Shown: one piece after another, positions 1 through 41,168 of the stretch
Numbering within the stretch: position 1 is the first letter of the stretch
Layout: each line of letters starts with the position of its first letter
From: Bacillota bacterium
GTDB lineage: Bacteria; Bacillota; SHA-98; UBA4971
Reading direction: 5' to 3'
Assembly (NCBI GenBank): GCA_012841305.1
Contig: DUVA01000251.1
Span: forward strand, 1 to 41,168
Length of the DNA stretch: 41,168 bases
Position numbers and translations under genes: made by a program
The notes under the pieces: generated by a model
What the model was told of the DNA's origin: nothing
Databases searched by the model: none
What the model saw: only the letters and a program-made list of their open reading frames with translations

Positions 1-530
1 GCTCTGCACTAAGGCAGTATTTATCTTTAGTGTAACCTACGTTCTACGATAATGGGGCCGGCCTCGTTCATTATTACTCTCAGGGAGAGCCAGTCAGCGA
101 TCGATCCGTGATCAAATCAGCTTGAATGGCTCTCGGCAAGAGCCAATCATCGACTGGAAGTCCGCAAAGCTACCGGAATGGCTCTCCAGGCGAGCCATTC
201 GGCAGAGATACCTTGTAAGAGGGCTTTGGACCGGTCAACAAGGCATCACCAGGGTTGGGGAAAGGGCGCTCTATACGCTCTTTCATAGATGGGTAGAGCT
301 CCCATCTACTCTGACGGCTATAGCCAGAGTGCTCGCTGAAACACATATCCACGAAAAACAGCACTTACGGAATTCAAGAATCCTCGGGCACGAGTACGCT
401 ATTCTATACTGATCATGCACCGATTGGGTTGATCTAGCCTCAACTCAAAGCTAGAATGTAGAAGGGTATTAGATCCTTGTCTAGAATGTAAATCTAGCAT
501 CCTCTTACTAAAACCTAGGGAGGTCTTGAG

Positions 531-1439
531 GTGAGAATCCGAAAAGTTGCTATTGTCGGCGCAGGTACCATGGGATGTAGCATTGCAGAAAACATCGGCG
601 AAAAAGGCTTTGTAGTTTTCCTCGTGGACCGCACCGATGAACTCGTGGAGGACGCTAAATGCCGGGTAGAACTCAGCTTGAATAAGCGTCTGGAAAAATG
701 GGGAATCACTGAAGCTGAAAAGCGAGTCACACTGAGTCGAATTCGTTTCACATCAAAGCTGGAGGACGTAGCAACGTGTGACTTAGTCATCGAAGCAGTC
801 CAGGAAGATTCCAACGTAAAGAAAAAGGTCTTATCTGATCTTGACGAGGTTTGTCATCCGCAGGCAATTCTCGCATCCAACACATCAACTTTCAGCATTA
901 CTGAACTTGCGGCAGCGACCCGAAGGCCTGAGAAAGTCATCGGCCTCCATTTCCTAAGCCCTGTAACGCGAGTTGAAATGGTAGAGATTGTCCGAGGGTT
1001 GAAATCATCAGAAGAGACTGTTGAAGCAGTCAAAAAGTTTGTCAAAAGCCTGGACAAGATCGGGGTGGAAGTCCATGACTCGCCGGGATTCGTTACGACC
1101 CGGCTAATCATTCCCCTCCTAAACCAGGCCATGAACGCGCTAATGGAGGGAGTGGCATCTGCGTCTGATATTGATACCGCAATGAGGCTCGGATTCGACC
1201 TGCCCAGAGGGCCGCTGGAAATGGCAGACCGAATGGGTCTTGATACAGTCCTGACTTCCATGGAAGGATTGTTCAGAGACCTGGGTGATTTTGCCTTCCG
1301 ACCGTGTCCCCTCCTTCGGAAGTTAGTTCGCGGAGGTCATCTGGGCGTTAAGACAGGCCAAGGATTTTTCAAGTATGACGGAGAGGGAAACCTTGTGGAA
1401 GCAGAGGAAAACCTTGTGTATCAGGGGGCAAGAGGATGA
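531..1439 (+). CDS. hbd: 3-hydroxyacyl-CoA / 3-hydroxybutyryl-CoA dehydrogenase
   Basis: 302 aa ORF, GTG start; N-terminal Rossmann [55 protein letters not shown] motifs typical of the family. Confidence 0.93.
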
Positions 1440-2644
1440 AAGTATTTGTACTCAACTGCGGAAGTTCATCTGTGAAGTACCAGTTGTTCAATATGGAAGA
1501 CGAATCAGTCATGGCAAAAGGGCTGGTTGAACGCATCGGGTCTGATGACGCTATTCTGACTCACACGCCGACCGGGCGATCCAGCGTAAAGCGGACATCC
1601 AGCATCTTGGATCATACCACTGCTATAGGCCAGGTCCTGGAGATGCTGGTCCATCCGGAACATGGAGTTATCAAGGACATTTCAGACATCCGCGCTGTCG
1701 GCCATCGTGTCCTCCATGGAGGCCCTACTTTTACCGAATCAGTCCTTATTAGCGGTGAAGTGAAAAAGGCTATACGCGACTGCATTCCCTTGGGCCCGCT
1801 CCATAATCCTGCAAACCTTATGGGAATTCTGGCTGCTGAATCCAACATACCCGGTGTGCCGCAGGTGGCCGTGTTTGACACCGCGTTTCACCAGACTATG
1901 CCTAAACACGCTTTCCTTTATCCGCTTCCTTACATTCTCTACGAGCGCCACAAGGTAAGGCGGTATGGTTTTCACGGCACATCCCATAGATACATTTCGC
2001 GTAGAACTGCTGAATTACTCAAAAGGCCTTCTGAGGGTCTCAAGATTATCAGTTGTCACCTGGGTAACGGAGCAAGCATAGCTGCAGTAAAAGACGGCAA
2101 ATGCATGGATACCAGCATGGGCCTTACACCTCTTGAAGGGCTCATGATGGGGACAAGATCCGGCGATATTGACCCTGCAGTCGTCTTCTACGTAATGAAA
2201 CATGAGAACCTCACTATGGGCGAAATGGACTCTTTATTGAATAAGCATAGCGGGCTACTTGGAGTCTCAGGTATCAGCGGAGATATGCGAGAAATTGAAG
2301 CCGGAGTAAAAAACGGTAATGAACGCGCCAAGGTTGCTTTTGATATATATGAGTACCGGATCCGCAAGTATATCGGCGCATACTCTGTCGCCCTGGACGG
2401 GGTCGACGCTATTGTGTTTACAGCAGGTATAGGAGAAAACTCCCCGTTCCTGAGGCAACGCGTATGTGAAGGCCTTGGTTTCCTCGGAGTAACGATTGAC
2501 GCAGAGAAAAACAATTCCAAAGGCAAAGAGGTCGATATCACCGGAGAAGGCTCCAAGGCTAAGGTGCTTGTAATTCCCACTAACGAGGAATTAGTTATTG
2601 CCAGGGATACTCTGGGGATAGTGTCAGGCTCAAACAGCCGGTAA
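1436..2644 (+). CDS. ackA: Acetate kinase (acetokinase family)
   Basis: 402 aa; [71 protein letters not shown]; overlaps upstream stop by ATGA. Confidence 0.95.
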
Positions 2645-2650
2645 CGTTCC

Positions 2651-2673
2651 CAACCGGAAGCTCCTTTCGGTTG
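2651..2673 (+). terminator. Hairpin downstream of ackA
   Basis: CAACCGGAAG-ctc-CTTTCGGTTG, 10-bp stem with one G-U pair; weak T-tract. Confidence 0.4.
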
Positions 2674-2758
2674 TTGGGTTCCTTAATCCGCCCAGTGCTC
2701 TGTAAAAACAGCGACGGGCTGCTTGACTGACAGGCATAAGAAGCCGGATGACTACGAT

Positions 2759-2794
2759 AACGCTACAGCCCTCAATTGCAGGGTCTGTAGCGTT
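2759..2794. terminator. Probable bidirectional terminator between convergent ackA and glycosidase genes
   Basis: AACGCTACAG...CTGTAGCGTT perfect 10-bp stem in the convergent gap. Confidence 0.5.
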
Positions 2795-2803
2795 TGTGAT
2801 CTG

Positions 2804-4906
2804 TCATTTCCTGAGGATGAGAACTGAAGATACCTCTGACTCAGGAACACAAATTTCTACCACATCATCTGTAACAACATATCTCCCGAAGCCTTCATTG
2901 CCGTGGATATCAAAAGTCAGAACGTCTCCCACTTCATAAGCAGGATGCTTGACCACGAGATACTTACCCGCTCCCTTATTAGGATTTGCCATGATGTAAA
3001 GGTCGCCCGCATCCTTCAACCGCCAATGAGAAACCTCAAGGCCAGGTGATGCTTGTATTACGTCCTCGCTATCTATGAACCGGCCGGCCTTAAAGAACGG
3101 GTTGAGTCTTTTTCGAAACCCGATTGCAGCCTTGAGATACTCATGCAAATCATCATCGAGACTCTCCGTCTTGTCCAGACCCACCCAAAATACTGACCCG
3201 AGAAGGAGGGCTCTGTTCAGATCGTAGTAGAATTTTGTCGCCCTCGCCTCGCCTGTAAGATGTCTCTTAGGGTTACACATATTGACCTGGACATACTCAG
3301 GGAATGTATACTTATAGAGATTGTAGAACTCGTCATAAGGGTCTCCGTTCCAAGTAAGGTTTCCCCAGACGTAACTCCCGTAAATATCACCGCAATTCTC
3401 TATCATCAGGAAAGAGTCAGGGTTTATGGACCTGACCCTCTCAAGAAGGTCTTTCAGAACTCGAATATAACCCCGGTTAAAGCTGCCTATGTCTTCATGG
3501 GTATGGCTCTTGTCATAGCAAGGAAAAGGTTCAGCGGATCCCAGTTGATCCAGGTATATTCCTGTAGCGCCATAACTCTTCGCCATCCAGCTTCCTACGT
3601 CTATGAGATAGTCTTGCCAGGCCTTATTGGCAGGACAAAGCACCACGAACTTGTGAGGGCCATACTGCTCATAAGTCTTCTTCCCTGCCTCATCCTTGAT
3701 TGCCCACTTTCTACCCAGCGTCTCGAAGTAGTCAGATTCCATATGGAATATCCTGGAGTTTACGTAGAATGTGATAAAGCCGCCATTTTCATTTACATAC
3801 CGGCAGCCCTCTGCAAGCTCCCAGCATGTCCCAAGCTCCAAGTCAGGATGATACTCAGGATAGTCCTGGTCGAACCCGCTTCTATTCCATGAAGCGATGA
3901 ACATGTGTCTCATGCCGTATTCGTCTTGTCCACGTTCATACATGGAGGGAATATCGCCGAATCTGTTGTAGATGACACCGTCTCTCTTGAAATTGTAGCA
4001 CTGGTTCAAAATGGTTTCGTCCTCTAGGTACTTAGGATTATCAGGCATTTGAATGACACCGTCTATCCATTCTCGATACCTTGAGGCACCAAAGTGCCAA
4101 TCATCTGTAGTAATTCCTACGCCGTAGGGGTGGGAGTTCCATGTTTCACCGGGATTGACAGTTGCGTATTTTCTCATAGCCCATCCCATCCACGGGTCAT
4201 CAGGGCCACCGGTCTCAACTCTAAGGCCTGTTACAATGAAATCCCGGTCATATGAGCTAATATAGAGGCCATTTTCATCATCGTAATAGTACATCCAGTT
4301 CATGGATGCCAAGCCACAATAGTTTATTTCCCGAAAGAATACGCCATCGTCTCCGCGTTTGGTCCCTGCCCTCCAAAAACCCAAGTACCTTTCGGATGTG
4401 TATTCCCTTACCGGAGCAAGAGTCTTCTCCCCGGCATGGTGAGGGTAAATCATGATGTCATCCTGCCACGATTCTCCCAGATACACACCGCGGAAACACG
4501 GAAAAAGGATTTCGACTATCAGATAGCGTTCATCACTATTACTTAGTTCCAGGAACCAAAGGGTTTCAGCATCGTCTTCCCTAACTTCCATGCGAACGGA
4601 AGCATGAATGCGGACCGGTTCAGCCTCTCCTGCCAGTGCGCTCTTGAATTTGACAACCAGTGAACGCGTGCTCTCACCTGAAATGTCCTTATCACCGGTT
4701 ATCTCCTCAACGGATATTACCCTGTCAGGGACTACCTCCACTTTCTCACCGGACGACAAAGAAATGCAGGAGAGCTTGTACAGAGGAGACCTGAGATCTA
4801 GTTTCAGATAATCATCTCCTGTAATTCTATTCTTTAGGGAGGTAAGCCGGCCGTCCTCACTGTCTACGCAGATTTCCAGGTACTTATTTCCTATAGAAAG
4901 GCCCAT
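2804..4906 (-). CDS. Putative glycoside hydrolase, DUF6259-like
   Basis: 700 aa ORF; (beta/alpha)8-like region with YLDQLGSAEPFPCYDKSHTH and end of a carbohydrate operon. Confidence 0.7.
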   Translation of the reverse strand: MGLSIGNKYLEICVDSEDGRLTSLKNRITGDDYLKLDLRSPLYKLSCISLSSGEKVEVVPDRVISVEEITGDKDISGESTRSLVVKFKSALAGEAEPVRIHASVRMEVREDDAETLWFLELSNSDERYLIVEILFPCFRGVYLGESWQDDIMIYPHHAGEKTLAPVREYTSERYLGFWRAGTKRGDDGVFFREINYCGLASMNWMYYYDDENGLYISSYDRDFIVTGLRVETGGPDDPWMGWAMRKYATVNPGETWNSHPYGVGITTDDWHFGASRYREWIDGVIQMPDNPKYLEDETILNQCYNFKRDGVIYNRFGDIPSMYERGQDEYGMRHMFIASWNRSGFDQDYPEYHPDLELGTCWELAEGCRYVNENGGFITFYVNSRIFHMESDYFETLGRKWAIKDEAGKKTYEQYGPHKFVVLCPANKAWQDYLIDVGSWMAKSYGATGIYLDQLGSAEPFPCYDKSHTHEDIGSFNRGYIRVLKDLLERVRSINPDSFLMIENCGDIYGSYVWGNLTWNGDPYDEFYNLYKYTFPEYVQVNMCNPKRHLTGEARATKFYYDLNRALLLGSVFWVGLDKTESLDDDLHEYLKAAIGFRKRLNPFFKAGRFIDSEDVIQASPGLEVSHWRLKDAGDLYIMANPNKGAGKYLVVKHPAYEVGDVLTFDIHGNEGFGRYVVTDDVVEICVPESEVSSVLILRK

Positions 4907-4911
4907 ATCAG

Positions 4912-5655
4912 CTAGTACCCCACTTTCTCATACTCACCCCATGCCACCGCATTAAACCTTTCCGCTCCGCGCATGTGGTTGCTCATGTAGATATGCGGCT
5001 TCTTTCCCTTTTCCAGCAGCAACTCGACAACACGCGCCTGTATAGCCCAGACAATGTATGATGCAGCAATCCCGGAAGAAGGACAGATTCCCTGTCCCAG
5101 CTCATCCACATGTACAAGCGTATCTCCTACGTCAGAGCAGTTGTCTATCACAATGTCACATACTTCAAACAGCTTCTTACCGCTGGGATGCGCTGAGTCA
5201 AGATCCCTAGAATACTTGATTGATGTGAGCCCTATCACCGTGACTTCCCGGTCACGGGCACAAATAGCTGCCTCTACAGGCAGAACGCTTATCCCGGAAA
5301 CCGAGCCGACAAGCAAAACGTCCCCTGGGAGTATGTTGCTCTTATCTATGATGAACTCGGGTAACCCCTTGATGGAATCCATGAAGACCCTCTTCTTTGA
5401 CACTGAACGCGCCCTCGGCCTTACCGGGTTGTCCACATTCAGGGATACCCTTACCGGCCTTACAGCCATTAACCCCCCTGACCTCCCGATAGCCTCATAC
5501 ATGAGCATATGGCCTGTATCTAGGATATGCCACACCCCGTCATTAAGGAGGGCGTCTGTAATGGCTGCGGCACTTTTGTATATGGCGTCAATTTGAGTAG
5601 ATTCTATCCTTTTAAGGACTTCCTTCATCTTTGTGAAGTACTCCAAAGTCAGCAC
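4912..5655 (-). CDS. SIS-domain sugar-phosphate protein (UPF0309-like), copy 2
   Basis: 247 aa; DTGHMLMYEAIGRSGG, LVGSVSGISVLPVEAAICARDREVTVIGLTS. Confidence 0.8.
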   Translation of the reverse strand: MLTLEYFTKMKEVLKRIESTQIDAIYKSAAAITDALLNDGVWHILDTGHMLMYEAIGRSGGLMAVRPVRVSLNVDNPVRPRARSVSKKRVFMDSIKGLPEFIIDKSNILPGDVLLVGSVSGISVLPVEAAICARDREVTVIGLTSIKYSRDLDSAHPSGKKLFEVCDIVIDNCSDVGDTLVHVDELGQGICPSSGIAASYIVWAIQARVVELLLEKGKKPHIYMSNHMRGAERFNAVAWGEYEKVGY

Positions 5656-6596
5656 TGTTTCCCACCTCTATATGAGGCCTCAAGGTTCCCCAGCGTCTCT
5701 TCAGTCCATGGAATCCCCGCCTCCCTCATTGCAATGAGAAGAGCGCCTATGACAGGCTGAAACCTAGGCCTTACAATGTTTATTTCTTGACACGATCTTC
5801 GCACATCCTCTTCAAACACGCGTACCAGGCTCTCCCCGAACTTTGAAATGCCGCCGACAAGGGCTAGGTCATACAGCTCGTCATCTATTCCCAACCTCTC
5901 TATCACTGCGACTGCCATCTCTGCAAGGCCTGAGGCAGCACTCCTAACAATGTAGAGCGCCACATCGTCACCTTCTTCGGCGGCTTCCTTGACCAGCGGT
6001 GCAAGATGCGCCACACCCGGCGCAACAGAACTCCTTAGTTGTTGGACCTTTTCCACCCGGTAAGACCTGAGGAGTTTCTCGGTGAGTGCAGTCTTAGGCC
6101 CAAGCTGATCAAATTCCCGAGCCACTGCTTCTAGGGCTTTGGTCCCTATCCAATGCCCGCTTCCTGTATCGCCTATGACAGGGCCCCACCCTCCGACAGT
6201 CACTCGTTGTCCCGTGAGAGAAATACCCATAGCGAATGAACCTGTGCCTGCCAGCGTCACAACTCCGTGGTCTTTTGCCAGAGCGCCAAAGAATACACTG
6301 AAGTCATCCGAATGAAAAGAGATTACCCCCGGAAGTAAGCCTAGTTCATGGACAATCCGGTCTCGGCATCGCCGGATACCGGGCACAGCTATGACAATGC
6401 CACATATGTCCTTGGGATCCGTATCTCCGAGAACCATCATAACTGAACCGGTCACAGCCTGAACGGCTTTGTCTTCACCGACAAACAGCGGGTTTGACCC
6501 GGTGGTTACTGCGGTTCGAAGAACATTCCCACAACATGTGGCAAGGATGGCCTCGGTCTTGGTGCCGCCTCCGTCTACGGCTATCAGGTATTTCAT
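5649..6596 (-). CDS. BadF/BadG/BcrA/BcrD-type ATPase, N-acetylglucosamine kinase-like
   Basis: 315 aa; VDGGGTKTEAIL, VTLAGTGSFAMG, GGWGPVIGDTGSGHWIG. Confidence 0.88.
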   Translation of the reverse strand: MKYLIAVDGGGTKTEAILATCCGNVLRTAVTTGSNPLFVGEDKAVQAVTGSVMMVLGDTDPKDICGIVIAVPGIRRCRDRIVHELGLLPGVISFHSDDFSVFFGALAKDHGVVTLAGTGSFAMGISLTGQRVTVGGWGPVIGDTGSGHWIGTKALEAVAREFDQLGPKTALTEKLLRSYRVEKVQQLRSSVAPGVAHLAPLVKEAAEEGDDVALYIVRSAASGLAEMAVAVIERLGIDDELYDLALVGGISKFGESLVRVFEEDVRRSCQEINIVRPRFQPVIGALLIAMREAGIPWTEETLGNLEASYRGGKQC

Positions 6597-6598
6597 CC

Positions 6599-7336
6599 TT
6601 AGAACCCCTTTATCCTCCGGCTGTACTTCTTCAAGAGGGCGTTGTTAAAACCGTCGCCTTCCGGCATATTTGAACTCATAAGCACCGGAGGTATCACTCC
6701 GGCCTCTGCGAATCTGGAAGCGACCTCCACTACAAGGCAGTTTGCAATGTATATTCCTGCGATGGATGACAGCGCTCCTATCCGTTGGCCTGTCTCATTG
6801 ACTTCTACGGCAGCGTCATTCTGCGTGATGCAGTTATCGATAACTATGTCAGCGATGTCCATAAGCTTCTTTCCCGTGGCATGCCTGGACTTCAAGGCTG
6901 TACTAATATCCCTTGATGTTATGCAGATTACGTTCATCCCCCGTTCCTTGGCTAATTGAGCCATTTCAATAGGAACAGGGTTAATCCCTGAGTTCGAGGC
7001 AATCAGTATCGGTTCCCCTTCCCTTACATCTAGACCCTGCAAAATCACTCCGGCATACCCAGGCAATCTCTCAAGTTTCGTGCTTCTCAGGGCGCCTGTA
7101 TGTAACATGGTGCCTGGATCAAAAATCGGATTCACAGGCACAAGGCCTCCGGTCCGATGGAACAGCTCTTCCACTATCATGTGAGAATGACCTGTAGAAA
7201 ACACATGCAAGACACCATCTTTGAGCAAGGAACCTGTGACCAGTTGGGCAGCCTCTTCGATAACCGGTGTCTGAGTCGCATTTATCCTATTTAGAAGATC
7301 CAGAACACACTCCCTGTAACTGTCTATGTATGACAT
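6599..7336 (-). CDS. SIS-domain sugar-phosphate protein (UPF0309-like), copy 1
   Basis: 245 aa; FSTGHSHMIVEELFHRTGG, IASNSGINPVPIEMAQLAKERGMNVICITS. Confidence 0.82.
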   Translation of the reverse strand: MSYIDSYRECVLDLLNRINATQTPVIEEAAQLVTGSLLKDGVLHVFSTGHSHMIVEELFHRTGGLVPVNPIFDPGTMLHTGALRSTKLERLPGYAGVILQGLDVREGEPILIASNSGINPVPIEMAQLAKERGMNVICITSRDISTALKSRHATGKKLMDIADIVIDNCITQNDAAVEVNETGQRIGALSSIAGIYIANCLVVEVASRFAEAGVIPPVLMSSNMPEGDGFNNALLKKYSRRIKGF

Positions 7337-7413
7337 ACACTAAAGGACCAGCTCCTATCTACCACATCATTTGCGACGCTTTCGCGGCTAATCGAGGTAT
7401 CCGGGTAGCGAGA

Positions 7414-7436
7414 GGCGCCCGGAAATCCCGGGCGCC
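7414..7436 (-). terminator. Intercistronic hairpin 3' of the solute-binding-protein gene
   Basis: GGCGCCCGG-aaatc-CCGGGCGCC, 9-bp GC stem between SBP stop and next gene; no T-tract, so attenuating/stabilising rather than a full terminator. Confidence 0.5.
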
Positions 7437-7452
7437 CATAGCCCATAACAGA

Positions 7453-8721
7453 CTAGAACTTCCCAGCCAGCACATCTGCAGCTTCTTTCTCAATAGCTGC
7501 TATGGCGTCATCAACGCTTCGCTCACCCAGCCACATTAAGTCGAACTCCTTCTCAACCAGGGCAAAGAAGTCCACGCCGTAGACAGGGCTTGGAAACGGC
7601 TTGCTGTAATCCAGGGCTTCGATGAAGTAATTGTGATCAGGACGTGCTTTGACGAAATTAGTAGTTTCCACGTCCTTTCTGGACGGAAGGCCCATACCTG
7701 TATTGAGGACAATCTGCTGAGCTTCTTTGCTTGCAAAGAACTTCAGCACTCTCCAGGACAGATCCGGATTCTTGGCGCCTGCCGGAATGGCCCATGCATT
7801 AACAAACGCCACGTTCACCCGGGATTTGCCTTTTGGAAGGGGCCTGATTACATAGTCTATGTTTGCATTCTGAAGCTCTACTGTAGTAGACAGGCCCCCC
7901 ATGAGCATGGCGACTCTACCTGCGACAAAAGGCGCTGATTGCGGCCTTCCGAACTGCATGGCCTGGGTCTCAGTGGGCACGGACTTGTCAACTACACACA
8001 TCTCATGTAGGAACTTGATAGCTTCTATGCTCTCGGGCATTCCCAACAGAGACTGCCCTTCCACAGTACAGAGCCCACCATTATTCTGCATCAGGAAATC
8101 AGTGAAAGCGTCCATATACTTCCTGAAATAGAATCCCCACTGGTCAGCGTGTCCGTCACCGTCCAAGTCTTTTGTCATTTTCTTGGCTATAGCTTTAAAG
8201 TCGTCCCAGGTCCAATCAGCGTCAGGTATCGCTACACCGGCTTGTTCGAATAGCGTCCTGTTAAAGAACATCACCTTGCTGGTTATGTCCCTTGGCATCG
8301 CATAAAACTCGCCATTGTATGTAAGGGCATCCGAAACGACAGGGTAGACCTGTGCCATCTCATCCTTGTAGTCTTCTTTTACGTAGCGGTCAATGTTCAT
8401 GATAGCGCCCTTATTGGCGAATATCGGTATCTTGTCCATAGCTATCATCATTGCATCGGGAAGATCAGCGCCTCCGGCAATCATGACAAGCATCTTGTCA
8501 GCATACTTGCTTCCAATCTGAAGATACTCTAATTCCAGATCCGGATTTAGTTTCTCGAATTCAGCCTTCAACTGGATCAGCGGTTGCGAAGTAGTAAAGT
8601 CCCACCATGAGATTACCTGGACCTTAGTCTTCTTTGTTGCAGCCTCCAACGCTACACACATGGACAACGCGAGCGTGAAGATTACAACGAGAGCCAGTGT
8701 CCTTCTAATAGAAGGTCTCAT
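7453..8721 (-). CDS. Carbohydrate ABC transporter substrate-binding protein (family 1)
   Basis: 422 aa; signal peptide then VQVISWWDFTTSQPLIQLKAEFEKLNPDLELEY and typical C-terminal SKEAQQIVLNTG. Confidence 0.93.
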   Translation of the reverse strand: MRPSIRRTLALVVIFTLALSMCVALEAATKKTKVQVISWWDFTTSQPLIQLKAEFEKLNPDLELEYLQIGSKYADKMLVMIAGGADLPDAMMIAMDKIPIFANKGAIMNIDRYVKEDYKDEMAQVYPVVSDALTYNGEFYAMPRDITSKVMFFNRTLFEQAGVAIPDADWTWDDFKAIAKKMTKDLDGDGHADQWGFYFRKYMDAFTDFLMQNNGGLCTVEGQSLLGMPESIEAIKFLHEMCVVDKSVPTETQAMQFGRPQSAPFVAGRVAMLMGGLSTTVELQNANIDYVIRPLPKGKSRVNVAFVNAWAIPAGAKNPDLSWRVLKFFASKEAQQIVLNTGMGLPSRKDVETTNFVKARPDHNYFIEALDYSKPFPSPVYGVDFFALVEKEFDLMWLGERSVDDAIAAIEKEAADVLAGKF

Positions 8722-8851
8722 TTCTTCTATTCCTCCCTCTTGATTCAGTCAATCTAGCCTCCGACGACACGACAGCCATGGCCTTGTGAAGGCCTGGGGC
8801 ACTTATCTATCACCTCTTCTCACCGTTAATGCTTAGCAAGAGAAGCGGGAA

Positions 8852-9694
8852 TTATCTTCCTCCAAGGCCGCTGGTGAGGATTCCCGCCATAAAATACCTT
8901 TGGAAGCACATAAATATCACTATGAGAGGGATGATGGACAGCGTGGTCGCAGCCATCAGAATATCCCAACTCGATTGCACATTAGTTTGGAGGTATGTCA
9001 GGCCTACCTGAATAGGCATTTTTAGAAAATCGTTAATCACTACGTTGGGCCATAGGAAGCTGTTCCACTCCGTCTTGAACCCTATGATTGCAATAGTGGC
9101 TATAGCAGGCTTCGAATTGGGCATGATGATATTCCGCCAGACACCCCAGGGTGAACATCCGTCAATCAGGGCTGCCTCTTCCAATTCCCTGGGAATACTG
9201 AGGAAATGCTGCCGCATGAAGAAGATGTTAAATACCAGGCTTGCGCTGAAGATTGGAGGGATGATAAGTGCAGTGTACCTGTTAATCCAACCGAGTTTTC
9301 GAACCAACGCGTAACGGGGAATAAGGGTAACATGGCCAGGTAACATCATTACGCCAAGGAGCAACATGAATATAAAGTCCCTACCCTTAAACTGAAGCCT
9401 TGCAAAGGAATAAGCTGCCATGGAGGCAAGAGTGATTGATATTACAGGCACTGTTGTAGCCAAAAAGAGTGAGTTTACTAGAAATCTGTGAAACGGAAGT
9501 ACACTTAAGGCCTTTCGATAGTTGTTAAGGGTAGCCGGGTTAGGTATCAGATCTAAAGGGTTACCGCTGTATATCTGACTGCGGGTCTTGAATGAGGCTG
9601 TGACTGACCAGACAAACGGGAATATCATGACGATGGCTACCAGAATTAAGATCGCATACAGGACAGCAATGTGTAACCTCTTCTTGCGCTTCAC
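8852..9694 (-). CDS. Carbohydrate ABC transporter permease (MalG-type)
   Basis: EEAALIDGCSPWGVWRNIIMPNSKPAIATIAI EAA loop; track ORF runs to 9799 but a GTG at 9694 with GGGAGGA SD upstream is the likelier start and removes overlap with the next gene. Confidence 0.9.
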   Translation of the reverse strand: MKRKKRLHIAVLYAILILVAIVMIFPFVWSVTASFKTRSQIYSGNPLDLIPNPATLNNYRKALSVLPFHRFLVNSLFLATTVPVISITLASMAAYSFARLQFKGRDFIFMLLLGVMMLPGHVTLIPRYALVRKLGWINRYTALIIPPIFSASLVFNIFFMRQHFLSIPRELEEAALIDGCSPWGVWRNIIMPNSKPAIATIAIIGFKTEWNSFLWPNVVINDFLKMPIQVGLTYLQTNVQSSWDILMAATTLSIIPLIVIFMCFQRYFMAGILTSGLGGR

Positions 9695-9717
9695 ACTGTT
9701 TCCTCCCCTATGAAAGT

Positions 9718-10647
9718 CTAGAAACCGATCTCTTCTTTCCTTCGCCTTGCAGCAAATTGAATCAGGGTTATCACAAACAGTATCACAAACAGGATCCATG
9801 CCATTGCGGAAGCGTACCCCATCCTGTACCTTTGAAACGCTTGGGCATAGATATAATAGAGAATCGTATTAGTGCTGCCGCCCGGCCTGCCTTCAGTCAT
9901 GACGTATACAGCTTCAAAGAGGTTGAAAACCTCGATAATCAACATGATTGTCGCAAAGAAGGTGGTATTCGAGAGGAGTGGAACAGTGACATATCTGGTT
10001 TTCTGCCACCCTGTAGCGCCGTCTATTTCCGCCGCTTCATACAGTTCGTTCGGGATGTTCTGGAGGCCGGACAAATACATGATCATGTAATAACCTGAGA
10101 CTTGCCAAAGCCTCATGATGCCGAGAGCGGGCTTCGCCCACACCCTGCTTTCCAGCCAGCGCGGCAAGTTGCTTACCCCGACGAGTTTCAGTATAGCGTT
10201 AAGCACACCCTGATCCGGATTGAATATCCAAAGCCAGACCATACCAATGGCTATAGTCGATGTGATAGATGGCATATAATATGCTGCACGGAAGAAGCCA
10301 ATCCCGGGCAGTTGTTTGTTTAAGGCCATTGCCATAGCCATAGCAAAGACTATGCCAAGAGGCACTATAGCCACAACGAAGTAGACCGTATTGTAAAGGC
10401 ACTGAATGAATGATTCATCTCTGAAGGCTCGTGCGTAGTTCGCAAACCCGATCCACCTGGCGGGTGTTAGAAGATCCCAGCTTGTAAATGATATATATAG
10501 TGAGTAGACCAAAGAGCCATAAACGAAAATCCCAAGTCCGATGAGAGCCGGCAAGATGAAGGACCAAGCGGTTAATGTCTGTCTTACCTGGCGTGCACTT
10601 CCACCGAGACGTTTCATCAAACCATCCCTTCCACAGTCTGCATTCAC
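9718..10647 (-). CDS. Carbohydrate ABC transporter permease (MalF/UgpA-type)
   Basis: YEAAEIDGATGWQKTRYVTVPLLSNTTFF EAA loop; multiple TM segments. Confidence 0.92.
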   Translation of the reverse strand: MNADCGRDGLMKRLGGSARQVRQTLTAWSFILPALIGLGIFVYGSLVYSLYISFTSWDLLTPARWIGFANYARAFRDESFIQCLYNTVYFVVAIVPLGIVFAMAMAMALNKQLPGIGFFRAAYYMPSITSTIAIGMVWLWIFNPDQGVLNAILKLVGVSNLPRWLESRVWAKPALGIMRLWQVSGYYMIMYLSGLQNIPNELYEAAEIDGATGWQKTRYVTVPLLSNTTFFATIMLIIEVFNLFEAVYVMTEGRPGGSTNTILYYIYAQAFQRYRMGYASAMAWILFVILFVITLIQFAARRRKEEIGF

Positions 10648-10652
10648 GCGTT

Positions 10653-11393
10653 TTATCGTTCCAGCGTGACTCTGAAACGATATTGATCGCCTCTGTATAT
10701 TGAGATAGTGTGTTCTATGGGTACGCGCTCTCTGGAAAACGACACACGTTCCAGTTTGAGAACAGCTTCTTGGGCGTCAATCTCAAGCAGTTTCTGCTCC
10801 CGCCTGTCCGGCAAGGCGGCCTCTATGAACTGAGTGCCGTACGCCGGTTTAATGCCGATTTTGTGTTCTACAAGCCCATATATTGAGACATTATCAACGA
10901 TATCGTCATAGATATCTGCGAACGGTTCATAAGGTATTCTTAGGAGTTCAATCGCCATCGGTTCGTTGTCAGCCAGCCTCAGCCTCTCAACCCTAATAGT
11001 GAGCGCATTGCTGTCGTCCAGCTTGAGCTGCTCAACCGGCCCTTTCACAATTTCCTTCTTCAGGACTCTCGCGCCCGGGGTAAACCCTCTCATCTTCATG
11101 TCCTCACTGAAGCTATAGAGCTTCGACAGATCCCACTGGTGCTTTGCGGCGCGAACAAACGTACCTTTTCCCTGGCGCGTAGCGACCAAGCCCTCATTCA
11201 CTAATAGATGAACCGCCTGTCTTACTGTAATCTTGCTCACTCCGTGAAACTTGGCCATCTCAGCTTCTGTCGGAAGCTGGTCCCCTGGCTTGAGTTGATT
11301 TTGAGCAATCCGGGCACGCCAGTATTGACAAACTTGAACGTAAAGGGGTATGTTACTTTCCCTGTCAACTCCGGCAATATGCATCTTCGTCAC
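10653..11393 (-). CDS. GntR-family (HutC/UTRA) transcriptional regulator
   Basis: 246 aa; N-terminal wHTH GDQLPTEAEMAKFHGVSKITVRQAVHLLVNEGLVATRQGKGTFV plus UTRA-like domain. Confidence 0.93.
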   Translation of the reverse strand: MTKMHIAGVDRESNIPLYVQVCQYWRARIAQNQLKPGDQLPTEAEMAKFHGVSKITVRQAVHLLVNEGLVATRQGKGTFVRAAKHQWDLSKLYSFSEDMKMRGFTPGARVLKKEIVKGPVEQLKLDDSNALTIRVERLRLADNEPMAIELLRIPYEPFADIYDDIVDNVSIYGLVEHKIGIKPAYGTQFIEAALPDRREQKLLEIDAQEAVLKLERVSFSRERVPIEHTISIYRGDQYRFRVTLER

Positions 11394-11406
11394 AACTCTC
11401 CCATTT

Positions 11407-11521
11407 TATGTCATTATGTATCTTGAGCACTTGTTCTTAGGAATTCATATCAGTCTTGCCGCATATATGATGAGTCGCTTATGTCATTATAATGAATGCA
11501 GGTTAGTGACTATGTTATTAT
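11407..11521. promoter_or_regulatory. Candidate GntR operator cluster upstream of the sugar operon
   Basis: TATGTCATTAT at 11407 and 11480, TATGTTATTAT at 11511; 11484-11495 is a perfect 12-bp palindrome TCATTATAATGA. Confidence 0.5.
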
Positions 11522-11620
11522 AATCACTGCTTACTATTCTTTGCGGAATATCAAATTCCTTCTTATAACGAGAAATAATTCCAAGACTGCGCGTGAGATT
11601 TTCGGTGAATTGTGGAAGGC

Positions 11621-12529
11621 CTAGACGAAAAGGCGGCTAGAGATTTCCGCCCATAGTTGTTCAATGGCTTTGGCTGCGGTGATTTGTGAAACCCGGCTTG
11701 TGTGCCCAGGCGAGATGATTGGCTCACCTCTTGCAAGGGTCTTGACCACTTCCTCGTCAAATGGGACTCTCCCTGCCACATCAATGTTGTGTGTACGGCA
11801 AAACTCCTCAATATCCGCTGAGATCCGGTAGTCTAGGTCGTACTTATTAATACACAGCACTACCTCAACACCAAAGCCATCTGCGAGAGTGTATAGTCGT
11901 TCCATATCATGGATACCTGCGACTGTTGGCTCTGTCACGATAAGGGCCAAATCCACGTCGGACATTGAGGATATCACGGGACAGCCTATACCCGGAGGCC
12001 CGTCACATATGATCAGGCTGGACTCAAGGGTTTCGGCGATGCGGCGAGCCTCGCGCCTTACCTCCATCACCAGCTTGCCGGAGTTCTCTTCTGCCACACC
12101 GAGCTTGGCGTGAACAAGCGGCCCGTAGACAGTATCAGATACAAACCACCGGCCTGCAATGACATCCTTCATGCTTATGGCTTGATTAGGACAGATATGA
12201 AAGCATACAGCACAACCTTCACATGAGATGGACTCTATCTTGATATGCCCTTCATGCTCGGCAATAGCGTCAAAGCGGCATACCTTTCTACACGCTCCGC
12301 AGTTGTTACACTTCGCGGAGTCGAGAGTAGCCCTTCTGAGGCCGAAGAACTCATTTGTCTCTCTTACATTAGGCTTTAGTATAAGATGGAGGTCCGCAGC
12401 ATCTACATCGCAATCTACCAGGACAGTTGTCTTACAAGGAAAAGAATCCTTTGCCAAGCCTGCAAAAGCCCCGACTATAGTAGTTTTCCCGGTGCCTCCT
12501 TTGCCGCTGATAACCAGTAATTCCTTCAC
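11621..12529 (-). CDS. MinD-superfamily P-loop ATPase with inserted 4Fe-4S ferredoxin domain
   Basis: SGKGGTGKTTIVGAFAGLA; CNNCGACRKVCRF and CEGCAVCFHICPNQAI. Confidence 0.92.
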   Translation of the reverse strand: MKELLVISGKGGTGKTTIVGAFAGLAKDSFPCKTTVLVDCDVDAADLHLILKPNVRETNEFFGLRRATLDSAKCNNCGACRKVCRFDAIAEHEGHIKIESISCEGCAVCFHICPNQAISMKDVIAGRWFVSDTVYGPLVHAKLGVAEENSGKLVMEVRREARRIAETLESSLIICDGPPGIGCPVISSMSDVDLALIVTEPTVAGIHDMERLYTLADGFGVEVVLCINKYDLDYRISADIEEFCRTHNIDVAGRVPFDEEVVKTLARGEPIISPGHTSRVSQITAAKAIEQLWAEISSRLFV

Positions 12530-12568
12530 GGCGATTTCGTCCCTTCAAATACTGTTCCTATTCCACCC

Positions 12569-13426
12569 CTAAACCCGTTCCGCTGTAGCACAGATTTCAT
12601 GCCACAGATCCTGAAATGCCTTCTTTACCTCAGGAAACTCCTCTATGAGCCTTCCGCCCTTGGCATAACATGCAGCGTATCTTCGGTCGAATGGGATTTC
12701 GGCAAGTATGTGTATGTTCTCTGCCTTGCAATAATCCACCAACGTGCCGTTCCCTAAACCCGCTCTATTGATCACCACACCAAATGGAACTTGCAGTTCG
12801 CTCACCATATCAACTGCGAGTGTAAGATCATGGAGTCCAAATGGGGTAGGCTCTGTAACCAGCAAACAGAAATCGCTGCCACTCACTGAGGCCACAACCG
12901 GACATGAAGTCCCCGGAGGGGCATCAATGATCGAAATTATATCCTCAGGCATATTCTGCTTATGATTCTTCACTGCTTTCACAACCGGTGGGGCAAGCGG
13001 ACTCCCTATCTTCAACTTACCATGTATATGGGATATCGCTCCTGCACGGCCCCACTCAACTACCCCGATTTCCAGTGGCTCTTCTCTGATAGCGCCTGTA
13101 GGGCAAAGCAATGTACATCCGCCACATCCATGGCATAGCTCGGGAAAAGTCAATACATGCTTTCCCAAAGGCAAGATAGCGTTGAAAGCACAGATTTCTC
13201 CGCAGCGTCCACATCCGGTGCATTTCTCCTCATTCACAACAGGTACAGGCACAGTCACTTTGGCACGACCCTCAAGTACAGGTTTAAGAAACAGGTGAGC
13301 ATTGGGTTCTTCCACATCGCAATCCATGAGACAAACCGGCTCTGTCTCTGCAAGGGTCAAAGCCAGGTTCACTGCGATCGTGGTCTTACCTGTTCCACCC
13401 TTTCCGCTGGCTACTGATATGATCAT
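12569..13426 (-). CDS. MinD-superfamily P-loop ATPase with inserted 4Fe-4S ferredoxin domain (second copy)
   Basis: SGKGGTGKTTIAVNLALTLAE; CTGCGRCGEICAFNAI and CHGCGGCTLLCPTGAI. Confidence 0.92.
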   Translation of the reverse strand: MIISVASGKGGTGKTTIAVNLALTLAETEPVCLMDCDVEEPNAHLFLKPVLEGRAKVTVPVPVVNEEKCTGCGRCGEICAFNAILPLGKHVLTFPELCHGCGGCTLLCPTGAIREEPLEIGVVEWGRAGAISHIHGKLKIGSPLAPPVVKAVKNHKQNMPEDIISIIDAPPGTSCPVVASVSGSDFCLLVTEPTPFGLHDLTLAVDMVSELQVPFGVVINRAGLGNGTLVDYCKAENIHILAEIPFDRRYAACYAKGGRLIEEFPEVKKAFQDLWHEICATAERV

Positions 13427-13577
13427 ATGGCATCCCCGCTTGCGACTGTATAATCTCCGGTTATCCGCTTACTTGACTGTCTGATATTCAGGCGGACTCA
13501 TACCTTCAGCATGATTTCACTCCCGAATCGGCGGTGACTCATGAACTGAACGCATAAAGCTGCATCCAACCCTAGAC

Positions 13578-13985
13578 TCACTCTTTCCCGCATCCACCGC
13601 CATCGCCGTGATCCTCATGGTGTCCGCATTCGTGGTTGTCCGTACGCTCACCTTTTCCGTGTTCACAAAGGCTTTCCCCGCCCCTCAGGGTACCGGCGGC
13701 AAAGGCCTTGGCCACCTCATCAACAAGTCCGGTCGCTCCCACGACAGTCTGGATGTTTTTCCCGGCAAACAGATTCTGAGCTCTCATGCCCATTCCTCCT
13801 GCGATAATGCAGGAAACCCCTAGGTTTGACAGATATTCAGGCAGAAAACCTGGTTCGTGTCCTGGATTGGGAATGACAGACTTGTCCATGACGGACCCGT
13901 CCTTTGCATCATATATGGTATATTCAGGACATCTCCCAAAGTGCGGTGCTACCATAGATCCCTCTGTCGCTATGGCAATCTTCAT
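13578..13985 (-). CDS. Dinitrogenase iron-molybdenum cofactor (NifX/NafY)-like protein with His/Cys-rich tail
   Basis: MKIAIATEGSMVAPHFGRCPEYTIYDA; tail CEHGKGERTDNHECGHHEDHGDGGGCGKE. Confidence 0.88.
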   Translation of the reverse strand: MKIAIATEGSMVAPHFGRCPEYTIYDAKDGSVMDKSVIPNPGHEPGFLPEYLSNLGVSCIIAGGMGMRAQNLFAGKNIQTVVGATGLVDEVAKAFAAGTLRGGESLCEHGKGERTDNHECGHHEDHGDGGGCGKE

Positions 13986-14146
13986 TTAAGGGCGCCTCCT
14001 TTACAGTCTTTTCACGTCTTATTAGCCTTCATTGGCTTTGCAATGCTCATTGCTATTCTTGGACTTAGCAAAATCCATGTTAATGATGCACTCAGCAATT
14101 TCAGCGTCAACTCAACAAGCAATCCTGCCTGGGCTTGCAGATAGCT

Positions 14147-14518
14147 CTATGACATATTGAGCCCGGTATGCGAGTCTGTCGTAGCCCCGGAAACCTGGGT
14201 TAATGTCCCTTCCTTATAGGCTGTAATAGCGCCGCGGACTGTACCTGAATCCATGACAAACACCTTAATCCCCGCTGCCTCCAGGGCTCGGGACGCATTT
14301 GGCCCCACATGCCCTGTAATGACCGCGCTGACTTCACAGCCGGCAAGAAACTGAGCGCTCTTGATACCTGCTCCGCCTAACGCAGTCGTGCCTTCGTTTT
14401 GCTCAACCCTGTGTTCTTCTGTATCAAGGTCAACAATAACGAAATACTTACATCGTCCAAAACGAGGGTCAAAGTCTGCGTCCAAGTTCTTGTCCTGCGC
14501 AGTTATTGCTATCTTCAT
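14147..14518 (-). CDS. Dinitrogenase iron-molybdenum cofactor (NifX)-like protein
   Basis: MKIAITAQDKNLDADFDPRFGRCKYFVIVDLDT...VITGHVGPNASRALEAAGIKVF. Confidence 0.88.
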   Translation of the reverse strand: MKIAITAQDKNLDADFDPRFGRCKYFVIVDLDTEEHRVEQNEGTTALGGAGIKSAQFLAGCEVSAVITGHVGPNASRALEAAGIKVFVMDSGTVRGAITAYKEGTLTQVSGATTDSHTGLNMS

Positions 14519-15444
14519 TCTGGGACCTCCTTATTCACAATTTCAGTCCACCTTATTCCGGAACGCATCGCTTCACTGTCATATTCCTCTACGCGACCTA
14601 GGTCACAGAATCTGGCTAACTCGGGATCAAGCGGTAAGGCGCCCAGATAGGGTATCCCTGAGGATTCTGCCAGTTCTTCTCCCCTGCTAGGCCCGAATAG
14701 ATAAAGAGTCTCGCCACATTGTGGACACACTGCATAGCTCATGTTCTCGATGAGTCCCAGGATCTTGACATCCATCATTGAAGCCATTCTCATAGCTTTC
14801 TTAACAATCATTGCTGCGACATCTTGAGGTGATGATACAATCACCACGCCATTTAACGGCAGGGATTGCATGACAGTAATGGGGACATCTCCGGTTCCCG
14901 GAGGCAGATCCACGATAAGATAGTCGAGTTTTCCCCAGATTACATCTGTCCAGAATTGCTTTACGGCACCTGCGATTAGAGGGCCTCGCCAGATCACCGG
15001 GTCATCCTCATTCTTGAGAAGAAGATTGAGAGACATGACTTCAATACCTAAGTCGCTCTTCACAGGAAGAATCCCGAATTCCATAGCTTCTGCGGAGGAC
15101 TTAATACCAAACATTTTCGGTATGCTAGGCCCTGTGATGTCAGCGTCAAGCAAGCCGACTCTATAACCTTCTCTCGCCAGCTTCACCCCTATAAGAGCAG
15201 CAACTGAGGATTTCCCTACACCTCCTTTACCGCTCATGACAGCTATAACCTGGTTTATGCTGTTGAAATCACTTTCGGGAAGAGTCTCAATCCATTGCTT
15301 CATCTTGCAGCCGGAAGCCTCTTCCTTTTCGCCAACGTCCTTCGTCCCTTGCTCCACAAAAAGTCGCCTCCCACCCCATATACGCTGGACATTTCTCAAG
15401 TATTCAGGGGACGAGCGCAGATGCCTCGCCCCCTTCTTGAACAT
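14515..15444 (-). CDS. Mrp/NBP35-family ATP-binding Fe-S carrier protein
   Basis: VMSGKGGVGKSSVAALIG, DADITGPSIPKMFG, YLIVDLPPGTGDVP, ENMSYAVCPQCGE; internal ATG at 15444 has GGGAGG SD (track ORF begins 15459). Confidence 0.9.
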   Translation of the reverse strand: MFKKGARHLRSSPEYLRNVQRIWGGRRLFVEQGTKDVGEKEEASGCKMKQWIETLPESDFNSINQVIAVMSGKGGVGKSSVAALIGVKLAREGYRVGLLDADITGPSIPKMFGIKSSAEAMEFGILPVKSDLGIEVMSLNLLLKNEDDPVIWRGPLIAGAVKQFWTDVIWGKLDYLIVDLPPGTGDVPITVMQSLPLNGVVIVSSPQDVAAMIVKKAMRMASMMDVKILGLIENMSYAVCPQCGETLYLFGPSRGEELAESSGIPYLGALPLDPELARFCDLGRVEEYDSEAMRSGIRWTEIVNKEVPE

Positions 15445-15474
15445 AGAAACGCCTCCCAACGATAATTGCGTATC

Positions 15475-15984
15475 CTATTCGTCCTTATCTGTACTGTCTG
15501 TTTTCTGCTTGCCTAATTCGTCTAAACGTCTTTCGACAGCCTCCAGCTCTTCCTTAAGCAATGTGGTTTGTTCCTTTAGAAATGAGACCTCATGTTCAGT
15601 CGTGGCCTCAGCCTCATATTCAGGGTCATAGCCCGGATATGGGGTACCGTAGGCAGGAACTCCCTGAACGACTGGATAAGGATAAGCGGTTCCAGGTTGA
15701 CATGTGGGAACTGCCCATTCAGGGTGGCAAAATTGCATCCAACCGGCTCGGCCAGGCATTCCATACATTCGCCCACGGCCTACGCCTCTGCCTAAGCCTC
15801 GGCCCCAGCCTCTGCCTAACCCTCGACCCCACCCTCTACCTCTCCCGAATCCTGCTCCTTTGAATCCGGGCTGAGGGTTCATGTACCCAGCCCCAGGAAA
15901 TCCAGCACAGTATCCTGCAGCCCGTCCGGTTCTCGGGCCAAAACCAAGAGGTCCTATTCCGTCTCCTCGTGGCATATCGCACAC
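15475..15984 (-). CDS. Gly/Arg-rich DUF5320-like protein
   Basis: MPRGDGIGPLGFGPRTGRAAGYCAG motif, RGWGRGLGRGWGRGLGRGVGRGRM repeats, C-terminal coiled coil. Confidence 0.75.
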   Translation of the reverse strand: MCDMPRGDGIGPLGFGPRTGRAAGYCAGFPGAGYMNPQPGFKGAGFGRGRGWGRGLGRGWGRGLGRGVGRGRMYGMPGRAGWMQFCHPEWAVPTCQPGTAYPYPVVQGVPAYGTPYPGYDPEYEAEATTEHEVSFLKEQTTLLKEELEAVERRLDELGKQKTDSTDKDE

Positions 15985-16124
15985 CTCCTTCGTTCTATAG
16001 AATCTCCTGTGAGATTAGGGGATCCTTCTTTCGTGGGCTCAGAAGACCCACAGTAAGTAAACACCAGAACCTGACAGCAAAACCATCAGGGCCTTCCTCT
16101 TTCAAAAAGGCACTTATCGAATAA

Positions 16125-16173
16125 TGAGCATATGCTCACTTATAGTATACCCATGATTATGAGCATATGTCAA
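16125..16173 (-). promoter_or_regulatory. Promoter of the DUF5320/Mrp/NifX/MinD operon with overlapping palindromic operators
   Basis: TTGACA 16168-16173, 18-bp spacer, TATACT 16144-16149; perfect 14-bp palindrome TGAGCATATGCTCA at 16125-16138 and a half-copy TGAGCATATGTCA at 16160-16172. Confidence 0.75.
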
Positions 16174-16182
16174 TAACTAAGC

Positions 16183-16220
16183 AAAAAAAATAGACACCCA
16201 ACTGTCGATTAAGCGTCTAT
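16183..16220 (-). terminator. Rho-independent-like terminator of the DUF134 gene
   Basis: Minus strand ATAGACGC...GTGTCTAT followed by an 8-T run. Confidence 0.65.
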
Positions 16221-16259
16221 CCCTTGCATTCATTGCTATTTCTTAGATAGCAAACCTAG

Positions 16260-16736
16260 TCACTCTTGGTTCCAGCCCCTGCCTCTGCGGCCCCACGGCA
16301 TATTGCCAAATCCGTGTCCTTGGTTGTCTGTCCGCTGCACGTTTTCGTCGCCACATTGAGGACATGTCATTTCAATGCCGCGCCCGCCGGTTCCAAAAGG
16401 AACTTCAAAATCATGATCACACGCCCTGCACTTGAACTTGCGCATTGCCACTCTGTAATTGCCACCTTCAATACGAAGAGCCCGTCCTTCTACAAGCGCC
16501 CTTGCAATTTTCTCCCTTGCGGAAGTAAGATCCCTTTGAAAGGTAGGACGGGAAATCTGCATTATGTCAGCACATTCCTCTTGCTGCAAGCCTTCAAGAT
16601 CCTTTAGGCGAATCGCTTCAAGCTCCTCTACAGTCAGCACCTCTTCTTCCAACTCCCGAAGCGGCGCTCCTGCCGGTTTGAACACAGTCACATCAGGCAC
16701 GAATCCTACGCGTCTGCACTTTGGGGGCCTTGCCAA
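16260..16736 (-). CDS. DUF134/UPF0251 helix-turn-helix DNA-binding protein
   Basis: MARPPKCRRVGFVPDVTVFKPAG...LTVEELEAIRLKDLEGLQQEECADIMQISRPTFQRDLTSAREKIA. Confidence 0.92.
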   Translation of the reverse strand: MARPPKCRRVGFVPDVTVFKPAGAPLRELEEEVLTVEELEAIRLKDLEGLQQEECADIMQISRPTFQRDLTSAREKIARALVEGRALRIEGGNYRVAMRKFKCRACDHDFEVPFGTGGRGIEMTCPQCGDENVQRTDNQGHGFGNMPWGRRGRGWNQE

Positions 16737-16786
16737 GTTATTCGCCTCCGATTAAGTCATTTCCACTTGTGTATTATCTACTCAAT

Positions 16787-16815
16787 TCGAGCATATACTC
16801 TCGAGCATATACTCG
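16787..16815. promoter_or_regulatory. Tandem operator-like repeats upstream of DUF134 gene
   Basis: Exact 14-bp tandem repeat TCGAGCATATACTC x2 (16787-16800, 16801-16814), related to TGAGCATATGCTCA at 16125. Confidence 0.65.
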
Positions 16816-17275
16816 TCTCGTGTTCAATGAGGCAAGTCATCCGGGTTGCGCGCAGCCGGCATTACTTTTCCGGCGTATCAATCATATGTTCATAATTATC
16901 ATAGGCTTTCTGTAGTCGTGCGTCAAGCCGAACCGTCGCACCACGAAATTCCTGATTGGGCATACCTGTCCCTTTGACATACTGCTGACTGAAACGGGCT
17001 ATCCTAGGCATAGCTATGAAATGAATGGCAAGGATTGATGCCTTCATCGCCAGATGAATTCGGGACTCTCTCCCGGTTGGGTGCAACAACCGGTAGCGAA
17101 GAGGCCTGCAAAATCCCATCCCGAACAAGCAAGGTAGAGTAATTGCAGATTAAAGAAGGATTTGAGATTTGCCGTTTACAGTGCTACTCTGGAAATAGAA
17201 TATTCACATTGCCTAACGCAGTATCAATATGCTGCTCCATAGCGCAATGTCACTTGTGAGAGAAGGTAGATATTG

Positions 17276-17929
17276 ATGTCAGGTATATATGCGCTCCTTG
17301 GCACAGCTGCAATTGCAGCCGCAGCCCACGCTTTGCTGCCGGATCACTGGCTACCGTATATCTTGTCGGCAAGAGCGAGAGGCATGTCCACAAAACAGAC
17401 AGTGGCTATGACTGCTGCCGGGGCAGTCGCACATCTGGTTTCCACTGTAATAGTGGGATTGCTTTTTTCCTTTGCAGGGACTGTAGTAGCTACAAACGTC
17501 AGCGCAGGATTGAAGCGGATTGTCGGATTTGTCGTCATCGGGCTTGGTGTCTATTTCCTCTTTAAGGGTTGGTCCAAATACCGAGGACGTCACCAGGATC
17601 AAGATAACCATACGCAGCAGGAAGAAACCCACAAACATTGCCACTCCCACGTAACAGCAGGCTCCACGTATGGATTGGGCGTAATCCTCGGAGCTCGGCC
17701 GTGTGTAGAAGCGATTCCCATTTTCCTTGCTGCAAGCACACGAGGGGTATTTTCATCCCTGGCAGCAATCGGAACCTGGGTGATTACGACCTTACTCGCC
17801 ATGGTGGGAATTGTTTGGCTTTCATTGCGTGGCCTTGAAACAGCCCGATTCGCCTGGTTTGAACGAAACAGCGAGATTATCGCAGGAATAGTCATTATCG
17901 CAGTGGGCATTATCGCTCTTTGTGAATAA
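17276..17929 (+). CDS. Integral membrane protein, NicO/RcnA-like metal-transporter family candidate
   Basis: HALLPDHWLPYILSARARGMS, AHLVSTVIVG, His-rich loop THKHCHSH, LGARPCVEAIP; ATG at 17276. Confidence 0.65.
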   Translation: MSGIYALLGTAAIAAAAHALLPDHWLPYILSARARGMSTKQTVAMTAAGAVAHLVSTVIVGLLFSFAGTVVATNVSAGLKRIVGFVVIGLGVYFLFKGWSKYRGRHQDQDNHTQQEETHKHCHSHVTAGSTYGLGVILGARPCVEAIPIFLAASTRGVFSSLAAIGTWVITTLLAMVGIVWLSLRGLETARFAWFERNSEIIAGIVIIAVGIIALCE

Positions 17930-17941
17930 AGCTGTTAGATG

Positions 17942-19627
17942 TCACCACGCTGCAGCCATTCCGTCTTTACGTGGTTCAGAGCCGGAGATGAATACGCAGG
18001 TTTCAGGGTCACGCCAGATCATCTGACCGCCTCCGAATCCGGCAGGTTCATCTGTCACCTCTATCAGGTGACCCATGCCGGACAAGTCACTGATTACCGT
18101 AGGATCCAGAGCAGACTCCACTGCCACACGACGTTCTTTCAGGACACGAACGCGAGGAGCGTCAATAGCAGACTGCGGATTCAATGCGTGGTCAATAAGA
18201 CCCAGGATCACCTGCACGTGGCCTTGGGGTTGCATATCCCCGCCCATGACGCCAAAGGCTGCAAGGGGGGTGTTGTCCTTGGTGATGAATCCGGGGATAA
18301 TCGTATGATAAGGCCTCTTGCCCGGCGCCAGGCAATTGGGATGCTCCGGTTTAAGTGAGAACCCGCAACCCCGGTTCTGCATGGCAATACCTGTCCCAGG
18401 GATCACTATCCCTGAACCGAAGCCCATGTAATTCGATTGAATGAAGGAAACCATCATACCATCGGCATCAGCGGCACAAAGGTACACTGTGTCGCTGTTG
18501 GACGGCCTCCCGCAAGTCTTGTTACGTTTACGTCGGGTTAGGCTGTCTACTGCCGTCGAACCCTCGGCAACTACTATACTCTCCGGGTCTCCGGGTTCAG
18601 GCCAGTCCATGGCCTTCGTTGGGTCAATAAGGCTGCGACGAATAGCTAGATAGTCCTTGTTAAGCAACGCCTCTGTAGGCACATCAGATACCAAAGGATC
18701 AGCCACGAAAGCATAGGCATCGGAAAACGCCAACTTGAGCCCTTCAATCACCAGATGAAGCTCATCTTTGGATACGTGTCCGAGCGGGGCAATATCAAAG
18801 CCTTCAAGTATGCCAAGAGCAATGAGGGCAACAATACCCTGGCCGTTGGGAGGGATCTCCCATATATCAAATCCACGGTACTTTAGTGAGATGGGCTCTA
18901 CCCACTCAGCCCGGTGGCAATCAAGATCCTGATATGTGATGTATCCTCCGGTGGCTCCGGAGTGGCGTGCGATTTTCTCGGCCAGTTCACCCCTATAGAA
19001 AGCCTCTCCGTTTGATTCACCGATAAGCCTGAGGGTCTCTCCCTGCTCCGGCAATCGAAACACTTCACCGGGAAGAGGTGCCCGTCCTTGAGGAAGAAAC
19101 GCCTGGCGGAATTCTTCAAACTCCCCAAAGCGCTTCTCCGCAACCCTCCAGTAGCCGGCAATGACAGGTGGCACCGGATGCCCCATCTCAGCATACTCAA
19201 TAGCCGGGGCAAGAACGTCTCTAAGGGGCATGGTTCCGAATCGCGTAGCAAGCTCCGCCCATCCTGAGACCACCCCTGGCACAGTCACAGGAAGCCAACC
19301 GGTAGCAGGGATGCGATCCAGCCCTCGCAGGGCAGGTTCCTGAACATCTAAGCCCATTGGGGCCCGACCTGAAGCATTGAGCCCATGCAGCTTTGACCCA
19401 TCCCACACCAACGCGAAAGCATCACCGCCGAGTCCATTAGAGGTAGGCTCAACAACAGTGAGTGCAGCAGCTGTGGCAATAGCCGCATCCACCGCATTTC
19501 CTCCCTGAAGAAGCATGCGCATCCCTGCCTGGACTGCCAGGGGATGACTTGTCGCCACCGCTCCCCGCAAGCCCATGACAGGACTACGATGTGAGTTGTA
19601 AGGCCGACCGTAATCAAATTGCTTCAA
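17942..19627 (-). CDS. ggt: Gamma-glutamyltransferase family protein
   Basis: LLQGGNAVDAAIATAAALTVVEPTSNGLGGDAFALVWD; SDTVYLCAADADGMMVSFIQSNYMGFGSGIVIPGTGIAMQNRG. Confidence 0.93.
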   Translation of the reverse strand: MKQFDYGRPYNSHRSPVMGLRGAVATSHPLAVQAGMRMLLQGGNAVDAAIATAAALTVVEPTSNGLGGDAFALVWDGSKLHGLNASGRAPMGLDVQEPALRGLDRIPATGWLPVTVPGVVSGWAELATRFGTMPLRDVLAPAIEYAEMGHPVPPVIAGYWRVAEKRFGEFEEFRQAFLPQGRAPLPGEVFRLPEQGETLRLIGESNGEAFYRGELAEKIARHSGATGGYITYQDLDCHRAEWVEPISLKYRGFDIWEIPPNGQGIVALIALGILEGFDIAPLGHVSKDELHLVIEGLKLAFSDAYAFVADPLVSDVPTEALLNKDYLAIRRSLIDPTKAMDWPEPGDPESIVVAEGSTAVDSLTRRKRNKTCGRPSNSDTVYLCAADADGMMVSFIQSNYMGFGSGIVIPGTGIAMQNRGCGFSLKPEHPNCLAPGKRPYHTIIPGFITKDNTPLAAFGVMGGDMQPQGHVQVILGLIDHALNPQSAIDAPRVRVLKERRVAVESALDPTVISDLSGMGHLIEVTDEPAGFGGGQMIWRDPETCVFISGSEPRKDGMAAAW

Positions 19628-19707
19628 CAGAATCAGCTTCCTTTACAGCACGATGGCAGTCAACGAGGGCTTGCAACTACCATTGACTGCTTCTCGTCAT
19701 TATCAGG

Positions 19708-20652
19708 CTACTGTATCCCCAAGTACTCAAGCATCGCGTCTAGGTTGCTTGTTGCCAGGCAAACCGTGGAATCGGCAGCACCGTAGTACATCCGTAATTC
19801 CCGGGTTCTTCTGTTGGATATGACCCCTGTGGGAAAAGTCATTCCAGGGACGTCCCCTATCCGCTCGTAGGATTTGCGAGGTCCGAAAACCCAATAGTTG
19901 CTACGACGAATGACCTTCCAAGGCTCATCAAGATCCAATAAGGCTAAGCCTATCCGGTAAAGGCTGCTTGATGCTGTTTCCCTCACACCGTGGTAAAGCA
20001 CTAGCCAGCCTTCATTTGTTTCAATGGGTGGCGGTCCCAAACCAACTCCCGAGCAATCCCACCAGCCTGGCCGTGCAGGAAGCAATATCCTGTGATCGCC
20101 CCAGTATTTCAAGTCAGGCGAAAATGACATCCAGATATCCGCCTCTCCTCGGATAATCGGACGGTGAATCAGTACATAGCGGTCGCCAATCATTCGAGGA
20201 ATGAGCGCAGCGTCTTTATGCTCAGGAGGCAACAGTATACCCTTTCTATCCACAGACTCAAAATCCTTTGTCGTGGCCAGAGACACCGTAGGCCCCCCTG
20301 CGGAGAAAGATACGTATGTTATGGCGTACTCCTCCAGGTCTTCCATCCAAACAATTCGCGGATCCTCTATACCCCATTGCTCTTCCTCTATATCCGGATC
20401 CTGCTGCAAAAAGGGCGCTTCGTCAATTACCCAGTCACTCCTGCCGTCCTTGCTTCGGGCGATAGTCAGATGGGAAAACCCCCGCATATCCTCAACCCTG
20501 ACAAGGAGAAGTGTTTCGTCGTTATGCTCCACAGCGCCCGGGTTGAAAGTAGCATTGACTAGATACGGCCAGCAGGCCGGTGTCAAAATCGGATTATCTC
20601 CGTAACGATCAAAGAGCACATCTGCAGTTTGATACTGAACATCTTCATTCAT
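19708..20652 (-). CDS. GH130-family beta-mannoside/oligosaccharide phosphorylase-like protein
   Basis: NATFNPGAVEHNDETLLLVRVED, WGIEDPRIV, WLVLYHGVRE, YYGAADSTVCLA; likely start is the ATG at 20652 after AGGAGG (track ORF begins in the SD at 20673). Confidence 0.85.
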   Translation of the reverse strand: MNEDVQYQTADVLFDRYGDNPILTPACWPYLVNATFNPGAVEHNDETLLLVRVEDMRGFSHLTIARSKDGRSDWVIDEAPFLQQDPDIEEEQWGIEDPRIVWMEDLEEYAITYVSFSAGGPTVSLATTKDFESVDRKGILLPPEHKDAALIPRMIGDRYVLIHRPIIRGEADIWMSFSPDLKYWGDHRILLPARPGWWDCSGVGLGPPPIETNEGWLVLYHGVRETASSSLYRIGLALLDLDEPWKVIRRSNYWVFGPRKSYERIGDVPGMTFPTGVISNRRTRELRMYYGAADSTVCLATSNLDAMLEYLGIQ

Positions 20653-20973
20653 AGACAGAACCTCCTGTTTCATCCACCTGTGGTATTAGGCCAATGGCAA
20701 TCTACTGCCAACAGCCAGCAATAAGGCACCCAGGACAGGCTCTGTAGTTCTCTTTTCCCCAAGAATATGATTAGAAGTCAAAGAACCTTACGGCAGCAGG
20801 TATTGAACCACCGGTAGGCTGGATCTGCTTGCGGATCCTGTCGAAGACCGGCGCCGGCTCCGCAATGTGTTGGCGGAAAAGACAGTCTGGAGAAGTCAAC
20901 GTACCAGTTGTCGTGGGCTCCAGATGAGCAGTACAGAACCGGATGATCTTACTTATAGCCTATCAGAGAAGTA

Positions 20974-21048
20974 ATATGTTGTCAATTTTCACACAATCGC
21001 CCCTCCTGCAGGCAGCGTTTTGACAACATATCTCTCCCTTATTATGCT
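20974..21048. promoter_or_regulatory. Divergent promoters sharing a 12-bp inverted repeat
   Basis: ATATGTTGTCAA 20974-20985 and TTGACAACATAT 21020-21031; plus-strand TTGACA(21020-21025)-17-TATGCT(21043-21048); minus-strand TTGACA-17-TAGGCT. Confidence 0.6.
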
Positions 21049-21064
21049 AAGTGATTATGAGACG

Positions 21065-21177
21065 GCCGTTCCCTAATACACCACGTGAAAGCGAACAGGG
21101 GCACCGCTCTTGCCTACATAATCCGCTGTTTGCGTAGGATGGAAAGGGTCGTTACCCCCTGGTGCCCCTGAAACGGC
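21065..21177 (+). ncRNA. Candidate structured RNA of unknown class
   Basis: GCCGTT 21065-21070 pairs AACGGC 21172-21177; CAGGGGCACC 21096-21105 pairs GGTGCCCCTG 21161-21170; internal CCTAC/GTAGG and GGGT/ACCC; lies just downstream of a consensus-like promoter on the same strand. Confidence 0.45.
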
Positions 21178-21205
21178 ATGTCCAATATTGAGCATTCATT
21201 TTGTG

Positions 21206-21715
21206 CTACTTTGGATTATACATCCCATGTTGCTGCATGTAGTTGAAGATTCCTTCGCCGTGCTGCTGCTCCTCCTTCTGAATATGCTGCAGCGCTTGAC
21301 GAATATTGGGGTTTACCGACTCGAAGATCGCTGTATCATAAGTTCCGGACACGTATTTCTCGGTCATCAGCATGTCATTACAGAGCATGGCGTCATTTTG
21401 CATGGTCATACCTGCAGTGCCTTGTCCCCCCGGGGACTGCTGCACCTTCCGGCTCATGCCTTGGCCTGCCTGTTGTCCTTGCTGCTGACCTTGCCCTGCC
21501 TGGACGTTCACCTGTTGTCCTTGCAGCAATTGGTTAATGGTATTGTAGTGTTGTTGCTCCTGGGAACCGAACTGGTTGAATAGCTGTTTCAATTGAGGAT
21601 CCTGAGCCTGCTCTGCGTAGTTGGTGTACTTCTCGATGCAGATTTTCTCATGGCTTGACTGGTCCTTCAGTAGTAGTTGCTCCTTTTGGGTAAGTTGAAA
21701 ACCCACTTGAACCAC
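21206..21715 (-). CDS. Spore coat protein CotF-like
   Basis: LTQKEQLLLKDQSSHEKICIEKYTNYAEQAQDPQLKQLFNQFGSQEQQHYNTINQLL; start may be GTG at 21706. Confidence 0.82.
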   Translation of the reverse strand: MVQVGFQLTQKEQLLLKDQSSHEKICIEKYTNYAEQAQDPQLKQLFNQFGSQEQQHYNTINQLLQGQQVNVQAGQGQQQGQQAGQGMSRKVQQSPGGQGTAGMTMQNDAMLCNDMLMTEKYVSGTYDTAIFESVNPNIRQALQHIQKEEQQHGEGIFNYMQQHGMYNPK

Positions 21716-21783
21716 CTCCAGTTCAAGTGTGGTTCACTTGAGGGTTGTTTATGCACAGGGGAAAACATGATCTCAAGTGTTAT

Positions 21784-22380
21784 CTAATCCCTGCTTTCCG
21801 AAGCCAATTTCTCCAGGATGTTTACTGCCTCACACAGTTCAAGCGCCAGGAGATTGTCCATCAAGCGCTCACGGATGACACTTGAGAGACGCCGGTAATA
21901 AGCGAGCTGCTGTTCCTTTCCCCTTTTGAACCGCGTCCAAATACTATTCCCGGCCACCCGTAAATCGCGAATAAGACAATATACGTTATGTAAGGCGTCC
22001 GCAGCCTTGAGCGCTACCACGGGTTCCTCTGCCAAACCCGCATGCCAGACAGCTTCTTCTTTTCTGATCTCCCACGGACGAGGAAAACCTCGGGCATCCG
22101 TCTTCTCTTCTGTAACTCCACGGACGACCGAGGTAATATCCTCTCCAAACTTCTTTTCCAATTCAATCGCAGTAACAACCGTATCCTCAAGCACATCGTG
22201 GAGCAACCCTGCGATGACAAGGTCTTCTTCGTATCCGTACTGTGCCAGAATAGCGGAAACGGCAACCGGATGAGTAATGTACGGGATATCCGATCCCTTT
22301 CTGAACTGACCTTCATGGGCACGCAAAGCAAACTCCAAAGCTTCCTGGTAACGACGTGGATCGTAACGATGCGAATTCAT
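21784..22380 (-). CDS. HD-domain phosphohydrolase related to the RelA/SpoT hydrolase domain
   Basis: FALRAHEGQFRKGSDIPYITHPVAVSAIL, GLLHDVLEDT, LKAADALHNV. Confidence 0.88.
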   Translation of the reverse strand: MNSHRYDPRRYQEALEFALRAHEGQFRKGSDIPYITHPVAVSAILAQYGYEEDLVIAGLLHDVLEDTVVTAIELEKKFGEDITSVVRGVTEEKTDARGFPRPWEIRKEEAVWHAGLAEEPVVALKAADALHNVYCLIRDLRVAGNSIWTRFKRGKEQQLAYYRRLSSVIRERLMDNLLALELCEAVNILEKLASESRD

Positions 22381-22440
22381 GCTGAATTCTTACTTCCTTT
22401 CTCTAGTGCGTTCACAGGCAAGCCTCGGCATTAGCGAATC

Positions 22441-23190
22441 CTAGGGAAGAACATAGTCAAACTTCTTCCTGGGGGCTACAGGTTTTGCCAGGTCATCCAT
22501 GGGGATCTTGTACTTGGCGCCGATTGCCTCCCAGCTCTCCCCTTTTCTCCACTCATTGATTATGGCATTGACGTTCGCGTTTGCCCTAGAAGCAAGGTTT
22601 AGGGCAAATAGGATCTCAGTTTCGCTCATCCCTAAAGACAGCCACTTTTCCACCTGGGCAGGGGGGACATCATAATATGATGTGACAAATGCTATGAAGC
22701 TGTCATTTTCGAAATTTGAACCTTTTTTCTTCGATTTGGCCTTCTTGCCCTTGCCCTTCTGTTCAGCTATCTCATCCCAGTCCTGTCCCTTATTCTTCAT
22801 ATCTATGACAGTTACCGGATCCTCCTCGTAGTACCGGGACATGTAAACAGCCGAAAGAAGAACCTTGGGTTCACTGACTGTAGTTCGAGGAAGCGTCGCT
22901 TCCACTGTGACAGTGGGAGAAGACGGAGGAGAGTAAAGGTTAGCCACAACCTTGACATCCATACCGAAGAAGGACGCCACTGCGCCTACAAGCAGTGTCT
23001 CCTCTAAACTCAACTTAGGCGCGGGGACCGTAATCGAAACGTCTACAGATACTCCGGGACTTGTTTTCGTCTCAGGCGTTTTCGTCCCAGGGGTTAGGGC
23101 CTCAGCAATCCCAAAAGCCGGTGCGTGAAGCGAGCCGATGAAGGTGAACATACATATCAAAGCCACTGCAAACAGCAATTTTCTGCTCAT
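22441..23190 (-). CDS. Hypothetical secreted protein
   Basis: Signal peptide MSRKLLFAVALICMFTFIGSLHAPAFG; SD GGAGGG before ATG at 23190 (track ORF begins 23289). Confidence 0.7.
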   Translation of the reverse strand: MSRKLLFAVALICMFTFIGSLHAPAFGIAEALTPGTKTPETKTSPGVSVDVSITVPAPKLSLEETLLVGAVASFFGMDVKVVANLYSPPSSPTVTVEATLPRTTVSEPKVLLSAVYMSRYYEEDPVTVIDMKNKGQDWDEIAEQKGKGKKAKSKKKGSNFENDSFIAFVTSYYDVPPAQVEKWLSLGMSETEILFALNLASRANANVNAIINEWRKGESWEAIGAKYKIPMDDLAKPVAPRKKFDYVLP

Positions 23191-23425
23191 TGAATTCCCT
23201 CCAAGTTTCAATCTATCCATATTATACCCTGTGACCGGCATAATGCCAATTGAAGCAAGTATCTGTGAAAGGCTTAATGCGCAATTCACATGATTTCAGG
23301 TTTGGGAGGACTTGAAATTGGGGCAGAGAATACTACAGTACGCCCAGTGCGACTCACAAGGACCACGTGTCCGGACTGACGTCTGCAAGGGTTATCATCT
23401 CATTCATACAAGGAGGTTGCCGAAC

Positions 23426-23611
23426 ATGCCAATTGTCCAGATTGAGCTCATAGAAGGTAGGACAGTGGAGCAGAAACGTGTTCTTGCTGAGAAGGTTACC
23501 AGAGCAATCGTTGAATCCCTGAGTTGCCCGGAGACCGCAGTCAGCATCATCATGCGGGAGATGCAAACTGACAACTTCGCCAAGGCAGGAAAGCTGTGGT
23601 GTGATAAGTAA
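23426..23611 (+). CDS. 4-oxalocrotonate tautomerase-like small protein
   Basis: MPIVQIELIEGRTVEQKRVLAEKVTRAIVESLSCPETAVSIIMREM; Pro after Met; AGGAGG SD. Confidence 0.9.
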   Translation: MPIVQIELIEGRTVEQKRVLAEKVTRAIVESLSCPETAVSIIMREMQTDNFAKAGKLWCDK

Positions 23612-23691
23612 GCGACAGAACCGCCCTCATTCAATCGCCTGAGAGGCCTGGAAGGAAGCGGCAGGATCAGGACAATGCTGTGCTAAAGAAA

Positions 23692-23730
23692 GCGCCGACC
23701 CCCGAACGGTTTACTCCGGAAGGTCGGCGC
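23692..23730. terminator. Hairpin between convergent tautomerase and desulfoferrodoxin genes
   Basis: GCGCCGACC...GGTCGGCGC perfect 9-bp stem. Confidence 0.5.
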
Positions 23731-23755
23731 AGGCGCTAACTAGTGCCTAGGCAAT

Positions 23756-24136
23756 CTAAGTGGTTTTCCACAGTCCGTGTTTGTCGCAGTATCCTCTTGC
23801 GGTGATATCGTCTGCTTCAATTTTGAACATGGCCTCGGGGACATCGCCTGGCTCCAGGAATTCCCGATAAGCCTTCCCGTCAGCGATTACCTGTATCCAT
23901 TCAATGAAATGATCCGGATCCATCGGATGAGGGATGCTTCCCACCGCAACCTTCACGCCTGTTTCCGTGCGTTCAACCACTGGAACGTGCTTCTCCCTGG
24001 AAGCGTCCTGGGTGTTCTCAGTCATGAGCGCCATGGGTTTGCCGCAGCATACCAGCTGACCTGCGCCCTGGTGAATCACCTCGACGATATTCCCACAGAT
24101 CTTGCATTTGTAAATCTCCAACCTTTTCGTCATCAT
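23756..24136 (-). CDS. dfx: Desulfoferrodoxin (superoxide reductase)
   Basis: [53 protein letters not shown]. Confidence 0.95.
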
Positions 24137-24193
24137 GCAACCTCCTGTCTACGCATGGTATCTCCCAATATTCCGGTCGCGATAATTAGGCTA

Positions 24194-24868
24194 CTACTTC
24201 AGCTTCTTGAAGCACAAGAACCAATCAAGGCAGTAGTAGTCTTCGCCTGCCTTCTCAACGCGTTCTTGCGCGAGCCCACATGAACCGGGTGGCGGGATGA
24301 TAACGTCATCACCCGGTTGCCAATTCGCCGGCGTAGCTACTCCGTGCTCAGTGGATGTCTGGAGAGCTATCAAAAGCCTCATAATCTCATTTACTTCTCT
24401 TCCGTTTGACATAGGGTAGTAAAGAATTGCGCGAATCTTCGATTCAGGGTCAATGATAAATACAGCCCTTACTGCTTGAGTATCACTGGCTGCCGGCTGC
24501 AGCATTCCGAATTTCTTGGCCACATCCATCTTTATGTCTTCAATAACCGGGAATTTAACTTCGACACCCTTCATATCCTTGTACACGATCTTCTCTTTGA
24601 TTGTCCTGAGCCACGCTATGTGACTGAATAGGCCGTCTATTGACAGACCGATGAGCTCACAATTGCGCTTACGAAATTCCTCTTGCATTGACGCGAATGT
24701 AATGAACTCAGTAGTGCAAACCGGTGTGAAATCTGCAGGATGGCTAAACAGAATCACCCATTTACCTTTGTAGTCATCTGGGAAATTAATCGTGCCCATT
24801 GTAGTCTTGGCTTTGAAAGACGGGGCTTCTTCACCTATTAACGGTATACGATATGTCGTCTCATCCAT
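24194..24868 (-). CDS. Peroxiredoxin (Prx6/AhpC-TSA type)
   Basis: WVILFSHPADFTPVCTTEF; SD GGAGG before ATG at 24868. Confidence 0.95.
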   Translation of the reverse strand: MDETTYRIPLIGEEAPSFKAKTTMGTINFPDDYKGKWVILFSHPADFTPVCTTEFITFASMQEEFRKRNCELIGLSIDGLFSHIAWLRTIKEKIVYKDMKGVEVKFPVIEDIKMDVAKKFGMLQPAASDTQAVRAVFIIDPESKIRAILYYPMSNGREVNEIMRLLIALQTSTEHGVATPANWQPGDDVIIPPPGSCGLAQERVEKAGEDYYCLDWFLCFKKLK

Positions 24869-24885
24869 GCTACTTACCTCCTGTT

Positions 24886-25377
24886 TCAAGTATCATTCAA
24901 ATGGTCCGAACAGTGCCTGCGCCGGTCTTCTTTACTGTCCGACCATGTGGTCTCATTTTCGCACTCTGCGCAGTATCCGTAGAACCTGTAATCGCTGTCA
25001 ATAATGCGTCCATCGATTCTATCTTTCAGCAGGAGATTGATTCGTTCTAACTCTCTGTCAACAGACGGCCTTAGATCCTCCACACGCCCACACCTTACGC
25101 ACACGAAATGTCCATGAGGAGCAGCATTACCGTCATATCTTGAGACGTTTTCCTTCATAGCAAGCTTCCTGATAAGCCCCGATTCAGCGAATGTCTGCAG
25201 TGTATCGTAAACAGTGTTAAGGCTTAGACTGGGAAAGTCGCCCTTCACAGCTTCGTAAATCACCTCAGCTTTAGGATGTGAAGTCGTCCCTTTCAGCATT
25301 CTATATATAGCGACCCTTTGTGGTGTCGGCCTGATTCGGGCATCGCGAAGCATATTTGAAATCACTGTCCGCGACAT
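24886..25377 (-). CDS. perR: Fur-family transcriptional regulator, PerR-like
   Basis: RIRPTPQRVAIYRML, TVYDTLQTFAESGLI, HGHFVCVRCGRVEDL; AAGGAAGG SD before ATG at 25377. Confidence 0.9.
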   Translation of the reverse strand: MSRTVISNMLRDARIRPTPQRVAIYRMLKGTTSHPKAEVIYEAVKGDFPSLSLNTVYDTLQTFAESGLIRKLAMKENVSRYDGNAAPHGHFVCVRCGRVEDLRPSVDRELERINLLLKDRIDGRIIDSDYRFYGYCAECENETTWSDSKEDRRRHCSDHLNDT

Positions 25378-25480
25378 ATGCCCTTCCTTAGCTTGTCTTC
25401 CTTGGTCTGAGTCTGGCTTCTTAGTCATGTCTAACAACTCGCTATATCCATAGTAGTCCGGTGAAATACGCTGTCAGATT

Positions 25481-25550
25481 AGTAATTGTTACTTCTTAGT
25501 AATTATTCTCGACTAATTACTAGTATAGTTACGGATCTAGAAGTTGACAA
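25481..25550 (-). promoter_or_regulatory. perR-prx-dfx promoter with Per-box-like inverted repeats
   Basis: Minus TTGTCA (25545-25550)-17-TATACT (25522-25527); IRs TAGTAATTA-8-TAATTACTA (25497-25522) and AGTAA-TTG-TTACT (25481-25493). Confidence 0.65.
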
Positions 25551-26125
25551 TCCTGGAAATCCTCCATAATTTGCGATGTAAGCAGCTCTATCCCTATGTG
25601 TCAAATATATCTCATGATAACGCCATATTTTGCAGCATTTCGTGGCCAGACGCAAGTAGGCTTTGACTTGCCCGGTTTATATTTCAGCCGAATCAGGGGG
25701 CACCTGATCTACTATGGTTACAGGGTGTCGTTTCATGTCTCTCCTAGCAGGAATTTGCTGAACGGCGTCGAAGGTTCCATTCGAAGTTGTTCCGTGATAG
25801 ATGGCGTAGCCAAGGGATCTATAGCGATTTATGAGTTTCTGAGGCCGGGCGGTTATATGCTGTATCATTTCGGGATCTCGTCGAAACAATAGACCATGGA
25901 AAGGCCTGTCAGAGTGAACACACATGCGTTGATTGCTAACACACCGGTTAATCAAGCAACCTTTGGCTATACTCCGGTTGGTGTCGCCGCACTCATACAA
26001 CTATTCTATTTCTTAATCTCCCCTCGGCTACTGTCTTGTCCTTCCCTTCCTGTGCATATAGATGGCAAGCGTGTGGGTCTTCATGCATGTTCATCCTACA
26101 GTATACGGCACTGGGGGAATATGAA

Positions 26126-26812
26126 ATGCTAGATCACCTTATCATGGAATTGATTTCTGAGGAAAGACACAGAATACCCGGTCAGCATGGTTTTCTACTG
26201 GCAGTCGCTGCACTTATGGACATGCGTTACCCGTTTACGGTAGGCCACTCAATAAGAGTTGCAAGATACGCCAAGGACATTGCAGGCGAGATGGGGCTTG
26301 ATCCCGAATTCCGAGAAACCCTGGAATTCGCAGGCAGGGTTCACGATATTGGGAAAGTCGGTATTTCCAGAGCATGCCTGCTCAAGCAGGGAGAGCTCAC
26401 TCTTGATGAGATGAAGGAAATTCAAAAGCATCCGATTCTGAGCTATGATATTATCATGGACGTGCCTGGCTTGGAGAACGTCGCCAAGATTGTCCTCTAC
26501 CACCACGAACGCATAGATGGGCATGGATACCCGCATGGCCTTATAGGCGAGGCAATTCCTCTTGGATCCAGAATTCTGTGCGTCGCAGACAGCTTTGATG
26601 CAATGACATCAGAGCGATCCTACAAACGCGCAATGAAAGTCGAGACTGCTTTACACGAATTGGAGCAAAAAGCGGGCACCCAATTTGACCCCGGTATTGT
26701 GCAAGCGTTTATCGCCACTTTTCGCCGTCCAAATCCAAACTGCTTATGTACTGCCTACACTGACCCCTATGTCCGGAACGGACAGGAACAAGATGACATA
26801 AGATCAAAGTAG
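26126..26812 (+). CDS. HD-GYP domain phosphodiesterase-like protein
   Basis: VGHSIRVARYAKDIAGEM, RVHDIGKVGI, HHERIDGHGYPHGLIGEAIPLGSRILCVADSFDAMTSERSYK. Confidence 0.92.
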   Translation: MLDHLIMELISEERHRIPGQHGFLLAVAALMDMRYPFTVGHSIRVARYAKDIAGEMGLDPEFRETLEFAGRVHDIGKVGISRACLLKQGELTLDEMKEIQKHPILSYDIIMDVPGLENVAKIVLYHHERIDGHGYPHGLIGEAIPLGSRILCVADSFDAMTSERSYKRAMKVETALHELEQKAGTQFDPGIVQAFIATFRRPNPNCLCTAYTDPYVRNGQEQDDIRSK

Positions 26813-26888
26813 ATACCTTTCTGTTCATGACACCCATTCTTCAGGCCCGTCACCGAGAATTGGGACCTGTCATTGGAAGATCGTTAAG

Positions 26889-27539
26889 CTAGGTGGCTGA
26901 GCCAAGGTGTCCGTCTCGTATGCTATACACTGTGCTTGCGTACTTGGCAAGTTGAGAATCATGGGTAGCCATGATACAGGTGTGACCCGCACCGCAGTAT
27001 TGCCGTAACCAATCGCAAATCTCAGCTGCCAGCTCGCTGTCAACAGAAGCCGTGGGCTCGTCAGCGAATATCACCTGAGGTTCATGGACTAATGCACGGG
27101 CTACGGCTACGCGCTGCCTCTGGCCGTAGGAAAGCTCCGACGGCAACGCTTTCTCTTTTCCTGCAAGATGTAGTTGGTGCAACAGGACGCGAGCTCGATA
27201 CTTCAGAGCATCTTTTCGACCCATGCACACATTTTCTACTGCGGTGAGATAAGGCACGAGAAAGTGCTGCTGGAAGATGAAACCGAAGCACTCATACCGG
27301 ATTCTTGCCACCTCAGACGCTCGCATGCCGCTTAAGTCACGTCCGAGATAGAAGACGTTTCCGCTTGAAGGGGAGCGTAAGCCGCTTAGCAGGTATAGCA
27401 ACGAACTTTTGCCGCTTCCTGAAGGGCCTAGGATCATTACAAATTCGCCACGCTCTACCTTTATTGAAACTGCATTTACAGCAAGGCATCGAGTCTGCCC
27501 CTGCCCATATGAAAGTGAGAGATTGTCCGCGGTAATCAT
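26889..27539 (-). CDS. ABC transporter ATP-binding protein (LolD/MacB type)
   Basis: LGPSGSGKSSLLYLLSGL, LSYGQRQRVAVARALVHEPQVIFADEPT. Confidence 0.93.
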   Translation of the reverse strand: MITADNLSLSYGQGQTRCLAVNAVSIKVERGEFVMILGPSGSGKSSLLYLLSGLRSPSSGNVFYLGRDLSGMRASEVARIRYECFGFIFQQHFLVPYLTAVENVCMGRKDALKYRARVLLHQLHLAGKEKALPSELSYGQRQRVAVARALVHEPQVIFADEPTASVDSELAAEICDWLRQYCGAGHTCIMATHDSQLAKYASTVYSIRDGHLGSAT

Positions 27540-28675
27540 CAGTCTCGTCCTTCCATAATGCTTATGAAATCCAAACGTAGAAGGTGCCGGCCGATAGTAG
27601 CAAAACTAAACACTGATAGCATCACTGGTATAGGAAGGGAAAACATCAATGCCCTTAGCCCCATTGGCGAAACCGGGATCCCGCGGGGCCCCAGAATCCA
27701 CTTGGCGATGTATATCAGCACTCCCTTTGAAGCCACTATTCCCAGAACGTAGCCTGCAAAAGCAAGGATCAACACTTCGTCGAATGCTCTCCTAACAAGC
27801 TGGGTAGGTGTTAAGCCAATAGCCGCCAGCAAGCCGTACTCCTTCATTCGACCAAGGAGATGTACCGTGTTCAGCAAGCCCATTGCACACGAGATAATGG
27901 CAACAACCAAGAAGTTGACCAGCCACAATAGCAAGTCCATATTCTGAGATTCAGACCGAAACTGCCTTTCGGCTGTTCCAAGGTTTCGGACGAGCACTTG
28001 ATTGCCTGGGAGCATAGCCAGATACGAGTTCAGTTCATCTCGATATCCCTCTCTGGGAAAGACTAAATATGCAAAATCAAGCTCTCCGGTGTCCAACGCC
28101 CATTGAGCCTTGAAGTACTCAAGAGATGCGATGCCATACGGAACATCTCCTGTTAGAATACCGGTTACCTGAAACATACCCCACAAGTAGTCGTCCGGGT
28201 TTACTTCTCGACCAACCAGATCCCCAATACTGATTCCCTTTGCAGTCGCGATTTCTTCGTGAATAGCAATGCCGTCTTCACCCGCATAGGGCAGACGGCC
28301 TTTCTTGACTCTTAACCCAATCCGAGCCAGGCAAAAATCGGCCCTGTCTTCCGGAACGGCCAGTATGGTTCTTCCCTCAGTCCCGAATAGGCCCTTAACC
28401 TTCACTTTGGAATCGAGAACAGGAACCATTTCTTCAACATGTTCACATGCTACGATTTCGTTAGTAATTTGCTTCGGTATCCCTGCTTGCTTAGATACTA
28501 CCAGAGAGTACGCCTCATAGGGCTTCACGTTGGCTCTGTAGACGGACATCAGCACAGACCCGGTTAAAGTAGCCACCGTACCGACAACAAGCACAGAAGA
28601 TGCCACGAGTAAGAATAACGGAACTGCTTTAGCGCGGTTTCGCCAGTAGAACAGACCCGGAAAGGGAATTATCAT
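27539..28675 (-). CDS. ABC transporter permease (FtsX-like)
   Basis: 378 aa; N-terminal TM, large periplasmic-type domain, C-terminal FtsX-type TM helices; directly precedes ATPase. Confidence 0.85.
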   Translation of the reverse strand: MIIPFPGLFYWRNRAKAVPLFLLVASSVLVVGTVATLTGSVLMSVYRANVKPYEAYSLVVSKQAGIPKQITNEIVACEHVEEMVPVLDSKVKVKGLFGTEGRTILAVPEDRADFCLARIGLRVKKGRLPYAGEDGIAIHEEIATAKGISIGDLVGREVNPDDYLWGMFQVTGILTGDVPYGIASLEYFKAQWALDTGELDFAYLVFPREGYRDELNSYLAMLPGNQVLVRNLGTAERQFRSESQNMDLLLWLVNFLVVAIISCAMGLLNTVHLLGRMKEYGLLAAIGLTPTQLVRRAFDEVLILAFAGYVLGIVASKGVLIYIAKWILGPRGIPVSPMGLRALMFSLPIPVMLSVFSFATIGRHLLRLDFISIMEGRD

Positions 28676-28729
28676 TCAGACGGCCGGAAGTCTCAGATCG
28701 GAGACTCCTCGCCTTATCACTCCTTAGCT

Positions 28730-29365
28730 CTAGTAAATGTGGGCATCGACCATAGCTGGGAACTTGACCATCACATAAAACTGAGTATCCGCCGGAAGGA
28801 CAATATTTTCCCCTTTGGTCAAGGCAGGGGCGAATAACCATAGTGGTCCGACAAGAACGACACCTGCCAAAGTACCTGCTCCGATTACGTCCTTATCCCG
28901 TCCTGCAGTCTGCTCGTTTGCCTCGATGGCTATCCGTTGACCATCAACAGCAGAAACAAAGTCCAGTGAAATCCTGAGCTTCCCGCCCTTACCCCACCCT
29001 TTGGCAGGCTCAACTTCAGTCACTCTGCCCTGTCCGATAGAACCAATGGCGATGACAACAGCACCGTCAACAATAACATCCTGAAGCACTTCTACTCCAA
29101 ATACATCACCTACACGGACGCTCGCAGAACTGAGACGGTTTAACAGCCTGACCGGGAACATCGTACCGAAAGGAATCTCTCTCTGAACAACTGCCATGGG
29201 CCTCCTGGTGGCAGCCTTCATCTTCCTGGCTTCGTAATCGTAGACGAACCTCTGAGGCACCGCCTCCTGCTCCTCACCGCCGCTGCTACACCCTGTAATC
29301 CCTAAAGAGACAATCAACACAATGAGGGAACAGGCAATCAACCTTCTGACCGACCCTTTACCCAT
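28730..29365 (-). CDS. Hypothetical lipoprotein
   Basis: Lipobox LGITGC; GGAGG SD before ATG at 29365 (track ORF begins 29383). Confidence 0.7.
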   Translation of the reverse strand: MGKGSVRRLIACSLIVLIVSLGITGCSSGGEEQEAVPQRFVYDYEARKMKAATRRPMAVVQREIPFGTMFPVRLLNRLSSASVRVGDVFGVEVLQDVIVDGAVVIAIGSIGQGRVTEVEPAKGWGKGGKLRISLDFVSAVDGQRIAIEANEQTAGRDKDVIGAGTLAGVVLVGPLWLFAPALTKGENIVLPADTQFYVMVKFPAMVDAHIY

Positions 29366-29869
29366 GGCTAGTTCCTCCTTCACATCATGTGTCCCCCTTG
29401 GCTATCATGGTATTATCATCATATGCACTTACACGATAGACTCATTTTGTAGATATGGCCTGCGTTAGAACTTTGACCCTCTTTAATGGTCATATATGTC
29501 ATTTGGTAGAAACAACCCATTCCACTCCTCCGCTATTCGTCGCTCAAAAGATAATTCCTTCCTCATAATCCAGACTTTGGTGATCATGGTCTTCCCCGGA
29601 TGTGCGGCCATGGGCTCATTAACAACATTACGCAATTCCCAACAGGAGTTCAAAACCCTTCGTAATCACTCCCTTTGCGCCGTTTTCCTAACTGAATTGG
29701 TCATAACCCAGGGTTAACATAGTCCCCACAGCGCGAAGCCTCCGGATCTTAAGCACCAATTGGGTGCGGGAACCAAAAATGCCGTGAGAATAGTCCCCAC
29801 GGCGAAGCCAACTGATTTGCCCGGTTTTGCCCAAGAGCATCTGATTTTGGAATTTGCCCAAAAACCAAA

Positions 29870-29890
29870 AGGGCCGGCAACACCGGCCCT
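29870..29890 (-). terminator. Rho-independent terminator of tRNA-Arg
   Basis: AGGGCCGG-tgttg-CCGGCCCT on the minus strand followed by TTTTGGTTTTT. Confidence 0.75.
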
Positions 29891-29907
29891 ACCTGTATCT
29901 TAAAACA

Positions 29908-29983
29908 TGGCGCGCCTGGTAGGAATCGAACCTACGGCCCTCTGATTAGAAGTCAGATGCTCTATCCCCTGAGCTACAGGCGC
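29908..29983 (-). tRNA. tRNA-Arg (anticodon TCT), CCA encoded
   Basis: GCGCCTG/CAGGCGC acceptor, CTGACTTCTAATCAG anticodon arm, GTTCGAATCC T-arm. Confidence 0.97.
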
Positions 29984-30118
29984 ACGAAAACTTATCTATC
30001 AATTGCTATCGATATATTACCACACTTCTACGAGGTGTTGCAACACTCTCACCTCGTTTCCGGCAGTGTATGTTGTACCTACATTGGCTTACTTAGTCCC
30101 AAGCTAAGGAAGATCTGT

Positions 30119-30841
30119 CTACTGACCTTCCCGTATACCTGCTAGCCCCATAAACCAGGTCTTAATACGCACAGCAGGCCGCGCATGAATAACGGATCGC
30201 TCCGTAAGGCGCCTCTCCCACGCACCAAAGAGCACAGTGAACGCAGTCGTCAATACAAGGTAAAGAACTCCGGCTGCGAAGTACACCTCCAGCGGGCGAA
30301 AGGTAGTCGCAATCATCTGCTGAGCTGAGCGCATCAGATCCACCATAGCAATAGTTGATACCAAAGATGAATCCTTAAGTCTCGCAACAGCTTCATTGCC
30401 CAAAGGCGGCATTATTCTGGGAAGAGTCTGAGGGAATATCACCCATCTCATTGACTGCATATAGGTCATTCCCAAGGATCTGGCTGCCTCTCGCTGGCCT
30501 TTATCTATGGACAGAATACCTCCGCGAAAGATCTCTGCTATGTATGCTGACGCATTCAAGGTCATTCCTATGGCTGCAGCGGGAAACGGATCCAGAGTTA
30601 TGCCTGCTTGTGGCAGACCGTAGTAGATTAGGAAAAGCTGCATCAACAGCGGGGTCCCCCGCATCCACCAGATGTAAAGTGAAGCGGGTTTATTCAGTAA
30701 AGGATTTCGGGATATGCGCGCCAATGCCAGGCCAAGTCCTATGGCCATCCCAAACAGCATGGAGAGGCATGTAAGCTCCATAGTCATTGCCGCACCTTTT
30801 AGAAGCACCGGGCAAAGCCCTATCATAAACTTTATATCCAT
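30119..30841 (-). CDS. Polar amino acid ABC transporter permease
   Basis: LKGAAMTMELTCLSMLFGMAIGL, WWMRGTPLLMQLFLIYYGLPQ, REAARSLGMTYMQSMRWVIFPQTLPRIMPPLGNE. Confidence 0.93.
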   Translation of the reverse strand: MDIKFMIGLCPVLLKGAAMTMELTCLSMLFGMAIGLGLALARISRNPLLNKPASLYIWWMRGTPLLMQLFLIYYGLPQAGITLDPFPAAAIGMTLNASAYIAEIFRGGILSIDKGQREAARSLGMTYMQSMRWVIFPQTLPRIMPPLGNEAVARLKDSSLVSTIAMVDLMRSAQQMIATTFRPLEVYFAAGVLYLVLTTAFTVLFGAWERRLTERSVIHARPAVRIKTWFMGLAGIREGQ

Positions 30842-31097
30842 AAACTACTCTCTCCTAGTGGAATCCTCTAGCGCAACTACTTTCTTCCTTGAACTAAGTC
30901 CATCCATATCCTTAAGCTGCCGGTGCCGGCGTTCACATCACCAACACCCGAGACCTCTTGAAATCCGGCATTTTTCAGAACACCAAGGATTTCTCTTAAT
31001 CCACAGGACCGGTTCTCTCAGAATCGCAAAACACCGGCAGCTAATTGGAAACTAACGTAACGAGATGTGATGACACAACCTCAAGGATGCTTACTTA

Positions 31098-31901
31098 CTA
31101 CTTGGAGACATCCACTCCAAACCACTTCCGAGAGATTTCTCCGTACGTACCGTCTGCCTTGATGGAATCAATCGCTTGGGTGACAGCTTCTCTGAAAGAG
31201 GCATCACTCTTCCTGAAACCAATGCCGATAGACTCCTCTGCCAACTTCTCTTCCAGCACTCGGTAAGCTCCGGCCTGCTTCATTATGTAGTACCTGCCGA
31301 CAAACTCATCCACTACAAGCGCTTGGATGCGGCCGATGGCAAGGTCTGTGAAAGCCTCAGGATATGTGGCATAGAGCTTCAGATCCTTGAACCCCCCGAA
31401 CTTCTTCGCCGCGACCTCCCCTGTGCTGCCCAGCTGCGTGCCGACTACCTTACCTTTGAGGTCAGAAAGGGTGTTGATGTCTTTTGTTTGCTGTTTGACT
31501 ACTATGATCTGTGCCCCATAGATGTAAGGCGGGCTGAAATCGATTTTCTCCGCTCTCTCGTCAGTAATGGTAAGTGTGGACAGAATCATATCGAACTTCC
31601 CGGATTGAAGCGCAAGGATTACTCCGTCCCATGCAGTGGGAACCCACACAATATCAACCCCGAGCCGCCGGCCTATCTCATCTGCAAGATCCACATCAAA
31701 ACCAATAAGGTTACCCTTCTCATCCCTGTACTCCATCGGAGGGAAGGCGTCATCTACGCCTATCCTGATGACACCTGCTGCCTTTACCTTCTCCAACGAA
31801 CCATCGCCAGAAGCGGCCCAAACTACACTACTTGCCGTCAATACAGCAGTCATCACCGAGATCAGCACAACCTGTAACAGTTTTCTTGTGTTCTTTGCCA
31901 T
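31098..31901 (-). CDS. Polar amino acid ABC transporter substrate-binding protein
   Basis: IRIGVDDAFPPMEYRDEKGNLIGFDVDLADEIGRRLG; signal peptide. Confidence 0.94.
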   Translation of the reverse strand: MAKNTRKLLQVVLISVMTAVLTASSVVWAASGDGSLEKVKAAGVIRIGVDDAFPPMEYRDEKGNLIGFDVDLADEIGRRLGVDIVWVPTAWDGVILALQSGKFDMILSTLTITDERAEKIDFSPPYIYGAQIIVVKQQTKDINTLSDLKGKVVGTQLGSTGEVAAKKFGGFKDLKLYATYPEAFTDLAIGRIQALVVDEFVGRYYIMKQAGAYRVLEEKLAEESIGIGFRKSDASFREAVTQAIDSIKADGTYGEISRKWFGVDVSK

Positions 31902-32010
31902 AGCAATTGCCTCCTCACTTCTTTGCCTTCTTTAGGTTTCTACTTCGCAATCCCCAAAATCGAGCAAAAACCAGATCTGTGTCTTCGTGTGCTGCATCAG
32001 ACTTTTGGAT

Positions 32011-32345
32011 AAAAAAATACCTCTCGCCCCATACAAGGGACGAGAGGTGACTCCCGTGGTCCCACCCTAATTGGCTACCCATTTTCGTAGATCGGGTAAC
32101 CCACTCATTGTCCGGTACGGCACACTGTCCTTAGTGGACTGTTGTGATTATACCTCCCCGCAGTAACGGGCGGGACCCGTCAAAGCCTACTTCCATCATA
32201 AAGCCATAGTAACATTTGCACACATGACTCAGTTTCGGTTTGCACTCCGGGGTGTGTTTCAACCGGCGCTTCGTGTCGGGCTCTCACCTTCCCCGACTCG
32301 CTTAGACTCTACATCCGGCCTACTTATCCCCGTCATAGCTTTCTC
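32011..32345 (-). promoter_or_regulatory. T-box leader (tRNA-sensing riboswitch) upstream of the amino acid transporter
   Basis: T-box TTAGGGTGGGACCACGGGAG (32051-32070), terminator ACCTCTCG...CGAGAGGT + T7 (32011-32048), Stem I apical motif AGCGAGTCGGGGAAGGTGAGAGCCCGAC and AGTA/GAA specifier-loop motif. Confidence 0.88.
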
Positions 32346-32433
32346 TTATCATTGCATTCGATCTTGTCGTCCTCATCCTGTGGACTCTTTCACCTGCGCA
32401 GGCTCATTGTTCAGGATGTTCCGATTTACGGAT

Positions 32434-32462
32434 ACTCTAGCACGCCTTGCCAGACTTGTCAA
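32434..32462 (-). promoter_or_regulatory. Promoter of the T-box transcript
   Basis: TTGACA (32457-32462)-17-TAGAGT (32434-32439); -35 overlaps the stop codon of the upstream GH13 gene. Confidence 0.6.
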
Positions 32463-34669
32463 GGATTCTTTTCCGGATTCTTTTCCGGAGTCCCTGCAAC
32501 TAATATACGGGCTTCACCCGGACCTAAGTCGAAAACCTCAAGTCTGCCTCCGGCGACTTCGTGTGCCTGCCCTGTAAAAGCGTCAACAAAGACCGTGCCG
32601 TCACTGACACTGTCCATAGCAAGGTCTACCGATACGCCGGTATCCCCTGCACACACTGCCACTACTACCGTTTCTCCCTCATAATGACGGGAAAATGCGA
32701 AAGATCGTGTCGGATCATCCACCAACAACCAGCGCATGTTTCCGCGCCTCAGCGCAATGCTGCTCTTTCGAAGGCGAATTAGGCCTTTATATAGCTGGAG
32801 GAGCTCTCGATCTTGTTTGGATTCATCCCAAACCATTGTCCCACGGCATCCCGGGTCCTTGGAGCCCCTCATCCCGATTTCGTCTCCGTAGTAGACTATA
32901 GGTGCGCCCGGATAAGTCATCTGGAAAACGATTGCAGGTACCATCAGGTTCTTGTTTCCGCGAAACGCGGTATACACTCGCTCCGTGTCATGGCTGCCCA
33001 GCAAGTTCAGAAGAACCATCGACGCGGCATCAGGATAATCTGCCCTCGTAGACTCAAGCCTGCCCATAAAATCCGAGGCCTTGCAGGTTTTCCTTGCAAA
33101 AAAGTCCAAAACTGCGTCACGGAATACATAATTCATTACTGCATCGAACTGATCTCCCTGAAGCCAAGCACTTCCGTTGTGCCAGATTTCACCGACGATA
33201 TATGCATCAGGATTGATCCCCTTGACATGGTCACGAAATTCTCTCCAGAAAAAGTGGCCGATTTCATTAGGGACATCCAGTCGCCATCCGTCGACTCCTA
33301 ATTCCATCCAATATGTGACTACGTCCAAGATGTAGCTGCGCACCTCAGGGTTTTCCATGTTAAGCTGAGGCAGATCGGGAAATCCCCACCATGCCTCATA
33401 ATTGGGTTTTGGTGACCTACGGATTGGGAAATCATGAATATGGTACCAGTTTACATAACGTGAATCTCGCCCTTTTGCTACGATATCCTGAAAAGCCCAG
33501 AAGTTGTATCCTGTGTGATTGAAAACTCCATCTAGGATGACCTTGATTCCCGCAGCGTGAAGAGCTGATACCATTTCCTTGAACTTATCCAGGCCCCCAA
33601 AACTCGGATCAATCTTCATGTAGTCAGATGTATCGTATTTGTGATTTGAAGGCGCCTCAAAAATGGGATTAAACCAAATTGCAGTAATCCCAAGCTCCTC
33701 AAGGTAGGAAATATTGTCTATGACTCCCTGGAAGTCGCCGCCGAAGAAATTGCCGGTTGTCGGAGTCCCACCCCAGCTACGAACAGCAAATGGATCGTTC
33801 GCCGGGTCGCCGTTTGCAAATCTCTCAGGAAATATCTGATAGAACACGGCATCCTTCACCCATTCCGGGGTCTGAAACACAGAAAGGCCGGCGAGATCCA
33901 GCTCAAACCCGTCATCGGCACCGGGTGCATACCTGTTTGCACCTGCAGGCGAGTACCAAATCCTCGTATCACCGTCTTCCAGCACAAATCGATAACATAG
34001 AAGCCCGTGAGATGCGGGGATCACAGCCCGATAGTACGTAAAGCCCCCGGCAGTTGCATAAGGCTCCATGGGAATGCTTCCTCTGACGCTGCCACGCGCC
34101 TGATTGTCGAAGCCGTCAGCGCACCCCTCATGACTAGAGAGATTCAACGCGTATTCCATCCGCACTCTCTCAACGTCAGATGTCCTCGTCCGCAGCCTGA
34201 CTGCAACGGTTGTGCTGCCTTCACGTTCGACATAGGGGGACGCATTCTCATGCCAGAGGGCTTCAGTCACTATCTGACCATCCCCGGCACTGCACTCGGC
34301 TTTCAGCAACTCTGTATCACCCACTATGACGACGGAATTTCGTCCCCCATAACCATCATCACGGAACGCCTCCGCTTTCATGTCTGTCACCCACACCGTC
34401 CCATCAACGACAAACTTATACTGATGCTCTCCTCGAGGTAAACTCAACACTATCTTCCATATGCCGTCACCGTCCGCATCTTCCATAGGCGTGGCGGTTA
34501 TGCTCCAATTATTGAATGTGCCGGCCAAACAGACAGATCTCCCAGGACGTCCTGGCATGAATGTAAACTCTACCTCGAAAGTCTTGCTTTCCGCCGGCCA
34601 ACCCAGAAACGAAATAACGATTATCAGTATACTATATACAAATACGTTCCGCATGACAGCTTTGGACAT
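32459..34669 (-). CDS. Secreted GH13 alpha-amylase/neopullulanase-type enzyme with N-terminal CBM48-like domain
   Basis: VEFTFMPGRPGRSVCLAGTFNNW; DGVFNHTG, DGWRLDVPNEI, VGEIWHNG, LLGSHDTERV; signal peptide after ATG at about 34669/34654. Confidence 0.92.
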   Translation of the reverse strand: MSKAVMRNVFVYSILIIVISFLGWPAESKTFEVEFTFMPGRPGRSVCLAGTFNNWSITATPMEDADGDGIWKIVLSLPRGEHQYKFVVDGTVWVTDMKAEAFRDDGYGGRNSVVIVGDTELLKAECSAGDGQIVTEALWHENASPYVEREGSTTVAVRLRTRTSDVERVRMEYALNLSSHEGCADGFDNQARGSVRGSIPMEPYATAGGFTYYRAVIPASHGLLCYRFVLEDGDTRIWYSPAGANRYAPGADDGFELDLAGLSVFQTPEWVKDAVFYQIFPERFANGDPANDPFAVRSWGGTPTTGNFFGGDFQGVIDNISYLEELGITAIWFNPIFEAPSNHKYDTSDYMKIDPSFGGLDKFKEMVSALHAAGIKVILDGVFNHTGYNFWAFQDIVAKGRDSRYVNWYHIHDFPIRRSPKPNYEAWWGFPDLPQLNMENPEVRSYILDVVTYWMELGVDGWRLDVPNEIGHFFWREFRDHVKGINPDAYIVGEIWHNGSAWLQGDQFDAVMNYVFRDAVLDFFARKTCKASDFMGRLESTRADYPDAASMVLLNLLGSHDTERVYTAFRGNKNLMVPAIVFQMTYPGAPIVYYGDEIGMRGSKDPGCRGTMVWDESKQDRELLQLYKGLIRLRKSSIALRRGNMRWLLVDDPTRSFAFSRHYEGETVVVAVCAGDTGVSVDLAMDSVSDGTVFVDAFTGQAHEVAGGRLEVFDLGPGEARILVAGTPEKNPEKNP

Positions 34670-34816
34670 ATACTTGACCTCCGCTCCGTCAAAGACCGCG
34701 CACTCCCCATGCGAACCCGGGGGCTCCACACCCTAAGACCCTTGGCCTCTTGCCTACAACCCCCGGGAATTACAGCATGAGGTAAACTTGGGCTGTCCCG
34801 GAACCGGGCTTAGCCT

Positions 34817-37800
34817 TCACTCCTTGGAACCATATACCATTGGCACTTCAGCCAACGTACCGGCATCTACATCATACGCCCCTAAAATCTCCTCCTGAGT
34901 CATTCCCAAAGGGGCCAGGAGATCCAAGACATTTGGATCGATGTGTGAATCGTGTCCGCCTCCAAGCCTCCACTCTTGCGCAGTCTCCAGGACTTCCCTC
35001 ACCCTGAGGTTGCCGGTGGCAGCATAACCCTCCTGACTCAGTATGAATACCTGGTACCCCCAATGGGGTTCCGGCTCGCCCAGGACAGATTTTGGCACAT
35101 GGATGGAGATAACGTTGTTTAAAGTGTCCACGCTGACTCTGACCGCTCCGTCAAGTTCTCTCCCGTCAGATGTGAAAATCCTTTGCATCCAGCCTTCCAT
35201 CCAAATGGCGTACTCCCATGCGCATTCCGGTGAGAAGGTCACGTTCCTTCCGCCTAGGGCGTCAGTCTCTCCTGAATTAGGCTTGCCGTCAGTATCAATG
35301 TAAATGTCGATGGTTTGCAGTGATACTCCAATCGGCGAGTTCCATGGATTGGTAATCTCGCCTGAAAACTGAACCTGAAATACGATGTCATCTTGTACGT
35401 CCAGCACTTCGAAGGATAGCATGTCAAACACACCCGGCGTGAATACCTGGCTCAACGGATATGTATACGTGCCTGGGCCGTAGTCATCGCCTTGGGGATC
35501 ATCCCACTTGAACAGGGTCGTTCCTCGGACGACTTCAGGCACCCTGACCGCACAAGGGCCTTCACAAGGAATCATGTCTACATTCTTCCCTTCTTGTGAA
35601 GCCACTGCAGCAATGCTCACAACATCCCCAGGCCTCAGATTGATATCTGCAAACGGTAGCTGTATCTCGATAGTCTGATTCACGCCTGATGTGGTTAGGG
35701 GCCTTGCCTCGACCCACGCTTCATTGCCGTCAGCGAACGCCAGGCGCGCTTTTGCAGTACCTGGTTCGGTTACCTTGTCAAAATCCACAAGCACCTCAGT
35801 ACCGGGAGAAAACCCGATTACTGTCGCATCAGGGCCTTCCCTGCTCCACCTTGGCATGCTGTTGAGTTCGGGCAATCTGGGATTGGCAAGATACAAAGCC
35901 ACTGCCAAATCAGTTTCATAGACATCTTTCAGTCCGCCTCTGACATCGATACGAACATAGAGGTTTTCTGCGTCAACTCCCAGCCACAAGGCGCGGAGAA
36001 TGTTCTTGCCCTCCCCGCCGGCGAGCATGGCAGCCCCTTGCTTAAAGTAAAGAGCTGCTTCGTTCCACTCACCTGCCTGGATTAGGCCGTCAACTTCAAC
36101 CTCTCTCATGAAATCCTTCATCTTCTCATTGGGAACTGCAGGCTCCTTCGGAATAATCGGCATGTATAGGTATCCCGGCACCGGCCGGCCTATGTATGAA
36201 TAGACATTTTGCAGATGAATCCGGAAAAGCTCATCGAAGGCATGGTCTTGCCCGGAATCCTGGTCATCCCCGTACCACCAGAACCAATCACTGCCTTCAG
36301 CTGCATAGAACTCATCCCATGCTTTCTCAAGCGCATCCATCTCTTTCGCGTCTGGCTTTCGTGTGGCCGCTTCCTGAGTATAGTCAGCCAAGGCCTTCCT
36401 GGCTTTAGCAAGGTAATCCCAAGCTCTGTTCTCCTCGGTTTCGCCTATCCACGTCTCAAGGTTGCTGTCAATCCACGACCCTGTGAAAAGCTTGGGGAGC
36501 TTTGCGGTGGCAGGATGCTCCTTCAGGAATTCACTTACTGTCACAGTTTTGAACTCAGGATCGCTGTCAAGCATCGTGTAGAGGGCATGGAGGAACTCCT
36601 TGCCGTCATTCTCGTAGTATTCCCAACAGTTTTCTCCGTCAAGAGCAATAGTCACAATGTGCGGGCCTGGTTCGCCGATTAAGTCAAGCTTGACTTTCCT
36701 TAAATACTCCATGAAATCCCGAGCAGCAGCAGTGCCATTCATTCCAGAGTAACTGAACCCGACCTTATCAGACAATGCAATATCCCGGAACAGAATCGTG
36801 ACTGTCTTCCCGTTCTCTTCAACAAGGTAGGGCTTATACAGAAGATTCGGACGGGCTACGTTCCCTGCGCCGTCTCGCAAGCTTATCCCAAGAGAACGGG
36901 CAAGTATCCCTTCGCTTGATACCATCCACTGAAATCCGGCATCATGGACAAGCCCGACAATATCCTGGCCTACAGCTTGCTCAGAAGGCCACAGGCCCCT
37001 CGGCTTCCTGTCGAAATGATCCTCATATGACTTGATTGCCATCTGGAGTTGCGCTTCCACGTCCACAGGATATGCAAACAACTCCCCGGGAAGCTCCAGG
37101 TTGGGGCTGGCAATGCGTGCAAGGTTTACATCGTAAAGAAGAGGCATGATCGGATGATAAAACGGAGTGGTAGTCACTTCAATTTGCCCTCTATCCTGCA
37201 TCTCCTTGTGGAGTGGAATGACTTTCGCCACAATGTCCAGGTGTTTGGCTAAGACTATTTGCTTCTCATGCTCAGTGAAGCCTTCACCCTTTCTGACGAG
37301 GGCTTGAATAGCCGGGTCTTCCTCGATAAAATCGGGATCCAGCCAAGCCAGGTTGAACCACACCTGCAAATCTCTAAAGTCGTCCTCAGTAAATTTCTCG
37401 ATTGCCTCTGCAATTGAGCTGTCTGAGACAGTCTCTCCCCGTTTCTGCAGAAGCTGCCAATATCTCGGATGTGTTTTGATCATTCGCTCCCAATTTGCGT
37501 CAAAAAACCTTCTCAGGATAAACTCCTTATCGTCCCTTGTCAGACTGGACGCCGATTTCTCGCTGAGAATCAATTGGATATCCTTTGCGCCTGCTTCGTA
37601 TTCATCCAATTGAAGAATCAATGAGGGAACATAGTTGAATCCCAAATGCACATTGGGATAATCCGCGAGAATCGCAACCATATCATAGTAGTCCTTTGCC
37701 GCATGCATCCTGACCCACGGCATCATATACAATCCCGTAGCAGTGTTCTTGTAGAACGGTTGATGATTATGCCAGATAAGCGCCACATACAACGGCTCAT

Positions 37801-37888
37801 CTTGAGCTGTCACAAACCCAGACGCCAGCCCCACCACAACTGCCACAAGCAACACAAGTACCGGAGCTCTCACAATCCATCGTTTCAT
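34817..37888 (-). CDS. Secreted GH57 amylolytic enzyme with C-terminal glucodextranase/DOMON-like module
   Basis: 1023 aa; YVALIWHNHQPFY, WPSEQAVGQDIV, ALDGENCWEYYENDG; C-terminal beta-rich region; SD AGGAGGT. Confidence 0.9.
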   Translation of the reverse strand: MKRWIVRAPVLVLLVAVVVGLASGFVTAQDEPLYVALIWHNHQPFYKNTATGLYMMPWVRMHAAKDYYDMVAILADYPNVHLGFNYVPSLILQLDEYEAGAKDIQLILSEKSASSLTRDDKEFILRRFFDANWERMIKTHPRYWQLLQKRGETVSDSSIAEAIEKFTEDDFRDLQVWFNLAWLDPDFIEEDPAIQALVRKGEGFTEHEKQIVLAKHLDIVAKVIPLHKEMQDRGQIEVTTTPFYHPIMPLLYDVNLARIASPNLELPGELFAYPVDVEAQLQMAIKSYEDHFDRKPRGLWPSEQAVGQDIVGLVHDAGFQWMVSSEGILARSLGISLRDGAGNVARPNLLYKPYLVEENGKTVTILFRDIALSDKVGFSYSGMNGTAAARDFMEYLRKVKLDLIGEPGPHIVTIALDGENCWEYYENDGKEFLHALYTMLDSDPEFKTVTVSEFLKEHPATAKLPKLFTGSWIDSNLETWIGETEENRAWDYLAKARKALADYTQEAATRKPDAKEMDALEKAWDEFYAAEGSDWFWWYGDDQDSGQDHAFDELFRIHLQNVYSYIGRPVPGYLYMPIIPKEPAVPNEKMKDFMREVEVDGLIQAGEWNEAALYFKQGAAMLAGGEGKNILRALWLGVDAENLYVRIDVRGGLKDVYETDLAVALYLANPRLPELNSMPRWSREGPDATVIGFSPGTEVLVDFDKVTEPGTAKARLAFADGNEAWVEARPLTTSGVNQTIEIQLPFADINLRPGDVVSIAAVASQEGKNVDMIPCEGPCAVRVPEVVRGTTLFKWDDPQGDDYGPGTYTYPLSQVFTPGVFDMLSFEVLDVQDDIVFQVQFSGEITNPWNSPIGVSLQTIDIYIDTDGKPNSGETDALGGRNVTFSPECAWEYAIWMEGWMQRIFTSDGRELDGAVRVSVDTLNNVISIHVPKSVLGEPEPHWGYQVFILSQEGYAATGNLRVREVLETAQEWRLGGGHDSHIDPNVLDLLAPLGMTQEEILGAYDVDAGTLAEVPMVYGSKE

Positions 37889-37913
37889 GGCTTAGCGCTA
37901 CCTCCTTACATCT

Positions 37914-38039
37914 TTACACTCCAGGCTCACCTCTCAGTGGTAAGCCTAGGTTATCCTCTGGCGGCATGCCTAGCTCACCCCTCAGCAACACGCCTACGTC
38001 ATTCCCCAGCAGCAAGCCTGGGTTACCTCCGAGCGACAC
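37914..38039 (-). CDS. Putative 41-aa leader peptide made of 8-residue repeats
   Basis: GTG...TAA ORF translating to MSLGGNPGLLLGNDVGVLLRGELGMPPEDNLGLPLRGEPGV; not in the ORF track because of length and GTG start; stop about 9 nt before the GH57 SD. Confidence 0.3.
   Translation of the reverse strand: MSLGGNPGLLLGNDVGVLLRGELGMPPEDNLGLPLRGEPGV
37920..38039. repeat. Degenerate 24-bp tandem repeat, 5 units
   Basis: Units begin at 37920, 37944, 37968, 37992, 38016; e.g. GCCTAGGTTATCCTCTGGCGGCAT / GCCTAGCTCACCCCTCAGCAACAC / GCCTACGTCATTCCCCAGCAGCAA. Confidence 0.8.
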
Positions 38040-38190
38040 TGCCCCTCAGTAGAATCGAAACTTCATTCAACGTGCTTACATTTGAGCTCTCGAACGTATT
38101 TGCAGCCGATAGGACACCAATAGCAAGAAGCCAATGCAAGAAAGTACAGATAAACACAGTAGACTATAACGTTGTAGTGTCAACATAAAT

Positions 38191-38220
38191 ATTATCACAT
38201 TTCCATAGTATGCATGTCAA
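38191..38220 (-). promoter_or_regulatory. Promoter of leader ORF/GH57 gene
   Basis: TTGACA (38215-38220)-18-GATAAT (38191-38196). Confidence 0.6.
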
Positions 38221-38313
38221 GGATGAGTCTGTAATAGGTGGTGGGCAGATGGCAATATAGCCTTATAAGCTGTCTGAGACAATCTCGTCCTGAAGCGCGT
38301 GTAGAATAAGGAC

Positions 38314-38336
38314 GCCCGGGCCTCGCAAGCCCGGGC
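38314..38336 (-). terminator. GC-rich hairpin downstream of 5'-nucleotidase gene
   Basis: GCCCGGGC-N7-GCCCGGGC perfect stem; weak T-tract. Confidence 0.45.
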
Positions 38337-38494
38337 ACATATCATGGTGATCTCCTCATCGTTAGACTTCTGTGGTTGAGCCTGTCTGGTCACGCTCCTC
38401 TGATCAGGCTTACCCGGCATAAGGCCACTGGTCAAGTTCATCCCAGAACGCCTTGGGCCTTATCTAGAACACCACGCAACTCCTATATGCAATG

Positions 38495-40030
38495 CTACTT
38501 CGCAACTATCCTTCCTTCAATCCCAGGGGACACCTTGTCCAACTGCTCAATGTATCTTACGAATACGTCGCGCAGCATTTCGCCTGAGGAGAAAATGACC
38601 TTGCAGTCCTTAAGCATGTCGTAGCCGTCCCCGCCTGCAGCGACAAAATCATTTGTGGCAACTGTGTATACCTTCTTCTCGTCCAGTGGCTTGTTGTCCA
38701 CTAACACAGACACCACACGTTCCCCTGGAGCTTTAGCAGGATCGAACTCAAACGACAAGCCGGACACCTGGAGAAATGCGCCTAGTTGATTTGGATACTC
38801 ACTTACAGATCTTTCTAAGGCAGCTCTAATATCAGCCCCGGCTACCTCTAATACTACAAGGGTGTTGTCAAACGGTAGGACAGTAAATACATCCCCCACT
38901 GTGATAAGCCCTTCGCCAATAGAGGCCCGAAGTCCGCCGCCATTCGTCAGACCAATATCGGCAGCACCGGCTTCACGCATAACATCGGCAACAAGGTTCC
39001 CAAGATTAGTCTCTCTCGTCCTGACGTTGGCACGTTCACCGTCAAGAGCAGTGGCCGCCTCACCGATGACCTCCGAGAGCTTCGCCTCGAGTTCCTTGTT
39101 ATATGTCCGGATAATCTCGCCTATCCTACTGTCTTCCACAACCTCAGGCCCACAAGGAATCAGAGCGCCTGCGTAGTCAGTGACCTTTCCGTTTTCATAG
39201 CTCACTTCAAGACTACCCAGTGCTTGTGCGTGTTCACCTGCTTGGACTATTATTGTACTTGCGACCATCTCAGGTTTATCCAGTTTCGTATGGCTGTGTC
39301 CGCCGACGATGATATCAATCCCCGGAACCTTGCTGGCAAGCAACCTGTCATCATCGTACCCGATGTGAGTAAGTCCGATGACAAGGTCGACCTTCTCTTG
39401 ATCTCTAAGGTATGGAACCATCCAACTTGAGACTCTTATTGGATCGAGGAACTCCAAGCCCTCGACGTTCTTTGGGTGCGTTACCGTAGGCGTGTCAATC
39501 GGAGTTAACCCGAATATGCCGATCCTCTTTCCGCCGACAGACAGGATCAATGCACCTGGAAAGAGCACGCGCCTGCTATCTGCCTGGATCGTGTTTGCTG
39601 AAAGAAACGTGAAGTTCGCCTCTTCAGCTCTCTTGAGCAATACGGACTGCCCATAGTTAAATTCGTGGTTGCCTATAGCCATAGCATCGACGCCAATGGC
39701 TCCCAAAGCTTCCACCATAGGGGTACCTTCGAACAAGTTGACAATATTGGTCCCGTGAAGTGCATCCCCTGCATTTAGGATAATTACATTGCCTGCCTTC
39801 TCTCCCACAATATCCTCTACGAGTGTCGCAAGTTTAATTACTCCGCCGACAAGCGCGTCAGAGTCCGCTGCTTTGAAAGACTCGAGCCTGCCATGGATAT
39901 CATTCATGTAGAGGATGACGACCTCGTCCTCACCTGCAGCTGCTACACATACAGATGAAACACAAAGGATCATCAATGCGACCACAAGAGTCGATAAACG
40001 AAGACTACTCCTCTTTGGTATCCTTAACAT
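38495..40030 (-). CDS. Secreted 5'-nucleotidase / UDP-sugar hydrolase-like metallophosphatase
   Basis: VVILYMNDIHGRLESF, NAGDALHGTNIVNLF, AIGNHEFNYG, GGHSHTKL; C-terminal TNGGGLRASI. Confidence 0.93.
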   Translation of the reverse strand: MLRIPKRSSLRLSTLVVALMILCVSSVCVAAAGEDEVVILYMNDIHGRLESFKAADSDALVGGVIKLATLVEDIVGEKAGNVIILNAGDALHGTNIVNLFEGTPMVEALGAIGVDAMAIGNHEFNYGQSVLLKRAEEANFTFLSANTIQADSRRVLFPGALILSVGGKRIGIFGLTPIDTPTVTHPKNVEGLEFLDPIRVSSWMVPYLRDQEKVDLVIGLTHIGYDDDRLLASKVPGIDIIVGGHSHTKLDKPEMVASTIIVQAGEHAQALGSLEVSYENGKVTDYAGALIPCGPEVVEDSRIGEIIRTYNKELEAKLSEVIGEAATALDGERANVRTRETNLGNLVADVMREAGAADIGLTNGGGLRASIGEGLITVGDVFTVLPFDNTLVVLEVAGADIRAALERSVSEYPNQLGAFLQVSGLSFEFDPAKAPGERVVSVLVDNKPLDEKKVYTVATNDFVAAGGDGYDMLKDCKVIFSSGEMLRDVFVRYIEQLDKVSPGIEGRIVAK

Positions 40031-40403
40031 ATACGACCCTCCCAGATAAGTTTTCTGAATCCTACATTACTTATTCTCCGAAGGCCATTTTTTCCCTGCA
40101 TAGGTTTCATTCTCCATCAATCTGAATCGCTCCCGCCTGACATCTCTGAGGCTTTTCTGCTCCACGGGGATCTCCTTGGCCTGCCTGACCTGGCCTGACT
40201 GACAAGCTATCTTATCAGTGCCGCCCCAGTCCAATGCGAGAAAGCATCCTGACATCACGAAATAATAGGGAATAGGAGTAGGGAATGCGTGAAAACTAAA
40301 CAGGAAGTTTACGAAAGACTTCCACAGTAGATCAGTGGTAGATCAGTGTTGGATAAGCGGAACAGTGGATAAGCGGATGGCGAGTGAATCAGTGGTGGAC
40401 AAA

Positions 40404-40481
<78 letters not shown>

Positions 40482-40863
40482 AATATCAAACCTGAAACCA
40501 CTCGACGGCAGCCCGTCTTTTATCGACAACGATAGTATACGCGAACGCCGACCCCGTGTCAAACCCCAGTCCTTTGTCACGCCCGCGCCTGTCGCAAGGG
40601 AGACCTGAGGGAAGTTGATGAGGGCACGGGGTGCAGGAATTCCCCAAGCCATAGAGCGCAATATATTCTGAACCAGTGTAAAGACTGCAAGGGAGCAATT
40701 GGAAGAGGTTGTCGGATATTCGAAAATGCCGAATCAGTCGGGATGTCTCGTGGAATTAGTCGAGGTGTCTCAACGTGTCCGGTTTCCGATCACAGATTCG
40801 AAAGTGTCAATGCCCCCCATACACCGAAGGTGGGAGCTATTGACGCTTTCGGTTAACATGAAC

Positions 40864-41119
40864 ATGGTCGATTCTCGACCACATTTTTCAAAAAGCTGGT
40901 CCATTTTCAACCACCTTTTGGGATTTCTGCAGCAAAAAGCTGGCAAGTGGTCGGTTTTCGACCACCCCCAACGGCAATAGTGGTTGAGTTTCGACCACAC
41001 TTTTGGGCTGAAGAGGGATTCTGATAGCTCTTTGAGGCTCAGGTGGAAGGTTTTCTACCACTTTTTTGGAAAAGGTGGTAACTTTTCGCCCACCTTTCTG
41101 AAAAATGTGGTCGATTTCC
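40864..41119. repeat. Array of seven degenerate 19-bp palindromic units (last is a half unit)
   Basis: Consensus GTGGTCGnTTTTCGACCAC; unit starts 40864, 40896, 40947, 40980, 41043, 41075, 41107. Confidence 0.8.
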
Positions 41120-41168
41120 TAGCAGCGCTCTCCCGCTGAACCCGTTTCCCAGGTTGAGGTGTTCTATA

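Follow-up and report, generated by a model that had tools for sequence, protein, structure and literature searches.

A candidate palindromic operator of DUF134 (UPF0251) regulators at their own promoter and at an ORP-type gene cluster

A 20-bp palindrome with the consensus TTATGARCATATGYTCATAA occurs in three conserved copies in the window (the whole analysed stretch of Bacillota DNA, 41 168 nt) at two promoters: that of the gene for a DUF134 regulator and that of the operon DUF5320-Mrp-NifX-NifX-MinD-MinD. The palindrome is conserved in relatives and in other phyla, its association with DUF134 and ORP-type genes is nearly exclusive, and one of its bases covaries with a residue of the DUF134 recognition helix. 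Judging from these comparisons of sequences, we consider it highly probable that this palindrome serves DUF134 as its operator and that a DUF134 dimer represses both its own gene and the operon. We found no function, operator or structure for DUF134/UPF0251/COG1342 in the searched literature or PDB, and no prior description of DUF5320 or of the operator motif in the searched literature. The candidate operator, the repression layout and the residue-base code are new for DUF134 (UPF0251); new also is its predicted regulon, made of DUF5320, Mrp, NifX and MinD-ferredoxin genes (i.e. ORP-type genes) and DUF134 itself.

The gene cluster and its promoters

The genes of the cluster are listed in Table 1. 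The DUF134 protein matches PF02001 with 87.9 bits over residues 2-95 (cut-off 27); it consists of a sigma-4/DeoR-like helix-turn-helix (HTH) and a C-terminal zinc ribbon (CxxC...CxxC), with ISRPTFQR at residues 61-68 as the recognition helix. The probable start of the DUF5320 gene is at MPRGD, codon 4. According to Pfam, the ORP gene set is complete (PF10609, two genes with PF01656 and Fer4, two genes with PF02579). The fused form MrpORP (NBP35 with a dinitrogenase domain) was not found in the window, where the score against NF041136 was 336.9 with a cut-off of 450; Mrp and NifX are encoded separately. Between DUF134 and DUF5320 (16185-16225, minus strand) we noticed by eye a hairpin followed by a T-run, GATAGACGCTTAATCGACAGTTGGGTGTCTATTTTTTTT, likely to be a terminator parting the two transcription units. 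Divergently to DUF134 lies a gene for a DsbD/CcdA-like membrane protein (PF13386, 17273-17929), which adjoins DUF134 in some relatives only.

Table 1. Genes, operators and promoter elements of the DUF134 cluster (window positions)
Feature	Position	Strand	Basis or remark
Second MinD-type ATPase with ferredoxin motif, Orp3/Orp4-like	11621..12529	-	profile match
MinD-type ATPase with 2x[4Fe-4S] ferredoxin motif, Orp3/Orp4-like	12569..13426	-	profile; family comparison with PMC6345978
Second NifX-domain protein (PF02579)	13578..13985	-	profile match
NifX/dinitrogenase-cofactor domain protein (PF02579)	14147..14518	-	profile match
Mrp/NBP35 P-loop NTPase (PF10609)	14515..15459	-	profile match
DUF5320 gene (PF17253), first in the regulated operon	15475..15984	-	profile match
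Operator O2, AAGTGAGCATATGCTCATTA	16122..16141	-	about +1 of the DUF5320 operon promoter
-10 hexamer TATACT, DUF5320 operon promoter	16144..16149	-	between O1 and O2
Operator O1, TTATTGACATATGCTCATAA	16157..16176	-	covers -35 (TTGACA, 16168-16173) of the DUF5320-led operon
DUF134 regulator (PF02001, UPF0251), 158 aa, TTG start	16260..16736	-	profile match
Tandem repeat TCGAGCATATACTC x2	16787..16814		DUF134 5' leader, downstream of the DUF134 promoter
Operator OD, TTATGAACATATGATTGATA	16876..16895	-	directly 3' of the DUF134 promoter -10, at +1
DUF134 promoter: -10 TATGAT (16898-16903), 17-bp spacer, -35 TTGACG (16921-16926)	16898..16926	-	sequence and conservation in relatives

The three operators score 18-26 bits against the operator matrix (O1, 25.9; OD, 18.3). 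O2 contains the perfect palindrome TGAGCATATGCTCA (16125-16138), and the spacer between TTGACA and TATACT in the DUF5320 operon promoter is 18 bp long. OD is present in 7/7 genomes of the window's genus and is near-identical to TTATGAACATATGATTAATA, found at a locus of another family (L131). The repeats quoted in the original prediction are all present in the window. What it had described as a half-copy overlapping the -35 box (16160-16172) does lie there, although it turned out to be a part of O1, a full imperfect palindrome of 20 bp. In the genome-wide motif scan proposed along with it, the word GAGCATATRCTC was found only at 16126, 16789 and 16803, all in this cluster, in the whole 2.48-Mb draft assembly, with no match to the reversed pattern. 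When two mismatches were allowed, matches in the window were at the chance level.

The site at the DUF134 promoter is OD, missed in the original prediction, which had relied there on the tandem repeat of the leader. The two copies of this repeat score 2.2 and 2.8 bits, and in relatives the repeat is single, degenerate or absent; being unconserved and low-scoring, it was rejected as the DUF134 operator, and by comparison with the relatives it is a genome-specific element. Each copy holds GAGCATAT, one half-site with the centre, so the repeat could be imagined as an extra functional DUF134 site peculiar to this genome. We regard such a role as unlikely, as neither the second half nor the CATATG centre is left (GCATATAC), the scores are low, the repeat is not kept in relatives and it is situated >80 bp downstream of the conserved DUF134 -10. 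Thus, two promoters do share an operator, as had been claimed, with three conserved sites rather than four.

Conservation in the order, in Bacillota and in other phyla

Orthologous loci were drawn from 13 genomes of the order, representing two genera. The DUF5320 promoter of the window's genus has the form TTATTGACATATGCTCATAA-N..-TATACT..-GTGAGCATATGCTCATTA with the O1/O2 register fixed at 35 bp, and the DUF134 promoter has the form TTGACG-N17-TATGAT followed at once by TTATGAACATATGATT (16876-16926 in the window). In the sister genus the operator pair before DUF5320 was retained in the same arrangement in 6/6 genomes; DUF134 is located elsewhere in most of them, yet DUF5320 keeps the pair. 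Five sister-genus genomes with no sites at DUF134 could have been taken as counter-evidence; this was rejected, as a genome scan revealed the paired operator before the unlinked DUF5320. In one genus member (G006; L033/L188, contig C83) an internal deletion of ∼160 bp in DUF134 removes the HTH, and there is a frameshift in addition; all three operators are intact. This is either a recent loss, possibly a natural knock-out, or an assembly error. Upstream of the broken gene (L033, about 2440-2790), short repeats that include CGCTCATAAATGAGCG palindromes form an array. A relaxed scan of the genus for further regulon members yielded little outside this cluster. A 28-bit site, TTATGGACATATGCTCATAA, was seen in G006 (L316, G006:C24:21017) at the start of a spermidine-synthase-like gene beside a Fur-family-like gene.

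A motif search at other DUF134 loci had also been proposed with the original prediction, and in our search the operator recurred in other Bacillota families and in other phyla. A 20-bp positional weight matrix was trained on the window's genus alone and applied to a held-out set of 90 DUF134 loci from other Bacillota families. In 27/90 loci a site upstream of DUF134 scored above 100/100 shuffles. With the whole fetched locus considered, 44/90 loci had a site of at least 12 bits (86 sites in 475 kb); 20 control regions of the same genomes (400 kb) gave two such sites. At a threshold of at least 15 bits the numbers were 75 sites in the DUF134 loci and none in the control. About half of the 90 Bacillota DUF134 loci had no site recognisable nearby by the matrix scan.

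In an unbiased scan we searched 399 genomes of the window's phylum with the 17-mer TTGACATANGYTCATAA and found 45 sites in 42 genomes (two matches for the reversed pattern). By our own count, 36 of the 45 directly precede genes for DUF5320, DUF134, NifX, MinD or a DUF134-type zinc ribbon, one NifX (G039) being assigned by sequence likeness; in other genomes the gene that follows the operator is most often DUF5320. For 20 of the 45 sites a DUF134 gene lies no more than 3 kb away (p about 1e-38). Of the 399 genomes, 269 have DUF134, i.e. 38/42 genomes with a site versus 231/357 genomes without one (p=3e-4). Besides G006, three genomes with a site have no detectable DUF134, which is about what incompleteness would give; many of the compared genomes are metagenome bins. 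Several variations of the locus were seen along the way. DUF134 carries a NifX (dinitrogenase cofactor) domain fused to its C-terminus at L104, L114, L145, L152, L158, L176 and L177; a stand-alone DUF134 zinc ribbon with no HTH heads NifX operons behind the operator at L172 and L173/L206; the operator is directly upstream of genes for MBL-fold hydrolase-like proteins, possible further regulon members, at L168 and L175.

In records from Acidobacteria, Chloroflexi, Actinomycetota, FCB, Planctomycetota (Thermogutta) and Omnitrophota, a single operator precedes the DUF134 start by ∼30-55 bp; in a Zixibacteria record it is 490 bp upstream of DUF134, ahead of the gene that opens the DUF134 operon. 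A strict 16-mer is present exactly once in 8/19 genomes of other phyla, and by coordinates six of these eight sites are at the DUF134 locus. In a second phylum, that of a Deltaproteobacterial record, a site was found within 350 bp upstream of 36/71 DUF134 genes, mostly at 27-47 bp. Among these 71 genes, the subgroups with the helices SRPTVTR, SRGTVQR and ARTTVQS had no recognisable site nearby and probably use other operators. Two loci of this phylum with SRHT(F/Y)GR helices (L336, L370) have TTATGCTCAAATGAGCATAA-like palindromes with GCTC halves instead of GAGC; SRHT helices may use TTATGCTC...GAGCATAA, and the GCTC/GAGC switch could be a second residue-base covariation, at position 64.

The recognition helix and its covariation with the operator

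A model of DUF134 was built by AlphaFold2 from a 36-sequence alignment; the HTH is confidently predicted (mean pLDDT >90 for residues 31-90). In Foldseek comparison the predicted HTH superposes on DNA-bound Bacillus subtilis DeoR at 0.7 A over 40 residues with 40% identity, and on region 4 of sigma-E bound to -35 DNA at about 0.9 A. Top matches of the whole model (MCM N-terminal domains, TM about 0.2) were ignored, as they involve the zinc ribbon with poor global fit. In hmmsearch DeoR was the best PDB sequence-profile match of DUF134 (E=1e-4).

DeoR, a repressor of the SorC family (PDB 7bhy/8r7y), resembles DUF134 in the HTH and in the ISRPTxxR recognition helix, and its operator, ATTGAACA...ACATATGTTCAA (in full, ATTGAACAAAATTTCAATTACCAATTTACATATGTTCAA), contains the DUF134 half-site; R34 and R39 of DeoR make base contacts, R39 with the G of TTGAACA (PMC11229326). 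By alignment these residues would correspond to R63 and R68 of DUF134, the crystal-chain numbering being apparently offset by two. At the C-terminus the two differ: DeoR, which is tetrameric, carries a sugar-phosphate-binding domain there, and DUF134 a short zinc ribbon (or NifX). The predicted targets of DUF134 are ORP genes. DUF134 has no Pfam match to the C-terminal sugar-phosphate (effector) binding domain of the SorC/DeoR family. DUF134 is DeoR-like at the DNA and is not a member of that family. The same HTH fold is found in sigma-70 region 4 (sigma-E with the -35 element, PDB 2h27; SigR, 5fgm), and DUF134 matches PF08281 and PF07638. However, profile search matched in DUF134 only the region-4-like HTH and none of the other sigma domains, such as region 2 or core polymerase binding; DUF134 also differs from sigma factors in having a palindromic operator, with site positions fitting repression.

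Of the two arginines, R63 is invariant and R68 is present in 33/36 aligned sequences. With a residue other than Arg at position 68 (Asn, Leu, Ser, Ala or Gly), the operator half is TTRRC in place of TGRRC. In the first set this G is present in 191/294 half-sites for Arg proteins and in 0/46 for non-Arg proteins; in the second phylum the numbers are 52/72 and 0/12. Counted by loci, G at operator position 5 was observed for 110/115 Arg68 loci and 0/16 non-Arg loci (Fisher p=1.5e-16, with loci not independent). On the best tree residue 68 changed six times, at least three times on well-supported branches, with all changes concordant and none opposed; fully independent changes behind the covariation are few, and with three supported ones a sign test cannot reach 0.05. 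This covariation ties the operator to DUF134 itself. A similar dependence for the purine at position 6 (TGAAC versus TGAGC) was rejected, as the same helices were found with both and no pattern was apparent by eye.

Proposed repression, its alternatives and the ORP context

We propose that DUF134 would act as a dimer, as the two-fold symmetry of the 20-bp site suggests, each half TTATGARC-AT being read by the ISRPTFQR helix much as DeoR of B. subtilis reads TTGAACA. Bound at O1 over the -35 and at O2 at +1, 35 bp apart on the two sides of the sigma-70-type promoter of the DUF5320 operon, DUF134 would keep RNA polymerase out; bound to OD at the start site of its own promoter, it would exert negative autoregulation. 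DUF134 would then be released by a signal for which the zinc ribbon (in some relatives, the fused NifX domain) is a plausible sensor. The same geometry recurs among operator pairs: in 59/75 distinct pairs (15% in shuffles) a -10 within one mismatch of TATAAT is present 15-19 bp from the TTGACA of the first operator, with the start of the second operator 1-14 bp beyond this -10, most often 2 bp. A promoter sandwiched between operators fits repression by occlusion, and an operator at DUF134's own start site points to autoregulation. The spacings of the pairs, 33-36 and 39-46 bp, are bimodal and are explained by promoter geometry; a fixed helical phasing was rejected.

The words GAGCATATRCTC might be ascribed to chance, to promoter composition or to a repeat spreading in this genome. 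The tandem copies indeed look like a local duplication and the relaxed matches in the window are at the chance level, but the word is found nowhere else in the genome, and the numbers given above (45 versus 2 control matches in 399 genomes; 75 versus 0 sites of at least 15 bits at DUF134 loci and in controls) leave this origin practically no probability. It is refuted for O1, O2 and OD, and possible for the tandem repeat.

More has to be said about a different reader of TGAAC palindromes, be it an ArsR/SmtB metalloregulator, a SorC/DeoR protein or a Fur homologue encoded elsewhere, with DUF134 merely co-regulated. The TGAA-N6-TTCA symmetry of the operator recalls ArsR-type operators, which resemble it; ArsR genes are present in 13/13 genomes of the order; and in G006 the operators are kept with DUF134 broken. 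Also, the DeoR operator contains CATATGTTCAA (PMC11229326). Still, 0 of the examined ArsR loci of the genus had a good site, for which reason ArsR/SmtB was rejected as the binder; the gene common to the sites across phyla is DUF134; and another binder would not explain why the base at position 5 tracks residue 68 of DUF134. We find this alternative very improbable. Activation by DUF134 could be thought of as well, e.g. by a sigma-4-like factor recruiting polymerase at -35, given that its HTH resembles sigma region 4 on -35 DNA and that O1 overlaps the -35. However, promoters with good -35 and -10 boxes and 17-18 bp spacers should need no such help, and both the position of O2 at +1 and the single-site promoters with the site just downstream of the -10 (e.g. 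L296) fit steric repression, so that activation appears quite improbable. DUF134 is very probably an autorepressor and a repressor of the ORP cluster. The original prediction of DUF134 as the single regulator in both roles is now backed by the held-out enrichment, the unbiased scan and the covariation of helix and operator, though no longer by the tandem repeat, and repression is deduced from site positions.

The gene set of the window is equivalent to that of the orp operons of Desulfovibrio vulgaris (DVU2103-2109): Mrp/NBP35, two MinD-ferredoxin ATPases and NifX-type proteins. In D. vulgaris the Orp3-Orp4-Orp8 complex receives Fe-S clusters from MrpORP, and the orp operons depend for their expression on sigma-54 and the activator DVU2106, with IHF required as well in a heterologous host (PMC6345978, PMC3897727). 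The conserved promoter in the window is of the sigma-70 type (TTGACA-N18-TATACT) and has predicted DUF134 operators. ORP-type clusters outside D. vulgaris are probably run by a different and much wider regulator, and its regulon would offer a handle on the signal and the role of anaerobe-specific metal-sulfur proteins. One could speculate, with less confidence than an even chance would warrant, that DUF134 proteins form across phyla a repressor family responsive to metals or to Fe-S/Mo-S clusters, sensing through the zinc ribbon or the fused NifX domain and controlling, by way of a single ancestral operator, the orange-protein/NifX/Mrp machinery of anaerobes, with the code between residue 68 and base 5 conserved across bacteria. 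Elsewhere in the window (23756-25437), inspection of the open reading frames by eye revealed an oxidative-stress-like group with desulfoferrodoxin-like, peroxiredoxin-like and Fur/PerR-like regulator genes.

Follow-up and report, generated by a model that had tools for sequence, protein, structure and literature searches.

The intergenic region between a GH130 gene and a spore-coat gene contains a GC-rich hairpin with a long, branched interior, which raises the question of whether this hairpin is part of a novel RNA transcribed on the + strand, or an element of the coat gene, which is encoded on the - strand. An earlier note on this DNA had proposed the former, i.e., a closed + strand unit with its own promoter, in which an outer helix (P1) and a perfect inner helix (P2) enclose two smaller hairpins. 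We analyzed the window (the whole 41,168-nucleotide stretch of DNA) together with the 13 genomes of the order in our collection, seven of which (G000–G006) belong to the genus of G000, the genome of the window, which comes from an uncultured Bacillota lineage; G005 is its closest relative, and L087 is an eighth relative. Based on these comparisons, the element probably belongs to the coat mRNA on the - strand, where it would form an atypical terminator-like 3'-end hairpin with a long loop. A feature of this kind is most likely ordinary, although the loop is unusually long.

Genomic setting and covariation of the hairpin

The P1, P2 and CCTAC/GTAGG pairings described in the earlier note are present in the sequence, and all of them occur in the minimum free energy (MFE) structure of the + strand between 21065 and 21177 (-43.3 kcal/mol, z -3.2). 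P2 joins CAGGGGCACC (21096-21105) to GGTGCCCCTG (21161-21170) through 10/10 Watson-Crick pairs; the stem-loop is 75 nt long in G000 with a loop of 55 nt, and folded alone as the + strand it reaches -35.1 kcal/mol (z -4.0). Other details of the proposed architecture required correction: the 25-nt one-sided loop has the sequence described, but it is not wholly unpaired, as CGU/GCG closes a small hairpin inside it, and the GGGT/ACCC hairpin occurs in the MFE structure only with its register shifted and is weaker in the centroid. A scan of the element against Rfam 15 returned no family at the gathering score and none at E ≤ 10 beyond chance, and a plasmid DNA search with the region gave no match. 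A repeat or mobile element was ruled out, because the hairpin has a single copy in the genome.

The Coat_F gene was found in 7/7 genomes of the genus, and in all seven P2 lies about 35–60 nt beyond its stop codon (~35 nt in G000). The neighbor on the far side of the hairpin is not the same throughout. In G000, G005 and G001 it is GH130 with its leader; G002, G003 and G006 have a convergent GH3 gene there, after which come an ABC transporter and NamZ; and in G004 gamma-glutamyltranspeptidase takes this place. The helix therefore accompanies the coat gene rather than GH130 or the + strand promoter. In L087, whose coat gene is 77% identical to that of the window, an 8-bp stem (GGGGGCCC/GGGCCCCC) with a 4-nt loop and the tail TTCGCC is located 41 nt beyond the coat stop codon. 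In other Clostridia, hairpins likewise stand at the 3' ends of many coat genes, some with clear T runs. A covariance model of the element (R1) matched five of the 13 genomes of the order, once each and always at the coat locus, while three weak matches among 200 genomes of the phylum (E 0.02-0.08) were read as chance. The element is thus not independent of one neighboring gene: within the order, the model finds it solely beside the coat gene, and its T-rich tail lies on the coat strand.

Coordinates of the main features of the locus, as positions in the window
Feature	Position	Strand	Remarks
GH130 gene promoter-like site, TTGACA-17-TAGGCT	20957..20985	-	from leader alignment
Promoter-like site, TTGACA-17-TATGCT	21020..21048	+	10/12 consensus; second hexamer TATGCC in G005
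P1 5' arm, GCCGTT (partner AACGGC, 21172-21177)	21065..21070	+	proposed in the earlier note; not conserved
T-rich tail	21086..21095	-	TTCGCTTTCA; 5 T among first 8; directly after hairpin
P2 hairpin with 55-nt branched interior	21096..21170	-	arms 21170-21161 / 21105-21096; read as coat mRNA 3' untranslated region
Coat_F spore-coat protein gene	21206..21715	-	Pfam PF07875, E 1.2e-30; hairpin stands at its 3' end

The P2 arms have changed in a compensatory manner. Six of the ten pairs (1, 2, 5, 7, 8 and 10 from the outside) show compensatory changes among the seven species, and 63 of 70 cells are Watson-Crick pairs, compared to 50.9 ± 2.3 after shuffling, with 0/10,000 shuffles reaching 63; the shuffle redealt the 3' arms among species and left relatedness uncontrolled. 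These pairs were counted with the arms anchored by hand, because a MAFFT alignment of the seven hairpins misplaced G003. The pattern of substitutions indicates that P2 is under selection. P1 behaves differently: G005 retains 5/6 of its pairs, one of them as G-U, and has lost the sixth, no compensatory change was detected, and the other five genomes of the genus have no counterpart at the same position. Judged from this comparison, P1 is probably fortuitous.

The interior of the hairpin keeps neither its length nor its fold. Loop lengths are 55 nt in G000, 58 in G005, 30 in G003, 53 in G002, 51 in G006, 16 in G001 and 55 in G004; the predicted interior pairs vary among species, with no common fold inside P2. 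In G001 the interior is a short loop, and in G003 it is an unpaired loop on the + strand. The closed P1-P2 unit is therefore not borne out by the relatives, which support P2 only and, except for G005, have its interior replaced or lost. When G000 was compared to G005, the 47-nt stretch from the promoter to P2, containing the P1 5' arm and the 25-nt loop, had the lowest identity of the intergenic region (60%), followed by the P2 hairpin (77%), the coat-side 3' untranslated stretch (86%) and the core of the GH130 leader (95%; about 80% with G002).

In three genomes, a block encoding NamZ, two ABC permeases, a solute-binding protein and a GH3 glycosidase is located between GH130 and the coat gene (G002 C48, L046; G003 C312, L048; G006 C5, L047). 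This block likely serves cell-wall sugar recycling. NamZ was searched for in the G000, G005 and G001 assemblies and was not found.

The strand of the hairpin

Several features of the hairpin differ between the two strands. Among the 8 nt that follow the stem on the - strand, there are 5 T in G000, 3 in G005, 5 in G003, 1 in G002, 4 in G006, 3 in G001 and 5 in G004; the corresponding values for the + strand are 0, 0, 0, 0, 2, 1 and 2. The counterparts of the G000 tail are TTTTTCGCCT in G003 and TTTGTTGCCG in G004, where TT already lies within the stem. The quality of the T tract is uneven, being interrupted in G000 and poor in G002 and G005, with TTTTT in G003 and TTTTTGTT in G004. In addition, P2 has three A.C mismatches when read on the + strand, all of which become G-U pairs on the - strand; the + strand itself has no G-U pair. 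The stability of the interior is ambiguous: the - strand folds better in 5/7 species and the + strand in two, including G000, whose hairpin has a z of -4.0 on the + strand vs. -2.7 on the - strand. Taken together, the tail asymmetry, the A.C/G-U pattern and the ambiguous interior folding favor the - strand, on which the coat gene is encoded.

Possible roles at the 3' end of the coat mRNA

The hairpin may bring about actual termination or a stabilization of the 3' end. In the proposed sequence of events, the polymerase would transcribe the coat gene, run past the stop codon and copy P2 about 35 nt further on; the GC-rich P2 helix would then fold in the nascent RNA immediately before the modest T-rich stretch TTCGCTTT, and the folded helix would promote termination and/or give the coat mRNA a stable 3' end. 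In species where GH3 is convergent on the coat gene, the hairpin could also keep the two transcripts apart. The sequence between the arms would be largely filler within a long loop that is tolerated, and P1 and the + strand promoter would be lineage-specific neighbors.

With the intrinsic (Rho-independent) terminators of Bacillota, the element shares the location of a GC-rich stem shortly beyond the stop codon and the compensatory change of this stem while the loop drifts; a T-rich stretch follows the stem on the strand of the gene to a degree that varies among the species. It differs from them in its 55-nt loop with inner hairpins and in the T tract that is interrupted in G000; terminators mapped by Term-seq have a median loop of 4 nt (PMC12207403). 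TransTermHP accepts loops of ≤ 13 nt and hairpins of ≤ 59 nt (PMC12207403), limits that the P2 hairpin of G000 (loop 55, total 75 nt) exceeds; G001 has a loop of 16 nt and L087 one of 4 nt. Because the loop and the total length exceed these limits and the T tract is interrupted in G000, we describe the hairpin as terminator-like and do not file it as a canonical terminator. A pattern scan did not list this hairpin with its T-rich tail. Terminator stems are known to evolve through compensatory change (PMC5381666), so the covariation of P2 alone is no argument for a regulatory RNA. The long stem-loop, the broken T tail, the absence from the pattern scan, the somewhat better + strand fold in G000 and a loop that is conserved between G000 and G005 above the stretch preceding it all count against the terminator-like reading.

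To place the hairpin among similar structures of its own genome, we surveyed perfect stems of ≥ 9 bp with ≥ 6 G-C pairs and loops of up to 75 nt in 210 kb of G000, excluding tRNAs and using simple longest-ORF gene calls. Eight of the 29 stems were located within 60 nt past a stop codon, compared to a mean of 0.73 and a maximum of 4 for random placement in 2000 trials. Two other such stems in the window follow - strand genes, at 7414-7436 (gene end 7453; tail TCTCGCTACC) and at 23692-23730 (gene end 23756; tail TTTCTTTAGC). The survey suggests that Ca. Fermentithermobacillaceae often close their genes with GC-rich hairpins and weak T tracts, an arrangement that would escape standard terminator predictors. 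The structure at 23692-23730 is likewise a long-looped GC-rich hairpin on the - strand, with 9 bp and a 21-nt loop, 26 nt beyond the stop codon of the gene at 23756-24136.

Two further accounts overlap with the terminator-like reading, and we hold each of them only tentatively. One is a bidirectional terminator, in which the hairpin would stop the coat transcript on the - strand as well as either the GH3 transcript (G002, G003, G006) or the one from the + strand promoter (G000, G005). Bidirectional terminators at convergent genes are known (PMC5381666), GH3 is convergent in three species, and a perfect helix is usable on both strands; however, the + strand tails hold just 0–2 T per 8 nt, and the hairpin is retained in G000, G005, G001 and G004 without an adjoining convergent gene. 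This extension to the second strand is therefore rather unlikely. The other account, a branch of the preferred one, is a putative stabilizing or processing structure of the mRNA 3' end: transcription would end farther on, e.g., through Rho, and the hairpin would block exonucleases and yield a long-lived sporulation mRNA. Such an element would share with the stabilizing hairpins of bacterial 3' untranslated regions a stable helix at the mRNA 3' end, for which a T tract is dispensable. The weak T tract of several species and the over-long loop fit this account, and in G000 it is common for a GC-rich stem with a poor T run to lie beyond a stop codon; it remains doubtful, given the good T runs that follow the stem immediately in G003 and G004.

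The + strand alternative

The rival reading is a lineage-specific small RNA that would start on the + strand at ~21055, comprise P1, P2 and the inner hairpins, and work by itself or as a cis-antisense RNA directed at the coat mRNA 3' end. We consider such an RNA very unlikely. In its favor, the consensus-like promoter that the earlier note saw ending at 21048 is indeed there, with ten of twelve consensus positions, the fold has the low z-score given above, and G005 retains the TTGACAACA hexamer region and most of the P1 pairing, while its CCTAC hairpin carries one compensatory change. The promoter is, however, weaker in G005 owing to its altered second hexamer, and no such site was found when it was sought in the five other genomes (G001, G002, G003, G004 and G006). 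The promoter-to-P2 stretch is also the least conserved part of the region, and P1 lacks any compensatory change. As the + strand has no T-rich tail, a small RNA transcribed from it would lack an end. With the promoter and P1 confined to G000 and G005, a free-standing + strand RNA does not emerge from the comparison; what survives of the novel structured RNA is a structured element outside Rfam, and probably not a + strand regulatory RNA. It is highly improbable that in the G000/G005 lineage a + strand promoter newly arisen beside the hairpin yields a small structured antisense RNA, which would base-pair with the coat mRNA at its 3' end and tune sporulation.

The resemblance to stand-alone RNAs such as 6S (RF00013) lies in a predicted long helix, an asymmetric internal loop and a promoter-like site upstream, but the element of the window has neither a conserved architecture nor an Rfam match. 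We also rejected 6S as an identity for either the element or the GH130 leader, as 6S was located elsewhere in G000 and in all 12 related genomes. For RNA discovery, this locus illustrates that a good z-score, true covariation and a promoter-like match can together mimic a novel structured RNA, and that genus-wide synteny assigns this hairpin to the 3' end of the oppositely oriented coat gene.

A perfect 12-nt inverted repeat, ATATGTTGTCAA...TTGACAACATAT (20974-20985 and 21020-21031), spans the two divergent promoter-like sites. G005 preserves most of the second arm (TTGACAACACAT), which is missing elsewhere in the genus. The repeat may represent an operator or a duplication of the -35 region.

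The GH130 gene has a 5' leader of ~275 nt on the - strand (20674-20950), behind a conserved promoter of the TTGACA-17-TATTCT type. The second hexamer of this promoter is TATTCT in G005 and G002 and TATTAT in G001, and G006 has TTGACT and TATTCT. A model of the leader gave strong matches in G000, G005, G002 and G006 only, and the leader has no match in Rfam. The leader is strongly conserved, but it is at most a putative structured RNA: in the four close genomes, no pair had both of its positions changed, and its z was -1.2. Elsewhere in the window, a T-box leader (RF00230, 113 bits) was identified on the - strand at 32033-32345, upstream of a gene on that strand with its start at 31901.
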